A stretch of DNA of 64,000 bases from NCBI RefSeq assembly GCF_023516215.1, contig NZ_CP097349.1, positions 1,736,001 through 1,800,000 of the forward strand, in the 5' to 3' direction. The notes below the pieces were generated by a model. It worked only from the letters and a program-made list of their open reading frames with translations. It had not been told where the DNA came from and did no database searches. Origin of the DNA: Cytobacillus pseudoceanisediminis. GTDB taxonomy: Bacteria > Bacillota > Bacilli > Bacillales > Cytobacillaceae. How positions within the stretch are numbered: position 1 is the first letter of the stretch; each line of letters opens with the position of its first letter. A program made the position numbers and the translations under genes. Below, in pieces: positions 1-64,000 of the stretch.

Positions 1-2
1 CT

Positions 3-260
3 CTAGGCAATTTTTTATCCGGCCAGATTAATGATTACAAGGACATAGGCGGTATTGCAACTGTGGAGATTACGAAATATATTGATCAAAACGGGGTCGA
101 TATTGAACTTTCCAATCCGGGGTTCATCCCGACATACGTAAGTAATAAACAGCCAAAATATCGGGTAGTACCATTGAAGGATGCTGGCGGCTATGGCCTT
201 CCCAATGCAGAGTCGAAATACAGCGAAATTATGGCACATATGCTCGATCATGTTCAATAA
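3..260 (+). CDS. C-terminal end of a CapA-like (poly-gamma-glutamate synthesis family) protein, cut by the window edge
   Basis: The reading frame is open from the first bases and ends at TAA 258-260, so this is the tail of a longer gene starting outside the window. About 85 residues are visible. The pattern GGIATVEI, then FIPTYVS, then KYRVVPL resembles the C-terminal beta-strands of CapA/PgsA-type metallophosphatase-like proteins, which act at the membrane in poly-gamma-glutamate or related polymer synthesis. The catalytic part is not visible, so the family call rests on this tail alone. A terminator follows directly. Confidence 0.55.
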   Translation, partial: LGNFLSGQINDYKDIGGIATVEITKYIDQNGVDIELSNPGFIPTYVSNKQPKYRVVPLKDAGGYGLPNAESKYSEIMAHMLDHVQ

Positions 261-282
261 AGCGCTTTTTGGCGCTTTTTTT
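259..282 (+). terminator. Rho-independent terminator after the CapA-like gene
   Basis: AAAGCGC (259-265) pairs with GCGCTTT (272-278) and runs into a T tract. It overlaps the stop codon of the upstream gene. Confidence 0.75.
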
Positions 283-327
283 GTGTAAAAAATGGTAAAA
301 TATTTTGTAGGCAAAGGAGGTCTGATC

Positions 328-1139
328 ATGAAAACCGCTTATGTTAATAAGTCTTTTCCTTATTTGCAATTATGTATATTCACAGCTGCAATATTGCTTT
401 TTCAATACAAACTTTTTGCTTTCGCTTTCATACTTTGTTTTGGGCTTATCATTTTTTTACTATTCACTTCAGAGCAGGAACGTGTTTTTCCCTGGATCAT
501 TGCAGGGTATTTAACAGGCAGTCTACTGTTTCTTTACGGCGATAAAATGCTAGATGCACTGTCTTTTCAACACTTCATTTTAATGATTTTCAATCGGATT
601 CTACTGTTGATCCCTATCCTTCTTCTTGTTTATATCTCAAAAAATTTAACAAAACTGCCATTCCTTTTTGGCGGAAGCCGGATTGGAATTCCCAAATATT
701 TTTTCCATTCATATGGAGCGGCTTCCATTCATTAAAAATAAAACATTTTCTTGTGGTTGCTATCATGATTAATTTTGCTTCATTTGCGTATTCAATTTTT
801 TTAGCTGAAAACTCCTTAACCAGGGACTTTATCATTTTCCTGATTGGTTTCTCCATCATTAATGGAATGATGGAAGAGCTCTTATGGAGAGGAATCATCT
901 TATCCAGAATGTCGGAGCTTTCAGGAGAAAAGACAGCTGTCCTTTTTTCTGGGCTGGCGTTCGGTTTTTCCCATATAATGCTAGGCTACTCTTTTATCTC
1001 ATGTCTGCTGTTTGCTTTTGGCGGAGTTTTTTATGCCGCCATTACAGTAAAATCCCGAAGCATTTTTCCGGCTGTCATATGGCATATTGCCATGAATGTA
1101 TTTATGATTCTAAGCGGATTCATCCCTTTTCCAGGTTAA
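328..1139 (+). pseudogene. CPBP family intramembrane metalloprotease (CAAX protease-like), single frameshift
   Basis: This is one gene in two frames. The first part starts at ATG 328 behind AAAGGAGG and encodes several membrane segments. Its frame runs to a stop at 735. The second part holds the family's motifs: EELLWR (glutamate pair), AFGFSH and HIAMN (metal-binding histidines). The upstream extension of the second frame reads FWRKPDWNSQIFFPF and then IWSGF, as expected before the core domain. The two frames join if one T is added to the T5 run at 665-669. CPBP proteins are membrane proteases or bacteriocin self-immunity proteins; the substrate is unknown. The break is probably a homopolymer sequencing error, but a true pseudogene is possible. 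Confidence 0.75.
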
Positions 1140-1143
1140 AAGC

Positions 1144-1173
1144 AGGACTTCTGACAGCAGCAAGTCCTTTTTA
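1144..1173 (+). terminator. Terminator after the CPBP gene
   Basis: AGGACTT (1144-1150) and AAGTCCT (1162-1168) form a stem followed by a T run. Confidence 0.7.
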
Positions 1174-1234
1174 TGTATAGGATTAAAGTAGCTTAATAAG
1201 CATAGCTGGATACACATCCTACTTTGCCAAATTA

Positions 1235-1495
1235 TTAATGTCCTCCTCCAAATACCAGCTCCTGAAGAAAAACCATGCCAACAGAAAGCAGACCCAAAAC
1301 TGCCATCAGGGGGACGAAAAGATTTTTGCTTTTATGAAAGATAAATGTAAGGGCAAAATACAATAGAGCTGATACAGTTAAAAAAATCCCTGATTCAGTT
1401 AATTTTTTAGTACCATCCGTTTGAATGAACACCTGGAGGGCTATGCCTGTAAACAGAGCGGCACCTAAGATATTAAAAAAACGAAATGAATTCAT
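1235..1495 (-). CDS. Small membrane protein, unknown
   Basis: An 86-residue hydrophobic protein with about three predicted membrane segments, a lysine-rich loop near residue 30 (DGTKKL) and a glycine/histidine tail (GGGH). It is convergent with the CPBP gene and divergent from the HesB-like gene. The open frame is intact and flanked by regulatory-sized gaps, but I recognise no family. The start is an ATG at 1495; no strong Shine-Dalgarno sequence is obvious, so the start is uncertain. Confidence 0.5.
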   Translation of the reverse strand: MNSFRFFNILGAALFTGIALQVFIQTDGTKKLTESGIFLTVSALLYFALTFIFHKSKNLFVPLMAVLGLLSVGMVFLQELVFGGGH

Positions 1496-1593
1496 CTAAT
1501 CACCCCATCAATTCATTTTATGAAAACATTATATTCGCGCATAAAGAAAAACTAGCCTATAATATGACTATCACCCAGGAGGAGGAATTTCAA

Positions 1594-1887
1594 ATGAACA
1601 TACATATTGAAGATCAGGCTGCCCAATGGTATCAGGAGGAAATGCTCTTGAATAAGGGTGACTTCGTCCGCTTTTTTGCAAGATATGGCGGGTGCAGTAC
1701 TGTCCAGCAGGGATTTTCATTAGGAGTCTCTAATGAACACCCACATAACGCAGGAGTCCAGACTGAAAAAAACGGAATTACTTATTTTATTGAAGAAAAG
1801 GACTTATGGTACTTTGATAATCATGATTTATTGGTGACATTTAATGAGAAAGCACAGGAACCTGAATTCAAATATAACAATGGGTAA
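1594..1887 (+). CDS. yneR: HesB-like (YneR) protein
   Basis: A 97-residue HesB/IscA-like fold protein of the YneR type. The start is ATG 1594, placed by the strong site AGGAGGAGG just upstream; an in-frame upstream ATG has no such site. The sequence contains RFFARYGGCST near residue 30. The multiple cysteines of true IscA scaffolds are missing, which is typical for YneR-like proteins, so an Fe-S carrier role is not certain. In B. subtilis yneR lies next to yneQ and yneP, as here. Confidence 0.8.
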   Translation: MNIHIEDQAAQWYQEEMLLNKGDFVRFFARYGGCSTVQQGFSLGVSNEHPHNAGVQTEKNGITYFIEEKDLWYFDNHDLLVTFNEKAQEPEFKYNNG

Positions 1888-1914
1888 AAGAAGCAGATCC
1901 GGCCTGCTTCTTTT
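1888..1914. terminator. Bidirectional terminator between yneR and yneQ
   Basis: AGAAGCAG and CTGCTTCT form a stem with T runs on both strands, between the convergent yneR and yneQ genes. Confidence 0.7.
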
Positions 1915-2214
1915 TCATTTCAGCCTTTCCAGCTGCTCCCAAAGCTTTTCCTTTTCAAGGATTTCTTTCTGCCTGGCACCAATCAAATCATAGTGCGAGT
2001 ACCCATCATTACGATAATCAATCCACTCAGGCTTTAGGCCATGTGTTTCTCCCCATTCTATCAATTTCTTCAGATCCGAACATCCGACCTTTGTGACCGT
2101 TTTACAGCCTGGGAAACGATCATCTATCCAATAATGGGTTAAAAAAGCAATTTCTCCACGATCAATTTTCATCTTCCATTCCTGAAGATCTTTTCTGCGA
2201 AGACCGAATGCCAT
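1915..2214 (-). CDS. yneQ: YneQ-like conserved hypothetical protein
   Basis: A 99-residue soluble protein starting MAFGLRRKDLQEWK, with the conserved segments FLTHYWIDDRFP and TKVGCSDL. These match my recollection of B. subtilis YneQ closely. The function is unknown. It follows yneP on the same strand with a 33-base gap, and the yneP-yneQ-yneR order is the same as in B. subtilis. Confidence 0.8.
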   Translation of the reverse strand: MAFGLRRKDLQEWKMKIDRGEIAFLTHYWIDDRFPGCKTVTKVGCSDLKKLIEWGETHGLKPEWIDYRNDGYSHYDLIGARQKEILEKEKLWEQLERLK

Positions 2215-2247
2215 ATATTTTCTCCATCCTTTAAGCAGCAGGCAAAA

Positions 2248-2685
2248 TTATTTGACAGCACTCTCAGGCTGCTTTTTAGCTTCTTCATATGCTTCATGCC
2301 AATCAGGATATTTCTTTTTAATTGATATCGGCCGGAAATTATCCTTTTTGACGCAAACATGCTTGGACAAGCCTGTTACTGCAAGGTCTCCTTCATCATT
2401 GTATATTTCATATCCATAGCTGACGCGGAACCCGTCATACTCTTCAATCCACGTTTTTATCGTCGCGGTTTGACCGTAGCGCAATGGTTTCTTGTAGGAA
2501 GCCAGGATATCCAGAACAGGCGAAATGATGCCATCCTTCTCCATTTCAGCATAACTGAATCCAAGGTCTTTTATGATCTGTGTCCGGCCAAGCTCCATCC
2601 AAACCAGATAATTGGCGTGATACACGACTCCCATTTGATCTGTTTCTGCATACCTTACTTCTATTTCTTTTGTTGAAATGAGCAT
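2248..2685 (-). CDS. yneP: Acyl-CoA thioesterase, 4HBT hot-dog family (YneP-like)
   Basis: A 145-residue single hot-dog domain protein. RYAETDQMGVVYHANYLVW near the N-terminus is the classic YbgC/FadM 4-hydroxybenzoyl-CoA thioesterase signature, with the catalytic Asp in ETDQMG. It probably hydrolyses short or medium acyl-CoAs in the cytoplasm; the substrate cannot be read from sequence. It begins only three bases after the upstream AAA gene ends, suggesting cotranscription. Confidence 0.85.
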   Translation of the reverse strand: MLISTKEIEVRYAETDQMGVVYHANYLVWMELGRTQIIKDLGFSYAEMEKDGIISPVLDILASYKKPLRYGQTATIKTWIEEYDGFRVSYGYEIYNDEGDLAVTGLSKHVCVKKDNFRPISIKKKYPDWHEAYEEAKKQPESAVK

Positions 2686-2687
2686 AC

Positions 2688-4999
2688 CTATTCCCCTTTG
2701 CTTATCTTATTTAAAGCGATTTCGAAATCTTCTTTTTCCAAAATGCTAACCTGCTCAATATCCTCATCAATTGCTGATACAATTCTCATTGCCTGTGCCT
2801 GAATCGCCTCATCCGCAAGGTTGGCGGCAAAACGTCCGTTCCCATTTATTTCGATCTTTGATAAAGTGCGGTTAAGGTAGTCCCTCGCTTCTTCCGTAGG
2901 CGTATATTCATATTGTCCAGCATACGAAATTATTATTTCCAAGAGCTCTGCCGTTGAATAATCCTTAAAATGAAAGAACTTTTTAAATCGGGACTTTAAC
3001 CCGGGATTGCTTGACAATAGCTTCTCCATTTCATTTGGATAGCCTGCTAAAACAACGACAAGATTTTCGTTATGTTTTGTCATTTCATCCACTAATGTAT
3101 CGATGACTTCTTTTCCGAAATCTCCTGATGTCTGGGAAAGAAGTGAATAGGCCTCATCGATGAATAGGACGCCACCTAATGCCTCTCTTATCTTTTTCTT
3201 TGTTTTGATGGCGGTTTGGCCTACATAGCCAGCTACAAAATCCGCACGGCTCGCAACCATCAAATGTCCTCGTTTAAGAAATCCGCATTCCTCCAGCAAT
3301 TCTGCATAAATCTTGGCTACAGTCGTTTTCCCTGTCCCCGGATTACCGGTAAATACTGAATGCAGCTGGATAGGGACTACAGGTAGCCCTCTTTCACGGC
3401 GCAGCTGCTGCATCTTAACAAATGACACTAAGTTTTGAACTTCTGTTTTGACTGTTTCAAGTCCGATTAACTGGGCAAGCTGCTCTTGAGGATTCATTAC
3501 CTTTTCTTCTTCTTCACTTTCAAAATCTTCTTTTTCCAGGAGTGTATATGACATGATGTTTTCGTTCATTTTAGCTTGGGAGCCTTTTCTAAAAATGGCA
3601 TCAAGAACAATGTTTCTGACGGTCCTGGCATTTCCGAACGTATCATCAACCCGCTCTTTTTCAATTCGTTTGCCCAGTTCCTGCTTTGCTCCTTCCGTAA
3701 GGACATAATCATTATCCGCAGACAGCTTTTCAGCAATCTGGAGAAGCTCCACATTAGAATAATCAGGCAGTGCAATAAAATTTGACTCTGGAAAACGGCT
3801 CCGAAGGCCAGGATTGCTGTCCAGAAATTGTCTCATCTCTTCTGGATAACCGGCCATGATAACCGCAAACTTCCCCCATATTCAGTCCCGGTCATCAGCG
3901 ATACAAGAGTATCAATGGCTGTTTGTCCATAATCGCTGCCTGTCTGTCCCTCACGCTTTAAGCTGTACGCCTCATCAATGAACAGCACCCCACCGATTGC
4001 CTTTTCAACTGCCGCCCTGACATTTTCCTCTGTTTGCCCGACAAATCCGCCAACCAGCTGTGACCGATCTGCTTCAATCACTTCTTCCCGCGGCAATACA
4101 CCCAGGCTATGATAAATCTTTGCTAAAAGCCGGGCAATAGTTGTTTTGCCTGTACCTGGATTGCCAGTTAGTATCATATTGAGGCTAAGTTCATCTTTCG
4201 TTTGAAAACCAAGTGACTTACGTTCGTTTTGATATTTTAAAAAACGGTAAAAGTCATGAACTCTGCTTTTGACCGAGTGCAGGCCAACCATTTCATTAAG
4301 TTCATCCAAGGGATCTTTTGATAAATCAGATTCTTCTTCCTCCGCATCAAATATCTCTTTCCATTCACCTTTAAGTCTGTTAATGGCATTCAAGTGCTTT
4401 TTCATATCGGTGTAGTAGGTTGAAGTATGAAAAACACCGGATATAGATTGCTCATATTCTTCAGATGCTTTTAAAAGAAAAGCTGTTTCTTCAATAGCTT
4501 TTTCAAGTATTTCAGTCAGCTTCCGGTATTCCACATCCTCATAGGCATGCTGCTTTTTCTGCAGATCTTCTAACTCATCATCTGATTTGTTGATAAAGCT
4601 TCTGCAAATTTCTATAAATTGCTCAGCTGTCTTCTTTTTTGCTGCCCTGTTATCGGTCTCCCGAATCGGCGGGAAAGTCAGGGTTTCAAGAAGATTGCTT
4701 TTATTTTTCCATTCCGATTTTCCCAATTGGGCAGCCGCCATACTATTGCCATTGTCCAGTTCAACAGCTTTTTGCAGCCATGCACTGGCAAGAGTATCAT
4801 CTGTATACCTGCTTAACCGTGAAATAGCGGCAATGGTCAGTAATTCCGAAAGCAGTCCGGGATCTGCCTTTTCATTGATGTTTTTAATAACATTAAGCAA
4901 TTCTGCTTCATTTTGTATGTATCCGTATTGATCAAGCTCATTTTTCCAATGATATGCCTGACCCTCTGCCGGTTTTGCCTGTCTTTTCTGCTGTGTCAT
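2688..4999 (-). pseudogene. Tandem-AAA+ ATPase of the CbbX/SpoVK type, single frameshift
   Basis: One gene of about 770 codons read in two frames. The N-terminal 230 residues are helical and charged, possibly TPR-like. Two CbbX/SpoVK AAA modules follow, each with Walker A GNPGTGKTT and Walker B GGVLFIDEAYSL, so it is twice the size of B. subtilis SpoVK. The frames break at the C5 tract 3873-3877 (minus strand G5). Adding one base restores EYGGKFAVIMAGYPEE, a standard segment after Walker B. It sits between tlp and yneP, where B. subtilis has nothing comparable. Relatives are described from sporulation and from EccA-like secretion ATPases; the role here is unknown. The frameshift is probably a sequencing artefact. 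Confidence 0.8.
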
Positions 5000-5096
5000 C
5001 GATTATCACTTCTTCTTCTTAGTTTCCACAACTTATCTTACCATATTTCTGTAATTATCTATAAGGATGAGCTTCTTATCATGACCTTCCAGCAGA

Positions 5097-5128
5097 AAAA
5101 GACCTAATCACACTGGATCAGGTCTTTA
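5097..5128 (-). terminator. Terminator after tlp
   Basis: AAGACCT and AGGTCTT arms flank a short loop. The A5 run at 5096-5100 gives a U tract on the minus-strand transcript. Confidence 0.7.
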
Positions 5129-5142
5129 TAGGATGCTAATAA

Positions 5143-5385
5143 TTATTGTTCAACGTTATTGCCGTTCTGCTGTGCCTGATATTCGTCCTTTATTTCTGAA
5201 CGGAATGAAGCAAGGCTTTCCCTGCGGCGTTCATTTTTTGCTTCAATCCTTGCAAGATCTTCTGCATTTGCATACTTCATTGATTCTTCAGCTTCGTCCA
5301 TATTCTCGATAGTATGAACGATCATGGATTGAAGCTTTTCAACGTTATCGCTGCGGTCATCTGGATTTGGTCTGTTATGTGCCAT
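5143..5385 (-). CDS. tlp: Small acid-soluble spore protein Tlp
   Basis: An 80-residue, highly charged and probably all-helical protein beginning MAHNRPNPDDRSDNVEKLQ, which is the typical start of the Tlp family. Tlp is a minor SASP made in the forespore and located in the spore core. Length and N-terminus fit the family. It lies downstream of sspN as in B. subtilis, but here a strong terminator separates the two, so readthrough would be partial. Confidence 0.92.
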   Translation of the reverse strand: MAHNRPNPDDRSDNVEKLQSMIVHTIENMDEAEESMKYANAEDLARIEAKNERRRESLASFRSEIKDEYQAQQNGNNVEQ

Positions 5386-5497
5386 GGTTTGTTCCTCCCT
5401 TTATTAGGTGATGGTACAAAATTAGTTTGTGAAAGAACAAGAAAAATATTGGCGGTAATGTGTGGGCAGCTTGCCTGTGGTATGCCTGAATTTTGAA

Positions 5498-5530
5498 ACA
5501 AAAAACCTGCCGAAAATGAAACGGCAGGTT
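5498..5530 (-). terminator. Terminator between sspN and tlp
   Basis: AACCTGCCG (5504-5512) pairs perfectly with CGGCAGGTT (5522-5530), with a U run on the minus-strand transcript. It lies directly after sspN. Confidence 0.8.
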
Positions 5531-5538
5531 AATTACAA

Positions 5539-5682
5539 TTATTCGCCTTTAGTTTGAATTACTTGTGCATGCTGTCCGGATTTGTCCTGCATTTTTTTGC
5601 CTTTGTTGCCGCCAAATCCGCGTGATTGTGTACCAATATGGTTCGGAGCAAAATGATTAGGGTGTCTTTTTTGATTACTCAT
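5539..5682 (-). CDS. sspN: Small acid-soluble spore protein SspN
   Basis: A 47-residue basic peptide found by translating the gap upstream of tlp. It contains [20 protein letters not shown] followed by [17 protein letters not shown], the conserved body of the SspN family. The start is ATG 5682, preceded by AGGAGGGATATCA. SspN is a forespore-specific minor SASP, and sspN-tlp adjacency is conserved in Bacillus. Confidence 0.93.
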
Positions 5683-5744
5683 TGATATCCCTCCTCATTT
5701 TAAGTATGGTCAAATGCAGAGAGTTTCATGAATGGCAAGTAATT

Positions 5745-5876
5745 CTATTCGGCCTTATTAAGACGTTTAAGCTCGAGGCGTTCTTCGATTTTTTCCATTG
5801 CATCTTGGTCTTTAAGAAGCTGGCGTTTATTTTCTGAAACTAATTCAGCAAAGGAGCGTTTTCTAGGCTTTCTCAT
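5745..5876 (-). CDS. fbpB: Fur-regulated basic protein B (FbpB) family peptide
   Basis: A 43-residue lysine/arginine-rich peptide (MRKPRKRSFAELVSENKRQL, then a helical stretch ending KIEERLELKRLNKAE). The pattern of a basic start, F-x-E-L-V-x-E-N-K and a KIEER helix is that of the Fur_reg_FbpB family. Members are made under iron limitation and help the small RNA FsrA repress iron-using proteins. The start is ATG 5876 behind AAGGAAGGTG. A Fur-box-like sequence lies just upstream, which supports the call. Citrate-cycle aconitase, a known FsrA target in B. subtilis, lies nearby. Confidence 0.8.
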   Translation of the reverse strand: MRKPRKRSFAELVSENKRQLLKDQDAMEKIEERLELKRLNKAE

Positions 5877-5900
5877 AAATCTTTCACCTTCCTTTAATAC

Positions 5901-5919
5901 CATTGTAACAGTCATTATC
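5901..5919 (-). promoter_or_regulatory. Possible Fur box upstream of fbpB
   Basis: The minus strand reads GATAATGACTGTTACAATG, 13 of 19 positions identical to the classic Fur box GATAATGATTATCATTATC with the first eight exact. It lies 25 bases upstream of the fbpB start. The match is partial. Confidence 0.45.
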
Positions 5920-6081
5920 TCCAGAAACTCTTTAAATTATTACAACTTTTCGAAAATTTAATCCGCATATATCCACAATACGTGAAAAAAGTACATAAGG
6001 TTCGCTTTTATTGGTAAAATATTCATAAAAATCACTCTTCTAATTTCATGTCCTTTTTTATAGCGGTGTAAACCTATACAT

Positions 6082-6108
6082 AAAAAACATCTGCTCTTTG
6101 CAGATGTT
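6082..6108 (-). terminator. Terminator after the thioredoxin-like gene
   Basis: AACATCTGC (6086-6094) pairs with GCAGATGTT (6100-6108). The A6 run at 6082-6087 gives the U tract on the minus strand. Confidence 0.75.
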
Positions 6109-6109
6109 C

Positions 6110-6631
6110 TTACATTTCATCTATATACTGATTCATAATTTCTAGGGACATCGCACTTAAGTATTTATTCCGGATAATTCCTTCTTCATCAATAAAAAAA
6201 GTGGTAGGAATCGTCATTATCTGATAGGCATTAGATACTTTTTCATCTACATCAAGCAGTATGGGAAAATTCACTCGCATTTCTTCCGCAAAACCGGCAA
6301 CATCAGATTGTGGATCAATGTTCACTGCTAAGATAGCAACTTGATTTCCCTTTTGAGTATAGAATTTTTGGATGTCAGGCATTTCAGCTTTACATGGAGG
6401 ACACCATGTTGCCCAAAAGTTAAGCATAACTTTCTTTCCTTTATAATCTGAGAGCTTTACTGTTTCCCCCTGAAGGTTTTTCAATTCAAAATCTGGGGCT
6501 TTCAAGCCAATTCCTAAACCAGTCTGATTAACGGGATGACTCTCGACTTCATCTTTTTCAACTGCCTGTACTACAAATATTGCAGTAGTAATTAATAATA
6601 ACACAGCTGCTGCAAATAATTTTTTGAACAT
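6110..6631 (-). CDS. Membrane-anchored or secreted TlpA/ResA-like thiol-disulfide oxidoreductase
   Basis: A 173-residue protein with an N-terminal hydrophobic segment (residues about 5-23) acting as signal or anchor, then an AhpC/TSA-type thioredoxin domain. The active site is WCPPC with cysteines 77 and 80. Extracytoplasmic TlpA/ResA/StoA proteins reduce disulfides for cytochrome c maturation or spore cortex synthesis. In B. subtilis the related yneN lies in this same citB neighbourhood, so this is probably its positional counterpart. It follows a membrane protein gene by 55 bases and is probably cotranscribed with it. Confidence 0.85.
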   Translation of the reverse strand: MFKKLFAAAVLLLITTAIFVVQAVEKDEVESHPVNQTGLGIGLKAPDFELKNLQGETVKLSDYKGKKVMLNFWATWCPPCKAEMPDIQKFYTQKGNQVAILAVNIDPQSDVAGFAEEMRVNFPILLDVDEKVSNAYQIMTIPTTFFIDEEGIIRNKYLSAMSLEIMNQYIDEM

Positions 6632-6686
6632 GCTGTTTTCCCTCCCGGCTATTAAAACCTTTTTGCTTCCTTGATTGTATTTTAAC

Positions 6687-7109
6687 CTAGAAAAGCAAAA
6701 TTAATAAGGTTCTGAACAGCCAATAAGACAGCATATATGTGACAGATCCGTAAACAATTCCATACATCCATTTTTTGAGCGGATATTTGTATTTCTTAAT
6801 TTCCATTACTATATAGGTAAGTGCCAATAAAGTCCCTAAAATGGCTCCTTTCCTTCCACCTGAGAAATATAAAATCCCTATAGGGCTGCTTAGAATATTT
6901 TCGGTTTGAAAGAGAATTGAACTAAACTTATAAGTGAAAAAGCCAAAGAGCATTGAATTGAGCATGACATTCAGAAAGATTTTTTTATATTCCTTTTGGT
7001 CTCTTAATACATTTGCAATAGTAAAATAAGCAACGATACCTGATAGCAGGACTAAAACCCATTCATACTTTACTATTAAAGGTCCAATCAAAAAAGCATC
7101 CAATGTCAC
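6687..7109 (-). CDS. Integral membrane protein paired with the thioredoxin-like gene
   Basis: A 140-residue protein with about four membrane segments and the motif YFSGGRKGAILG in a loop. That motif faintly recalls prolipoprotein diacylglyceryl transferase (Lgt)-like proteins, but catalytic residues cannot be assigned. The start is uncertain: GTG 7109 sits in a G-rich stretch and a TTG two codons later has equally good spacing. Position suggests a partner for the oxidoreductase downstream. I do not recognise a specific function. Confidence 0.6.
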   Translation of the reverse strand: MTLDAFLIGPLIVKYEWVLVLLSGIVAYFTIANVLRDQKEYKKIFLNVMLNSMLFGFFTYKFSSILFQTENILSSPIGILYFSGGRKGAILGTLLALTYIVMEIKKYKYPLKKWMYGIVYGSVTYMLSYWLFRTLLILLF

Positions 7110-7161
7110 CCCCCAAAGTTAATATACATTTAGGATACCTAAGCCCGTATATTTTGTAAAT

Positions 7162-7199
7162 AAAAAACCGCTATGTGAACGAGCACATAGCGGTTTTTT
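7162..7199 (-). terminator. Terminator after citB
   Basis: A perfect stem (AACCGCTATGTG with CACATAGCGGTT) is flanked by A6 and T6 runs. It is strong in both orientations. Confidence 0.9.
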
Positions 7200-7202
7200 A
7201 AA

Positions 7203-9911
7203 TTAATTTGCCAATTTATCACGAAGAACCATTTGCAGGATTCCGCCGTGACGGTAGTAATCAATTTCAACTTCAGAGTCGAAACGAACAAGAGCTTCAA
7301 AAGTAGTCTGATTGCCGTTTTCATCTGTAGCTGTAACCTTAACAAAGTCACGCGGTCTAACATTTTCGTCGATTTGAACATCGATCGTTTCTTTACCTGA
7401 CAAGCCAAGAGTTTCTGCACTTTCGCCTGCCTTGAACTGAAGCGGTAGAACACCCATTAGAACAAGGTTGGAGCGGTGGATACGCTCATAGCTTTCAGCA
7501 ATAACTGTTTTAATTCCAAGCAAGTTCGTACCTTTTGCAGCCCAGTCACGGGAAGATCCCATTCCATAGTCTTTGCCGGCAAGAACTACTAAGCCAGTTC
7601 CATCTTCCTTGTATTTCATGCAAGCATCATAGATGGAAGTTACTTCGCCAGTTGGCCAGTATGTTGTGAAACCGCCTTCTGTACCTGGTGCGATCTGGTT
7701 GCGGATACGGATGTTTGCAAATGTACCGCGCATCATAACTTCATGGTTACCGCGGCGGGATCCATAAGAGTTAAAGTCGCGTGGTTCAACACCGTTCTCG
7801 CGAAGGTATTTTCCTGCTGGTGTATCCTTGCCGATCGCACCTGCCGGAGAAATATGGTCAGTTGTGACAGAATCACCGAACTTGCCGACAACACGCAATC
7901 CTGATAAAGGTTTAACTTCATCAGCATTAGGAGTTAAGCCTTCAAAGAACGGAGGATTCTGGATATATGTTGAATTATCATCAAATGAATATAACGGCTC
8001 ATTGCTTGTCTGGATTTGGTTCCAGCGGGCATTGTCATCAAATACATGCGCATATTCTTTACGGAACAATTCAGGTGTAACAGTCTGTTTAACCACTTCA
8101 TTAACTTCAGCAGTAGATGGCCAAATATCGTTAAAGAAGACATCGTTGCCATTCTTGTCTTTTCCGATTGGCTCGTTTTGAAGATCGATATCGACTGTTC
8201 CAGCTAGTGCATAAGCGACTACTAATGGCGGAGAAGCCAGGTAGTTAGCTTTTACAAGCGGATGGATACGCCCTTCAAAGTTACGGTTACCGGAAAGAAC
8301 AGATGTTACAAGAAGATCGCTTTCAGCTACAGCCTTTTCGATTTCTTCTCTTAATGGACCTGAGTTACCGATACATGTTGTACAGCCATACCCTACAAGG
8401 TTGAATCCAAGCTGTTCCATGTATGGAAGAAGTCCTGAATCACGCAGGTATCCAGTAACAACCTTAGATCCCGGAGCCAAGGAAGTTTTTACGAACTTAG
8501 GAACTTCCATTCCAAGTTCAACTGCCTTTTTCGCCACTAAACCTGCACCAACTAAAACATAAGGGTTTGAAGTATTTGTACAGCTAGTGATTGCCGCAAT
8601 GGCAACAGCACCCGTTTTCATCTTGGTTGAATCGCCATTTGCAAACTCAACAGTGATTTCTTTGTCGATTTCTTTCTTATCCAAACCGAATCCCTGGTTG
8701 CCTTGAGGAGCTGTGATAGCGTCATTGAATTCCTTTTTCATAGCTGAAAGCGGAATTAAGTCCTGTGGACGCTTAGGACCTGAAAGGTTCGCTTCGATTT
8801 CGGCAAGATTGATTTCAACTACATTCGTATATACTGGCTCTAGAGCTGGATCAAAGAACATTCCATTTTCTTTGCAGTATTTTTCCACAATTTTGATTTG
8901 CTCTTCTGGACGTCCAGTCAGGCGCATGTAATCCAGAGCTTCCGCATCAACAGGGAAGAATCCGCAAGTAGCTCCGTATTCTGGTGCCATGTTAGCAATT
9001 GTAGCACGGTCAGCCAATGGAAGCTGTGTAACACCAGGGCCGAAGAATTCTACAAACTTGCCAACCACTCCCTGGCTGCGCAGTACCTGGGTTACCTTTA
9101 ATGCAAGGTCAGTAGCAGTTGTTCCGTTAGGAAGCTCGCCAGTAAGCTTAACCCCTACAACTTCAGGCACAGGGAAATATGAAGGCTGTCCCAGCATACC
9201 TGCTTCAGCTTCAATACCTCCTACACCCCATCCAAGAACGCCGATACCGTTGATCATGGTTGTATGGGAGTCAGTACCTACAAGAGTATCAGGGAAAGTT
9301 TCAAAATCACCTTCCGTTGTTTCAAGAGCATGAACAACATTCGCAAGGAACTCAAGGTTTACCTGGTGAACAATACCTGTTGCAGGCGGAACTGCACGAT
9401 AGTTGTCAAATGCCTTTTGTGCCCAGCTCAAGAACTGGTAGCGCTCAGCATTGCGCTCGAATTCAAGCTCCATGTTGGCTTCAAGAGAATCAGGAGTACC
9501 ATACTTATCTACCTGTACAGAGTGGTCGATAACTAGATCAACCGGCTTCTCAGGATTGATTTTGTCAGGGTCCCCACCCATGTCAGCCATTGCCTTACGC
9601 AATGAAGCCAGGTCAACTACTGCCGGAACCCCAGTGAAGTCCTGCAGAATTACACGTGATGGTTTGAAAGGAACATCTACTTCTTTTACTTCAGAAGTTC
9701 CCCATTTTGCAAGGTTTTCAACATGCTCTTTTGTAATTACACGGCCGTCATATTGACGAAGTACTGATTCCAATAATACCTTAATAGAATAAGGCAATTT
9801 GGAAACATTACCTACTCCAGCTTCTTCCAGAGCGCCTAAATGATAGTAATGATAGCGCTTCCCGTCCAGATCAAAGGATTTGCGGGAATTGAACACATCA
9901 TTCTTTGCCAA
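7203..9911 (-). CDS. citB: Aconitate hydratase (aconitase)
   Basis: A 902-residue protein converting citrate to isocitrate in the TCA cycle with a 4Fe-4S cluster; in Bacillus it is also an iron-responsive RNA-binding protein. The cluster-binding motifs TSCTNTSNP and [10 protein letters not shown] are present, and domain 4 contains [10 protein letters not shown]. The likely start is TTG 9911 ([13 protein letters not shown]), with AAGAGGGG at good spacing. An upstream ATG in frame would add 24 unconserved residues. Length and N-terminus fit B. subtilis CitB (909 residues). Two dyads of CcpC type lie upstream. Confidence 0.96.
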
Positions 9912-10036
9912 ATGTATTACCCCTCTTTCAATAAACATCATATACCAAGTGTTAGGTAATTGTCGAAAAGTTTGAATTTTCATCCATCCTTACTTTTCTC
10001 ACAATTCCTATATTAATACAACCTGTTATATAAGTA

Positions 10037-10077
10037 AATAACAAGAAAGTTATTGTTTTTGATAAGTTTTTCTTATC
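10037..10077 (-). promoter_or_regulatory. Two CcpC-type operator dyads upstream of citB
   Basis: AATAAC-N6-GTTATT (10037-10054) and GATAAG-N5-CTTATC (10061-10077) are perfect inverted repeats about one and a half helical turns apart edge to edge. The second is an exact ATAA-N7-TTAT box, the published form of the B. subtilis CcpC site; the first has an eight-base spacer. CcpC represses citB until citrate accumulates. A TATAAC-like -10 lies just downstream toward citB. The gap 9912-10263 holds nothing else I can name. Confidence 0.6.
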
Positions 10078-10263
10078 ACAAATTCTTATATATTACAATA
10101 AGCCTTTTAAACGCCCTAATTGATAGCGTTTTTCAATTAGAGGATAAAACCCGTTCTAGCTTAGTTATTATACTGATAAAACGAAAAAGAGGAATCTCTT
10201 ATCTAAAAAACAACATAAATTGACATCATTCACGGAAAAATAATAATACGGAGGTGATTCGCT

Positions 10264-10413
10264 ATGGCTAAAAGAAAGGCTAATCATATTATAGAGGGTA
10301 TGAATGATGCAAAAGGGCAGGGCATGGGCACCGGATACAATGAGGAATTTGCCAATGAACCCCTAACAGAAGCGCAAAAGCAAAATAATAAAAAGAGGAA
10401 GAAGAATCAGTAA
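10264..10413 (+). CDS. sspO: Small acid-soluble spore protein SspO
   Basis: A 49-residue basic SASP starting [20 protein letters not shown] and ending [14 protein letters not shown], both hallmarks of SspO (CotK). The start is ATG 10264 behind GGAGGTGATTCGCT. It is divergent from citB as in B. subtilis. It is expected to be made in the forespore under sigma-G; I could not identify a convincing sigma-G promoter by eye. Confidence 0.93.
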
Positions 10414-10422
10414 ATAAGGAAT

Positions 10423-10480
10423 GCGGAAACGCCTTGCCCAACTCAGGACACCTCGAGGAGGCAGGCTCTTTGCGAGACCA
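10423..10480 (+). repeat. Copy of a dispersed palindromic repeat (degenerate)
   Basis: GCGGAAACGCCTTGCCCA matches the start of the fuller element at 50144-50263 at 17 of 18 positions, followed by a CCTCGAGG segment that also occurs there. It lies between sspO and its terminator. Confidence 0.55.
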
Positions 10481-10497
10481 TGATTTTAAAGTAAATT

Positions 10498-10523
10498 ACC
10501 CGGCTGGTCGCAGCCGGGTTTTT
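10498..10523 (+). terminator. Terminator downstream of sspO
   Basis: ACCCGGCTG and CAGCCGGGT form a nine-base stem with a GTCG loop and a T run. Confidence 0.8.
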
Positions 10524-10557
10524 AGGTGAAACTTTATTCCCTTCAATTCATAACATT

Positions 10558-10815
10558 CTAGTATTGGTTCACATCATCAACCATGGACCGCAAGTCCTGC
10601 TGGAATCTCTCCAATTGTGCCCGCTGATGATCGGATGCAACCTCAAGTGCATTTTCAATTTGAGCGTACGCTTCATTTACCTCCTGCTTAAGATGTTTAA
10701 GCTGATGGCCGTAACTGGCAGAATCTTTTACAATTTCAGCATAAAGCTCCTGTGCATCTTCCATTCCCTGCTGCGCTGCCTGAAATGCCTGCTGTTTATC
10801 TTTATGATATGGCAT
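10558..10815 (-). CDS. Small helical protein, unknown
   Basis: An 85-residue, glutamine- and charge-rich protein that is almost certainly a helical hairpin or coiled coil (QQAFQAAQQGMEDAQELY, DHQRAQLERFQQDLRSM). It faintly resembles the YtzC/DUF2524 group, which is also a short Q-rich helical family, but I am not sure. The start is ATG 10815 behind TTAGGAGTG. It lies among spore protein genes, so a sporulation role is conceivable but unproven. The gap 10816-11079 upstream holds a hairpin at about 11013-11034 and no gene that I can see. Confidence 0.6.
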   Translation of the reverse strand: MPYHKDKQQAFQAAQQGMEDAQELYAEIVKDSASYGHQLKHLKQEVNEAYAQIENALEVASDHQRAQLERFQQDLRSMVDDVNQY

Positions 10816-11079
10816 GCTTTTTCACTCCTAATAAAATTTGTACCATTAAATTGCGCAATAGAACCATAAAATATTCCGCCAAATCACTCAGGTGGAAATC
10901 TTGAATTTCAGCCACAATTTGCAAGGCAATTTTCCATGGAAAAGAGCCACACTAACACATGAGAGGAAGATGAGTTTCACCTTCTATCTTGGTTACCCAG
11001 AGCCTTAAGACGGCAGCACAGTATGGACGCTGCCTGGAGCGGAAGTCAGCATCCTATATTATGAGGAGGGCATCAAAAA

Positions 11080-11226
11080 ATGAATAAAAACAACGGCAAA
11101 GATATGCGAAAAAATGCACCCAAAGGGCATAATAACGATGGACAGCCTGAACCTTTAAGCGGCTCAAAAAAAGTGAAAAACCGGAACCATACCAGACAAA
11201 AACATAATTCCCACCATGATATGTAA
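11080..11226 (+). CDS. sspP: Small acid-soluble spore protein SspP
   Basis: A 48-residue basic peptide containing [19 protein letters not shown] and [22 protein letters not shown], which matches the SspP (CotL) family along its whole length. The start is ATG 11080 behind GAGGAGGG. In B. subtilis sspP lies directly behind sspO; here a small gene and a terminator separate them, so sspP probably has its own promoter. Confidence 0.92.
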
Positions 11227-11235
11227 AGTTTAATC

Positions 11236-11272
11236 AAAAAGCAGCTGCCTTAAAATCAGGCAGCTGCAAAAA
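11236..11272. terminator. Bidirectional terminator between sspP and selA
   Basis: GCAGCTGCCT (11241-11250) pairs with AGGCAGCTGC (11258-11267), flanked by A and T runs usable by both convergent genes. Confidence 0.8.
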
Positions 11273-12676
11273 TTAAATAGCAGTTAATGCTTTTATAATG
11301 ATGTCCTCTTCATTTACAGTTACTGCCCGCAGGTCAATCAGTACTTCTTCTTTATGTATCCTCACTATTATGGAAGGAGTACAATTAATTCTTAATTGTC
11401 GGCCAATATGTTCCGGTGAGTAACGCCGGTGCTTTAAAACGGCAATCCAGGAAGGCAGTTCAACATCAGGCATTGTTCCTCCCCCAACTTGCCCTGTGCT
11501 TTTTCTCATAGAGCATTCATAATCCTTCGCAGCTGCTTGTAATCTGTGAAGAAATTGTGCAGTTCTCGTTTCGAGTTCCTCACTTGTCGTCATTACATCA
11601 TGGACTACCGGAATATTTTTCAGCCCCTCTTCCCCTTTTAAGTAATCAATAAGCGTGCCTTCGAGCGCTGCAATTGTCATTTTATCAACTCGAAGTACCC
11701 GGGCAAGCTGGTGTTTCTTCAGTTTTTCGATTAAGTCCTTTCTCCCGGCAATAATGCCTGCCTGCGGGCCGCCTAAAAGCTTGTCCCCGCTAAAAGAAAC
11801 GATATCTGCCCCCATTTTTATCACATCACTTACGGCTGGCTCATTACCGATTCCTTTGCTTTTAAAATCAAATAGTGCACCGCTGCCCAAATCTTCATAG
11901 AATATGATATTTTTTTCTTTAGATAGCTGGGCTAGTTCGTCAGTTCCAACTTCTTTGGTAAAACCTATTATTTTAAAATTGCTCGTATGTACCTTCATAA
12001 TCATGGCTGTATCTTCATTGATCACTTGTTTATAATCTTCTAAGTGGGTTTTATTCGTTGTTCCCACTTCAACAAGCTTTGCACCGCTCTCTTCCATTAT
12101 GCTTGATACCCTGAAGGAGCCTCCGATTTCAACAAGCTGACCGCGGGAAACTATTACTTCTTTTTCTTCTGCAAGAGCTTTTAGGATGATATAAACGGCA
12201 GCAGCATTATTGTTAACTGCCATCGCTGCTTCTGCTCCTGTCAGCTCTTTGACCAGGCTTTCCAGGTGACTATGCCTGGATCCCCGGGCTCCTTCGCACA
12301 GGTTATATTCCAAATTGGAATAGTTCATGGCAATTTCAAGCATATGTTCAGCTGCTGATTTGCTTAAACGCGCTCGGCCAAGATTAGTGTGAAGAATAGT
12401 GCCAGTGGCATTGATAACCCTTTTAAGAGTATATCCATACCGAACATTGATTACCTCTTCTGCTTTTTTAAATATATCTTCCGTAAATTTTTCCGTACCA
12501 GGCTCCTCGCCCGTCCAATTCCCTTCAAGAATGTTATTCCTGATTTCAGAAATTACCTCTTTTAAAATATTTGTTGTATGTATAAAGTCAAGTCCATACT
12601 GTTTCATTAAATGGGTAAAACGCCGGTCTTTTTGCAGTTCATGAACCGGTAAAATATTTCTGACTGTACTTTTCAT
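11273..12676 (-). CDS. selA: L-seryl-tRNA(Sec) selenium transferase (selenocysteine synthase)
   Basis: A 467-residue PLP enzyme converting seryl-tRNA(Sec) to selenocysteyl-tRNA(Sec) with selenophosphate. The N-terminal tRNA-binding helical region is present, followed by RVINATGTILHTNLGRARLS (typical SelA) and the PLP lysine in FSGDKLLGGPQAG. Length fits bacterial SelA, so it is not a short archaeal-type homologue. The start is ATG 12676 behind GGAGGGATCTTA. selB, selC and selD are not in the window. About 700 bases upstream on the same strand lies a gene with an in-frame UGA at a Sec position, which gives this enzyme a local substrate. Confidence 0.95.
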   Translation of the reverse strand: MKSTVRNILPVHELQKDRRFTHLMKQYGLDFIHTTNILKEVISEIRNNILEGNWTGEEPGTEKFTEDIFKKAEEVINVRYGYTLKRVINATGTILHTNLGRARLSKSAAEHMLEIAMNYSNLEYNLCEGARGSRHSHLESLVKELTGAEAAMAVNNNAAAVYIILKALAEEKEVIVSRGQLVEIGGSFRVSSIMEESGAKLVEVGTTNKTHLEDYKQVINEDTAMIMKVHTSNFKIIGFTKEVGTDELAQLSKEKNIIFYEDLGSGALFDFKSKGIGNEPAVSDVIKMGADIVSFSGDKLLGGPQAGIIAGRKDLIEKLKKHQLARVLRVDKMTIAALEGTLIDYLKGEEGLKNIPVVHDVMTTSEELETRTAQFLHRLQAAAKDYECSMRKSTGQVGGGTMPDVELPSWIAVLKHRRYSPEHIGRQLRINCTPSIIVRIHKEEVLIDLRAVTVNEEDIIIKALTAI

Positions 12677-12768
12677 TAAGATCCCTCCAGCACTTGCCTG
12701 ATTATTATATCATTTTTCACTATTTTGCATGAAATGAATACTATAGATTGAAACAAGGGGTTTTGAAA

Positions 12769-13170
12769 TTGAACAAAAAGGAAGATTTCCATCCGTTTAA
12801 TTTGGATAAATTGGAAAAATGGATGGAGGATTATTATCTGGACCCGCTGTCATCGTATTTGGATCAAATTACTTTTCGCATCGACTTATATGATACGGAA
12901 GCGGAAATTATTGTTGAGGCGCTCTTAACAGGATGCGTTTCAAAAGATGTAACCGTTTCCTTAAAGGAAAACACGGTGATCATTAAAGCGGTTAAAATAG
13001 ATGAAACTGACCCGATTCGCTGCGGCCAGCCATGTATGCGGAAAGTTAAGCTGCCTTTTTCAGTTATTAAAAACAGGGTAAGTGCAAATTTTTCCAATGA
13101 GATATTAGAAATTTTTATAAATAAAAATGAAGCTGGGCCAGGATGCGATAGAGATATCAGCATCAATTGA
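12769..13170 (+). CDS. Hsp20/alpha-crystallin-like protein
   Basis: A 133-residue protein with a beta-rich core (ITFRIDLYDTEAEIIVEALL, VTVSLKENTVIIKA, MRKVKLPFSVI) laid out as in small heat-shock or CotM-type alpha-crystallin domains. The start chosen is TTG 12769, eight bases after AAGGGG; TTG 12748 and TTG 12763 are weaker alternatives. The conserved A-x-x-x-n-G-v-L motif of Hsp20 is present only in weak form (RVSANFSNEILEI). It may be a spore coat-associated or general small chaperone. It is divergent from selA. Confidence 0.7.
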   Translation: MNKKEDFHPFNLDKLEKWMEDYYLDPLSSYLDQITFRIDLYDTEAEIIVEALLTGCVSKDVTVSLKENTVIIKAVKIDETDPIRCGQPCMRKVKLPFSVIKNRVSANFSNEILEIFINKNEAGPGCDRDISIN

Positions 13171-13222
13171 AAACTGAGATAGAGGTAGCCTTTCTGCCCT
13201 TTGTTTACATATAGTGAAACTT

Positions 13223-13360
13223 CAATCAGTGGTGTTTTATCCCCCACTGATTGTTAATTGAACCAATCGGGCCTTTACGGGCAGTTTGACCCCCACTTAT
13301 CCTCCATTGATTCCTCTGAGTCTTGAAGTGGGAGTCTTACTGCCCGTTAGACTGCGATAA
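13223..13360. repeat. Structured non-coding element with two large hairpins (possible MITE or IS200/IS605 end remnant)
   Basis: Hairpin 1 is a perfect 10-base stem, CAATCAGTGG (13223-13232) with CCACTGATTG (13244-13253). Hairpin 2 spans 13277-13347: ACGGGCAGT pairs with ACTGCCCGT, then after a TT/TT mismatch GAC-C-CCCACTT pairs with AAGTGGG-A-GTC, closed by a 27-base loop. There is no T tract and no coding frame. The architecture suggests a mobile-element end or a structured RNA. The family assignment is inference. Confidence 0.5.
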
Positions 13361-13376
13361 AATGTTATGGATCAGT

Positions 13377-13405
13377 AAAAAACCTCCTCCCTGGGGAGAA
13401 GGTTT
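13377..13405 (-). terminator. Terminator of the selenoprotein gene
   Basis: AACCTcCTCCC and GGGAGaAGGTT pair around a short loop, with an A6 run giving the U tract on the minus strand. It starts just after the TAA at 13412-13414. Confidence 0.8.
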
Positions 13406-13411
13406 GGCAGG

Positions 13412-13645
13412 TTATCCCTGCATCTTATCAATAATTTCTTTGGTTTTAGGAAAAATGCCAGTATCGAGCTTAGAATAAAGCTTTTCTCCATTTACTGTCA
13501 CTTCAAAAGCTCCGCCTTTACTTGGAACCAGTTCCATTTTTGAAATATCAGAGCGAAAATGTGTAAAAAGTTCTTCCGCGAAACTCGCGGCTTTTGGTGC
13601 GTAGTTTCACATCATGCAAAATTCAACAGTTACTTCATATGCCAT
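13412..13645 (-). CDS. Selenoprotein of the SelT/SelW/SelH (Rdx) family, in-frame UGA at codon 13
   Basis: From ATG 13645 (behind ACGGGGGTT) the frame reads MAYEVTVEFCMM, then TGA at 13609-13607, then NYAPKAASFAEELF and on to TAA 13412-13414, giving 77 codons. If TGA is Sec the active site is C10-M-M-U13, the CxxU redox motif of the Rdx fold. The rest fits the family: SKGGAFEVTVNGEKLYSK followed by a GIFPKTKEIID helix. No other in-frame stop occurs. A hairpin with bacterial SECIS geometry follows the TGA, and selA is nearby. Rdx proteins are small thioredoxin-like oxidoreductases whose substrates are mostly unknown. Standard gene callers would miss or truncate it. Confidence 0.88.
13566..13609 (-). 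promoter_or_regulatory. Candidate bacterial SECIS element, including the UGA codon
   Basis: On the minus strand the UGA (13609-13607) is followed 21 bases later by the apical loop AGUUU, closed by CCGCG (13590-13586) with CGCGG (13580-13576). A lower stem AAAAG with CUUUU lies beyond a five-base bulge. A G among the first two loop bases and a 16-37 base UGA-to-loop distance are the published bSECIS criteria, and both are met. Confidence 0.75.
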
Positions 13646-13776
13646 ATTTAAACCCCCGTGTGTAATTTGCTAAAATGTAAATATAATGACATTTTAGTAT
13701 AACTATTTCATTACTGCAAATTGATTTATTTTTCCTTCTTAATCGCTAAAAAAGAAAAAATTTATGGAGTGATCTT

Positions 13777-14520
13777 ATGGATGCAGAGAAATACTTAAAA
13801 CGCATTGCAGTATCGGCTGAACGTAATCTTGATCTTGAATATCTGAAAGAACTTCAGAGCAGCCATATGCACAAAATTCCTTTTGAAAACTTGGATGTAA
13901 CAAGAAAAATTCCTATTATGCTTGACACAGATGCGTTTTTTGAAAAAATTCTTGAAAGAAGCCGGGGAGGCTTTTGTTATGAATTAAACGGTCTATTTCA
14001 ACATCTGCTGTCAGAACTGGGATTTCAATCCCACTTGATTTCCTGCACCGTCAAAAAGCCGGATGGATGGGTCAGAGAAGATTCCCATGCAGCCATACTG
14101 GTTTTATTAAACCAAATTCCTTATTTGGTGGACGTAGGATTTGGTGATTCCGTCAGGCAGCCTTTACCTTTAACGGGTGAGGAAAAAACTGATGTAAGCG
14201 GAACTTACCGGATAAGAGAGTCCGGTGAAGGAATTTATGATCTTCAAAGACTTGAGGATGGTAAATGGAGAATTCTTTACCGTTTTTCTGATAAGCCAAG
14301 GCAGCTGAATGACTTTCATGATGCATGTTTTTTCAATCAGACTTCTCCTGAATCCCATTTTACACATGGCGACCTGGCCACTATTGCGACAAAGAATGGC
14401 CGTGTTACACTCTCAGGATTGACTGTCACTAAGTCTGAAGCGGGCACAAAAGAAAAATATGAACTAACCGAGGAGGAAAAAAGGGAATTCCTCCGCAAGC
14501 AATTCAATATAAAACTATAA
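13777..14520 (+). CDS. Arylamine N-acetyltransferase
   Basis: A 247-residue cytoplasmic enzyme transferring acetyl from acetyl-CoA to arylamines, arylhydroxylamines or hydrazines. The Cys-His-Asp triad is visible: C67 in RGGFCYELN, H104 in EDSHAAIL and D119 in LVDVGFGD. It is slightly shorter than typical NATs of about 270 residues, mainly at the C-terminus, as is common in Bacillus. The start is ATG 13777. It is monocistronic, with a terminator immediately downstream. Confidence 0.93.
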   Translation: MDAEKYLKRIAVSAERNLDLEYLKELQSSHMHKIPFENLDVTRKIPIMLDTDAFFEKILERSRGGFCYELNGLFQHLLSELGFQSHLISCTVKKPDGWVREDSHAAILVLLNQIPYLVDVGFGDSVRQPLPLTGEEKTDVSGTYRIRESGEGIYDLQRLEDGKWRILYRFSDKPRQLNDFHDACFFNQTSPESHFTHGDLATIATKNGRVTLSGLTVTKSEAGTKEKYELTEEEKREFLRKQFNIKL

Positions 14521-14548
14521 AAGGGACAGCCATACGGCGTCCCTTTTG
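14519..14548. terminator. Terminator between nat and tdh (convergent)
   Basis: AAAAGGGAC (14519-14527) pairs with GTCCCTTTT (14539-14547), flanked by T and A tracts. Confidence 0.8.
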
Positions 14549-14553
14549 CTTTA

Positions 14554-15495
14554 TCATAATTTTGTTCTTAGTTTATCAAGCATATCAGCAGTCATCTTGG
14601 CTAAATCGAAGTCTGCTTTAAATCCCCACTCTTCTTTTGCTGCACTTGCATCAATCGAATTTGGCCAGCTGTCGGCAATCGCCTGGCGCACAGGATCAAC
14701 TTCATAGGAAATTTCAAACCCAGGAATATGCTTTCTGATCTCTGCCGCAATCTGTTCAGGTTCAAAACTCATTGCAGTTACATTGAAGGAGTTGCGGTGA
14801 CTGAGTTTATCTGCATCGGCTTCCATTAAATCAACGATAGCATTTAATGCATCCGGCATATACATCATATCCATATATGTGCCCTGGTCGATATAAGAAG
14901 TATAGCGGCCATTTTTAATCGCTTCATAGTAGATCTCAACAGCGTAATCAGTCGTTCCGCCCCTGGAGGAGTAACATAAGAGATTAAACCAGGGAATCGC
15001 AGGCCTCTAGTATCAACACCAAACTTGTAATAGTAGTAATCAGACAGTAATTCGCCCGCAACCTTGTTCACGCCATACATAGTAGTTGGGCGGTGAATAG
15101 TATCCTGCGGTGTGTTGTCTTTTGGCGTAGAAGGACCAAATGCGCCAATGGAGCTCGGCGTAAAGAATTGTGCGCTGCACTCTCTAGCCGTTTCAAGTGC
15201 ATTCATAAGCCCCCATATTTAAATTCCATGCAAATACTGGGTTGGCTTCAGCTGTTGCTGATAACAGGGCTGCCATATGGATAACTGTATCCACATTATA
15301 TTTTTTAGCCGTATCCAGCATTGATTTTGCATCAGTAACATCAACCATTTCAAACGGTCCTGATTGGGCAGCTTCAGACTCATTTTTTCTGATGTCTGTT
15401 GCAATAACATTGTCTGTTCCATAGATTTCTCTTAATTTCAAGGTTAGTTCAGAGCCAATCTGACCTAAAGCTCCAGTAATCATAATTCGTTTCAT
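14554..15495 (-). pseudogene. tdh: NAD-dependent epimerase-type L-threonine 3-dehydrogenase, two frameshifts
   Basis: An extended SDR read in three overlapping pieces. Piece 1 starts [20 protein letters not shown], an NAD-binding GxxGxxG motif. Piece 2 has [14 protein letters not shown] and the catalytic YGVNK. Piece 3 starts [20 protein letters not shown]. The joins are at the C5 run 15210-15214 and the C4 run 14960-14963. One added base at the second restores [19 protein letters not shown]. The first needs two added bases (or one removed). With kbl just upstream it converts threonine to 2-amino-3-ketobutyrate for cleavage to glycine and acetyl-CoA. The breaks look like sequencing errors in G tracts. 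Confidence 0.85.
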
Positions 15496-15549
15496 TTTAT
15501 TCCTCCAACATTTCCTCTTTGCCTTATAGATTTTGCTTTATAGTCAAAC

Positions 15550-16740
15550 TTAAATAATTCCCATTTCTTTGCCGACTTTTTCATAAATTGCAATAGCCTG
15601 ATCCAGCATTTCTTTCGTATGTGCTGCAGAAGGCATATTTCTGACACGTCCCGTTCCCCTTGGGACAGTAGGGAAGACGATTGATTTCGCATAAACGCCT
15701 TCTTCATTGAGTTTTTTGCTGAATTCCTGTGTTTTTACTTCATCTCCAACAATACAAGGAGTGATTGGTGTTTCACTGTCGCCAATATTAAATCCTAATT
15801 TTTCCAGACCATCCTTAAGGTAATTGGCATTTTCCCATAACTTTTCATTCAGCTCTGTGCTTTCCATAAGCAGCTCAATGGCTTTCGTGCTTGCTGCTAC
15901 ATCAGCAGGTGTTAAAGATGTTGAGAATAGGAATGGTCTGCTGCGGACTTTCAGCCAATCAATCAAATCCTTTTTGCCGGCCACATATCCACCAACAACA
16001 CCTATTGCCTTAGAAAGTGTTCCGATCTGGAAATCGATTTTATCGGAAAGGCCGAAGTGCTTTACAGTCCCTGCTCCTTTTCCAAGTACTCCTGAACCGT
16101 GCGCATCATCCACATAAGTGATCAGATCAAATTCTTCGGCGATCTCCACGATCTCAGGAAGCTTTGCGATGTCCCCATCCATTGAGAAAACGCCGTCAGT
16201 AATGATCATGATTTTGTTGTACTGTCCAGATTCTTTTGCTTCCTTCGCTTTTGCCCGTAAATCTTCCATATCAGAATGATTTACTCGAATAATCTTAGCT
16301 TTCGATAGACGGCATCCATCAATAATGGAGGCATGGTTTAATTCATCAGACAGAATAGCATCATTTTTATCCATAACAGCTGAAATAGCCGCCATGTTAC
16401 AATTAAAACCAGATTGGTATGCGATGGCTGCTTCTGTATGTTTGAACTCAGCAAGCTTTTCTTCAAGTTTTGTGTGAAGTTCAAGCGTTCCATTTATAGT
16501 ACGGACAGCACCTGCTCCAACCCCATATTTCTCAATTGCTTCGATGGCAGATTTTTTAAGTCTTTCATCAGTTGCCAAACCTAAATAGTTATTGGATGAA
16601 AGATTGATTAGTTCTCTTCCATTGATTTTGATTATAGGGCCATTTGGGCTTTCAAGAGGGTCGATTACGTTGTAAAGTCCTCTATCCTTTAAATCCTCCA
16701 GGTTTTCCTGTAAAAAAGAATCTAAAATTTTGCTGGTCAT
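15550..16740 (-). CDS. kbl: Glycine C-acetyltransferase (2-amino-3-ketobutyrate CoA ligase)
   Basis: A 396-residue fold-type I PLP enzyme splitting 2-amino-3-ketobutyrate with CoA into glycine and acetyl-CoA. Visible are [23 protein letters not shown] and the PLP lysine in [13 protein letters not shown]. The start is ATG 16740 (MTSKILDSF), spaced from GGGGGATACTGAG; an upstream ATG at 16788 would add 16 unconserved residues. It heads a kbl-tdh operon. Confidence 0.95.
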
Positions 16741-16984
16741 CTCAGTATCCCCCAGTTCATTTTTATTGAATGTCGCCAACTCATACACAACTGTATTTTC
16801 AGCACGGACATTATTTCATTAAGCAAATAAAGCTATGTAAAGGTTTTTCAATTTATACTTTAACACATTTTTTCAATTTGTACACTTATGAAGGACAGAT
16901 TTTCTTTCAGTTTCACTAAGATTGCCTGATATGTAGTTTGCCCTTTTAATTTGAAAAAATTTACCCGGCACATTTTTGCTGTAT

Positions 16985-16998
16985 TGAATAAATATGCG
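16985..16998 (+). promoter_or_regulatory. Possible ArgR/AhrC (ARG) box upstream of arcA
   Basis: TGAATAAATATGCG resembles one ARG box (consensus TGAATAAWWATTCA), with the left half exact and the right half degraded. It lies about 90 bases upstream of arcA in the otherwise featureless gap 16741-17088. Low confidence. Confidence 0.3.
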
Positions 16999-17088
16999 CA
17001 AAATTGATCTGTTTACTCTATGAATACACAGGGAACCAATCAAACATAGAACAATAGGTCAGGCATTTAGCCTTTGGAGGTATTAATA

Positions 17089-18324
17089 ATGAAACATCCG
17101 TTAAATGTAACTTCGGAAATTGGAGAATTAAAGACGGTCCTTCTGCATAGGCCGGGTAAGGAAATTGAAAATCTCACACCTCAATATTTGAAAAGACTTT
17201 TATTCGATGACATCCCCTTTTTGCCTGCCATTCAAAAAGAACATGATTATTTCGCCAATATACTAAGCAATCGGGGAATTGAGGTCTTATATCTCGATAA
17301 ATTGATGACAGAAGCCATACAGCTAGACGAGACAAGAATGTCTTTTATTGAAAAGGTCTTATGGGAAAGTCAATCGAATATAAATGGTTCCTACGAAACT
17401 GTAAAAGATTATCTCTTATCTCTTCCGCCTGATGAGCTGGTAAAGAAAGTGATGTCAGGTGTCGTAAAATCGGATATTGATCAGGATAAGAAAATTCATC
17501 TTCATGAACTGATGCCTGATCATTATCCTTTTTATCTGGACCCAATGCCCAACCTTTATTTTACCCGGGATCCTGCTGCGGTAATAGGTGAAGGCATTAC
17601 CATTAATCGAATGCATGAACCCGCAAGGAGACGGGAGTCCATTTTTATGGACTACATCATGAATCATCATCCCCGTTTTAATAAACATGAAATTCCTGCT
17701 TACTTTAAACGTGATGATCTTTACTCACTAGAAGGTGGAGATGAACTGATATTGAGCGATGAAGTAGTCGCCATTGGCGTCAGCGCAAGAACTTCTGCAC
17801 AAGGGATAGAAAAACTTGCAAGGGAACTATTCACCCGCCAGAAATCCATTAAAAAAGTTGTGGCAGTTGAAATCCCCAAAATCCGTGCATTCATGCACCT
17901 GGATACTGTATTTACAATGATTGACCACGATAAATTCACCTACCATCCTGCTATTGAAGATAGAGATGGCAGTATGAAGATTTACATACTGGAACAGGAG
18001 GAGAATTCAGATCTTCTTAAAATTACAGAGAAAAACTCTTTGAAGGTAACATTAAAAGAAGTTCTTAATCTTGATGAAATAGTGTTAATCCCTTGTGGAG
18101 GAGGCTGCCCGATTGCATCGGCACGCGAACAATGGAATGATGGATCCAATACACTCGCCATCGCTCCCGGTGTAGTTGTAACTTATGACCGGAATTATGT
18201 CTCAAACGACATCCTCCGTCAAAATGGGGTTGAGGTCATTGAAATTCTCAGCTCAGAACTCTCAAGAGGACGGGGTGGCCCAAGATGCATGAGCATGCCG
18301 ATAATAAGAGAAAATATTAGCTAG
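17089..18324 (+). CDS. arcA: Arginine deiminase
   Basis: A 411-residue cytoplasmic enzyme hydrolysing arginine to citrulline and ammonia, the first step of the ADI pathway. The guanidino-modifying core is visible: [34 protein letters not shown] with the catalytic His, and the catalytic Cys in [11 protein letters not shown] at the C-terminus. The start is ATG 17089 behind TTTGGAGG. No arcB, arcC or arcD lies beside it, so citrulline must be handled elsewhere. Confidence 0.96.
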
Positions 18325-18326
18325 TA

Positions 18327-18360
18327 AATCGGGCGGTTCCTTATACCGCCCGATTTTTTC
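18327..18360 (+). terminator. Terminator after arcA
   Basis: AATCGGGCGGT pairs with ACCGCCCGATT, followed by T6. Confidence 0.9.
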
Positions 18361-18525
18361 ATATGGATCCTCTAAATTTACATGAACATCCCCCTTCTGC
18401 TCCCATCCTTCCGAAAAAACCAGTTCTTTTAAGAAAAAACGCAAATATAAATATACTAATGCCGTTAAAAACAAGCATTCTCCTCCTCTTTTTATAAGAG
18501 ATTCTTCTTAAGAACTTATCTTTAT

Positions 18526-18575
18526 TTATAATAATTATAAAAAAGTATTGATTTTACATTGAGAAATGTTATCAT
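18526..18575 (+). promoter_or_regulatory. PerR box and sigma-A promoter of katA
   Basis: TTATAATAATTATAA (18526-18540) is an exact match to the Per box TTATAATNATTATAA. A promoter follows: TTGATT (18548-18553), a 16-base spacer and TATCAT (18570-18575). PerR binding just upstream of -35 would make the catalase gene peroxide-inducible, as known for katA in B. subtilis. Confidence 0.85.
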
Positions 18576-18619
18576 TATGAATGTAGCAAGCTATTAAACT
18601 TTTATGAGGTGATTATAGA

Positions 18620-20077
18620 ATGACAAATAAGAATAATCTAACTACAAGCTGGGGCGCCCCTGTTGGCGACAACCAAAATTCAATGACAGCTGGCTCTAGA
18701 GGGCCTACTTTGATTCAGGATGTACACTTGCTGGAAAAACTGGCCCATTTCAACAGAGAACGCGTGCCTGAGCGGGTAGTTCATGCCAAAGGTGCTGGCG
18801 CACATGGCTATTTTGAAGTTACTAATGACCTCACTAAATATACAAAAGCCGCATTCTTATCAGAAGTAGGCAAAAAAACTCCTTTATTCGTCCGTTTCTC
18901 AACTGTTGCGGGTGAATTGGGCTCTGCTGATACTGTACGCGACCCACGCGGTTTTGCGGTTAAGTTTTATACAGAAGAAGGCAACTACGACCTTGTAGGG
19001 AACAATACGCCTGTATTCTTTATTCGGGATGCAATTAAATTCCCTGACTTCATTCATACACAAAAGCGTGATCCAAAGACACATTTAAAAAATCCGACAG
19101 CCGTTTGGGACTTCTGGTCCTTATCACCTGAATCGCTGCACCAGGTAACCATCTTAATGTCAGACCGCGGCATACCTGCAACCCTTAGACATATGCACGG
19201 ATTCGGCAGCCATACATTTAAATGGGTAAATGAACAAGGTGAAGGTGTATGGGTTAAGTATCACTTTAAAACGGAACAGGGCGTTAAAAACCTTAGCGTG
19301 GACGCTGCAGCGAAAATGGCTGGAGAAAACCCTGATTACCATACAGAGGATTTATTTAATGCAATTGAGAATGGCGATTTCCCATCATGGAAGCTATGCG
19401 TGCAAATCATGCCGCTTGAAGATGCGAATACTTACCGGTTCGATCCATTCGATGTAACAAAGGTATGGTCACAGAAAGACTATCCATTAATCGAAGTAGG
19501 ACGCATGGTACTGAATAAAAACCCTGAAAACTACTTTGCTGAAGTTGAGCAGGCTACTTTCTCTCCTGGAACGCTCGTGCCGGGGATTGATGTTTCACCT
19601 GACAAGATGCTCCAGGGCCGTCTGTTCGCCTACCATGATGCACACCGCTACCGCGTAGGTGCGAACCATCAGATGCTGCCAATCAACCGACCTAAGAACG
19701 AAGTGCAAAACTATCAGCGTGACGGTCAGATGCGCTTTGACAACAATGGCGGAGGCTCTGTTTATTACGAGCCGAACAGCTTTGGAGGACCTACTGAGGC
19801 ACCGGAGCACAAGCAGGCTGCATACCCTGTTTCCGGTTTAGCCGAAAGTGTTGCATATGATCATAACGATCACTACACACAAGCCGGTGATCTATACCGC
19901 TTAATGAGTGAAGAGGAACGCTCCCGTCTTGTGGCAAACATTGTTGCTGCCATGAAGCCTGTAGAAAAAGAAGAAATTAAGCATCGCCAGATACAGCATT
20001 TCTTTAAAGCGGATCCTGATTATGGTACACGTATTGCTAAAGGTCTTGGCCTGGCAGTTCCGCAGGGAGTTAAGTGA
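18620..20077 (+). CDS. katA: Monofunctional haem catalase
   Basis: A 485-residue small-subunit clade 3 catalase. The distal His motif [15 protein letters not shown], the distal Asn region [10 protein letters not shown], and the proximal haem tyrosine motif [14 protein letters not shown] are all present. It converts hydrogen peroxide to water and oxygen in the cytoplasm. The start is ATG 18620 behind GAGGTGATTATAGA. The perfect PerR box upstream indicates peroxide induction. Confidence 0.97.
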
Positions 20078-20093
20078 ACCATTAAAAATAGCG

Positions 20094-20126
20094 AAAGGTG
20101 CCAATAACCTAATTGGCACCTTTTTT
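20094..20126 (+). terminator. Terminator after katA
   Basis: AAGGTGCCAAT pairs with ATTGGCACCTT, followed by T6. Confidence 0.9.
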
Positions 20127-20259
20127 CCGGGTGAAGTGTTAGTGTGCCCCCTATTGCTGATCCCCCAACATAACTTCCTTCCTGGTTATCCTTTGTCTTC
20201 CTTGTGTAAGATTGGCTTCATGTCCATCTAAAGAAGCTTCCTGTCCCCCTGCCCATTAC

Positions 20260-20460
20260 AAGCAAGAGGAGGAACTAAATGAAGCAACAGCCAAAATGGC
20301 AGATGCCACCCCTTAAGAGCATGAGGAGCATCTTGAAAAAATGGGCGAAGTCCAGGACCATCTTGATGATGGCGGCTTTTTATTCTCTGGATATTAAAAT
20401 TGAGAAAGCAGCGCGGGTGGTCTCCCTTTGGAAATGGTCCTTCAAGGTTAATTTGGGAAA
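20260..20460 (+). pseudogene. Decayed remnant of an ABC-F ATPase linker region
   Basis: The frame from 20260 reads QEEELNEATAKMADATP, a stop, then EHEEHLEKMGEVQDHLDDGGF. A neighbouring frame continues FYSLDIKIEKAARV. Together this parallels the segment of ABC-F proteins between the first Walker A and LSGGQ; the intact gene downstream has NELYAKMGDEGADIDALLAE and NDFYQINSKVEEVARGLG at the same place. No Walker motif or full domain remains. Several indels and stops make this true decay rather than one sequencing error. The rest of the gap 20127-20710 shows nothing I can name. Confidence 0.5.
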
Positions 20461-20710
20461 TAGAAATAATAGAAATAATAGCTAAATCAGGGAATTATAT
20501 GGATTCCATGATTTAGCAGATTCTTTCCGCCTATATTTCAATGCCATAAAATCAACATCCAGCTTTAATAGAGCCTTTAATTAAGAAAGGGCAGACTCCA
20601 ACTTATCCCAATAATCGAATTACATTTTTCACAAGAAATAACTTTAGATAGAAAAAACAGTATAAATCTAGTAAGATATCCACATGGAATATTAGAGAAG
20701 GGGTAAAAAA

Positions 20711-22264
20711 ATGAGCGTATTAAATGTACAAAATTTAAGTCACGGTTTCGGTGATCGTGCGATTTTCAATGATGTGTCTTTTCGACTTTTAAAAGGTGAA
20801 CACGTTGGACTAGTTGGGGCAAATGGAGAGGGTAAGTCTACTTTCATGAATATTGTTACCGGGAAGTTACAACCCGACGAGGGGAAAGTTGAGTGGTCAC
20901 GAAAAGTTCGTGTTGGTTACTTAGATCAGCATGCTGTACTTAAAAAGGGCACTACGATGCGTGACGCTTTGAGTACTGCTTTTCAATATCTTTTTGATGC
21001 TGAATCAGAGATCAATGAACTTTATGCAAAAATGGGTGATGAAGGTGCTGATATCGATGCATTACTTGCAGAAGTTGGCGAGCTGCAAGAAACTTTAGAT
21101 AGTAATGATTTCTATCAAATTAATTCAAAAGTTGAGGAAGTTGCTCGTGGCCTAGGATTAGACGATGTTGGACTTGATCGTGATATAGATGATCTCAGCG
21201 GTGGGCAGCGTACGAAAGTTTTACTAGCAAAGCTTTTGCTGGAAAAACCTGAAATCCTATTACTAGACGAGCCTACAAACTATTTGGATGAACAGCATAT
21301 CGAATGGTTGAAGCGCTATTTACAGGAATATGAGAATGCATTTATCTTGATTTCACATGATATTCCATTCTTGAACAATGTTGTTAACTTGATCTATCAC
21401 ATGGAAAACCAAGAGTTAAATCGCTATGTTGGTGACTATGATAACTTCTTAAAAGTATATGAAATGAAAAAGCAGCAGCTAGAGGCTGCATACAAACGTC
21501 AACAACAAGAAATTGCTGATTTAAAGGATTTCGTTGCTCGCAACAAGGCAAGTGTTGCGACTCGTAATATGGCGATGTCTCGTCAAAAGAAGCTCGACAA
21601 AATGGAAATTATTGAATTGGGGAGAGAGAAGCCGAAACCAGAGTTTATTTTCAAAGAAGCTCGTGCAGCTAGTCGCTGGATTTTCACGACTGAAGATCTT
21701 GTTATTGGTTACAATGAACCACTTTCACGCCCTCTGAATTTAAAAATGGAACGCGGACAAAAAATTGCATTCGTGGGAGCTAACGGTATTGGTAAGTCTA
21801 CTCTTTTAAAAAGTATTCTTGGATTGATTAGTCCCATTTCGGGTAAAGTGGAACGCGGTGAGTATCAATACATCGGTTACTTCGAGCAGGAAGTTAAGCA
21901 GGCCAACTACAACACTTGTATTGAAGAGATTTGGAGCGAGTTCCCAAGTATGAATCAGGCTGAAGTTCGTGCTGCTCTGGCAAAATGCGGATTAACGACG
22001 AAACATATTGAAAGTAAAATCGAAGTCCTTTCTGGCGGCGAAAAAGCCAAAGTTCGATTGTGTAAAATTTTAAACACAGAAACGAATTTATTAATTCTAG
22101 ACGAACCTACCAACCACTTGGATGTGGAAGCAAAAGAAGAGTTAAAGCGAGCTTTAAAGGCATATCGCGGAAGTATCTTGATGGTATCCCACGAACCTGA
22201 TTTCTATCGTGAAATTGCGACCGATATTTGGAATTGTGAGGATTGGACTACGAAAGTTTTTTAA
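20711..22264 (+). CDS. ABC-F family ATP-binding protein
   Basis: A 517-residue soluble protein with two ABC domains and no membrane part. Domain 1 has GANGEGKST, LSGGQ and LLLDEPT; domain 2 has GANGIGKST, LSGGE and LILDEPT. A charged helical linker (residues about 240-300) joins them. ABC-F proteins bind the ribosome E site and act in translation or antibiotic protection. The full-length sequence looks closest to the YkpA/YbiT-type housekeeping group rather than Vga/Lsa resistance factors, but this is judgement by eye. The start is ATG 20711 behind GAAGGGG. Confidence 0.92.
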   Translation: MSVLNVQNLSHGFGDRAIFNDVSFRLLKGEHVGLVGANGEGKSTFMNIVTGKLQPDEGKVEWSRKVRVGYLDQHAVLKKGTTMRDALSTAFQYLFDAESEINELYAKMGDEGADIDALLAEVGELQETLDSNDFYQINSKVEEVARGLGLDDVGLDRDIDDLSGGQRTKVLLAKLLLEKPEILLLDEPTNYLDEQHIEWLKRYLQEYENAFILISHDIPFLNNVVNLIYHMENQELNRYVGDYDNFLKVYEMKKQQLEAAYKRQQQEIADLKDFVARNKASVATRNMAMSRQKKLDKMEIIELGREKPKPEFIFKEARAASRWIFTTEDLVIGYNEPLSRPLNLKMERGQKIAFVGANGIGKSTLLKSILGLISPISGKVERGEYQYIGYFEQEVKQANYNTCIEEIWSEFPSMNQAEVRAALAKCGLTTKHIESKIEVLSGGEKAKVRLCKILNTETNLLILDEPTNHLDVEAKEELKRALKAYRGSILMVSHEPDFYREIATDIWNCEDWTTKVF

Positions 22265-22317
22265 TTTCAATAAACAAGTTTAAATGGTATTAGGTCAATA
22301 AAGTAGATACAATCACA

Positions 22318-22342
22318 ATCCCCTGCGGCGCAGGGGTTTTTT
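22318..22342 (+). terminator. Terminator after the ABC-F gene
   Basis: CCCCTGC and GCAGGGG form a stem followed by T6. The remaining gap to 22571 shows no further feature. Confidence 0.85.
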
Positions 22343-22571
22343 CATTTCAGGTCGCCATTTTATCAGGTTCAAACATTGTTCACAAAAAATTCTTATTTAC
22401 CTTCAAGTGCTACATATAAACATTCTATTAAGATACTCTGGCCATTTCCTATATATGGATCACTCAAAAGCAATACAGGCAATGATTTCTTCGTGTATAA
22501 TAAGGGAAGTTTTCAATAATGGAAGCGGTTAATTTTGGTGAAAAATAATTGGCAAAGGACTTATAACATCC

Positions 22572-23426
22572 ATGACAAAAAAGAAGATTGCCTGGATAAC
22601 AGACAGCACTGCTTATATTTCTGAGGATCTGCTCGAACACCCTGATGTTTATATTGTGCCTCTATTAATAACATTCGGTGAGGAGTCATTTGAAGATGGT
22701 ATTGATTTAAACACAGATCAGCTGTACAGCCGGATCCGGACTGAAAAAGAAGTTCCTAAAACTTCACAGCCTTCTGCCGGGAGATTTGCTGAACTATTTG
22801 AAACATTGAAGATTGAATATGATGCTGCGGTCGCTGTACATGTTTCCAGCAAATTAAGCGGTACGATGAACAGCTGCCTGGCCGGATCTGAGCTGGCAGG
22901 GTTCCCTGTTTCGGCAGTTGATTCAAAATGCATGTCTTATGCTATTACGTCTTTAATCTATAAAGGATTAAAGCTTGCTGAGAATGAAATGCCAGTTCAT
23001 AAGATTGCTGAAATCCTTCAAAGTGAGGCAGACAAATCTGAGAATTATATCTTGCTTGGCAGCCTTGAGCAATTTTATAAAGGCGGCAGAATGTCAGGAA
23101 CACAATATCTGCTGGGAAGCATATTAAAAATAAAGCCAATAATCCGCATTAACCGGGACGGTGCGTTTGAATTGTTTGATAAAGTCCGTTCGGATAAAAA
23201 AGCAATTAAAAGAATGATAGAATTGCTCGGGGATGCTTACGAAAGCCACACCATTCCTCAGGTTCAAATCATGCATGGGAATGTGCGGGGCAAAGCGGAG
23301 GAACTGGCAGAGGAAATCAAATCACACTTTCCCCGCCTCGATATTATCATTGGTGAAATAAGCTCAACCATTGCTGCCCATGCAGGCGAAGGTACAATCG
23401 CCATCATTTGGCAGAATGAAAAGTAA
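22572..23426 (+). CDS. DegV family fatty acid-binding protein
   Basis: A 284-residue two-domain DegV/FakB-type protein. It starts KKIAWITDSTAYI (TDST motif), has TSQPSAGRF and SSKLSGTMNSC, and in the second lobe GGRMSG, all typical lipid-contacting motifs. FakB partners of a FakA kinase present exogenous fatty acids for phosphorylation; no fakA is in the window. The start is ATG 22572 behind AAAGGA. Confidence 0.9.
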   Translation: MTKKKIAWITDSTAYISEDLLEHPDVYIVPLLITFGEESFEDGIDLNTDQLYSRIRTEKEVPKTSQPSAGRFAELFETLKIEYDAAVAVHVSSKLSGTMNSCLAGSELAGFPVSAVDSKCMSYAITSLIYKGLKLAENEMPVHKIAEILQSEADKSENYILLGSLEQFYKGGRMSGTQYLLGSILKIKPIIRINRDGAFELFDKVRSDKKAIKRMIELLGDAYESHTIPQVQIMHGNVRGKAEELAEEIKSHFPRLDIIIGEISSTIAAHAGEGTIAIIWQNEK

Positions 23427-23467
23427 AAAAAGCACTCTCCCTACGGAAAAAGGGAAAGTGCTTTTTT
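23425..23467. terminator. Bidirectional terminator between degV and hmgA
   Basis: A long stem (AAAGCACT.TCCCT with AGGGA.AGTGCTTT) is flanked by A and T runs, serving both convergent genes. Confidence 0.85.
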
Positions 23468-24622
23468 CTATTCAATCCATGTATACATGTACTTTTCATC
23501 TTCTATTAACTTAGCTTTTTTCACCAATTTTAATGGCCTGAATGTATCAATCATAACAGCAAGCTCAAGAGTTTCCTTTTTGCCAATGCTTGCTTCAGTC
23601 TTCCCGGGATGAGGGCCATGGGGAATCCCGCTCGGATGAAGAGTGATGGAGCCTTCCCTGATACCCTTTCTGCTCATAAAGTTGCCTTCCACATAATAAA
23701 GCAGTTCATCACTATTGACATTGCTGTGATAGTAAGGGGCAGGGATGGCCTCTGGATGGTAGTCATATAATCTGGGAACAAAAGAACATACAACAAAATT
23801 ATGTCCTTCAAATGTCTGATGAACTGGCGGGGGCTGATGGACCCTTCCAGTAATCGGTTCAAAGTCTTCAATATTAAATACCCACGGATAGAGATAGCCG
23901 TCCCAGCCTTCCACATCAAGCGGATGATGATTCAGGATATGAGAATGCAAATATCCCCTTGTTTTCGTAATGACTTCATGTTCCCCTTTTTGATCATATG
24001 TTTCCAAGGTCTCTGGTCCCCGAATATCTCTTTCACAGAAAGGACTATGTTCGAGCAGCTGCCCATATTCATTTCGATATCTTCTTGGTGTTGTAATTTG
24101 GCTGAAGGACTCCACCAGGAGTACTTTTGTCAATTGCTCATTGTCCGGAATCACCCGGTAAATAGTGCCTATCGGAATTATGACATAGTCCCCCGGACGA
24201 TAGGTTAAGGTTCCGAACATAGTCTCAATTTTTCCTGTTCCATAGTGAATGTAAAGCATCTCATCGCCATCACCATTCCGGTAAAAGCTCTTCATCGGCT
24301 CTGTAATATTTATACTGCCTATTAAAAGATCATCATTACCAAGCAGATATTCCCGTGCTGAAAGTGCATTTCCTTTCTTTTCGATTTGATCTGTAAACAA
24401 ATGGCGGTGCTTCAAGCTTTCCTGTTCCTCATACTCGGGAACATATTTTCCTATCAGCTCAGTACGTGCTACTTCTGTCGGCATGTAGTGATGATAAAGA
24501 ATGGATTGGGTGCCGGAAAAACCTTTTGTCCCCATAACCTGTTCCCTGAAAAGGGTTCCATCCGATTTTTTGAAAGTCGTATGCCGTTTGTGCGGGATTC
24601 TTCCCATTTGGCGATAAAACAT
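23468..24622 (-). CDS. hmgA: Homogentisate 1,2-dioxygenase
   Basis: A 384-residue non-haem iron dioxygenase opening the homogentisate ring to maleylacetoacetate in tyrosine degradation. Cupin-type segments are visible, including YYHSNVNSDELLYYVEGNF and LHPSGIPHGPHPG, which carry the His/Glu iron ligands. It is shorter than the human enzyme (about 445) but fits the Bacillus type. The start is ATG 24622 behind GAGGTGG; an upstream in-frame ATG at 24646 would overlap the preceding gene. It is last in the hisC-flavin reductase-FAH-hmgA operon, with a 10-base gap. Confidence 0.93.
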   Translation of the reverse strand: MFYRQMGRIPHKRHTTFKKSDGTLFREQVMGTKGFSGTQSILYHHYMPTEVARTELIGKYVPEYEEQESLKHRHLFTDQIEKKGNALSAREYLLGNDDLLIGSINITEPMKSFYRNGDGDEMLYIHYGTGKIETMFGTLTYRPGDYVIIPIGTIYRVIPDNEQLTKVLLVESFSQITTPRRYRNEYGQLLEHSPFCERDIRGPETLETYDQKGEHEVITKTRGYLHSHILNHHPLDVEGWDGYLYPWVFNIEDFEPITGRVHQPPPVHQTFEGHNFVVCSFVPRLYDYHPEAIPAPYYHSNVNSDELLYYVEGNFMSRKGIREGSITLHPSGIPHGPHPGKTEASIGKKETLELAVMIDTFRPLKLVKKAKLIEDEKYMYTWIE

Positions 24623-24632
24623 GTTTTCCACC

Positions 24633-25556
24633 TCACTTGTTTGCAATTCGATTTTTTAAGACCCCCAGATTTCCAATCTCAAGCTCAACTTCATCCCCTT
24701 GTTCAAGCCAGCGGTGCACATCTGTGCCAAGCTCAAGGATGCAGCCGCTCCCAACAGTCCCAGAGCCTATCATTTCACCAGGGCAAAGGGTTACACCATC
24801 AGAAGCCCGCTCAATCATTTCGTAAAAAGAATAGTAGAGATCCTGCATATTCCCCTCTGAGAGAAGAGTTCCATTTACTTTTGCTGTCATCGGCAAATCA
24901 TAGCCGTTTTCAACACGGAAATGCTCCAGCTCATCTTTTGTAACGATATATGGCCCTGTACTAGTGGCAAAATCCTTCCCTTTTGCAGGGCCAAGACCTA
25001 CCTTCATTTCTTTGCGCTGAATGTCTCTTGCGCTCCAATCATTCAAGATGCAATAACCGAAAATATAATCATCCGCTTCAGAAGCTTTGATATCCCTTCC
25101 TTCTTTTCCAATGATACAGGCAATTTCCAGCTCATAATCAAGCCATTTGCACTGACTGGGACGTGAAATTTCTTCATTCGGCCCCTTGATGCTTAAATGA
25201 TTTGAGAAATAAAAAACTGGTATGTCATACCATTCGGGTATCATATCAAGTCCGCGGTTAGCTCTTGCCGTTTTTACATGTTCCTCGAAAGCATAGAAAT
25301 CCCGGAAGCTTTTTGGATTTGGAAGTGGTGCTTTTAAGGTGACTTCCGATAAAGAATATACCCCTCTATCAGTGTCCTTCAGTTTTTTGCTGGTTAATAA
25401 GTATTCCATAAAAAATTCATGATTCTCCAGGAATGCCAGCATGGTTTTGGGAAGAACACCATTGGTCGCTTCATGCATATCAACGGCAAACTCCTTATTC
25501 TTCAGCCAGCCAGCTCTAATGGATCCATCTGATTTTTGAAAAGTTATGAATTTCAT
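24633..25556 (-). CDS. Fumarylacetoacetate hydrolase family protein
   Basis: A 307-residue FAH-fold enzyme. Metal-binding acidic residues lie in WLDYELEIACIIGKEGRD and in GYCILNDWSARDIQ; the C-terminal GSGTVGSGC segment is typical. By context it cleaves fumarylacetoacetate to fumarate and acetoacetate, the last step of tyrosine breakdown. The fold also includes decarboxylases and isomerases of homoprotocatechuate breakdown, so specificity rests on neighbours. The start is ATG 25556 behind AAGGTGAT. Confidence 0.9.
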   Translation of the reverse strand: MKFITFQKSDGSIRAGWLKNKEFAVDMHEATNGVLPKTMLAFLENHEFFMEYLLTSKKLKDTDRGVYSLSEVTLKAPLPNPKSFRDFYAFEEHVKTARANRGLDMIPEWYDIPVFYFSNHLSIKGPNEEISRPSQCKWLDYELEIACIIGKEGRDIKASEADDYIFGYCILNDWSARDIQRKEMKVGLGPAKGKDFATSTGPYIVTKDELEHFRVENGYDLPMTAKVNGTLLSEGNMQDLYYSFYEMIERASDGVTLCPGEMIGSGTVGSGCILELGTDVHRWLEQGDEVELEIGNLGVLKNRIANK

Positions 25557-25560
25557 AGCA

Positions 25561-26181
25561 TCACCTTGGCTCTGTTTTTCGGATTAATTCAAATACATCC
25601 GTCATCGGCCTGGTATAAATATGTCCTGCCATTCGGCCAACTGGCTTTAGTTTCTCAGAACTAATCCTTCCATTTTCATATAGCTCTTCAGCAACATGCA
25701 CATGCTCCACTTTACCAATCACCAGGCTTCCTGAGCCAGGTCGTTCTCCAAAATGAAGTACCTGATGGAGACTGCATTCCAAGTGAATTTTTGATTCTTT
25801 CACCCGAGGAGGATTCACAGCGGCACTTTTTTCTTTAGTGAGCCCAGCGGCGACCAGTTCGTCTGTACCAGCCGGGTAATCCGCTGCACAAATATTCATC
25901 TTCTCTGTAAAGTCTTGACTGACTATGTTAATAACGAATTCCTTTGTTTCTTCGATATTGGCAAGTGTGTCTTTCTTAGAGCCATCTGTCCCTTTTCGCA
26001 TCGGAGAAAAACAAATCAGCATCGGATCTGCACATATGGCAGTAAAAAAGCTAAATGGAGCTGCATTTACATTTCCATCCGCATCCATAGTGGTAACAAA
26101 CGCAATGGGACGCGGCAGGATAGAACCAACCAGCAGCTTATAAGCGTCATTCCATTCCAGACTGGCAGGATTTAATTCCAT
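25561..26181 (-). CDS. Flavin reductase-like (FMN-binding split barrel) protein
   Basis: A 206-residue protein of the DIM6/NTAB/HpaC-like family, with SILPRPIAFVTTMDADGNVNAAPFSFF at the start and KDTLANIEETKEFVINIV in the middle. Such proteins reduce FMN for a partner oxygenase or act alone on flavins. None of the known tyrosine-to-fumarate steps needs a flavin reductase, so its role in this operon is open. Gaps of four to five bases to both neighbours show cotranscription. Confidence 0.88.
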   Translation of the reverse strand: MELNPASLEWNDAYKLLVGSILPRPIAFVTTMDADGNVNAAPFSFFTAICADPMLICFSPMRKGTDGSKKDTLANIEETKEFVINIVSQDFTEKMNICAADYPAGTDELVAAGLTKEKSAAVNPPRVKESKIHLECSLHQVLHFGERPGSGSLVIGKVEHVHVAEELYENGRISSEKLKPVGRMAGHIYTRPMTDVFELIRKTEPR

Positions 26182-26186
26182 ACACC

Positions 26187-27281
26187 TTACACCGCCTTTT
26201 CATTTAGAAGTTTGTTTATCACATCTATGGCTGCTTCATTATCTTCCCTTGTGCCTAAAGTCATCCGAAAAGCATCAAGATATCCCTCAAGCTTCATTTG
26301 CCGGACAACTAAGCCATTGGCAATCAAGTTCTCCGCTATTGGATACTGACTAAAAATATAAATAAAGTTGGTTTGGGAAGGAAAAAAGCGAACCTGTAAA
26401 TCATTTAACTTCTGACTCACAAATTTCATCTCTTTGGCATTTTTTTCAGCACATTCCCTTATAAAGCCTTGGTCATGTAATGCCGCTGCAGCGGCTGCCT
26501 GGGCAAGATGATTGACATTAAAAACATCTTTCACCTTATGAAGCTCATTCACTATCTCGGAATCCATGATTCCATAGCCGACACGGAGACCGGCAAGACC
26601 GTAAATTTTGGAAAAAGTCCGCAGAATGATCAAATTCGGCTTCTTTTCCAAAAGTGAAATAGAGTCAAGGTAATCTGATGATTGCACATATTCATAGTAA
26701 GCTTCATCTAGAATAATCAAGATATTCGAAGGAACTTTTTCGATGAATTGCAGAAGTTCTGTTTTACCGACTATGGTTCCTGTAGGGTTGTTGGGATTGC
26801 AGATAAATATCATTTTTGTTTTTTTGCTGACCTGTGCATACATGGCATTTAGATTATGTGTGCCATTTTGCAGCGGGACAGTAATAGCACTGCCTCCTTC
26901 AATCAGGACGTTTGTTTCATAGCGAGGAAAGGTCATCTGTGCCATAATAGCCTCGTCTCCAGTGCTTATGTATGCTCTAGTCAATAAACGGATGATTTCT
27001 TCTGATCCATTGCTTACAAGAAATTTATCTTGATTTATATTGTAGAATCCGGCCAGTTTGCGCTTAAGCAGGGAAACAGTTCCGTCCGGATAAAAATAAA
27101 GGCTATTCATCGCCTTGCTGATGCTGTTCTTTACTTCTGGTGAACAGCCATACACATTTTCATTATCAGACATTTTCCGGACAGCCATTAAATTGAACTT
27201 TTCTTTGATCTCTTCCGGCGAGCTGCCAAGCGGATAAGAAACAATCTTCTCCACGGCGCTTTTTGTCTGGATTCTGGCCAT
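26187..27281 (-). CDS. hisC: Histidinol-phosphate/aromatic aminotransferase family (probable tyrosine/phenylalanine aminotransferase)
   Basis: A 364-residue fold-type I PLP aminotransferase with ICNPNNPTGTIV, LDEAYYEYV and the PLP lysine in RTFSKIYGLAGLRVGYG. HisC-type enzymes also transaminate aromatic amino acids. At the head of an operon leading to homogentisate cleavage it most probably turns tyrosine into 4-hydroxyphenylpyruvate. The start is ATG 27281 behind AAGGAGG; an upstream ATG at 27350 would overlap the terminator hairpin. Confidence 0.87.
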   Translation of the reverse strand: MARIQTKSAVEKIVSYPLGSSPEEIKEKFNLMAVRKMSDNENVYGCSPEVKNSISKAMNSLYFYPDGTVSLLKRKLAGFYNINQDKFLVSNGSEEIIRLLTRAYISTGDEAIMAQMTFPRYETNVLIEGGSAITVPLQNGTHNLNAMYAQVSKKTKMIFICNPNNPTGTIVGKTELLQFIEKVPSNILIILDEAYYEYVQSSDYLDSISLLEKKPNLIILRTFSKIYGLAGLRVGYGIMDSEIVNELHKVKDVFNVNHLAQAAAAAALHDQGFIRECAEKNAKEMKFVSQKLNDLQVRFFPSQTNFIYIFSQYPIAENLIANGLVVRQMKLEGYLDAFRMTLGTREDNEAAIDVINKLLNEKAV

Positions 27282-27305
27282 CTGTGTTGCCTCCTTCTTA
27301 ATTAT

Positions 27306-27333
27306 TAAAAAAGGGAGAAAGTATCTCCCCCTC
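27306..27333 (-). terminator. Terminator or attenuator between hpd and hisC
   Basis: The minus strand reads GGGAGATA-CTT-TCTCCC followed by T6. It lies just before the hisC ribosome binding site, so hpd transcripts may stop here or read through in part. Confidence 0.7.
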
Positions 27334-27379
27334 AAAAATAAAAAATACATAATCTTGGAATTCCATTACTGTTTAACTG

Positions 27380-27420
27380 CTGCGCCTACCCCCTCATGGT
27401 GAAGGGGGCGGGGCATTCCT
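27380..27420 (-). repeat. Partial copy of the dispersed palindromic repeat
   Basis: On the minus strand GGGGTAGGCGC matches the end of the element at 50144-50263 for 11 bases. The copy contains its own hairpin of C5 and G5 arms. It is weaker than the other copies. Confidence 0.35.
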
Positions 27421-27429
27421 CTTTTCTAT

Positions 27430-28545
27430 TTATAAGTTTCCCCGTCTTTCCTGCTCGCGTTCAATTGATTCGAAGAGTGCTTTAAAGTTGCCTTCACCAA
27501 ATCCCCGTGCACCTTTACGCTGAATGACTTCAATGAATAGGGTCGGACGGTCTACAATTGGCTTAGTGAAAATTTGAAGCAAATACCCTTCGTCGTCACG
27601 GTCGACGAGAATGTTTAATTCTTTCAATTTATCAATCTCTTCATCAATCTTTCCTACACGTTCAGAAAGCATTTCATAGTAAGAATCAGGTGTACTTAAA
27701 AACTCCACCCCATTCTTGCGAAGGATGCTGACAGTGCTGACGATATCCTCTGTCAGGATCGCCAGATGCTGCACACCAGGCCCGTTGTAGTATTCCAGAT
27801 ATTCCTCAATCTGGGATTTGCGCTTCCCTTCTGCAGGTTCATTAATCGGAAACTTTATCCTGCCGCCATTATGCATAACCTTGGACATCAGTGCGGAATA
27901 TTCTGTTGTAATGTCTTTATCTGTAAAGTGTTTCATTTCCTTAAAGCCCATTACATTTGCATAATAATTAACCCATTCCTCCATTCTTTCTACGTTTCCA
28001 ACCACATGGTCGATTCCGATAAAACCGGCATCTTCAAATGGAACTTCAGTTTGATAAGGCTCAAAGCCAGGCATAAATACCCCTTTATAGTCATTTCGTT
28101 CGACAAGTGTGTGAATTGTATCCCCATATGTACCAATAACTGCTTTTTTTATTGTGCCATGCTCATCCCTTATCTCAAAAGGCGGCTGTATTTCAATTGC
28201 GCCTCTTTCGACTGCAGCATTGTAGGCTGTTTCAACATCATCGACTGCTAAAGCAATATCTTTTACGCCATCCCCATGCTTTTTAATGAAATTCGATACT
28301 CTGGAACTGTCATTTAAAGTTCCGGTTATAACGAGGCGGATCTTTCTTTGCTGAAGAACATAAGACACCGTTTCCCTATTGCCTGTTTCCAAACCAGAAT
28401 ATGCAACTGGCTTAAAGCCGAAAGCCGTGCAGAAATAATGGCAGGACTGTTTCGCATTCCCAGAGTAGATTTCTAAATAATCTACCTCCTTCACTGGAAA
28501 GAAATCGGCTTTCTTTTGCTCCCTTAACATTTTTTCATCTTGCAT
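27430..28545 (-). CDS. hpd: 4-Hydroxyphenylpyruvate dioxygenase
   Basis: A 371-residue VOC-superfamily iron dioxygenase converting 4-hydroxyphenylpyruvate to homogentisate. Two VOC halves are present, with iron ligands in GIDHVVGN, GVQHLAIL and LFIEVIQR. The C-terminal helix RGFGEGNFKALFESIEREQ is typical. The start is ATG 28545 behind GGAGG. It has its own promoter region and a palindrome just upstream. Confidence 0.96.
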   Translation of the reverse strand: MQDEKMLREQKKADFFPVKEVDYLEIYSGNAKQSCHYFCTAFGFKPVAYSGLETGNRETVSYVLQQRKIRLVITGTLNDSSRVSNFIKKHGDGVKDIALAVDDVETAYNAAVERGAIEIQPPFEIRDEHGTIKKAVIGTYGDTIHTLVERNDYKGVFMPGFEPYQTEVPFEDAGFIGIDHVVGNVERMEEWVNYYANVMGFKEMKHFTDKDITTEYSALMSKVMHNGGRIKFPINEPAEGKRKSQIEEYLEYYNGPGVQHLAILTEDIVSTVSILRKNGVEFLSTPDSYYEMLSERVGKIDEEIDKLKELNILVDRDDEGYLLQIFTKPIVDRPTLFIEVIQRKGARGFGEGNFKALFESIEREQERRGNL

Positions 28546-28562
28546 ACTAACGCCTCCATTTC

Positions 28563-28579
28563 AAATATTAGTAATATTT
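28563..28579. promoter_or_regulatory. Palindromic operator candidate upstream of hpd
   Basis: AAATATTAGTAATATTT is a perfect seven-base inverted repeat with a three-base centre, 18 to 34 bases upstream of the hpd start, where a repressor would block transcription. Confidence 0.4.
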
Positions 28580-28659
28580 TGAATTTATCATATATGAAAC
28601 TTGCAAACGTTCTCAAGAGTTCAAGTTAAAGCTATAATGCACTTCTGCATTAAAGTAAG

Positions 28660-30101
28660 TTACACTTTTAATTTTTGCTCATTTATGCTTTTGGGCGGGA
28701 TGTGAATAGCCTGATTCCTTAAAGCTTCTACAGCTTCAAGCAAGCCTTCATTTACACTGGGATGGGGATAGTTCGGGAAAATTAGATCTTCATCCCTGGC
28801 AGCCATTTCCAATGCCGTGATGCCGGCTGAAATTAGCTCTATTGCCCCGGTGCCTACCATGTGGATTCCCAGAAGAACTTGCTTTTCCTTGCAGCTGATC
28901 ACTTTTATAAATCCTTCTTTTTTCCGGCCAAAGTGCTGAATCCGTTGGCAGACAATGAAAATTGGCCAATTTCAATATCGTTGCCCAAGTTAATTGCTTC
29001 CTTTTCCGTTAACCCGGCACTCGCAATAGCAGGCTGTGTATGAGCTACTATCGGGATGAAATGGAAATCTGATTGAGAATGAATCCCTGCAATCGCTTCT
29101 GCAGCTGTTTTTCCTTGTTTAATTGCTTTAACAGCAAGTGCAGGGCCTTCTGTAACATCGCCGACAGCAAAGATATGTTTCTGTGTTGTCCGGCTTTGAG
29201 CATCCACCTTAATAAACCCCGCTGCACATTGTTCAACCCCTATTCGGGAAAGACCCAGCTGATTGGTGTTTGGTCTGATTGTAGTTGAAACAAATAAATG
29301 TGTGCCTGAAATTGTTTCTATTTTTCCCTTCAATTCAAAAGTTACTGTAAACATGTCCTCCTTAAACTGTAATTTCAATACTTCCGAATTTCTTACAACG
29401 TCTATCTTTTTCTTTTTTAAAATCCTCTTCAGTTCCCGGCAAATGGATTGATCGAAATCAAAATCCTCTTTCCCATCATCAAGGATCATAGTTACTTTGG
29501 ATCCCAGGGCCTGAAAAGCCATACCAATTTCAAGCGCAATATAGTCACTGCCATAGATTAATAGTTTATCGGGTATTTCACTCAAATCCGAAATGGAATG
29601 CTGATCAAATACCAGTTCACTTAACTCTCTGGTCCAAGGTGGTTTTTCTGGTGTTCCGCCGGTCGCAATGATTGCATTCCTGAATCTGAAAACATCAAAT
29701 TTGTCTCCTTTTTCGATGCCAACCTTATCCTCAGACAGAAAAAAAGCTGACCCATTAAGTATTTCAATTTTATTGGCTTTACAGAGCGCTTCAACTCCTG
29801 TGCGGAGCTGTTCAATTTTCTTCTGTTTGTATTGCTGAAGCTTATTGAAATTAAACGATATATCTCCTCCTTCTAGCCCCCAATTTTCCCCCTCTAGAAA
29901 TGAAGTGAATTTTTCTGCAGACTGTGTAAGGATCTTTGAAGGTATGCAGCCTTTATTTAAACAAATCCCGCCAAGCTGGTCCTGTTCAACCAAGGTAACA
30001 CTGCGTCCAAGCTGAGCGGCACGGATCGCAGCATGATACCCTCCGGGGCCGCCTCCGATAATGATGACATCGCGCTCATGTGCCAGTTCTCCAACTACCA
30101 T
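28660..30101 (-). pseudogene. lpdV: Dihydrolipoyl dehydrogenase (E3), single frameshift
   Basis: The E3 subunit of the adjacent 2-oxoacid dehydrogenase complex. The FAD motif IIIGGGPGGYHAAIRAAQ, the redox disulfide CLNKGCIPSK and, after the break, the C-terminal His-Glu motif in NYPHPSVNEGL are all present. The frame breaks at T6 28918-28923 (minus A6). One extra A gives LAGKKEGFIKVISCKEKQ and a normal length of about 480 residues. The gene directly abuts the E2 stop. All functional residues survive on the two sides of the break, so a sequencing error is likely. Confidence 0.9.
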
Positions 30102-31325
30102 TTATACCATCTCCAGAACAAGCATTTTTGGATTTTTAATCAGTTCAGCAAACCGGTTAGTAAAGCGAACAGCTGTCGCCCCGTCTGCAACTCTATGATC
30201 AAAAGACATAGAAATATTCATCATTGACCGGATCACAATCTGGTCATCGTCTGTGACAACAGGCAACTTTTTTGTTTTATGAAATGATACCAGTGCGGTT
30301 TGCGGATGCTGAATAATCGGTGTCGCTCCAAAGCTTCCGCCCAGCGGTCCCACATTGCTGATCGTGAATGTCCCGCCAGATATTTCTTTTACAGAAAGCT
30401 TATTTTCCACCGCCTTTTCTGTGAGCTGTTTCATTTCCGCATGAATTTCTCTGATTGTTTTGTTCTCAACATGCTTAATGACCGGAACGATGAGCCCCTC
30501 ATCCGTATCAACCGCAATACCGATATGGTGTACACTTGCTAAATGTATTTCTTCCTTTTCTTCATGCAGGACTGCATTGAACACAGGAAATTCTTTCAGG
30601 CATATTGACAATGCCTTCAGGAAAAAGGCTGTTGCAGATATATTTTGGTTTTGGTTTTTTAGTTCTTTTCTGAAAGTGATCAGCTCGGTTACATCGATTT
30701 CTTCAAAATGGGTGCAATGTGGAATGGTATAGAGGGATTGTGCCATTTTTCTGGCAATCTGTTTCCTTCTGCCCCTAAACGGAATGATTCCTTTTTCAGC
30801 AGGAGGGCTTAATATTGTATCCATCGAAACCGCTGGCTCCTGTTCAGCTGGGTCAGGCTTACTCTGTCCGGATGCTAAGTATTGATAGATGTCTTCATCC
30901 AAAATACGTCCGGCAGGACCTGTCCCTGTAATATTCTCAATGTCTATCGAATTTTCCCGTGCTATTTTTCTCGTAAATGGAGATGCAAGCACCCGTTTTC
31001 CTTTGAATGAGGCAAAAGATTGCAATGGCTCCTTCAGCTTATGAGAGTTTGCAGGATGAGAAGTGACCTTCACTTTCTCCATGCCATCATGTCCCGACGC
31101 CTCTAAAATTAAAATGGTCGTCCCCACTGTAATCGTCTCGCCGGGCTCCACTTTAAATTCCTTAATAATTCCCGCTCTGGGAGCAGGTATTTCAGCAGTC
31201 ATTTTATCAGTCTGTACTTCAACTAGCGGATCATCGGCTTTCACTGCATCCCCTGGTTTGACTAAAAAGCAATTGATTTCTGCTTCTGTCATGCCTTCTC
31301 CAATATCGTGAAGTTTCACTTCCAT
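30102..31325 (-). CDS. bkdB: 2-Oxoacid dehydrogenase E2 (dihydrolipoamide acyltransferase)
   Basis: A 407-residue E2: an N-terminal lipoyl domain with the lipoylated lysine in VQTDKMTAEIPAP, a peripheral subunit-binding domain around residues 115-155 (RVLASPFTRKIARENSIDIE), then the acyltransferase core ending with the active-site DHRVADGA. It transfers an acyl group from E1 to CoA. The family includes branched-chain and pyruvate enzymes; neighbours suggest an aromatic 2-oxoacid, see findings. The symbol is by similarity only. Confidence 0.9.
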   Translation of the reverse strand: MEVKLHDIGEGMTEAEINCFLVKPGDAVKADDPLVEVQTDKMTAEIPAPRAGIIKEFKVEPGETITVGTTILILEASGHDGMEKVKVTSHPANSHKLKEPLQSFASFKGKRVLASPFTRKIARENSIDIENITGTGPAGRILDEDIYQYLASGQSKPDPAEQEPAVSMDTILSPPAEKGIIPFRGRRKQIARKMAQSLYTIPHCTHFEEIDVTELITFRKELKNQNQNISATAFFLKALSICLKEFPVFNAVLHEEKEEIHLASVHHIGIAVDTDEGLIVPVIKHVENKTIREIHAEMKQLTEKAVENKLSVKEISGGTFTISNVGPLGGSFGATPIIQHPQTALVSFHKTKKLPVVTDDDQIVIRSMMNISMSFDHRVADGATAVRFTNRFAELIKNPKMLVLEMV

Positions 31326-31336
31326 GGCTTCTCCTC

Positions 31337-32332
31337 CTAAAACTTCATAACTTTTTCTATTGCGTGCTGGATCCTTGCCGGAGTTGGCAGGTAATGGTCC
31401 TCAAAACCGAAATATGGCACTGGTGCATCAAATCCAGTAACCCTTTCAACCGGTGCTTTCTGATATAAAAACGATGTATCATTAATGATGGCAAGCACAT
31501 CATTTCCTACTCCACCGGTAGCATGAGCTTCATGGACAATGACTGTTCTCCCTGTCTTTTGGACAGATTCTGCGATCATATCTTTATCCAGAGGGAAAAG
31601 GGTCCTTAAATCAATCACATCACAATGAGTGTTCTTTTCTTTCATCAGCTCTGCCGCTTTCATAGCCTCAGGCACCATGGCTCCCCACGTAATGACCGTC
31701 ACATCATCACCCTCCATGAGCTTATTGCCTTTTCCAATTTCAATGCTATACTTCCCTTCAGGAACTTCCTCCTTGGCCGAACGATAGCAGCGCATGGGCT
31801 CAAGAAACAGAACTGGATCCGGGTCTTCAATGGCAGCAATCAGCAGTCCTTTCGCATCATAAGGACTGGATGGGCAGACTACCTTAATGCCAGGCATATG
31901 TGTAAAAATGGCTTCCGTTGAATCACAGTGAATTTCAGGAGCCCTTACACCTGCACCATACGGAGCCCTTATAACCATCGGAACAGTAAAATGTCCCATC
32001 GTCCTCATTCGGATCCTCGAAGCATGAGTCATGATTTGTTCATATGCAGGATAAATAAAGCCCAGAAACTGAATTTCAATCACAGGTAAAAACCCATTTA
32101 CAGCCATGCCAATCCCCGCTCCGACAAAACCCGCTTCACTTAAAGGAGTATCAATAACACGGCCTTCGCCATACTTAGCCTGAAGACCATCAGTTGCACG
32201 AAAAACACCACCGTTCTTTCCGATATCTTCGCCCAGCAGCAAAACCTCTTCCTTTTCATTCAGCATAATATCCAGGGCATCGGTAATGGCTTGAACCAAT
32301 GTCATGGTTTTTGCTTCAACTGCCGTTTTCAT
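31337..32332 (-). CDS. bkdAB: 2-Oxoacid dehydrogenase E1 beta subunit
   Basis: A 331-residue transketolase-like beta subunit with LLGEDIGKNGGVFRATDGL and DTPLSEAGFVGAGIGMA near the N-terminus and a C-terminal swapped domain (TVIVHEAHATGGVGND). The start is ATG 32332 behind AGGAGGTGG, overlapping the E1 alpha stop by one base (TAATG), a sign of translational coupling. Confidence 0.92.
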   Translation of the reverse strand: MKTAVEAKTMTLVQAITDALDIMLNEKEEVLLLGEDIGKNGGVFRATDGLQAKYGEGRVIDTPLSEAGFVGAGIGMAVNGFLPVIEIQFLGFIYPAYEQIMTHASRIRMRTMGHFTVPMVIRAPYGAGVRAPEIHCDSTEAIFTHMPGIKVVCPSSPYDAKGLLIAAIEDPDPVLFLEPMRCYRSAKEEVPEGKYSIEIGKGNKLMEGDDVTVITWGAMVPEAMKAAELMKEKNTHCDVIDLRTLFPLDKDMIAESVQKTGRTVIVHEAHATGGVGNDVLAIINDTSFLYQKAPVERVTGFDAPVPYFGFEDHYLPTPARIQHAIEKVMKF

Positions 32333-33399
32333 TATTGGCCACCTCCTATCAGCTTCAGGTACTCTTCTTTCTGCTGCTTGATTTGCCATGTCGGCTCTGC
32401 AAAGACATGATCAAAGATAACTGCTGGATCGGCAGGAGGGAAATCTTCCATTTCGGCAATAGCCTTATCTATTTCATCTGCTGCTTTCTTTTCAATGGTC
32501 TGCACCCATTTCTCATCAAATCTCCCCATATTCTTCATCCAGCGCTCTAGTCTTAAAATGGGGTCAGTCTCCTGTCTTCTGTTGCTGCTTTCGGATTGAT
32601 CACGGTACTTAGATGGATCATCTGCAGTGGTGTGTGCCCCATACCGCCACGTAACTGCTTCGATTAGTGTCGGCCCTTCACCTTTACGGGCCCTTTCTAA
32701 TGCATTTAAGGTTTCAAAATAAACCATGAAAACATCATTGCCATCGATTCTGACTCCCGGAATATCATATGCCAGGGCTTTTTGGGCGATTGTTTTTGAA
32801 TTCATTTGCTTGTTAAAAGGAACAGAGATGGCGTATTGATTGTTTTGATTAAAAAAGACAACCGGCGCTTTAAAAACGCTGGCGAAATTCAACCCCTCAT
32901 GAAAATCCCCTTCGGAAGTAGCACCATCTCCAAAATAAGCAATAGCAGCATTTGCTGTGCCTTTTTTCCTTTCTGCGAATGCAGCTCCTGCTGCATGAGG
33001 GATTTGTGTCGCAATCGGGATGGCCGGAGGAAAAATTTTCTTTCCGTCAGGCGGAACACACCCTTCATTTCTTCCGTTCCAGAACAACAGGATATTTCGC
33101 AGTGAGTGGCCAAAGGTCATAGCTGCTCCGTGGTCGCGATAGGTAGGAAACATCCAATCGTTCTCCCTTAGGGCAGCAGCAGTTCCGACCTGGGAAGCCT
33201 CCTGTCCTTCATAAGGTGCATATGTGCCTATCCTGCCTTGGCGCTGGAGTGAAATAGCCTTGCGGTCAAAAATACGGATTCTTACCATATTTCTATAAAA
33301 CTCTTTTACAAGTTTTTCAGTTATTTTTTCTTCATAATCGGAATTGATGATGTTTCCATTTTCGTCCATTATCCGCCTGATCGGAAAGTGATTTTCCAT
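32332..33399 (-). CDS. bkdAA: 2-Oxoacid dehydrogenase E1 alpha subunit
   Basis: A 355-residue thiamine diphosphate-binding subunit with the TPP motif GDGATSEGDFHEG ending in NNQYAI, and the phosphorylation-loop-like RYGAHTTADDPSKYR. It decarboxylates a 2-oxoacid and, with E1 beta, passes the acyl group to E2. It heads the E1a-E1b-E2-E3 operon, 74 bases after phenylalanine dehydrogenase on the same strand. Similarity alone cannot separate branched-chain, pyruvate or phenylpyruvate specificity. The start is ATG 33399 behind AAAGGGTGAGAAG. Confidence 0.9.
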   Translation of the reverse strand: MENHFPIRRIMDENGNIINSDYEEKITEKLVKEFYRNMVRIRIFDRKAISLQRQGRIGTYAPYEGQEASQVGTAAALRENDWMFPTYRDHGAAMTFGHSLRNILLFWNGRNEGCVPPDGKKIFPPAIPIATQIPHAAGAAFAERKKGTANAAIAYFGDGATSEGDFHEGLNFASVFKAPVVFFNQNNQYAISVPFNKQMNSKTIAQKALAYDIPGVRIDGNDVFMVYFETLNALERARKGEGPTLIEAVTWRYGAHTTADDPSKYRDQSESSNRRQETDPILRLERWMKNMGRFDEKWVQTIEKKAADEIDKAIAEMEDFPPADPAVIFDHVFAEPTWQIKQQKEEYLKLIGGGQ

Positions 33400-33473
33400 C
33401 TTCTCACCCTTTGGCTATTTAATTATTTTTATCACTTTTATAAGGTACATATATTGTTATCCAAGTAAAAAAA

Positions 33474-34583
33474 TTAGGTTCTTACTGACCACTTCGGGCG
33501 TTTCATATGGGAGAAAAAGCTATTTCTGCGTGTGCGCGCTTCAATACGGCTCTCGCAGAATTGGTTGGATGCTTCCACGGTTGTTATACCATTTGCTTCA
33601 GCATGTTCGTAGATGTTCAGAAGAGAGTTATAAATAGCTTTTGTTTTGCGGAGTACCCTTTCTTTATTAGGTGTGTATAATTCGTCTGCGACCTGGATTA
33701 ATCCCCCTGCATTCACAATATAATCGGGTGCGTATAATATGCTCTTATCTTTAAGGATTTGACCATGGCGCATATCCTTAAGCTGGTTATTGGCAGAGCC
33801 TACGATTGCTTTTACTTTAAGCAAACCGATTGTGTCATCATTAATGATCCCGCCCATTGCACATGGAACAAAAAAGTCTGCCTGGGCCTCATATATTTCA
33901 TTGCCGGAAAGTACCTTCACCCCGGCACCAATTTCTTTCGCTTTACTGAGAAGCTGGTCGATTGCCTGCCGGCTGATATCTGTCACAAATAAATCTGCCC
34001 CTTCCTCCAGCAGTCTTTCTGCCACTTTATATCCAACTTTCCCCAGTCCCTGAATGGCATAACTTTTGCCTGAAAGGTCGTCTGTACCAGTCAGTGCTTT
34101 ATTGGTTGCCTGCAGACCATAAATAACTCCATGCGCAGTTGGGACCGAAGAATCGCCGCTTCCTCCATAAACCTCATCAACACCTACAATGCAATTCGTT
34201 TCCTTTAGGGCATGAACAAAATCTTCTGTAGAAGTACCCATGTCTGTTCCTGTATAGAAGCGCCCGTTCAAGGATTCTACAAATTGGCCAAAAGCACGGA
34301 ATAGTTCGGGTGTTTTATCTTTTAATGGATCCCCGATAATTACAGCCTTCCCGCCTCCAAAGTCACAATCGGCAGCTGCACATTTATAGGTCATGCCTTT
34401 TGATAATCGGAGGACATCTTCAAGGGCCTCATCCACACTGTTGTATGGAAACATACGGCATCCTCCCAAAGCCGGCCCCAATCTAGTGCTGTGGATTGCA
34501 ATGATAGCCTTTAAACCGGTTGATTCATCGTTGCAGAAAACAACTTGTTCATGATCTTTAATTTTTTGAAACATATCTGTCAT
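33474..34583 (-). CDS. Phenylalanine dehydrogenase (Glu/Leu/Phe/Val dehydrogenase family)
   Basis: A 369-residue NAD-dependent enzyme that reversibly deaminates phenylalanine to phenylpyruvate. [13 protein letters not shown] and [20 protein letters not shown] hold the catalytic lysines, and [11 protein letters not shown] is the NAD motif. Over leucine dehydrogenase I favour PheDH because of the [13 protein letters not shown] segment and the tail [14 protein letters not shown], both close to my memory of Bacillus badius/sphaericus PheDH. The start is ATG 34583 behind GGGGAGA. Paa and oxoacid dehydrogenase neighbours support this. Confidence 0.85.
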
Positions 34584-34670
34584 TTCATTCTCCCCTTTAT
34601 TCATGATAGCGCTTACAATAAAATTAAATAAAAATGCCTTTTTTGTTTAGGCTCAGCTGCATCTAATCTT

Positions 34671-35060
34671 TTAATCTCTCTTTAACATTTCTGCAATCCT
34701 GCTTTTCTTCAGAATTACCTGTTTGACTTCACCTTCGCCAGCCAGTATTTTTCCATTATGGACTGTAACAGTTGAGTAAACTGAATTTCCATCCAGCTTG
34801 GATACGGTAGCCGTTATGATAATGGATGAGCCTTCAGGTGAAGGGGATAAATGCCTGGCAGAAACAGCTCCCCCGATCCCTTCTTCTTCCTCATCCAAGT
34901 AGGGGATGATCAGCAGGCGTGATGCCCATTCCATGTGATAGATCATCGTTACGGTTGAATAGGCAGGATGAATGACCTCCCCTTCAAACTGTGCGAACAT
35001 CTCAGGGGAAACCACTGCATGGACAACTGCCTGGTTCCCAATTTGCAGCCCAGGTTTCAT
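34671..35060 (-). CDS. Hot-dog thioesterase family protein (FlK-like)
   Basis: A 129-residue single hot-dog domain (HPAYSTVTMIYHMEWASRLL, with a downstream GGAVSARHLSPSPEG strand). It resembles fluoroacetyl-CoA thioesterase-like proteins. In a phenylacetyl-CoA pathway a thioesterase can rescue stalled CoA esters, a job done by PaaI in other bacteria; that is only an inference here. The start is ATG 35060 behind AGGAGGG. A palindromic operator lies directly upstream, so this gene probably leads the PheDH/oxoacid dehydrogenase transcription unit. Confidence 0.7.
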   Translation of the reverse strand: MKPGLQIGNQAVVHAVVSPEMFAQFEGEVIHPAYSTVTMIYHMEWASRLLIIPYLDEEEEGIGGAVSARHLSPSPEGSSIIITATVSKLDGNSVYSTVTVHNGKILAGEGEVKQVILKKSRIAEMLKRD

Positions 35061-35096
35061 ACCATCCCTCCTGTAATACATAAAATATGTATGACG

Positions 35097-35132
35097 TTTA
35101 TTTAACGATATGATACCATTACGTTAAATAAA
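35097..35132. promoter_or_regulatory. Large inverted repeat, probable operator
   Basis: TTTATTTAACG (35097-35107) and CGTTAAATAAA (35122-35132) are perfect 11-base arms with a 14-base spacer, 37 bases upstream of the thioesterase start. Related CGTTAWA sequences occur upstream of paaK, paaX and the ABC lipoprotein. Confidence 0.6.
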
Positions 35133-35183
35133 TAGTCAATAAATTGTAAAAACTTTAAAAATTCTTTTGATTCCCTTCCATGC

Positions 35184-35221
35184 AAAAAGGATTAACCAGC
35201 AAAATTGGCTAATCCTTTTTA
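35184..35221. terminator. Terminator downstream of the ABC transporter operon region
   Basis: AAAAAGGATTA-CCA pairs with TGG-TAATCCTTTTT, with A and T runs on both sides. Confidence 0.8.
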
Positions 35222-35226
35222 TTTTT

Positions 35227-36021
35227 CTAAGAAAGCAAAGCACGATCACTTGCCATTTTTGTTCCGCGAATCCGCTGAAATTCGTTTAGCAGCTGTTCAA
35301 TTGTCAGATGCTGTTTCTGTTCATCATCTACTTCAAGAATAATCTGGCCTTTATCCATCATAATCAGCCTATTACCTAAATCCAGCGCCTGCTGCATATT
35401 ATGAGTGACCATTAAAGTGGTTAAATTGTACTTTTTAACAATTTCTTTTGTCAGATTCGTTATAAGCTCTGCACGAGCCGGATCAAGAGCAGCGGTATGT
35501 TCATCGAGCAATAGAATGGATGGCTCTGTGAAGGTAGCCATTAGTAATGAAAGTGCCTGCCGCTCTCCTCCTGATAATAAACCAACCTTTGCATTTAGAC
35601 GGTTTTCAAGGCCGAGATGGAGGGTTTCCAGAACTTCTCGAAAATAGTCTTTGCGCTTTTTCGTAACTCCTTTTTTTAATGATCTTGTTTTATTTCTTGA
35701 ATATGCCATGGCAAGATTTTCTTCAATTGTCATGGACGGAGCGGTACCAGCCATCGGATCCTGAAAAACCCGGCCTATGAGCTTTGCCCGATTATATTCA
35801 GACATGCCCGTGACATTTTGGCCATCGATATAAACGGAGCCGACATCAGGAATCATGACACCGGAGATAATATTCATTAAAGTGGACTTCCCTGCGCCAT
35901 TACTTCCAATTACGGTGACAAAGTCCCCCTCATTTAATGTGAGATTGATCGTATCAAGTGCAATCTTTTCATCTGGAGTCCCTTCATTGAAGACTTTATG
36001 AATCTGATTTAATTGCAGCAC
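35227..36021 (-). CDS. ABC transporter ATP-binding protein (aromatic amino acid-type importer)
   Basis: A protein of about 264 residues with Walker A GSNGAGKST, signature LLSGGERQAL, Walker B ILLLDEHTAALDP (EH in place of the usual EP) and the switch His in MVTHNM. It pairs with the permease and ABC_sub_bind lipoprotein upstream, a TrpXYZ-type set. The start is GTG 36021 behind AAAGGGTGA; an upstream in-frame start would overlap the permease more deeply. The overlap with the permease end is 26 bases. Confidence 0.87.
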   Translation of the reverse strand: MLQLNQIHKVFNEGTPDEKIALDTINLTLNEGDFVTVIGSNGAGKSTLMNIISGVMIPDVGSVYIDGQNVTGMSEYNRAKLIGRVFQDPMAGTAPSMTIEENLAMAYSRNKTRSLKKGVTKKRKDYFREVLETLHLGLENRLNAKVGLLSGGERQALSLLMATFTEPSILLLDEHTAALDPARAELITNLTKEIVKKYNLTTLMVTHNMQQALDLGNRLIMMDKGQIILEVDDEQKQHLTIEQLLNEFQRIRGTKMASDRALLS

Positions 36022-37026
36022 CAGTCTCACCCTTTCCGCCTGATGGCAATTCACTTATGTTCATGCTTCCTGCCAGTCTTTTGGCTTTCCGTTTCTTCTC
36101 CTTAGTGCGGTCAATAATTTTCGGCATTATTAAAGCAAGGATTACAATTGTTGCTGTAATCAGCTTCATATCACCCGGTTCCAGGAACTCTACCCTCAGT
36201 GCCATGGTCACTACAATGCGGTAGATAATTGCTCCGCCAATAACCGCTAGAGTAGTTCTGGCAATGGTTTTTGTGCCAAATAACGCTTCACCGATGATGA
36301 CTGAAGCAAGCCCAATGATAATCATTCCGATACCCATACCAACATCGGCGAATCCTCCCTGCTGGGCAATCAATGCTCCGGAGAAAGCGACCATTGCATT
36401 GGAAAGGCCGAGCCCCAAAATCACCATCATGTTGGTGTTGGCAGAAAGACTGCGGATCATTCTCTTGTTGTCGCCTGTAGCCCTTAAAGCTAAACCAATC
36501 TCCGTCTGAAGAAACCGATCTGTCAAAAATTTTATTGCCAATGTTACAACTAACATAAATATGATAATGCCCCATGTTCTCGGGAGGCTGCCGCCAAGTC
36601 CCGCCATGGTCAATAGACTGTTGAAAAAAGAATCAATTCCTGTTTTATCCCAAAAATCCCTGACATGAGTAATAGCAGTTTCTGTGTTCAAGAGCGGAAC
36701 ATTTGATTTACCCATGATACGAAGGTTTATTGAATACAGAGCAATCATCATAAGGATTCCTGATAAAAGCGCATTGATTTTTCCGAAAGTATGAATAATA
36801 CCAGTAAGGCAGCCGGCAATAAAACCTGCAAATAAGGCAGTAATCGTAGCCAAAAAGGATTAGCACCGCTGACAATCATGGTTGCGGCTACCGCCGCTCC
36901 AGTCACAAAACTTCCATCGACTGTTAAATCAGGAAAGTCAAGGACCCTGAACGATAAATAAACTCCAAGTGCCATAATTGCGTAAATAATACCTGACTCA
37001 AACGCACCGAATATGGCTGTAAACAC
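35996..37026 (-). pseudogene. ABC transporter permease (TrpY-like), single frameshift
   Basis: A membrane subunit with about nine segments, resembling branched-chain permeases (BPD_transp_2). The N-terminal part reads ALGVYLSFRVLDFPDLTVDG, a typical start for the TrpXYZ-type permease. The frames join at 36850: adding one G to the T5G2 stretch restores NPFWATITALFAGFIAGCL. The predicted full protein is about 343 residues. The start is GTG 37026. Probably a sequencing error. Confidence 0.87.
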
Positions 37027-37102
37027 TAAGAATCACACCCTTTATAAATTGAATAAGAAATTAAAACATGCCGTCACTCGACAAAAACGTTAGCTTTTAG
37101 TA

Positions 37103-37153
37103 GGAGCGCCGCCCCCTCAAGGTGTTGAGGATCGGCAAGGCGCTTCCGCTTTT
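37103..37153 (-). repeat. Copy of the dispersed palindromic repeat
   Basis: On the minus strand AAAAGCGGAAGCGCCTTGCC (37153-37134) is identical for 20 bases to 50144-50163. The element folds into nested hairpins: AGCGCC with GGCGCT outside, CCTCAA with TTGAGG inside. It lies between the permease and the lipoprotein gene. Confidence 0.7.
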
Positions 37154-37218
37154 CTTCTTGGCTAATAGCTTAGAAAGCAGCCGGCCGGATATTGCATTGT
37201 CAGCCGGCAGATTTACAT

Positions 37219-38229
37219 TTACTCTTCATGGAACTCAGCGAAATCAGCCCATTCTTCTTTTACTTCCAGTCCTTGTGCTTCAGCTGCTTTTTTATTGATC
37301 ACCAGTTTGAGGCTTCCAGGAAGCTCAACCGGAATTTCAGATGGCTTTTTATTTCCTTTTAAGATCTCAGCGGCCATTTTGCCTGTCTGATAACCTAGAT
37401 CGAAATAGTTGAATCCGCTGGCTGCAATAGCCCCGCGTTTCATGGAATCCAGTTCACCCACAAATAAAGGGATCTTTTTGCTGTCAGCGACAGAAATAAC
37501 CGATTCAAGCGCAGACACAACCGTGTTATCTGTAGGGATATATATGGCATCTACCCTTCCAACAAGAGAGTCGGCCGCCTGCTTAACTTCAGCAGAGGTT
37601 GAAACAGATGCTTCAACAATTTTTGCTCCTTTTGGTTCTGCAAGTTCTTTTACCTGCTTAACCTGTACCTCGGAATTTTGCTCTCCAGAATTGTAAATGA
37701 TGCCAATATTCTTAACACCCGCTTCATCAATCATAAAATCAATTGTTTTTGAAGTTCCTTCCGGGTGGTTATCTGTAGTACCTGTAATATTGTCTCCAGG
37801 CTGATCAAAGGATTCAACAAGGCCGGCTCCAACAGGGTCTGTAACAGATGTGAAAAGGATCGGAATGTCCTTCGTCGCATTTAGAGCACTCACGGCACTC
37901 GGAGTAGCATTTGCAAAAATCATATCCACTTTATCGCCGACAAAATTATTAGCGATCGACTGCGTGTTATTCATGTCAGCCTGAGCATTTTGGAAATCGA
38001 ATTTTACATTATCGCCTTCTTTAAACCCTTCATCTTCCAATGCTTTTTTAAATCCCTCTGTCGCAGCATCTAAAGATGGATGTTCAACAAATTGTGTGAT
38101 GCCAATTGTGTATTGCTTCTTCTCATCTCCTTCTGAAGAAGAACCACTGGATTTTTCCTCTCCGCAGCCGCTTAAAACAAGCATTCCTGCAGCCATTAAT
38201 AAGGAAAGAGCTTTTAACGATTTTTTCAT
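37219..38229 (-). CDS. ABC transporter substrate-binding lipoprotein (ABC_sub_bind/TrpX family)
   Basis: A 336-residue lipoprotein. The lipobox is LVLSGCG with Cys 22, followed by a Ser/Gly/Glu-rich linker and the ABC_sub_bind fold (YTIGITQFVEHPSLDAA, LFTSVTDPVGAGLV, PVELPGSLKLVINKKAA). Streptococcal TrpX relatives import tryptophan. In this aromatic-degradation neighbourhood phenylalanine or tyrosine import is plausible. The start is ATG 38229 behind GGGGGTCATATA; a perfect 22-base palindrome lies upstream. Confidence 0.9.
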   Translation of the reverse strand: MKKSLKALSLLMAAGMLVLSGCGEEKSSGSSSEGDEKKQYTIGITQFVEHPSLDAATEGFKKALEDEGFKEGDNVKFDFQNAQADMNNTQSIANNFVGDKVDMIFANATPSAVSALNATKDIPILFTSVTDPVGAGLVESFDQPGDNITGTTDNHPEGTSKTIDFMIDEAGVKNIGIIYNSGEQNSEVQVKQVKELAEPKGAKIVEASVSTSAEVKQAADSLVGRVDAIYIPTDNTVVSALESVISVADSKKIPLFVGELDSMKRGAIAASGFNYFDLGYQTGKMAAEILKGNKKPSEIPVELPGSLKLVINKKAAEAQGLEVKEEWADFAEFHEE

Positions 38230-38255
38230 TATATGACCCCCTATTCAAATTTATT

Positions 38256-38277
38256 AACTATCAGCTTGCTGATAGTT
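38256..38277. promoter_or_regulatory. Perfect palindrome upstream of the ABC importer operon
   Basis: AACTATCAGC-TT-GCTGATAGTT, ten-base arms with a two-base centre, 27 to 48 bases upstream of the lipoprotein start. There is no T run, so it is more likely an operator than a terminator. Confidence 0.55.
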
Positions 38278-38456
38278 TAATCCTGCTATGTATGCGCTTA
38301 CATCCCGAAGTGGAAAACAGTACGCAAAATGGTTTTCACCATTTATATGATATTTACTTTCAATATCGTAAATACAACGTTATATTATCACCCTAAGCAT
38401 TTGAGTGTCAATAATATTCTAAAAATTTAATATATTTAATAAGTTATGATGGCATA

Positions 38457-38488
38457 AAAAAACAAGCAGGAATATAACTGCCTGCTTG
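38457..38488 (-). terminator. Terminator after the nitronate monooxygenase-like gene
   Basis: CAAGCAGG and CCTGCTTG arms, with an A6 run giving a U tract on the minus strand. Confidence 0.75.
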
Positions 38489-39439
38489 CTAGTTTAATAG
38501 CTTTTTAGCCTTATGAAGCTGAAGTTTAGCATCCTCTATCATATTATCCAAAAGCTCCTTTACGCTTGGAAGATCAGCAATCAGGCCAGCTATCTGCCCG
38601 CTGTTCATAAACCCTTCATCACCGTTTCCATTTATTGCTCCAATTTTATGATAGTCTTCTGAAGTAAGTTTATTAAACTCATCAAGACTGATGCCCTGTT
38701 TTTCGTAATCCAGCAATTTATTGGCATACCCGGTGGAAAGCACTCTTCTTATTCTTCCAACTGAACGCCCCACTATAAGGGTTTCATGATCGGATGCTTC
38801 AATAATTTTCTGTTTATATTGCGGGTGGAATGGTGCTTCCTTGGTTGCTATGAATCTAGTGCCCATTTGCACACCGCTTGCCCCCAGGGCAAGCATGGCA
38901 GCAAGCCCTTTGCCATCACCGATACCCCCGGCAGCCACGACAGGGACTGACACCACTCCTGTAATCTGAGGGATTAATACGAGTGTAGTGGTTTCAAGAG
39001 AACTATTGATTCCTGCTGCCTCATACCCTTCAGCAGCAATAATATCCGCACCGGCTGTCTCTGCTTTCAGCGCCTGTCTTACTGAAGCAGCTACAGTTAT
39101 AACTTTCACACCTTTTTCATGCAGCTTAGGGATAAAAGGAGTCGGGTTTCCCGCCGAAAGGGATACGGCTGGAATCTTATGTTTAATTACAAGGGAAAGG
39201 ATTTCCTTTACATAAGGGGAGACACTTAATGCTACATTAACTGCAAATGGCTTATTTGTTAAACTTCTTGTTTCCTCAATTATCTTCTCAACATCCTCAG
39301 GAGGCATTGTTCCTGCTCCGATGGTGCCCAGCCCTCCAGCTTCCGAGACTGCCGCTGTTAAAATGGCATTGCTGATATTCCCCATGCCGCCCTGAATAAT
39401 TGGATATTTAATATTTAAAATGTCCGTTAATATATTCAA
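38489..39439 (-). CDS. Nitronate monooxygenase / FabK-like FMN enzyme
   Basis: A 316-residue FMN TIM-barrel protein. It starts KYPIIQGGMGNIS, has AGADIIAAEGYEAAGI, the FMN-binding VVAAGGIGDGKG and GVQMGTRFIATKEAP. The family covers nitronate monooxygenases and enoyl-ACP reductase II; a phenylalanine-pathway role is not evident. The start is TTG 39439 behind AAGGAGGAATTTGA. Confidence 0.87.
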   Translation of the reverse strand: MNILTDILNIKYPIIQGGMGNISNAILTAAVSEAGGLGTIGAGTMPPEDVEKIIEETRSLTNKPFAVNVALSVSPYVKEILSLVIKHKIPAVSLSAGNPTPFIPKLHEKGVKVITVAASVRQALKAETAGADIIAAEGYEAAGINSSLETTTLVLIPQITGVVSVPVVAAGGIGDGKGLAAMLALGASGVQMGTRFIATKEAPFHPQYKQKIIEASDHETLIVGRSVGRIRRVLSTGYANKLLDYEKQGISLDEFNKLTSEDYHKIGAINGNGDEGFMNSGQIAGLIADLPSVKELLDNMIEDAKLQLHKAKKLLN

Positions 39440-39583
39440 TCAAATTCCTCCTTCGTTAAAATAATGTTATACTAATTTTAATAGTTTGACAATTAGGAGC
39501 ACATATACTTAACAATGAAGGATGCAGTCAATGCCTCAGGTAAAATACCCTTTCATTCACATCGCCGTTTTGCAGACAGGCCT

Positions 39584-40084
39584 CTATTCATTCCCCTTTT
39601 CCATTTTCAGCGAAATTTTATAAAACATTATTTGCAGGGTCTGAACAAATGCATATATAGGGAAAGACCAGGCCATCTGATAGCCCTTTTCATAATGAAA
39701 TATGCCGAGCTTAACAGAGAACCATTCAATCACTACAGCCAAAATAGACCAGAGTGTGACATACAGGATATTCATATATCCCTTTAGATTTAATTTCACA
39801 TATAAATAAATGAAAAAGTAACTGTATGGCCCGTACATAATATAGCTTAAAAAATCAATGAATTGATATTTTGATGTATCATTGACATCATAATAATCCC
39901 ACGCCCCGACACTTATGGTGTGATCGAAGAACATCCCGATAAATATGCCTATGGTGATATGTACTGCCGTTTCCAAGCCAGAAAATTTTTTAGGCAGTTT
40001 CCATATAAGAATTAGCGATACCAGTAAATTGGCCAATACAAACCATTCATTTGCGTCAAAAGCTCTTTCATAAACCTTTACCAT
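39584..40084 (-). CDS. CBO0543 family membrane protein
   Basis: A 166-residue protein with about five membrane segments, with WDYYDVND and MYGPYSYFFIYLYVK as in the CBO0543 family of Firmicutes. The function is unknown. It overlaps the upstream membrane gene by 17 bases, so the two are translationally linked. Confidence 0.75.
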   Translation of the reverse strand: MVKVYERAFDANEWFVLANLLVSLILIWKLPKKFSGLETAVHITIGIFIGMFFDHTISVGAWDYYDVNDTSKYQFIDFLSYIMYGPYSYFFIYLYVKLNLKGYMNILYVTLWSILAVVIEWFSVKLGIFHYEKGYQMAWSFPIYAFVQTLQIMFYKISLKMEKGNE

Positions 40085-40549
40085 AATTAGTAGACTCCTG
40101 CATTAGATACATTAACACCTTGGATAATCCGAGGCCGGCAATCAAGAAAGCCGTATTACCTATGCCAGCTTTGAGTAAATTCCAGTTTAAATATGTAATT
40201 ACTCCAGAAGTGCTGCTGAAAAGATCCATACCAAGAAGACAGATTAAGAATAAGGCGAAGACAGTTATCCTTTTTACACCAGATGGAGTTTTCCAATAAA
40301 TATTTATAAACATAAGAACTAGAATGGGGCCAATAATTTCACGATGAATCAAGAATACAATAAATAAAATAGAATCTTCTGTAATATGAATCCACTTTAA
40401 TTGAAGAGCAAGTATGGTTGTGTAATTTCGGGCTGCAATTGAAATTAGCATAAGAACCAGAGAGTTTTGCAAAAAGGAAAGCTTTTTTCTATAAAGAAAA
40501 AGAAACTTAGTGTATAAAATGCAATTACAATTGCTGCAGGCAGAATCAT
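40068..40549 (-). pseudogene. Membrane protein partner of the CBO0543 gene, single frameshift
   Basis: A polytopic protein of about 160 residues. It starts at ATG 40549 behind AAGGTGA (MILPAAIVIAFYTL). The frame breaks at T6 40483-40488 (minus A6). One extra A joins it to LQNSLVLMLISIAARNYTTIL and the rest, ending at 40068. Without the repair only a 134-residue piece with no ribosome binding site would remain. Function unknown. Confidence 0.65.
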
Positions 40550-40645
40550 TAAATCACCTTATGAGGCTTATTTTTAAATACCATCATACATTTAATATTG
40601 TTTTGGTAAGATGCATTTATTCATTAATCCTATGATTGTATAAAT

Positions 40646-40679
40646 GAAAGAGCCATCCTGCCTGCAAGATGGCTCTTTC
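40646..40679 (-). terminator. Terminator after paaX
   Basis: A perfect 12-base stem, GAAAGAGCCATC with GATGGCTCTTTC, overlaps the end of paaX. The U tract is weak. Confidence 0.7.
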
Positions 40680-41555
40680 TCACTCAACCATATAGGGATG
40701 ATTTAATGCGTCATAATCAGCATCCCTGTTTTTAAGTTCATTTCCTTCCTTAAAAACACTTTCAAAAAACCTTGATGCCGGTTCTGCCAGTTCTTTATAA
40801 TATTCACTGAATAAAGCAGCAGCATGACCGCCCAGCCATTTATCAGGAAGAAGTTCTTCGGGAAGCCCCGGATCCACAAAGAGGAATTTCCGGTATTCAT
40901 GCACAAGCTTTGTTCTTTCCACAAAACATTCTGCATCAGTCATATTCCCCTTTTGGATTTTATTTTTATCAATGATATATTTCTGGCTGTATTCCGAAAT
41001 AAACTCCTGGTATCTTTCATTGATTTCTGTCAGGTTCCAGCTTTTTTCAACAATTTCGATATTCTTATGCGGACCTGCATACCTGGCAATAAAGAAATCA
41101 ACATAGTCGGCAATTTCATATTTCTCAATCAAATCAAATACTTGTTTCTCAAGATTATTAGCTGAGATCCAGCAGCTGCTGGACATGGAGCCAAAACCGC
41201 TCCAAACTAGTTCCTTCCGCAATTCATCACGCACATTGCGGATTTCTTCCGGGATGGTATACATAAGCATTCGCCACTTGCCATCCCACTCTTCAGGCTT
41301 TAATTTAAAGATACGCTTAGCCGCTTCCTCAATCCTTTTCTGCCCTCTTGGCGTTAAGGAATAATAGCTTTTATTGCCGATCTTTTCTGCACTTACCCAT
41401 CCCTGCTTATTCATTCTTGAAATAGCAGCTCTGACAGACTGATCATTATGCCCAAATTCGCTTAAAAGCTTGATAAGGCTGCCAATCCAAATGTTGCTTC
41501 CATAATGTGAAATATAATCGCCATAAAGTGTGAAAATCATTGACCTTGTATTCAA
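40680..41555 (-). CDS. paaX: Phenylacetic acid degradation repressor PaaX
   Basis: A 291-residue regulator: an N-terminal winged helix (TLYGDYISHYGSNIWIGSLI, then VRAAISRMNKQGWVSAEK) and the PaaX C-terminal domains (FLFVDPGLPEELLPDKWLGGHA). PaaX represses paa genes and is released by phenylacetyl-CoA. The start is TTG 41555 with a distant GAGGAT; the internal ATG four codons on is an alternative. It is the last gene of the paa block and is read separately from the thiolase. Confidence 0.94.
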   Translation of the reverse strand: MNTRSMIFTLYGDYISHYGSNIWIGSLIKLLSEFGHNDQSVRAAISRMNKQGWVSAEKIGNKSYYSLTPRGQKRIEEAAKRIFKLKPEEWDGKWRMLMYTIPEEIRNVRDELRKELVWSGFGSMSSSCWISANNLEKQVFDLIEKYEIADYVDFFIARYAGPHKNIEIVEKSWNLTEINERYQEFISEYSQKYIIDKNKIQKGNMTDAECFVERTKLVHEYRKFLFVDPGLPEELLPDKWLGGHAAALFSEYYKELAEPASRFFESVFKEGNELKNRDADYDALNHPYMVE

Positions 41556-41744
41556 CTTGCATTCATCCTCATTTCATCATGTGGGTTGAACGGAAAAAAT
41601 TCGTTATATACAATTGTACTAAAATTAGATAGTTTTGAACAACACTTTTTCGGCATACTAAATAATTTGACTGCCTCTGCCTTCATTCTATACCGCCCAA
41701 GTCTTTATAAACCCTAAAAACCATAGAGTAAAAAGTCTCTATGG

Positions 41745-42940
41745 TCATCGCTCGACGATTGTAGAAATCCCCTGGCCAACTCCCACACACATCGTTGCCA
41801 GGCCGTATTTTGAATTCCTGCGCTTCATTTCATGCAATAAAGTTGTCAGAATACGGGCACCGCTCGCCCCAAGCGGATGGCCAAATGCAATCGCTCCGCC
41901 ATTTACATTTACCCGCTCCGAATCGGCGCCAAGTTCTTTAATGCAGGCAAGGGATTGTGAAGCAAAAGCTTCATTTAATTCGGTTAAGTCTATATCATTC
42001 ATCGTAAGACCAGCCCTCTTCAATGCTTTCTGAGTGGAATAAACAGGACCTGCCCCCATAATCGAAGGCTCAAGCCCTGCTGTTGCGGATACAATATAAG
42101 TTCCAAGGGGCTGTAATCCAAGTTCACTCGCTTTTTCCTCTGACATTAGCAGCAATACAGATGCACCGTCGTTAACACCTGAAGCATTACCTGCTGTTAC
42201 AGTTCCCCCTGAAAAATGGGTTTTAAGCTTGAGAGCTTATCAAAAGTAGTTTCCGGACGGGGATGCTCATCACATGAAATCGTTATTTCATCCCCTTTTT
42301 TATCCATGTATGTAACAGGAATGATTTCATCGTCGAATTTGCCTTTTTCAATAGCTGATTTTGCTCTCTTCTGGCTTTCAAAAGCAAACAGATCCTGCTC
42401 TTCACGCGATATGCCATACTTTTCGGCCACATTTTCTGCTGTTTTGGGCATGCTTTCAGCACCGTACATTTTCTCAAGCCTGCTATTTGTAAATCGCCAC
42501 CCGATGGTTGTGTCATACATCTCCATATTCCCTCTTGGAAACTCGCTGCTTGGTTTTGCCATGACAAATGGGGCACGTGTCATGCTTTCCGTACCGCCTG
42601 CAATAAAAATATCTCCTTCTCCGGCTAAAATGGCCCGTGCAGCATAATTAACAGCATCTAAACCAGACCCGCAAAGCCGGTTAACAGTTGAAGCAGCCAC
42701 TTCGACAGGCAAACCGGCAAGCAAAGCTGCCATCCTGGCTACATTGCGATTATCTTCACCTGCCTGATTGGCATTTCCCAGTATGACCTCTTCAATTTCT
42801 GCAGGATTCACCATCGGATTTCTATCCAGCAGAGCCCTAATGACGATAGCTCCCAAATCATCCGGACGAATATCCTTTAACCCGCCTTTATATCTTCCGA
42901 TCGGAGTCCTGACAGCATCCACAATTACTGCTTTTCTCAT
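41745..42940 (-). pseudogene. paaJ: Thiolase (3-oxoadipyl-CoA/acetyl-CoA acyltransferase), single frameshift
   Basis: A thiolase of about 398 residues. The active cysteine is in NRLCGSGLDAVNYAAR, the His in [18 protein letters not shown] and the second Cys in [10 protein letters not shown]. The frame breaks at the C5 run 42205-42209. One extra G gives [20 protein letters not shown], a canonical thiolase stretch. It starts at ATG 42940, overlapping paaH by four bases (ATGA). In the paa pathway it releases acetyl-CoA from 3-oxoadipyl-CoA. Probably a sequencing error. Confidence 0.9.
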
Positions 42941-43803
42941 TGCTTAACTCCCTCTCTGGCAGTGTAATCAAAAACACCCCTGCCCGACTTGCGTCCAAGC
43001 CTTCCAGCTTTTACATATTGTTCAAGGAGCGGTGCCGGCCGGTATTTTTCTCCCAGCTTACTGTGAAGGTATTTTAAATTATTCAGGCGTGTATCGAGGC
43101 CGACAAGATCGCCAAGCTCGAATGGCCCCATTGGATAATTCAGTCCAAGCTTAATTGCCTTATCAATTTCTTCAGGTGAGCCGAGACCTTCCTGCAGCAT
43201 ATAAAATGCCTCATTACCAACGAGCGCACTGATTCTGCTTGTTACAAATCCTGGAAACTCATTAATGACTACTGTTTCTTTCCCCATTTGCTCAGCAGCA
43301 CGTTTAATTGACTGTGCTGTTTCTTCGCTGGTTTCAAGCCCTTTAATAATTTCAACAAGCGGCATTTTTTGGACAGGATTAAAGAAATGCATGGCAATCA
43401 CTTTGTCCGGACGTTTTGTAAATGATCCAATCTCGGTTGGACTCATGGTAGAGGTGTTTGTTGCAAAACAGCAGTGCTCAGGTGCGTGCTGGTCAATCAC
43501 CTCAAAAATATTTTTCTTAATATCCATCACTTCAGGGACTGCCTCAATAACAAGATCAGCTGCACTTACATGCTGAGCAAGACTTACAGAATAGGTAAGA
43601 CGATTTTTGCCTGCTTCCATATCAGCGGCTGTTATTTTATTCCTGGCGAGTCCTTTTTCAAAGATGCTATCAATCTCTCTTTCCGCACGGGTTAATTGTT
43701 CCCGGCTGATATCTACAAGAGTGGTGTAAAATCCTCCTATTGCACTGACATACGCAATCCCCCGCCCCATCACGCCTGAACCGATTACGACTATATTTTT
43801 CAT
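42937..43803 (-). CDS. paaH: 3-Hydroxyacyl-CoA dehydrogenase (3-hydroxyadipyl-CoA dehydrogenase)
   Basis: A 288-residue NAD enzyme: the Rossmann motif VVIGSGVMGRGIAYVSA, the catalytic His in MHFFNPVQKMPLVEI, and FVTSRISALVGNEAF at the domain join. The start is ATG 43803 behind AAAGGGGATT. By position it oxidises 3-hydroxyadipyl-CoA; general 3-hydroxybutyryl-CoA activity is also possible. A hairpin (GCGAGCA with TGCTCGC, 43836-43858) lies in the gap to paaG. Confidence 0.92.
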   Translation of the reverse strand: MKNIVVIGSGVMGRGIAYVSAIGGFYTTLVDISREQLTRAEREIDSIFEKGLARNKITAADMEAGKNRLTYSVSLAQHVSAADLVIEAVPEVMDIKKNIFEVIDQHAPEHCCFATNTSTMSPTEIGSFTKRPDKVIAMHFFNPVQKMPLVEIIKGLETSEETAQSIKRAAEQMGKETVVINEFPGFVTSRISALVGNEAFYMLQEGLGSPEEIDKAIKLGLNYPMGPFELGDLVGLDTRLNNLKYLHSKLGEKYRPAPLLEQYVKAGRLGRKSGRGVFDYTAREGVKQ

Positions 43804-43920
43804 GGTGTAATCCCCTTTCAGTTTATAAAAATGCGAGCACCCGAAACGAGATGCTCGCAAGAAGAACATAAAACGGGCAAATACTTTAATAGGATTCTAA
43901 TTCCTTTAATCCAGCAAAGT

Positions 43921-44694
43921 CTATTTCCCTTGAAACACAGGCTTTCGCTTTTGCATAAATGCGGCAACACCCTCTTTATGGTCAATAGTAAGGCCAGCCA
44001 GCCTCTGTCCCTGTGCGTCTCTCTCCAAACATTCTTCTAAAGTGGATTCCCAGCTCGCTTTCAGGTTTTTCTTTATTATCGCAATCGCCGCTGTCGGCAT
44101 GCCGGCAAGCCTTTCTGCAAAAGCAGTTATTTCATCCTGCCATCTCTCCATAGGAATTACCTTAGTAGCCAGGCCAAGCTCTTTGGCTTCCTGAGCATTA
44201 ACCTTTTCACCGAGCACTGCAAGCTCCATGGCTTTCGCATGACCGATCAGCTTTGGAAGAAAGTAGAGATTCCCGGCATCAGGCACCAGCCCGACATGGA
44301 TAAAAGCTTCTAAAAAACTGGCTTTATCAGAAAGAAGCCTGAAATCGCATGCTAATGCGAGACTCATGCCTGCACCTGCTGCCACCCCATTGACCGCTGC
44401 GATAACCGGCTTCTTACATTTATGAAGCTCCAATACCATTGGATTATAGAATCGGCGGAGTACCTCGCCGTGATCCATATCCTCATTTACTCCCTGAAGG
44501 TCCTGGCCAGAGCAAAATGCACGTCCTTCGCCTGTGATAACAAGACATCTGACTTCTTTATCCCGGCTTGCCTGTTTTATGGACTGCTGAACCTCTTTAT
44601 TAAGCTGTTCTGTGAATGCATTCAGTTTATCCGGGCGGTTTAATGAAATCCAAGCAACACCGTTTGCGACCTCATATTTCACCGTTTCAAACAT
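43921..44694 (-). CDS. paaG: Enoyl-CoA hydratase/isomerase PaaG (1,2-epoxyphenylacetyl-CoA isomerase)
   Basis: A 257-residue crotonase: GEGRAFCSGQDLQGVNED forms the first oxyanion loop, and VNGVAAGAGMSLALACD the second. VGLVPDAGNLYFLPKLIG has Asp where hydratases have Glu, as in PaaG-type isomerases. It turns the epoxide into oxepin-CoA. The gap to paaF is 18 bases. Confidence 0.88.
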   Translation of the reverse strand: MFETVKYEVANGVAWISLNRPDKLNAFTEQLNKEVQQSIKQASRDKEVRCLVITGEGRAFCSGQDLQGVNEDMDHGEVLRRFYNPMVLELHKCKKPVIAAVNGVAAGAGMSLALACDFRLLSDKASFLEAFIHVGLVPDAGNLYFLPKLIGHAKAMELAVLGEKVNAQEAKELGLATKVIPMERWQDEITAFAERLAGMPTAAIAIIKKNLKASWESTLEECLERDAQGQRLAGLTIDHKEGVAAFMQKRKPVFQGK

Positions 44695-44712
44695 TTGCTA
44701 TGTACACCTCCT

Positions 44713-45492
44713 CTACTTCCCTTTAAATTGCGGCTTGCGTTTTTCAATAAAGGCTTTCATTCCTTCTTTTTGATCTTCTGTCGAGAATAATAAATAAAAA
44801 TTCTTCCGTTCGAATTCCATTCCCTCATTTAATGATGTATCAGCTGCCTTAAGGACTGCTTCCTTTATGAGGCGTATCGCAATTGGCGCCTGATTGGCAA
44901 TTTGTTCAGCCGCTTTTATCGTTTCTTCCAAAAGAAGCTCTTCTGATATAAGCTGGTTGACGATGCCATGTTGAAGCGCTTCTTTGGCCGTGATTCTTTT
45001 GCCGGTAAAAAGCCATTCCATTGCTTTCGTTTTTCCAACAAGCTTAGTAAGCCTCTGTGTGCCGCCTGCGCCAGGCATTACTCCCAGGTTTACCTCAGGA
45101 AAGCCAAATTCCGCATTATCAGCGGCAAAAAGCAAATCACAGCATAAAGCAAGCTCAAAGCCCCCGCCAAGGGCAAAACCATGAACCGCCCCTATAATCG
45201 GTTTCTTGATCATGGCAAGGCGATCCCAATCTTTAAATTGATTGCGAAGCTCAAAATCTATTGTCTGGTCGTTTGCCATCTCATCAATATCTGCTCCGGC
45301 TGCAAATGCCCTGCCCTTGCCGCATAAGACGATAGCCTTAATGCTGCTGTCAGCCTCAAACTCTTCCATCGTATCCAGAATCTCTGAAACCATTGAGCGG
45401 TTGATTGCATTTAAGACTTTTGGGCGGTTTAAAGCAATTAAGCCAAGCTTTCCATGCTGTGAAACTTCAATAGCTTCATAGCTTTTACTCAT
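44713..45492 (-). CDS. paaF: Enoyl-CoA hydratase PaaF
   Basis: A 259-residue crotonase with GKGRAFAAGADIDEMA and a hydratase-like pair of acidic residues (GGGFELALCCD, FGFPEVNLGVMPGAGGTQR). It probably hydrates 2,3-dehydroadipyl-CoA. The start is ATG 45492, inside the end of the EthD gene (eight-base overlap), with GAGGAAG as ribosome binding site. Confidence 0.9.
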   Translation of the reverse strand: MSKSYEAIEVSQHGKLGLIALNRPKVLNAINRSMVSEILDTMEEFEADSSIKAIVLCGKGRAFAAGADIDEMANDQTIDFELRNQFKDWDRLAMIKKPIIGAVHGFALGGGFELALCCDLLFAADNAEFGFPEVNLGVMPGAGGTQRLTKLVGKTKAMEWLFTGKRITAKEALQHGIVNQLISEELLLEETIKAAEQIANQAPIAIRLIKEAVLKAADTSLNEGMEFERKNFYLLFSTEDQKEGMKAFIEKRKPQFKGK

Positions 45493-45793
45493 CTGCTTCC
45501 TCACCAATCATAAGAGTGATAATATCACCTGCAAATTTCATGGCGTCTTTTCCTGATGCCTTGCCTTCATCTGTTCTCATAGCCTCCTGTAAAGCTTCAT
45601 GGCTGTCATAGTACATTTCACACATCAAATAGTACTTCCCTTCGCCCCCCATAGGACTGCCAACAATTTTTGTAACCTCCATCTTGCGGAGACCCGGAAT
45701 TTTGGCTGTAAGCGGCGCGTGCGTATTAAAATAATGGTCATCAAATGCCTCCTTATTTTCAGGGTGCTTATAAAGAGCGATTAATTTTACCAT
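45485..45793 (-). CDS. EthD family protein
   Basis: A 102-residue dimeric alpha/beta-barrel protein with YKHPENKEAFDDHYFNTHAPL, the EthD signature. EthD-like proteins recur in Gram-positive paa clusters, where their role is not established. The start is ATG 45793 behind GAAAGGAAG. It heads the ethD-paaF-paaG-paaH-paaJ unit. Confidence 0.88.
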   Translation of the reverse strand: MVKLIALYKHPENKEAFDDHYFNTHAPLTAKIPGLRKMEVTKIVGSPMGGEGKYYLMCEMYYDSHEALQEAMRTDEGKASGKDAMKFAGDIITLMIGEEADE

Positions 45794-45839
45794 TTGTCAA
45801 CTTCCTTTCAGGTTTAGTGGATTTGATTCATTTTATAGT

Positions 45840-45885
45840 ATTCCTGGAGCCGGATTCATATGTTATTTGTGTTATCTCCAGGAAT
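45840..45885. promoter_or_regulatory. Inverted repeat between paaD and ethD
   Basis: ATTCCTGGAG (45840-45849) and CTCCAGGAAT (45876-45885) are perfect ten-base arms with a 26-base spacer and no T run. It lies in the promoter-sized gap 45794-45979. Operator, or a hairpin in the leader of ethD. Confidence 0.45.
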
Positions 45886-45979
45886 TTATCATTAAAGAAT
45901 TAACAGTTTATCCAGCATCTTAAAATAGTATTAGACACAATTTGACCGGCTTATATAACAGATTCGAAAGTCCTTATAG

Positions 45980-46477
45980 CTACATCATTGTTGATACAGG
46001 CTTCATAGCTTCAAAGGGGTTCCTGCAGGATTTGCAGTATAAAATACTGCGGCAGGCTGTAGGGCCAAACAGGTTTTCCATTGTCGTATATGTGGATCCG
46101 CAAAAAGGGCAATCCACATGCCATTCACCTGTTTCACTTATTAATTTTGGAGGCGGCGCAATCCCGAATTCCTTTAGCTTTAACCTTCCTGTTTCTGTTA
46201 CCCGGTCAGACGTCCAGGGCGGATGATAGATAAACCGGACTTCTATTTTTTCAAATACCCCTGCCTTGTCTATTTCGATTTCCACGTTTTTTCGAATGAT
46301 ATCCAGTGCAGGGCATCCCATAAAAGTAGGCAGGAGTTTAACCATTACTGAATTGCCTTCCACCTCAATATGCTCCAGCATTCCTAAATCAACAATAGAA
46401 ATGGTATCTATTTCAGGGTCCATAACATTATGAAGCGCTTCCAACGCTGTTTTTATCAACATTTGATCCTGCTCCAT
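45980..46477 (-). CDS. paaD: Phenylacetyl-CoA epoxidase maturation protein PaaD
   Basis: A 165-residue protein: an N-terminal MIP18/SufT-like domain (NVMDPEIDTISIVDLGML) and a C-terminal zinc ribbon (CPFCGS and CKSC). PaaD is needed for an active ring epoxidase, probably by helping metal or Fe-S assembly. It follows paaC by 21 bases. Confidence 0.92.
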   Translation of the reverse strand: MEQDQMLIKTALEALHNVMDPEIDTISIVDLGMLEHIEVEGNSVMVKLLPTFMGCPALDIIRKNVEIEIDKAGVFEKIEVRFIYHPPWTSDRVTETGRLKLKEFGIAPPPKLISETGEWHVDCPFCGSTYTTMENLFGPTACRSILYCKSCRNPFEAMKPVSTMM

Positions 46478-46498
46478 TTACATCACCCTTTAAAGAAC

Positions 46499-47319
46499 TT
46501 ACCAGCTTGCAGCTGGATTTATATTATACACCTCGCTCAAAGTAGCTAAAGCATCATCAAGGTCGGCTGTATGCTCACCTATACGGCCATTGCCATTTTT
46601 CATTGCAAGGTCTGCCTCTGAGACTGCCAGATTGATAGATTCAAAAACAGGCTTCATGATAAGCAGCCATCGCTGCTTTAACACCTCTTCCGGTTCAATA
46701 AGACCATGTTCCGCCATATCTTTTGCCAGCGGTCCCAATGATATAACTCCTTCAAAATCGGCTAAAACCTTCCCAATGGCTAATTCCATTCTCGTTCTGG
46801 CTTCCCCGCCAGCCTTCATTAGCTGGATAAACCATGTTTTCCAGTGAAGGAGATGATAATAAAGCTCCATATTAACCTTTAATGCCACCTCGGCTAAAGG
46901 CTGATAAGAAGAATTTTTCAGAGAGTCCAATCTGATTTTTTTGATTGGATATAAAAATAATTTCTTGCTACTGCGAATGCCCAGTCATATTGTGCTGTAG
47001 ACAAGTAATGACCTGGACCATTTACCGCTTCCAAAAGGACAGCATTTCTCCTTTCGGCCGCTTTTCGCGCATGGGCAAGACTGTCTACAGTGCCTTCTCC
47101 AAGATCCTCCAGCAGCTGATAAAACATGGCGGCATGACCCATGGTATCCTGGCTGATGGATGAAAAGGCGACATCCTCCTCTATATGAGGCGCCAGCCCA
47201 AGCCACTCTGAACCCCGGTAAGCAAGGATGAAGTCATCGTCAGCCAGCTGATATAATAATGATGTCAGTGCCGGCTTTATCCCAGCGTCGATTGGCATTT
47301 TATTAACTGGCTCAGTCAT
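46499..47319 (-). pseudogene. paaC: Phenylacetyl-CoA epoxidase structural subunit PaaC, single frameshift
   Basis: A ferritin-like protein of about 272 residues. The first frame contains LADDDFILAYRGSEWLGLAPHIEED, as in PaaC, and the second RLDSLKNSSYQPLAEVALKV. The break is at T7 46936-46942 (minus A7). One more A gives YIQSKKIRLDSLKNS. PaaC binds PaaA and is required for activity but is not catalytic. Its start overlaps the end of paaB by eight bases. Probably a sequencing error. Confidence 0.9.
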
Positions 47320-47662
47320 CTTTCTTCATCCCTCCCCATGATAGAATTTCCTTCTCATCAAGCATTTCCTGCTCGTAGTGGCGCCACTTTTTCTTCAAAT
47401 ATCCGTATCCTTTTGTCGTGCGGTACTCTTTGTTATCCAAACGCTGAAGTGATTGCTTTTCTTCCGGTGTCAGCTTCCGGATATCAGAGCGTTTGACGAC
47501 CCAGATATCAGCAACCGGTTCTCTCCGCATAAAATTTTCCTGTGCCATGACGAGTGCAAGCTCGCGATTTGGTGCCAGCAGGGAAAATTGATATTGCAGA
47601 GGCGAGGTATCGGTTCTTTGACTAAAGACTTCGAATTCCTGATAAAATCCTTCGTTTCCCAA
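47312..47662 (-). CDS. paaB: Phenylacetyl-CoA epoxidase subunit PaaB
   Basis: A 116-residue small subunit with FYQEFEVFSQRTDTSPLQYQ, then MAQENFMRREPVADIWVVKR, matching PaaB. The start is TTG 47662, six bases after GGGAGGGG; the longer open frame upstream lies inside paaA and is not real. PaaB bridges the AC heterodimers of the epoxidase complex. Confidence 0.9.
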   Translation of the reverse strand: MGNEGFYQEFEVFSQRTDTSPLQYQFSLLAPNRELALVMAQENFMRREPVADIWVVKRSDIRKLTPEEKQSLQRLDNKEYRTTKGYGYLKKKWRHYEQEMLDEKEILSWGGMKKDD

Positions 47663-47687
47663 AGGAGACCCCTCCCATCTGAACGGT

Positions 47688-48647
47688 TTAGTTTGCAGTA
47701 TTGAGAGCTTCGCGCACCCATCTGTTAGCCTCATAAGCTGTGCGGCGGAGCCCGAGTCGCTCCTGAGATTTTGGCCCATTATTTTTAATAATGTCCTTGA
47801 ACTTATTCCAGTCAGGCTGCCTATAGACCCAAAGCTCCTGATTCTGGTCAAAATGCATTGTCTCATCCGGCAGTTTAAGGCCAAGCGAGAGAACGCGCGG
47901 AATATACTTTGTAAAAAAGTCCTGCCTTAAGTCTTCGTTCGTCTTTGTCCGGATTCTATATTTTATCGTTATATCCTGTTTGGATGTGCCGGTAGTAGAG
48001 GCATCACCAGGGCCAAAGAACATTAACAGCGCTTCCCACCAGCGGTTAACCGCATCCTGAACCATCGCTTTCTGCTCCGCAGTTCCTTCAGCCAGTGCCA
48101 TGATGATTGCTTCACCATGCTGGGCATGAAAAACCTCTTCCGCGCAAATCCGTTTAAGTGCTCTTGCATAGGGCCCATATGAAGCATTAAGCATATTGGT
48201 CTGGGTAATGATAGCAGCACCGTCAACCAGCCAGCCGATCAGCCCGGCATCCCCCCATGTTGGAGCCTCCATATGAAAAACATTGTGGAATTTCAGTCTT
48301 CCGCTAAATAAATCCTGCATAATATCTTCGCGGGTTTTCCCGAGAGGCTTCATTAAATCCTCTGCAACACGAAGCAGCAGCTGTCCATGCCCCATCTCAT
48401 CCTGCACCTTTGCCATGATACCCAGCTTGCGTTTTAATGAAGGGGCTTTCGGCACCCATTCCTTTTCAGGAAGTGCTCCCATAATTTCACTGATACCATG
48501 CATCGAAATCAATTTGATTAATGTCATTCGGTAATCTTCAGGCATCCAATCATCCGCTTCAATTTTCTCTCCTGCATTTATGCGTTTCATAAACTGCTCG
48601 TATTTTTGTTCTTCCGTCATCTCTTGAAAGAAAAGAGCCTCTGACAT
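47688..48647 (-). CDS. paaA: Phenylacetyl-CoA epoxidase catalytic subunit PaaA
   Basis: A 319-residue diiron oxygenase subunit. The carboxylate/His ligands lie in AKVQDEMGHGQLLLR and ICAEEVFHAQHGEA. It epoxidises the phenylacetyl-CoA ring using electrons from a reductase (PaaE) not encoded here. The start is ATG 48647 behind GGGGGTGAATCAC; an ATG three codons upstream is less well placed. Confidence 0.95.
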   Translation of the reverse strand: MSEALFFQEMTEEQKYEQFMKRINAGEKIEADDWMPEDYRMTLIKLISMHGISEIMGALPEKEWVPKAPSLKRKLGIMAKVQDEMGHGQLLLRVAEDLMKPLGKTREDIMQDLFSGRLKFHNVFHMEAPTWGDAGLIGWLVDGAAIITQTNMLNASYGPYARALKRICAEEVFHAQHGEAIIMALAEGTAEQKAMVQDAVNRWWEALLMFFGPGDASTTGTSKQDITIKYRIRTKTNEDLRQDFFTKYIPRVLSLGLKLPDETMHFDQNQELWVYRQPDWNKFKDIIKNNGPKSQERLGLRRTAYEANRWVREALNTAN

Positions 48648-48681
48648 GTGATTCACCCCCGTCGAGTTAAAAATTACTGAT

Positions 48682-49989
48682 TCAGGTTACAGCATTTTCC
48701 ACTGCCGGATTTACAATTCTGACAGCTTTCCCTTCCGATCTTGGCAGCGTTTTAGGCGGATGGAGAACAAGTCCAATGGTAATAAAGCAATTTTGCTTCA
48801 CTGCTTCCTTGATCTTCTTTTTTACATGTTCTGCTTCTCCCATATCTCTATAAAACTCTTCGCTCCATTCAGCATGAAGCTCCAAAACTTTTAAACTTCC
48901 CTTGTTATACACTTGGATATGGTAGTGGGGAGAAAGCTCAGGCATCTGAAGAATGCACCGTTCGATTTCGGAAGGAAAGACGTTTACACCATTTACATTA
49001 AGCATATCGTCTATGCGGCCTTTCACACGGCTCATGCGAAGCGTTGTTCTCCCGCAAACACACTTCTCTTTAGAAAGGGAGGCGATATCACCCGTTCGGT
49101 AGCGAATCACCGGAAAAGCTTCCTTCGTTAAACTTGTAAAAACAAGCTCCCCTTCCTCTCCGTTTCGAAGCGGTGTCATTTTTTTCGGATCGATTACTTC
49201 TGCATAAAAATGATCCTCTGCAATGTGCAGGCCGTCCTGGGATTCATGGCATTCCATGGCTACACCTGGTCCAAGAACCTCACTCAGCCCATAAATATCG
49301 CATGCTTTAACCCCAAGCTTAGCTTCTAGTGTTTTCCTCATTTCTTCGGACCAGGGCTCTGCACCAAAAATCCCATACTTTAATGATGTATCAGCCGGGT
49401 CCATTCCCCTCTCCTCCATCTTCTCTGCTAAATTAAGGATGTAGGAAGGAGTTCCGCAAATAACTTCAGGCTTAAAGTCTTGAATCAGCATAATTTGTCT
49501 GTCAGTATTTCCTCCAGAAACGGGTACCGTAGCCATGCCAAGCTGTTCGCTGCCATAATGCAGTCCCAATCCACCTGTAAAGAGACCGTATCCGTAAGCA
49601 TTATGCAATGTCTGACCAGGTTCGCCTCCTCCGATGGAGATTGCCCTGGCTATCAGATTGCTCCACATTTTGATGTCATTTCGTGTATATCCTACTACAG
49701 TCGGCTTTCCGCTCGTTCCCGATGAAGCGTGCAGACGGACAATTTCTTTTTTATCCACGGCAAAAAGCCCGAATGGGTAATGTTCCCGCAAATCTGCTTT
49801 AACAGTAAAGGGCAGCTTTTGAATATCATTCAGGCTGTTAATGTCTTCAAGTGCAATATTACTTTCCAAAAACTTTTTCCGATAAAAAGGCACATGATTA
49901 AATACTCTTTCCACTGTCTGCTTGAGCCGGTCCAACTGCAATTGTTCTATAAAATCGCGGCTTTCCGTTTCAATATCATGCAGAATCAA
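48682..49989 (-). CDS. paaK: Phenylacetate-CoA ligase
   Basis: A 435-residue adenylate-forming enzyme with the P-loop HASSGTSGKPTVVGYT and the C-terminal hinge VKGRIDDMLNVNGVNVFPSE. It activates phenylacetate with ATP and CoA. The start is TTG 49989 behind GGGAGG. It is the first gene of the paaKABCD unit; the gap upstream carries an AACGTTAAAATA sequence similar to the operator at 35122. Confidence 0.95.
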   Translation of the reverse strand: MILHDIETESRDFIEQLQLDRLKQTVERVFNHVPFYRKKFLESNIALEDINSLNDIQKLPFTVKADLREHYPFGLFAVDKKEIVRLHASSGTSGKPTVVGYTRNDIKMWSNLIARAISIGGGEPGQTLHNAYGYGLFTGGLGLHYGSEQLGMATVPVSGGNTDRQIMLIQDFKPEVICGTPSYILNLAEKMEERGMDPADTSLKYGIFGAEPWSEEMRKTLEAKLGVKACDIYGLSEVLGPGVAMECHESQDGLHIAEDHFYAEVIDPKKMTPLRNGEEGELVFTSLTKEAFPVIRYRTGDIASLSKEKCVCGRTTLRMSRVKGRIDDMLNVNGVNVFPSEIERCILQMPELSPHYHIQVYNKGSLKVLELHAEWSEEFYRDMGEAEHVKKKIKEAVKQNCFITIGLVLHPPKTLPRSEGKAVRIVNPAVENAVT

Positions 49990-50143
49990 GACATGACCTC
50001 CCAGATTTTAATCATATTAAGATAGTAATTTTATATAACGTTAAAATATCGTCAGATAAAATAAGTGTTATATGTTTAACACAAAGATACCGTGTAAACA
50101 GGAAAAAGTCAACTTATTTTCTGAAAATTTACTCATTTATTTT

Positions 50144-50263
50144 AAAAGCGGAAGCGCCTTGCCCACCACCGACAAGCACAAGACGAGCCTTCCGGAAAGG
50201 CGTTTTTTGCCTTTTTGGGAGGATTGGCTTGTGACCTCGAGGGGTAGGCGCTGGAGCTAGACA
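50144..50263 (+). repeat. Dispersed palindromic repeat, longest copy
   Basis: About 120 bases between AAAAGCGGAAGCGCCTTGCC and GGGGTAGGCGCTGGAGCTAG. The outer arms AGCGCCT (50153-50159) and AGGCGCT (50246-50252) pair; inside are CAAGC with GCTTG and AGCCTT with AAGGC arms. Copies or parts recur at 10423, 27380 and 37103. It is non-coding and intergenic, resembling REP/MITE-like elements of Bacillus. Confidence 0.7.
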
Positions 50264-50300
50264 GTTATCGACGTACAAATTTATACAATCTGAATTAATA

Positions 50301-50326
50301 AAAAGACCTAGCCCGAGGGCTAGGTT
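50301..50326 (-). terminator. Terminator after the large membrane protein gene
   Basis: CCTAGCCC and GGGCTAGG arms with an A-rich 5' side, giving a U tract on the minus strand. Confidence 0.7.
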
Positions 50327-50333
50327 AACTTTC

Positions 50334-53300
50334 TTAGGACCATTCTTTTAATTTATTCTTTATGCTATTTTTCCATTTAGATATTAAAGGCTCCTCACCT
50401 TTAGCTGTCTTTTGCTTCTGCCATTCATTATAGCTTGCTGCAGAAATGAGGATAGATCCTGCAATTAAAAGATACGCCCACCAAGGAAGATTTCCCCAAT
50501 AAGGTCTTGTTTGCAGCAGCACATTCAGGAGCAGTACCCCAGATCCAACAAAGAAATAGGACTTTATTCTCCAGAAGGAGCCAGCTAGCATTGAAATCAG
50601 GGAGAGCGTGCCAACTATAAGTGCATCATAAACCGTATTGCTGGCAAGGCCATCCTGTACAAGCAGCAGGGAAACCGTTATTAGAACTGCCCACTGAATT
50701 TTGTTAGTCGGTGCTGCGTATTGCCCTTTAAGCACTTTCTTGACAAAAATAATCAGGATAATCCATGGAAGCACGTATGCCTCCCTTATGAAAAGGTCCG
50801 GCAGCTCAATATTCTTTAGTAAACTATAATAAGGCTCCAGCAATACCGCTCCCGACAGCAATCCAGGCAGCCATACGTATTTTGATGCCATTCTGCCCCT
50901 CTGTAAAAATAAAAGTGTGCTGATCAGGAGGCCAGGGAGAACTTCCGCCCATAGGGAAACTGCCGGAAAAAGATAGGCGGTAAGGAAAAATAACAGCGAG
51001 AAAATAGTGTAGCTATCAGCTTTTTTATTCATAAGAATTTTGGCATATACCATTTTGCCGATGATTGCCGATGCCAGGCCGAAACCAGCTACAACCAAAA
51101 TTTTCATATCTGGAGCGATTCCGTTAATGAACAGGAATTTGAGTACTGCCGTACATATTAATAACAATGGAACTGCAGTCAATATATCAAGTTTAGTTCT
51201 ATGCAAATATACGATTAATCCTGCAGAATAGATAATAGAAACGAAAAACGGCACATCCCCAAAGGGATATGAAGTTAAAAATGCCAGGATCCCAATCACA
51301 GACCAGGGTATAAGAAAGTAAACACTTCTCATTTTATCTTGAGTTTTTCCGGTTAGCCAGAATAAGAATACGGCACAGCTGACTAAAAGAACGGCATACT
51401 CACTGAAGTTCTCTTCCCATACATGATTCATTCCCGTTAAGATTACCATGAACAAAGTTAAGAATGAGCTGTAGAGGAATATCTTTACCTTCCACTCTTT
51501 AAAAGAAACCCTGAAACTGATCCAATAGGCTGCCAGGGTGACCAGGAAGGACCAGAAACTATTTTCCCTATAGATAAAAAATGTCAGGATCATGGCAAAC
51601 GGCATGAAAATATGGCCAATCCAGCTGAACCCTCTTGACAGGACAAAGTCTTTATTAGAAATATAGAAAGCCGCACCAAGCAGGATCCATGCCCCTAGGG
51701 GAAATTGCACCCAATTAAAAAATGTAAAGTTAAATGGCAAACCAATCAAGATCATAAAATAAGCAAAAAGTGAAATCGATGCTGACACAAACGGAATCCA
51801 GCTTTGTTTATGGAATCGATACAGGGCAAGATACATCATAATGCCGCCTATAAATACTGCCGGTCTCATCCAGACTTCATTGATTGACAAAGCAACTGCT
51901 GTAAATAGTGAGATTGTATAAAATCCCAATGAGATTAAAAACACGTTTCCGGCTTGAGTTTTGTGCCCTTTCTTAGAAAGAGCGCCATAAAGGATAAGCA
52001 GGGCAATACTTGCCATTACGGTATTCATGGCCATACCTAACTCATTCTGATAAAAGCTTGAGCAGCTTCGCAGATGTTCACCATAAAACATAAAGGCAAA
52101 CCCGATTGACAAAGGAATGGCCCAAGGAATTGCTTCTGTATAAAAAACCCTATTTTCAGCCTTATTCATGAGGTACATGACAAAGCTAAAGATTAATAGC
52201 ATGGAGCCTGCAGCGAGCCAATCAAGAAATCCTGCTGCAGTCACAACTGAAAATAACATAATACTAACAGCCACATCTCGTGAGCTTGATTCCACCACTT
52301 TTAAGAGCGGATACTTCAGCAGATACCCTAAACTTATAAAAAGCACAAAGCCAATGAAGAAAACAGGTAAAGATAGATTATTGAACGGGGCGGCTTTATC
52401 CAGCATTAATACTAGTTCAAATAGAGCAGAGGCTAAAAACACGGGTGCCAAGTAAGCAAATAGCCCGTTTTCCATAACATTTGCCAAATATAGAAACTGC
52501 ACCGCAAGAATAATGTAAGCCAGCAGCAGTGCTGCAGAGGGTTCGCCGGCCATTAACAGGAGACCTTCAACTGAAATATAGAGAAAAGCAAGTATGGAAA
52601 CCGCTGCACTGGTCAGTCTAAATATCTTATCCCAGGAATAGTGCTTATCCATAACTCTAGGAACAAACAGAAAACCAATCCCTATAAGCGCAAATAAAAC
52701 TGGTCCTGCCAAATGTAGAATCGTATTTTCAATCAGCTGATAGGCACCATAGACAATCAGTAAGCTGAAGACAAAATGAAACTCCTTCCTGCCTGTTACA
52801 TACACCATTGATAAGTAAACGGCTGCCGTCAGCAGAATATTCAGACTGTATAAAACATGGCTATTGAAAAATACAAGCATCAATAATGTAGAGATTACTA
52901 AATTGATTTGAGCAAAGTAAATCAATTCTCCCGAAAACAGTTTAAGGGAAGCCTGTTTTTTCAGGCGATGATAGGCTGCAGATAGCAGCGCATTGAAAAT
53001 TATCAAACCAAGATAAAAACTGTCATTTTCAAGATTGAATGCTGCCAGGGTATAACCTGCCCCAGCAGACAGGGCAATATAAGCAAACCATACAAAAAGA
53101 CGTGAGCCCAGCTTCTGTGCAAATATACTGTATACTGGAACGACCAGTAAACTGCCAGCTGCTCCGAGTATAAAGCGTCCTTCCCCATAAAAAGAAAGAT
53201 AAGGGCCAAGCAATTGAAACCAGCCTATGGATAAAATAAATATTGGCAAGAATAAACTCCCTAGAACAATAAAAGCAAACGACGTTCTTTCTATCTTTAA

Positions 53301-53501
53301 TACCTTACCCGAAATAAAGGCAAAGCCATAGAAAATAAGTGAAACAACAGCAATGGATGCACTTTTCATGAAATTTGACATTGTATCCCAATTGCTTGTT
53401 GCCACAAAAAGTCCGCCGATAAGGAGCAGGATGACTCCAACATTCAGCAGCCAGGAAATGTTTCTTTCACGGATTTCTTCCTGAGATAATTTCTTTTTCA
53501 C
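50334..53501 (-). CDS. Very large multi-spanning membrane protein (SCO7613 C-terminal domain-like)
   Basis: A 1055-residue protein made almost wholly of some 30 hydrophobic helices, beginning RERNISWLLNVGVILLLIGG and ending in a basic tail. This matches Bacillus proteins annotated with an SCO7613 C-terminal domain; the function is unknown. The assigned GTG start at 53501 has no Shine-Dalgarno sequence and lies inside the end of the upstream small frame. The real protein may therefore begin in that frame and be split by an indel. Confidence 0.75.
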   Translation of the reverse strand: MKKKLSQEEIRERNISWLLNVGVILLLIGGLFVATSNWDTMSNFMKSASIAVVSLIFYGFAFISGKVLKIERTSFAFIVLGSLFLPIFILSIGWFQLLGPYLSFYGEGRFILGAAGSLLVVPVYSIFAQKLGSRLFVWFAYIALSAGAGYTLAAFNLENDSFYLGLIIFNALLSAAYHRLKKQASLKLFSGELIYFAQINLVISTLLMLVFFNSHVLYSLNILLTAAVYLSMVYVTGRKEFHFVFSLLIVYGAYQLIENTILHLAGPVLFALIGIGFLFVPRVMDKHYSWDKIFRLTSAAVSILAFLYISVEGLLLMAGEPSAALLLAYIILAVQFLYLANVMENGLFAYLAPVFLASALFELVLMLDKAAPFNNLSLPVFFIGFVLFISLGYLLKYPLLKVVESSSRDVAVSIMLFSVVTAAGFLDWLAAGSMLLIFSFVMYLMNKAENRVFYTEAIPWAIPLSIGFAFMFYGEHLRSCSSFYQNELGMAMNTVMASIALLILYGALSKKGHKTQAGNVFLISLGFYTISLFTAVALSINEVWMRPAVFIGGIMMYLALYRFHKQSWIPFVSASISLFAYFMILIGLPFNFTFFNWVQFPLGAWILLGAAFYISNKDFVLSRGFSWIGHIFMPFAMILTFFIYRENSFWSFLVTLAAYWISFRVSFKEWKVKIFLYSSFLTLFMVILTGMNHVWEENFSEYAVLLVSCAVFLFWLTGKTQDKMRSVYFLIPWSVIGILAFLTSYPFGDVPFFVSIIYSAGLIVYLHRTKLDILTAVPLLLICTAVLKFLFINGIAPDMKILVVAGFGLASAIIGKMVYAKILMNKKADSYTIFSLLFFLTAYLFPAVSLWAEVLPGLLISTLLFLQRGRMASKYVWLPGLLSGAVLLEPYYSLLKNIELPDLFIREAYVLPWIILIIFVKKVLKGQYAAPTNKIQWAVLITVSLLLVQDGLASNTVYDALIVGTLSLISMLAGSFWRIKSYFFVGSGVLLLNVLLQTRPYWGNLPWWAYLLIAGSILISAASYNEWQKQKTAKGEEPLISKWKNSIKNKLKEWS

Positions 53502-53727
53502 TGTTTTTTGCCGTCTGAATGGGCTTTTGCTTGATTTCTTCTGCAGCTTTTGCTGCCTTAACCTGCAACTGCTTCAGCTCTTCAAGGTCCTGATAGTACT
53601 GATGGTGGGCTTTCAAGGTGATTTCATAATGTTCTGATGTTATATAATCTTTATCTTTCAATTTCGTAAGTTCAACTTGAAATATGTTCTGATGATATTT
53701 TTCTGTTTCGGGCTTCAAGGGGTCCAC
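53467..53727 (-). CDS. Short helical protein, probably the detached N-terminus of the large membrane protein
   Basis: 86 residues with a coiled-coil helix (YYQDLEELKQLQVKAAKAAEEIKQK) and a good GAGGTGG site before a GTG start at about 53727. It overlaps the large membrane gene by 35 bases. The two would fuse (NSEK to KKLSQEEIRERN) with one base removed or two added near 53498. This differs from the usual one-base losses elsewhere in the window, so separate overlapping genes remain possible. Confidence 0.55.
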   Translation of the reverse strand: MDPLKPETEKYHQNIFQVELTKLKDKDYITSEHYEITLKAHHQYYQDLEELKQLQVKAAKAAEEIKQKPIQTAKNSEKEIISGRNP

Positions 53728-54078
53728 CTCTTTTAAATCGAATAATATTCGATTGTTTCTATTAGTGTAATTTTACACATTTTAAACTAATTAATCAATC
53801 CCTGTTTTGGCATTTGTTACTTCTCAAGGATGTTTATATAAATATTATTTAATTACAGGAAGAAATGGGATTTTAAGGAGCTCCGCGCGCGCTTCTGGCC
53901 CAAATTATCCCACTCCAATTTTTAAACCCCTTGATTAACCTGCGTTTTCCCCGTCCCTTTCTGCTGCAAAAAAATCCAAATATTATATCTAATAAAATGT
54001 TAAATAACAATTCTATCCGGAAAATATTTTTTCCATTATATTATTCTAGAAATTATTACTTATATGGAGGAACTATCA
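53728..54078. other. Intergenic region, nothing recognised
   Basis: An AT-rich 350-base gap between divergent genes. It has one oddly GC-rich spot (GGAGCTCCGCGCGCGC near 53877) and no coding frame with a ribosome binding site. It should hold the promoters of the acidic surface protein and the large membrane protein. Confidence 0.4.
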
Positions 54079-55263
54079 TTGAAAAGACTAAGTATAATTA
54101 TTGCGTCCATCTTATTGTTAAGTTTGTTTCCGGCTGTCAGCCTTGCAGCACCAAGTGAAGATGAAGTGGCTGAATTCGTTAAGGAAACAAATTGGTCTGA
54201 AGAAGGATTAATTGACCACCTGGAATATTTTTGGGATATGAATATCGAAGATTTCGATACGTTGGAGGAAATGATCGAATATCTGGGTGAGCCTATTACG
54301 GAAGAAAATCTCCAGCAGCTCTTAGCTGAATATGTTTTTGAAAATGAGGAAGAGTTAGTGGCACTGCTTGCGGAGAATGGAGAAATGGAAACGACTGATG
54401 ATGTTCGGGATGTTTTCCGATATATTGATGCCCTAGATTCCACTGTATCTTTTTTAACATATACAGGCACTGAAATTAACGAAGAAACTCTTAAGCAGCT
54501 ATTAAATGATTACGGGCTTACAAAAGAAGAGCTCATTTCCCTGCTTGAGGAGAACGATGACTCCCTTGAAAACTACGAATATATTGAGGACCTTGATATC
54601 ATGGTTTCCATTTATTTAGGTGGAGATGAATTGCCTGGTGAAGACGAAATGAACCAAATACTCGCAGATATAGATCTTACCGATGAAGAACTTGAAGCAT
54701 TATTTGCACATTTTATGACTTTGGATTTCGAGAACCCAGACTTGCTTGATAAAATGATGGACCTTGAAAGCCGTTTAATGGCATTTGGCGAGTTTGATAG
54801 TGCCGGGGATTTAACAGAAGCAGAAATAGCTGAACTTATCAGCATTATGCAGGAAATGATGGATCTATTCCAGCTTGATGCCGAGTTTTATCTTGTGAAA
54901 GATGGCGAAAAAACCCATTTAACAACAGCTGAAATGGTTGCTTTGGAAGAAACAAAAGGCCATGACCTGCTTATTGAACTTTATAATACTCAAGGCCAGT
55001 TCCTGGCAGATATGATTATTACAGCTGAGATGTTCAGTTCAGAGCTAATTGAAGACACAGTGACTGATTTGAATCAGGCGGAAACTGTTATCAAAAAGCA
55101 GGGTCCTGCTAAAGTCAAACCAGTTTCCAAACACCCAAAAACTGTAAAAGGCGGAAAACTGCCAAACACAGCAGGCAACTATATTGAAGGAGTATTAGCA
55201 GGCATCGGTCTGATCCTTATAGGGATGGCCATTTTACACAGACGGAAAGTGAGAGCTGCGTGA
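54079..55263 (+). CDS. Processed acidic surface protein with LPNTA sorting signal
   Basis: A 394-residue secreted protein. The start is TTG 54079 behind GGAGG; the ATG at 54064 lies in the binding site itself. A signal peptide (KRLSIIIASILLLSLFP... cut near SLAA) is followed by a strongly acidic, Asp/Glu-rich helical body with repeated EE-L-x-x-LL patterns. The C-terminus has LPNTAG at about 361, a hydrophobic segment and RRK, a cell-wall sorting signal. The layout fits the 'processed acidic surface protein' family, which travels with class D sortases. LPNTA is a class D substrate motif. Confidence 0.87.
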   Translation: MKRLSIIIASILLLSLFPAVSLAAPSEDEVAEFVKETNWSEEGLIDHLEYFWDMNIEDFDTLEEMIEYLGEPITEENLQQLLAEYVFENEEELVALLAENGEMETTDDVRDVFRYIDALDSTVSFLTYTGTEINEETLKQLLNDYGLTKEELISLLEENDDSLENYEYIEDLDIMVSIYLGGDELPGEDEMNQILADIDLTDEELEALFAHFMTLDFENPDLLDKMMDLESRLMAFGEFDSAGDLTEAEIAELISIMQEMMDLFQLDAEFYLVKDGEKTHLTTAEMVALEETKGHDLLIELYNTQGQFLADMIITAEMFSSELIEDTVTDLNQAETVIKKQGPAKVKPVSKHPKTVKGGKLPNTAGNYIEGVLAGIGLILIGMAILHRRKVRAA

Positions 55264-55856
55264 AAAGGAAACTTACATTAAAAGGAGCTATTGGTCTAAC
55301 GTTTATTTTGGGTGGAATTTGGATTGCCGCTTCAAATTTTATGCCATATTTGAATAGCCAAAAAACTTCAGCCCATATAGATCCCTCCAGCACTGGAAAA
55401 ACAGATGTGAAGACTGAACAAAAAACGGAACAGCATAGCCTATACACTGTCCGTCCTGAAATGGGAGAAGAAATGGGCGTACTATCAATACCTAAAATAT
55501 CGGCCCATCTTCCAATCTTCCATGGTACGGACGAAGATGAGTTAGAAAAGGGTGTTGGCCATTATGCCGGCAGCGTCCTTCCAGGAGAAGAAGACAATTC
55601 AGTCCTTTCCGGCCACCGGGATACAGTCTTTCGCAAACTTGGAGAAGTAGACATTGGCGATTTGCTTGTCGTGAACACTTCTGCTGGTGAATTTACCTAT
55701 AAAGTTCGTAAAGTAAGAATCGTCGATGCAGACGACAGAACCGTAATTGTACCTAAGCCGAGAGCAACTCTTACTGTCACAACCTGTTATCCTTTTGACT
55801 TTATTGGCGATGCACCACAGAGATATATCCTCATTGGAGATCTTGTAAGAAAATGA
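55260..55856 (+). CDS. Class D sortase
   Basis: A 198-residue membrane-anchored transpeptidase with an N-terminal membrane segment (residues 9-30), then the sortase domain. The triad is H119 (LSGHRDTVF), C176 (TVTTCYPF) and R188 (PQRYILIG). It should cleave LPNTA between Thr and Ala and anchor the protein to peptidoglycan. The start is GTG 55260, overlapping the upstream stop (GTGA), so it is translationally coupled to its probable substrate. Confidence 0.93.
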   Translation: MKRKLTLKGAIGLTFILGGIWIAASNFMPYLNSQKTSAHIDPSSTGKTDVKTEQKTEQHSLYTVRPEMGEEMGVLSIPKISAHLPIFHGTDEDELEKGVGHYAGSVLPGEEDNSVLSGHRDTVFRKLGEVDIGDLLVVNTSAGEFTYKVRKVRIVDADDRTVIVPKPRATLTVTTCYPFDFIGDAPQRYILIGDLVRK

Positions 55857-55882
55857 AAAACCCGCTAACCAGGCGGGCTTTT
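55856..55882 (+). terminator. Terminator after the sortase gene
   Basis: CCCGC (55861-55865) and GCGGG (55873-55877), then a C and a T4 run. Confidence 0.7.
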
Positions 55883-55908
55883 AGAGGAGGCCGTTTTTGG
55901 CCTTCCTT

Positions 55909-56100
55909 TTATTCTGTAATTGTGACTAACTTTACATCTGCAAAATCAAATCGATGGTAGTGGCCTTCAGTACATGTTAGTTCTACAAATCCTTCCAGGT
56001 CTTTAATGCTTCCAATTACTTCGGATTTATTTTCTGCTTCAACCTCTTCTGTTACGGTAACACCTTTTTCAAAAGTATAAATAACCTTAAACGTATTCAT
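55909..56100 (-). CDS. Small conserved-looking protein, unknown
   Basis: 63 residues with alternating beta-strand character (FKVIYTFEKGVTVTEEVEAE, then FVELTCTEGHYHRFDFADVK). The start is ATG 56100 with GGAGAGTTAAGCACAC upstream. Perhaps a small beta-barrel or YqfO-like fragment; no family recognised. It converges with the sortase gene. Confidence 0.6.
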   Translation of the reverse strand: MNTFKVIYTFEKGVTVTEEVEAENKSEVIGSIKDLEGFVELTCTEGHYHRFDFADVKLVTITE

Positions 56101-56356
56101 GTGTGCTTAACTCTCCTTTCCCCATTCAAGTTCCCGTGTACACAGTATTTAAACACAGAAATTTCTATTGCAGTTATTTTCCATTAGTCAGACTTAACTC
56201 CAATGTATCTTTGGATGGGAAATTAGGGACAATACTTACATTCGGCAAGGAGATAGCACTTAATAGCAAATTGCTATTCGACAGATATCGGCTGATATCA
56301 CCATAAAACCATATTTTTTTCAGCAGTTTTGCAAAAGAGAGTGAATTCAATTTGAT

Positions 56357-56404
56357 AATCCAGTATTCCTTTTTTTCCATATGCATAATACTTTATACTG
56401 GATT
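56357..56404. repeat. Inverted repeat in an intergenic gap
   Basis: AATCCAGTAT (56357-56366) and ATACTGGATT (56395-56404), perfect ten-base arms with a 28-base spacer. The gap 56101-56474 contains no convincing gene; a 70-codon minus-strand frame lacks a ribosome binding site. Confidence 0.4.
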
Positions 56405-56433
56405 TATTAGTTTACATAATAAAATTATTTTAC

Positions 56434-56465
56434 AAAAAAGAAGTCCAGCAATTAAGTGGACTTCT
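56434..56465 (-). terminator. Terminator after the YebC-family gene
   Basis: GAAGTCCA and TGGACTTC, with A6 giving the U tract on the minus strand. Confidence 0.8.
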
Positions 56466-56474
56466 CTTTCTCTA

Positions 56475-57194
56475 TTATTCACCTAGGTCTGCATTATGAT
56501 AAACTCTCTGGACATCTTCCAGATCTTCAAGGGCGTCAATCAGCTTTTCAAATTGAGCCTGTGCATCAGCCTCAAGGGTGACTTCATTTTGCGGGAGCAT
56601 TGTTAATTCAGCAACAGCAAACTCATTGATGCCTGCTGACTTGAATGCTTCCTGAACTGCATGAAACTGATCGGGTTCTGCATAAATGATTACCGTATCA
56701 TCTTCTTCCAGAATATCACGTGCATCTACGTCTGCTTCCATCAGGATTTCCAGGACTTCTTCCTCCGATTTGCCTTCAATGCCGATAACTGCGGTTGAGT
56801 CGAACATATAGGAAACGGATCCGCTCACGCCCATATTCCCGCCATTTTTTCCGAATGCAGCACGTACGTTAGAAGCTGTGCGATTTACGTTATTAGTCAA
56901 TGCATCGACTATTATCATGGATCCGCTAGGCCCGAATCCTTCATAGCGAAGCTCATCATAGTTTTCTTCCGCTCCGCCTTTTGCTTTTTCAATTGCACGA
57001 TCAATGATATTTCTTGGCACGTTATATGTTTTTGCACGTTCGAGCACAAATTTTAAAGCCTGGTTTGCTTCCGGATCAGGCTCCCCTTGCTTGGCAACCA
57101 CATATATTTCAAGTGCAAACTTGGAATATACACGGCTCGTATTTGCGTCTTTTGATGCTTTCTTTTCTTTAATATTGTTCCATTTACGGCCCAT
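56475..57194 (-). CDS. YebC/PmpR family DNA-binding regulator (YeeI-like)
   Basis: A 239-residue protein of the YebC family: [40 protein letters not shown] and [18 protein letters not shown] are family motifs. The MGRKWNNI start identifies the YeeI-type paralogue rather than YrbC. Family members act as transcription regulators and, more recently, as translation factors at polyproline stalls. The start is ATG 57194 behind GAGAGTGGG. Confidence 0.92.
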
Positions 57195-57385
57195 ATGTCC
57201 CACTCTCTTTCAACTTTGGATCTATGAAATTTATGATTAGTAATAGAGTCTTCTTTACTGGGAAGAACTCTCACCTGATTATTATACATTAAAACACCTG
57301 ATTTTTTCGAGTATTGTTTCATAAGAAGAAGCATGGGACTTCCAGGGTAACGATAAATAAAAAAGAGACACAAATGTGCCTCTAA

Positions 57386-58339
57386 TTAGCTTAATAGGAT
57401 TTTTTCCAGTACCTTCTGCACCTGATACCCTTCTTTAAAGGAAACCAATAATGCGTGTTCTCCTCTTATTGCTTTGCAGAGTTCTGCAGGCAGACTGTTT
57501 TCCGGCTCATCAAGCCTTAAAATTTCTCCGCTGTTTTCGGACGTACTCTGTACAAGAACACTCCAGTTCTGCATATCCAACGTGCCCTTTTCACCAAAAA
57601 CCTTAAAAGACAGATGTTCTTTTTGTCCAATTCCCGCTATACCGTTTAATAGAACAGGAATGCCGCCTGAAAGCTTCAATGATGTGGTAAAGCTGGTTTC
57701 ACATAGATGTTCATTATCCGGATATTCCACAAAAGAACGGACATGGAGCAGCTCTCCGAAGGTGTCCAGAATCATATGAACAAAGTGAGGAGCTACTTCC
57801 CGGATAAAGCCTCCCTGTTCCCTGCTGGAAATCCAATCGTTCTGCTGCCATTCACGCGGCCATTGTGTAAATTGCAGGTGCAGTTCTACCTTCTTAATCT
57901 CACCCAGTTCACCATTCTGTATCTTTTCCCTAAACATTTTAAAGGCTGGGCTGTATGCCATTGGAAAATTCATGGTATGGATGATTCCTGCATTTTCAGC
58001 AGCTTCATACATTTCCTTCGCCTCTTCAATGGAATTGGCCAGGGGCTTTTCACAAAGAAGATGCTTGCCGCTCTTTATAATATCCATGCTAATTGAATGA
58101 TGCCATTTTGGCGGAACACCTAAATAGATGAGTTTTATCGTTTCGTCCTTGAGCAGATCGAAATGATTTGTATGTATCGCTGCATCTGGCAGCTCAGCTT
58201 TAAATTTATCTAATCGATCGGCTTTTCGATCACAAAGCGCTGCAATCTCAAACTCCTCATGCTGCCGAAATTGACGCAGTATCCTTTCCCCTACGGCACC
58301 CATTCCTATTAATCCAACTTTAATCTTTTCCTTCAACAT
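57386..58339 (-). CDS. Gfo/Idh/MocA family oxidoreductase
   Basis: A 317-residue NAD(P) enzyme: the N-terminal Rossmann motif KVGLIGMGAVGERIL, the substrate-site CEKPLANS, and the C-terminal alpha/beta domain (LHLQFTQWPREWQQNDWI). The substrate cannot be read from sequence. It stands alone. Confidence 0.9.
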   Translation of the reverse strand: MLKEKIKVGLIGMGAVGERILRQFRQHEEFEIAALCDRKADRLDKFKAELPDAAIHTNHFDLLKDETIKLIYLGVPPKWHHSISMDIIKSGKHLLCEKPLANSIEEAKEMYEAAENAGIIHTMNFPMAYSPAFKMFREKIQNGELGEIKKVELHLQFTQWPREWQQNDWISSREQGGFIREVAPHFVHMILDTFGELLHVRSFVEYPDNEHLCETSFTTSLKLSGGIPVLLNGIAGIGQKEHLSFKVFGEKGTLDMQNWSVLVQSTSENSGEILRLDEPENSLPAELCKAIRGEHALLVSFKEGYQVQKVLEKILLS

Positions 58340-58516
58340 ACTTCACCTGCTTGTTTAATTTCATAGTTCTCAATTGAATTATACAGTTTATTATAAAAAT
58401 TCTAAAGTTGCAAATTCTCTAATAAGTTAATAAACAAAAATATACTGGCCAATAATTGGATAGAAAGACAATGAATGGGGACATTAAAAATAATTAAGCA
58501 TTAGGAGGTGTCATCA

Positions 58517-58738
58517 TTGAACCTTGATAAGGACATGCAATTTGAAATCAAAAGTACTTTCGCGCCGAATCTTAACCGTTCCCAAACACTTAGAATTTTA
58601 GAGGTGACTCAGAACAGCGTTGTCATCCAGATGGACAGGTCAAATGGACGCGGTGTTTTCCCGGCAGATAATTTTCATTATTGGATTAAAAGAGGTTCCC
58701 TTATTAAATTGAATGACCATCATAAAAGAACCTCATAG
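58517..58738 (+). CDS. Small protein, unknown
   Basis: 73 residues, possibly a small beta-barrel (FEIKSTFAPNLNRSQTLRIL, VVIQMDRSNGRGVFPADNF). The start is TTG 58517, eight bases after AGGAGG; a GTG within the binding site is unlikely. A good terminator follows, so it is probably a real monocistronic gene. No family recognised. Confidence 0.6.
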   Translation: MNLDKDMQFEIKSTFAPNLNRSQTLRILEVTQNSVVIQMDRSNGRGVFPADNFHYWIKRGSLIKLNDHHKRTS

Positions 58739-58766
58739 AACACTGGGCAGGAGCCAGTGTTCTTTA
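58737..58766 (+). terminator. Terminator after the small gene
   Basis: AGAACACTGG pairs with CCAGTGTTCT, then TTT. The stem starts at the stop codon. The gap to 59005 shows short hairpins but no gene. Confidence 0.8.
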
Positions 58767-59005
58767 TTTTTGGATCCGTCTATTAAAGCTTTATGACACT
58801 ACCCTTATCTTTCTGCTTCAATCAGGCAGATCGCTGCCTGCAGGATAACCAGTAATCATTTACCTGCAGCCGAATCTATCCATTATCCCCCCTGTATACA
58901 TATTTAATATTATAATGCTGGATCCTGAACAGGTTTAAAGAAATGAAATTAAGTAAATAGCCTAAAAGAATGGATTAATAATATTGAGACAAGGAGTATT
59001 GATAG

Positions 59006-60259
<1,254 letters not shown>

Positions 60260-60262
60260 AAA

Positions 60263-60302
60263 TAGGGGCATCCTGCTTATTAAAATGACAGGATGCCTCT
60301 TA
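60263..60302 (+). terminator. Terminator after the P450 gene
   Basis: GGCATCCTG pairs with CAGGATGCC, followed by TCTTAAT; the T tract is short. Confidence 0.65.
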
Positions 60303-60375
60303 ATATGGTTATTTCGCTATTAAGCAGTTGAACTTTAATATAAGTGGATGCAGGTTAATAATTGCTTAAAGTTAA

Positions 60376-61491
60376 TCAGCGTTCACAGGCATAATTGTCC
60401 TTGTCTCTATCATGTTTTGAGTCATAGGCAGGATGTGTAGAAGGCACACCACTTGGATATACCTTCCTTAACTCGGTACAGTTTTGGTAGGACTCAGTGC
60501 TGCTGCCTGTACTGCTGGCTGTCCCACTGCTGTCATTCGACCCGCTTCCGCTGGCATTCCCCGAACTTGACGAAGAACTGCTGGCTGCTGCAGAATCCAG
60601 GTCCCCTTTAGTTGTTCCCTCATCCCCGAGAGCCCATAACCCTTTATTGGCTTCCCTTGCTTCCCTTCCAAATTCTCTGAAGTATTCACTGTATTTTACA
60701 TCAGGATTATAGGTGGATGGCTCGGCATAACCATTCAGAACCAAGTGTGCATTGAACATTTTTTCACGTATTTCATTTTCGTCCATATCATCAGTGGGGA
60801 TGTCCACCCAAACAATTCTAAGCAGGCGGCCATACCGGTCTGTGTCAGAGACATCCTTTTGCATCCAGATTTTCTTGCCAGACAGCTCAGATGTGGTAAA
60901 TTGGCTTGCTTCTTTTCCGTATTCTTCCACTCTCGTTGTTGATTCGGGAGTGTTCACTCCAATCAGGCGGACTTTCCTCCCGTCTGATGTTTCAATTGTA
61001 TCACCGTCTACTACTCTGCCAACGGTAACTAGTTCCAGGCCCAAGCTCTCTGCAGCCTGATTTTGATCCTGTTCCTGTTTTTGCTTTTCAGCCTCTTCTT
61101 GTTTCTGTTTTTCTACCTGTTCTGCTTCCAGCCGGGCTTGCTCCTCTGCCTGCTTTTTGGCTTTCTCTTCTTTAGCCTTCTCTTCAGCAAGCTTTTCTTC
61201 TTCAGCCTTACCTGCTTCACTCTGATCTGTTACTATTTGTTTTTTCTCAGGCTCATTTACAGTTTCTGTTGCATCTGAATCTGCAGTTGCTAAAAAAATG
61301 GATAACACAAAACCTGCAGCCATAATCCAGCCAGATCTTTTGAAATTTATCTTATATTTTCGATACTGATTATTTAAATATAATCCAATAAGAAAGACAG
61401 CTAACCCAATAAATGCGGCAGGAGCTGCAATTCCCAGTAACAGCATAAACACAATAGCAATAGTGATAATAGTCCATCTTATAACTTTCAA
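60376..61491 (-). CDS. Thermonuclease family protein with excalibur domain
   Basis: A 371-residue protein: membrane segments at residues about 7-40 and 50-68, a long Lys/Glu/Gln coiled coil (95-145), a staphylococcal nuclease domain (VDGDTIETSDGRKVRLIGVNTPE and DRYGRLLRIVW with catalytic Arg/Glu), a Ser/Gly linker and a C-terminal calcium-binding excalibur motif (DSKHDRDKDNYACER). It is probably surface-bound and degrades extracellular nucleic acid. The start is TTG 61491. Confidence 0.9.
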   Translation of the reverse strand: MKVIRWTIITIAIVFMLLLGIAAPAAFIGLAVFLIGLYLNNQYRKYKINFKRSGWIMAAGFVLSIFLATADSDATETVNEPEKKQIVTDQSEAGKAEEEKLAEEKAKEEKAKKQAEEQARLEAEQVEKQKQEEAEKQKQEQDQNQAAESLGLELVTVGRVVDGDTIETSDGRKVRLIGVNTPESTTRVEEYGKEASQFTTSELSGKKIWMQKDVSDTDRYGRLLRIVWVDIPTDDMDENEIREKMFNAHLVLNGYAEPSTYNPDVKYSEYFREFGREAREANKGLWALGDEGTTKGDLDSAAASSSSSSSGNASGSGSNDSSGTASSTGSSTESYQNCTELRKVYPSGVPSTHPAYDSKHDRDKDNYACER

Positions 61492-61556
61492 ACTCTTTTT
61501 CTCTCCCCTTTTTAAAGTTAACCTAAATTAGCATAAACTTTTTTCCACATAATTAT

Positions 61557-61588
61557 AAACACCAATTCACTAAAGAATTGGTGTTATA
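61557..61588 (-). terminator. Terminator after sdaAA
   Basis: AACACCAATTC pairs with GAATTGGTGTT, an 11-base perfect stem. The U tract is weak. Confidence 0.7.
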
Positions 61589-61603
61589 ACCCAATAAACT
61601 AAT

Positions 61604-62482
61604 TTACTGTTTTTTCCCAAAGATCTCTTCCTGCAGTCTTCTTCCGGTTGGCGTGGCAGCCAGCCCTCCCTCAGCTGTTTCCCTGAGTGCTGAAGGCATG
61701 GATTGCCCGATAAGGAACATTGCGTTGATGACTTCATCACATGGAATTCTGCTTGTAATTCCGGCGAGGGCCATGTCTGCTGCTGTCATGGCGTTGGAAG
61801 CACCCATGGCATTTCGCTTTACACATGGAACTTCTACTAGTCCCGCAACTGGATCACAAACAAGGCCCAGCATGTTTTTAAGTGTTATTGCCATCGCTTC
61901 AGCCGCCTGTTTTGGTGTCCCGCCTGCCATTTCTACAATAGATGCTGCCGCCATGCCGCTTGCAGACCCTACCTCAGCCTGACATCCTCCTGCTGCACCG
62001 GATATGGAGGCATTGTTTGCCACCACAAAGCCAAATGCTGCTGAAGTAAACAGAAATTCTATCATTTCCATTCGTGTTGGATTGAGAACTTCTTTTACAG
62101 CGAACAGTGTGCCTGGCACCACGCCAGCCGAACCTGCTGTAGGGGTGGCACAGATTGTACCCATTGCAGCGTTCACTTCATTGGTTGCAACTGCTTTGCT
62201 GACAGCATCCAATAAAATATTTCCTGATAAAGCCTTTCCGCTCTGAATGTACTTTTGCAGAAGGACTGCATCACCGCCAGTCAGACCCGTAACAGACGTG
62301 ACACCTTTCAGTCCTCTCTCGACAGCCTGTTCCATGACTGTCAAATTGCGGTCCATTTTGGCGATAATTTCATCACGAGTCAAACCAGTTACTTCTATCT
62401 CCTGCTGAATCATGATTTCAGCAATTTTTACACCTTTATTTTCAGCGAGCTCAACAAGCTCAGCAACATTTCTAAACAACAT
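61604..62482 (-). CDS. sdaAA: L-serine dehydratase alpha subunit
   Basis: A 292-residue 4Fe-4S enzyme subunit deaminating serine to pyruvate and ammonia. Cluster cysteines lie in ICATPTAGSAG, GGCQAEVGSASGMAA and VCDPVAGLVEVPCVKRN. The start is ATG 62482 behind GGAGGGAAAG. It follows sdaAB with a 31-base gap. Confidence 0.95.
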   Translation of the reverse strand: MLFRNVAELVELAENKGVKIAEIMIQQEIEVTGLTRDEIIAKMDRNLTVMEQAVERGLKGVTSVTGLTGGDAVLLQKYIQSGKALSGNILLDAVSKAVATNEVNAAMGTICATPTAGSAGVVPGTLFAVKEVLNPTRMEMIEFLFTSAAFGFVVANNASISGAAGGCQAEVGSASGMAAASIVEMAGGTPKQAAEAMAITLKNMLGLVCDPVAGLVEVPCVKRNAMGASNAMTAADMALAGITSRIPCDEVINAMFLIGQSMPSALRETAEGGLAATPTGRRLQEEIFGKKQ

Positions 62483-62513
62483 TAGACTTTCCCTCCTGAT
62501 GACCAGCTAACTA

Positions 62514-63176
62514 TTAGTCAACCATTCTGATAATTTGAGTGATATTCGGAAGCCCTTCAAGCTCTGTCATCACATCATGGCCGATCTTCTGATCCACTTC
62601 AATGACCATAATTGCCATTTTCCCTTTTTCCTTGCGTGAAACTTCCATATGTCCAATATTAATCTGGTGCTTTGATAAAATATTCGTAACAGCGGAAATA
62701 ACTCCAAACTGATCGTTATGCACAACTAAAATGGCAGGATGTTCGCCAGATAACTTTAGTTCAAAAGAATTCAGTTCGGTTATTTCTATTGTCCCGCCGC
62801 CGATGGATATCCCCACAAGTTCAAGGTCACGATCTCCTTCGGTAAGCTTGACCCGTACAGTATTAGGATGGTCTGTAACGGTATCTTCAACTGTAAAAAT
62901 GACTTCAATCCCTGCTTCTTCAGCTAATTGAAGAGCAGAAGGAATTCGCTCGTCAAAAGTATCAAAGTCGAGGATTCCGCCAACAATGGCAACATCCGTA
63001 CCATGTCCTTTATAGGTTTTTGCAAAAGAACCGTATAAAGAAATCTCGGCTTTGGACGGCTGTTTTCCGAAAAGAGTCCGGGCAACACGCCCAATGCGTG
63101 CAGCTCCGGCTGTATGTGAACTTGAAGGTCCGATCATAACCGGTCCAATAATATCAAACGCGGATCTGTATTTCAT
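62514..63176 (-). CDS. sdaAB: L-serine dehydratase beta subunit
   Basis: A 220-residue partner of SdaAA: the N-terminal domain has MIGPSSSHTAGAARIGRVAR, and the C-terminus is an ACT domain (AILVVHNDQFGVISAVTNIL) that probably senses serine. The start is ATG 63176 behind AAAGGGGC. Same operon as sdaAA. Confidence 0.95.
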   Translation of the reverse strand: MKYRSAFDIIGPVMIGPSSSHTAGAARIGRVARTLFGKQPSKAEISLYGSFAKTYKGHGTDVAIVGGILDFDTFDERIPSALQLAEEAGIEVIFTVEDTVTDHPNTVRVKLTEGDRDLELVGISIGGGTIEITELNSFELKLSGEHPAILVVHNDQFGVISAVTNILSKHQINIGHMEVSRKEKGKMAIMVIEVDQKIGHDVMTELEGLPNITQIIRMVD

Positions 63177-63261
63177 TTTTTATGCCCCTTTACTTTTAAG
63201 GTCTTTTAATTCATATAGCTGCAATGAAAATTACAGCAAGCAGGCTTTTCCTCAAAATTAT

Positions 63262-63933
63262 TTATTTATGCTCCACAGCTTCCGGCTGCAGCTCATTAAT
63301 CGTTCTGATTTTCTGCAGGTAATTATAGATGGTGAATTTGGAAACCCCAAGCACAGATGCAACATAATCAGTTGCCCCTTTAATGAGGAATGTCCCTTTA
63401 TCTTCAAGCTGGCGGACACATTCAACTTTTTCTTCGAGCGTCATCAATGAAGGTGCCTTCCTAAAGCCTTGAAGTACTTGATCCACCATCTCGTGAATAA
63501 CATCCTGGACGGAATTAAAAAAGGTCTCCGATTTAGAAGAATGTTCATCAAAGCTGATAAACTCTTCAATCTCTCCTCCAAATTGCATGAGCAGACTAAT
63601 ATCATAATTAAGGCACAATGCACCAATTACTTTATTTTCATCATCACGCAGAAAAATCGTGGATGATTTCATGACATTCCCTTTTTTGGATTGTGTTTTA
63701 TAATTGGCTATATCATTAACTTCGTTTTTATGTTTGGCTAATTCATTCAATACAAGATCTGTAATGGGTGAGCCGATTTTCCTGTCCGTTATATCTCCTG
63801 CTATATGAATAAGCGATTTTTTTAAGTCGCTGAAATCGTGCACGGCCACTTCACAGCGGGAACCAAACATTCGAACCAGCATATCTGCGGTTCGGATCGC
63901 CAAGTCAAAAACAGGTCTATGGCATTCCTTCAA
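63262..63933 (-). CDS. YheO/DauR-like PAS-HTH transcriptional regulator
   Basis: About 223 residues: an N-terminal YheO-like PAS domain (FGSRCEVAVHDFSDLKKSLIH) and a C-terminal HTH (ATDYVASVLGVSKFTIYNYL). Relatives such as DauR control amino acid catabolism. It lies 85 bases upstream of sdaAB on the same strand, which suggests control of serine dehydratase. The start chosen is TTG 63933 behind AAGGGAG; an ATG at 63966 is an alternative. Confidence 0.85.
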   Translation of the reverse strand: MKECHRPVFDLAIRTADMLVRMFGSRCEVAVHDFSDLKKSLIHIAGDITDRKIGSPITDLVLNELAKHKNEVNDIANYKTQSKKGNVMKSSTIFLRDDENKVIGALCLNYDISLLMQFGGEIEEFISFDEHSSKSETFFNSVQDVIHEMVDQVLQGFRKAPSLMTLEEKVECVRQLEDKGTFLIKGATDYVASVLGVSKFTIYNYLQKIRTINELQPEAVEHK

Positions 63934-64000
63934 CTTTGTCACTCCCTTTTGTGAAATCGCTTTCATTATTATACTACTCTATATTTCTTTATAATTTCAT

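Follow-up and report, generated by a model that had tools for sequence, protein, structure and literature searches.

The window analyzed here is a stretch of 64,000 nucleotides from Cytobacillus pseudoceanisediminis. Its minus strand carries, upstream of selA, a short frame that reads through a TGA codon and that a first-pass annotation had taken for a selenoprotein gene; we coin the name rdx for it. The features of the locus, in window coordinates, are as follows.

13412..13645, minus strand: rdx, SelW-like selenoprotein gene, 77 codons from ATG to TAA, with UGA as codon 13
13607..13609, minus strand: the UGA codon, inferred selenocysteine (Sec), second redox residue of FCMMU
13576..13590, minus strand: bacterial SECIS hairpin CCGCG-AGTTT-CGCGG, starting 16 nt after the UGA
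13653..13657, minus strand: GGGGG ribosome-binding run, 7 nt 5' of the rdx ATG, present in most close relatives
13691..13720, minus strand: promoter-like TTTGCA-18-TAAAAT, conserved in most close relatives
13670..13697, minus strand: palindrome CTAAAATGT-N10-ACATTTTAG, immediately 3' of the -10 box of rdx
13383..13402, minus strand: intrinsic terminator, 3' of rdx
11273..12676, minus strand: selA, L-seryl-tRNA(Sec) selenium transferase (TIGR00474, 552 bits; cut-off, 267.9)

The frame is laid out as the annotation had described it, with TGA at codon 13, a TAA stop, no further in-frame stop, a ribosome binding site before it (the GGGGG run), and a terminator after it. Its translation begins MAYEVTVEFCMMU and contains one in-frame TGA before the TAA end. 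With the UGA read as Cys, the protein matches the Pfam Rdx model (PF10262) at 78.6 bits (cut-off, 22.6) over residues 4 to 74, a span that includes the UGA, and the NCBIfam model CXXU_selWTH (TIGR02174) at 64.3 bits (cut-off, 34.2); against the NCBIfam equivalog SelTWH_Campy (NF041051) it scored 80.8 bits, about 7 below the cut-off of 88. Among locus rows of relatives, which overlap in genomes, 69 of 72 have UGA at this codon, and the other three are one Cys gene sequence retrieved three times. The annotation had raised the possibility of a sequencing error; the identical TGA is present in separately sequenced relatives. Downstream of the UGA, dN was 0.05 to 0.27 in 11 comparisons and dS was 0.3 to 1.8 in 10 of them, the eleventh not being computable. 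Since the Pfam match runs across the UGA, relatives keep the UGA, and dN is low, the frame is more than a chance occurrence.

The Sec machinery is encoded in the same genome. selA lies 0.7 kb downstream of rdx. Also found were selB (374 bits; cut-off, 242), selD (424.5 bits; cut-off, 125; L010:1480-2600), and, by its Rfam match (58.3 bits; cut-off, 47), the tRNA-Sec gene selC with anticodon TCA. An Rfam scan of window positions 1 to 30000 gave no match. This selD itself has an in-frame TGA, at KGGUGC, as do 33 of 33 selD matches in the genus. The closest genome is that of Cytobacillus oceanisediminis 2691 (L051), with identical gene order, SelA 98% identical, and Rdx 98% identical when the UGA is scored as a mismatch. 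Of the 22 candidates from a scan of 0.8 of the 5.69 Mb for further selenoproteins, 5 had a Cys close to the UGA, and among those 5 only SelD and rdx look real by eye. Sec-type FdhA was considered as a client and rejected: none of its 7 matches in the genome has an inner stop. Motif searches did not locate the residue at the Sec position of these matches.

In the available text of a 2026 review (PMC13188914), the bacterial SECIS (bSECIS) model has a stem of 4 to 16 bp, a loop of 3 to 9 nt with a G in the first two loop positions, a UGA-to-loop distance of 16 to 37 nt, and an energy of -7.5 or lower. The rdx hairpin lies within every one of these published constraints, with a 5-bp stem, a 5-nt loop (AGTTT) that has G at position 2 and begins 21 nt after the UGA, and an energy of -9.3 kcal/mol; it is weaker in some relatives (e.g., -6.3 in L046 and L047). 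Random synonymous recoding of the window sequence forms the five pairs with a probability of 0.07, so the hairpin of a single sequence is weak evidence and it is the comparison across sequences that counts.

For this comparison, 67 distinct Sec sequences were drawn from 88 of 92 loci, leaving out the 4 loci of a divergent second Rdx type. In these sequences, whose genomes are related such that a Fisher value overstates independence, the five standard pairs and the G at loop position 2 are kept in 67 of 67; all five pairs are Watson-Crick in 64, a G-U pair occurs in 3, and stem and loop are identical in 44. When synonymous codons were swapped among sequences, 2000 codon-aware permutations yielded at most 55 fully Watson-Crick stems, against 64 observed. 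Sliding the partner strand lowered Watson-Crick pairing from 99.1% to between 2 and 41%, a contrast biased in favor of the stem by its having been chosen on the same sequences. Compensatory changes were also found: C-G to U-A (GCC to GCT with GCG to GCA) and G-C to A-U (GCG to GCA with TTC to TTT) are both silent, and in two sequences GCG to GTG with GCG to ACG alters the protein and retains the pair. The Rdx match, the sel genes, the TGA of relatives, and the SECIS hairpin support the first-pass reading of a selenoprotein, which had mentioned neither the hairpin nor the neighboring selA, and by these sequence tests rdx appears to be a genuine, overlooked selenoprotein gene.

Cytobacillus eiseniae (L083; identical sequence in G004) carries TGT in place of the Sec codon. 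Its peptide 3' of the Sec site is unchanged (NYAPKAASFAEELFTHFR; AASFAE kept), and its hairpin has only 3 of the 5 pairs; the decayed hairpin beside the intact peptide constitutes a natural control for SECIS function. The lineage retains selA, selB, and a TGA-bearing selD. In a SelA tree of 38 rows, the C. eiseniae genome falls among Sec-bearing ones, in a group of 18 with 98/91 support (the sister group of 17 has 93/85, under the tool's star threshold, and the root is for drawing only), and from this placement the difference is most simply read as a change from Sec to Cys. Documented Sec-to-Cys changes are mainly limited to FdhA and SelD, according to the portion of the 2026 review available (PMC13188914), and the C. 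eiseniae Rdx looks like a case outside these two proteins.

The predicted structure of the rdx protein (pLDDT, 91.7; 19-row alignment) has strands at residues 3-10, 34-42, 47-51, and 54-58 and helices at 16-33 and, last, 68-76, and the CxxU loop of this model lies between the first strand (E3-10) and the first helix (H16-33). Its best fold matches are the SelW-related structures 2fa8 and 2obk (TM, 0.84 to 0.91); the bacterial SelW-related 2oka and 2p0g are other near solved folds, and mouse SelW (2npb) compares at a TM of 0.73 with 25% identity. The UGA column is Cys in both PDB alignments printed (2fa8 and 2obk) and in C. eiseniae, in agreement with the earlier placement of the TGA at the second redox residue of a CxxC/CxxU motif; across homologues, the codon-13 column is Cys or Sec. 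Family score, position of the CxxU loop, and SelW fold, the latter two judged on the predicted model, all place the protein in the SELENOW-like/Rdx family. It shares the whole fold and the redox loop with the solved Rdx proteins (2fa8, 2obk, 2p0g, and others), but 2fa8 and 2obk have Cys where it would have Sec, and the bacterial solved chains are longer (103 to 108 residues versus 77 codons). Mouse SelW has the SelW fold in common with it and carries a CxxU motif too. A difference from mouse SelW is that eukaryotic SECIS elements are located in the 3' UTR (PMC1088965, available text).

The CxxU proteins of PF10262 are catalogued as a selenoprotein family in the accessible parts of a 2022 review (PMC9312934) and the 2026 review (PMC13188914), and rdx belongs to this known kind of SELENOW-like CxxU selenoprotein. 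With bacterial members it shares the family model, the fold, a CxxU motif with Sec second, and a bacterial SECIS. As among rdx relatives, Sec forms outnumber Cys forms among the SelW-like proteins of an ocean survey (427 versus 56 in the excerpted text of PMC2398784). Earlier surveys recorded few such proteins in this group: the passages available count 3 Bacillales selenoproteins in 2006 (PMC1794560) and 35 SelW-like organisms across all bacteria in 2016 (PMC5029168). A further difference is that here rdx lies within a sel cluster.

We consider it almost certain that rdx encodes a small thioredoxin-like selenoprotein of the SelW/Rdx family, with hairpin-guided Sec decoding and a probable thiol/selenol redox role. 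In the mechanism that we propose, SelB and Sec-tRNA(Sec) would decode the UGA at codon 13 during translation, guided by the hairpin that begins 16 nt 3' of it. Cys10 and Sec13 would then lie in the predicted CxxU loop that joins strand 1 to helix 1. Judging from family and fold, the product would most likely act as a thiol/selenol redox protein via a transient selenenyl-sulfide bond and would be reduced by a cell thiol or by thioredoxin. Its position among selA, selD, or selB suggests that this role may be linked to selenium handling.

The first-pass remark that selenoproteins are uncommon in Bacillaceae does not hold for the family surveyed here, in which 170 of 193 genomes have selB and 160 have Rdx. 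In these searches (selB in genus and family at E 1e-70, which fragments could escape; absence in G177, G189, and G192 inferred from gaps in the selB match list), 157 genomes had both, 3 had Rdx alone, 13 had selB alone, and 20 had neither. The three with Rdx and no selB match (G078, G145, and G189) are 66, 94, and 66% complete, respectively. Because 13 of the 170 selB-positive genomes are without an Rdx match, Rdx is not essential to the Sec trait. The TGA is present in 149 of the 150 family matches listed, out of 163, and absent in 1. Within the genus, Rdx is present in 32 of 36 genomes, in 31 with the TGA and in 1 without, and all 32 also have selA, selB, and selD; each of these three genes occurs in 33 genomes, and three genomes are without all four. 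In G021, selA, selB, and a selD match covering 214 of 311 positions were found and an Rdx match was not; this genome is perhaps one with a decaying Sec trait, or a broken assembly. In a sample of the order, Rdx occurs in 165 of 397 genomes, with the TGA in every match listed.

A second Rdx type was seen at four loci (L093, L094, L095, and L102) in two other genera. It has the motif YCTAU with an in-frame TGA and is 40 to 42% identical, and by eye there is a possible hairpin at the equivalent place. No sel gene was found within its 3.2-kb loci.

In many genera, rdx sits inside a sel gene cluster. It is followed by selA in 33 of 34 named loci, adjoined by a divergent selD in 13, and directly preceded by selB in 5 (order selB-rdx-selA); neither selD nor selB adjoins it in 16, including the 14 nearest to the window. 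Within 3.2-kb loci, which overlap in genomes and are related, selA was near in all 24 best-scoring family loci of the same Rdx type and selD in 23, and the 29 genus loci had selA near in 28 and selD in 9. In the literature as available to us in part, with subscription journals sparsely covered, we found no description of rdx within a sel cluster of Bacillales, and a literature search for Cytobacillus with selenoprotein returned nothing.

This arrangement allows a more specific reading, which we regard as rather unlikely, in which Rdx is a selenium-handling partner whose CxxU motif binds or reduces selenide and either passes the selenium to SelD or protects SelD or SelA. Its place beside selA, selD, or selB in many loci would fit such a partner, but clustering may also reflect shared regulation or joint transfer, the selD of this genome lies about 71 kb from rdx, and the second Rdx type is not near sel genes. 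Co-occurrence can be read both ways: among the 23 family genomes in which selB was not matched, 20 are also without an Rdx match, in either Sec or Cys form, yet joint loss of a Sec-dependent enzyme and the trait would give equal co-occurrence, and 13 selB-positive genomes have no Rdx match. In favor of a partner, the C. eiseniae lineage has kept the protein after its Sec-to-Cys change, along with selA, selB, and a TGA-bearing selD; against it, Cys Rdx proteins occur in other phyla. The in vivo donor system for SelD is described as incompletely known in the available text of the 2026 review (PMC13188914). Given the clustering and the lack of Cys-form Rdx in those 20 genomes, where a Cys form would have been possible, a selenium-handling role is worth testing. 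On this tentative and somewhat doubtful proposal, the SelW-like protein of Bacillales would belong to the Sec pathway as a dedicated component, acting as a self-fed redox or selenium carrier from which SelD receives selenium. Such a carrier would be made by the very machinery that it serves, in organisms in which SelD is itself a selenoprotein. The rdx locus offers a tractable genetic setting for bacterial SelW function and for selenium delivery to SelD.

The preferred reading of a redox selenoprotein was also weighed against one in which the 12 codons before the UGA are a selenium-sensing leader that sets selA expression, with the downstream frame incidental. rdx and selA share a strand, with rdx upstream, and in L065 and L068 the two matches are about 90 nt apart; however, the sequence downstream of the UGA is under purifying selection and predicts an Rdx fold, and in the window an opposite-strand open reading frame (ORF) and the terminator lie between rdx and selA. 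We therefore think a leader very improbable, although a coupling effect on selA beside a real protein is possible.

A search of 5.8 billion proteins returned 53 homologues, which, sorted partly by eye where the pattern failed, have Trp at the Sec position in 44 cases, lack the region in 8, and have Cys in 1 (C. eiseniae). One entry, P0026, differs from the L070 protein only in having W at the position of the L070 TGA; its Trp therefore most likely stems from the misreading of a TGA, and we infer the same for the Trp of the other entries. A selenoprotein omitted or misread in the searched database is thus widespread across a Bacillales family. That the UGA ends a pseudogene as a normal stop, stems from a sequencing error, or encodes Trp is extremely improbable, because the Trp of the database entries is most likely the gene callers' reading of TGA, because error and pseudogene are ruled out by the UGA, the selected hairpin, and the purifying selection that relatives keep (UGA in the 69 locus rows and 149 listed family matches given above), and because Trp is ruled out by the tRNA-Sec and by the apparent use of TGA as a stop in this genome, at the end of selD as judged by family length.

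Upstream of rdx, promoter-consensus matches in the region numbered 5, compared with 4.6 in shuffles, which is no excess. The palindrome directly after the -10 box is a possible repressor site or other putative operator. Among 34 aligned loci, it occurs in the Cytobacillus clade only and is altered in several members; within 2 changes, its one match in 0.8 Mb is itself, and within 3 changes, in one orientation, none was found in the selB, selD, and selC loci.

Between rdx and selA lies an Hsp20-like ORF (12748-13170, plus strand, TTG start, 140 aa) that converges on rdx and diverges from selA; it recurs in the Cytobacillus clade, with weak matches at some other loci. The interval between rdx and this ORF (13171-13412) holds a repeat of about 150 nt; across 0.8 Mb of genome sequence, there are three more copies, 81 to 89% identical. 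Visual inspection suggests a similar insert upstream of rdx in L054.
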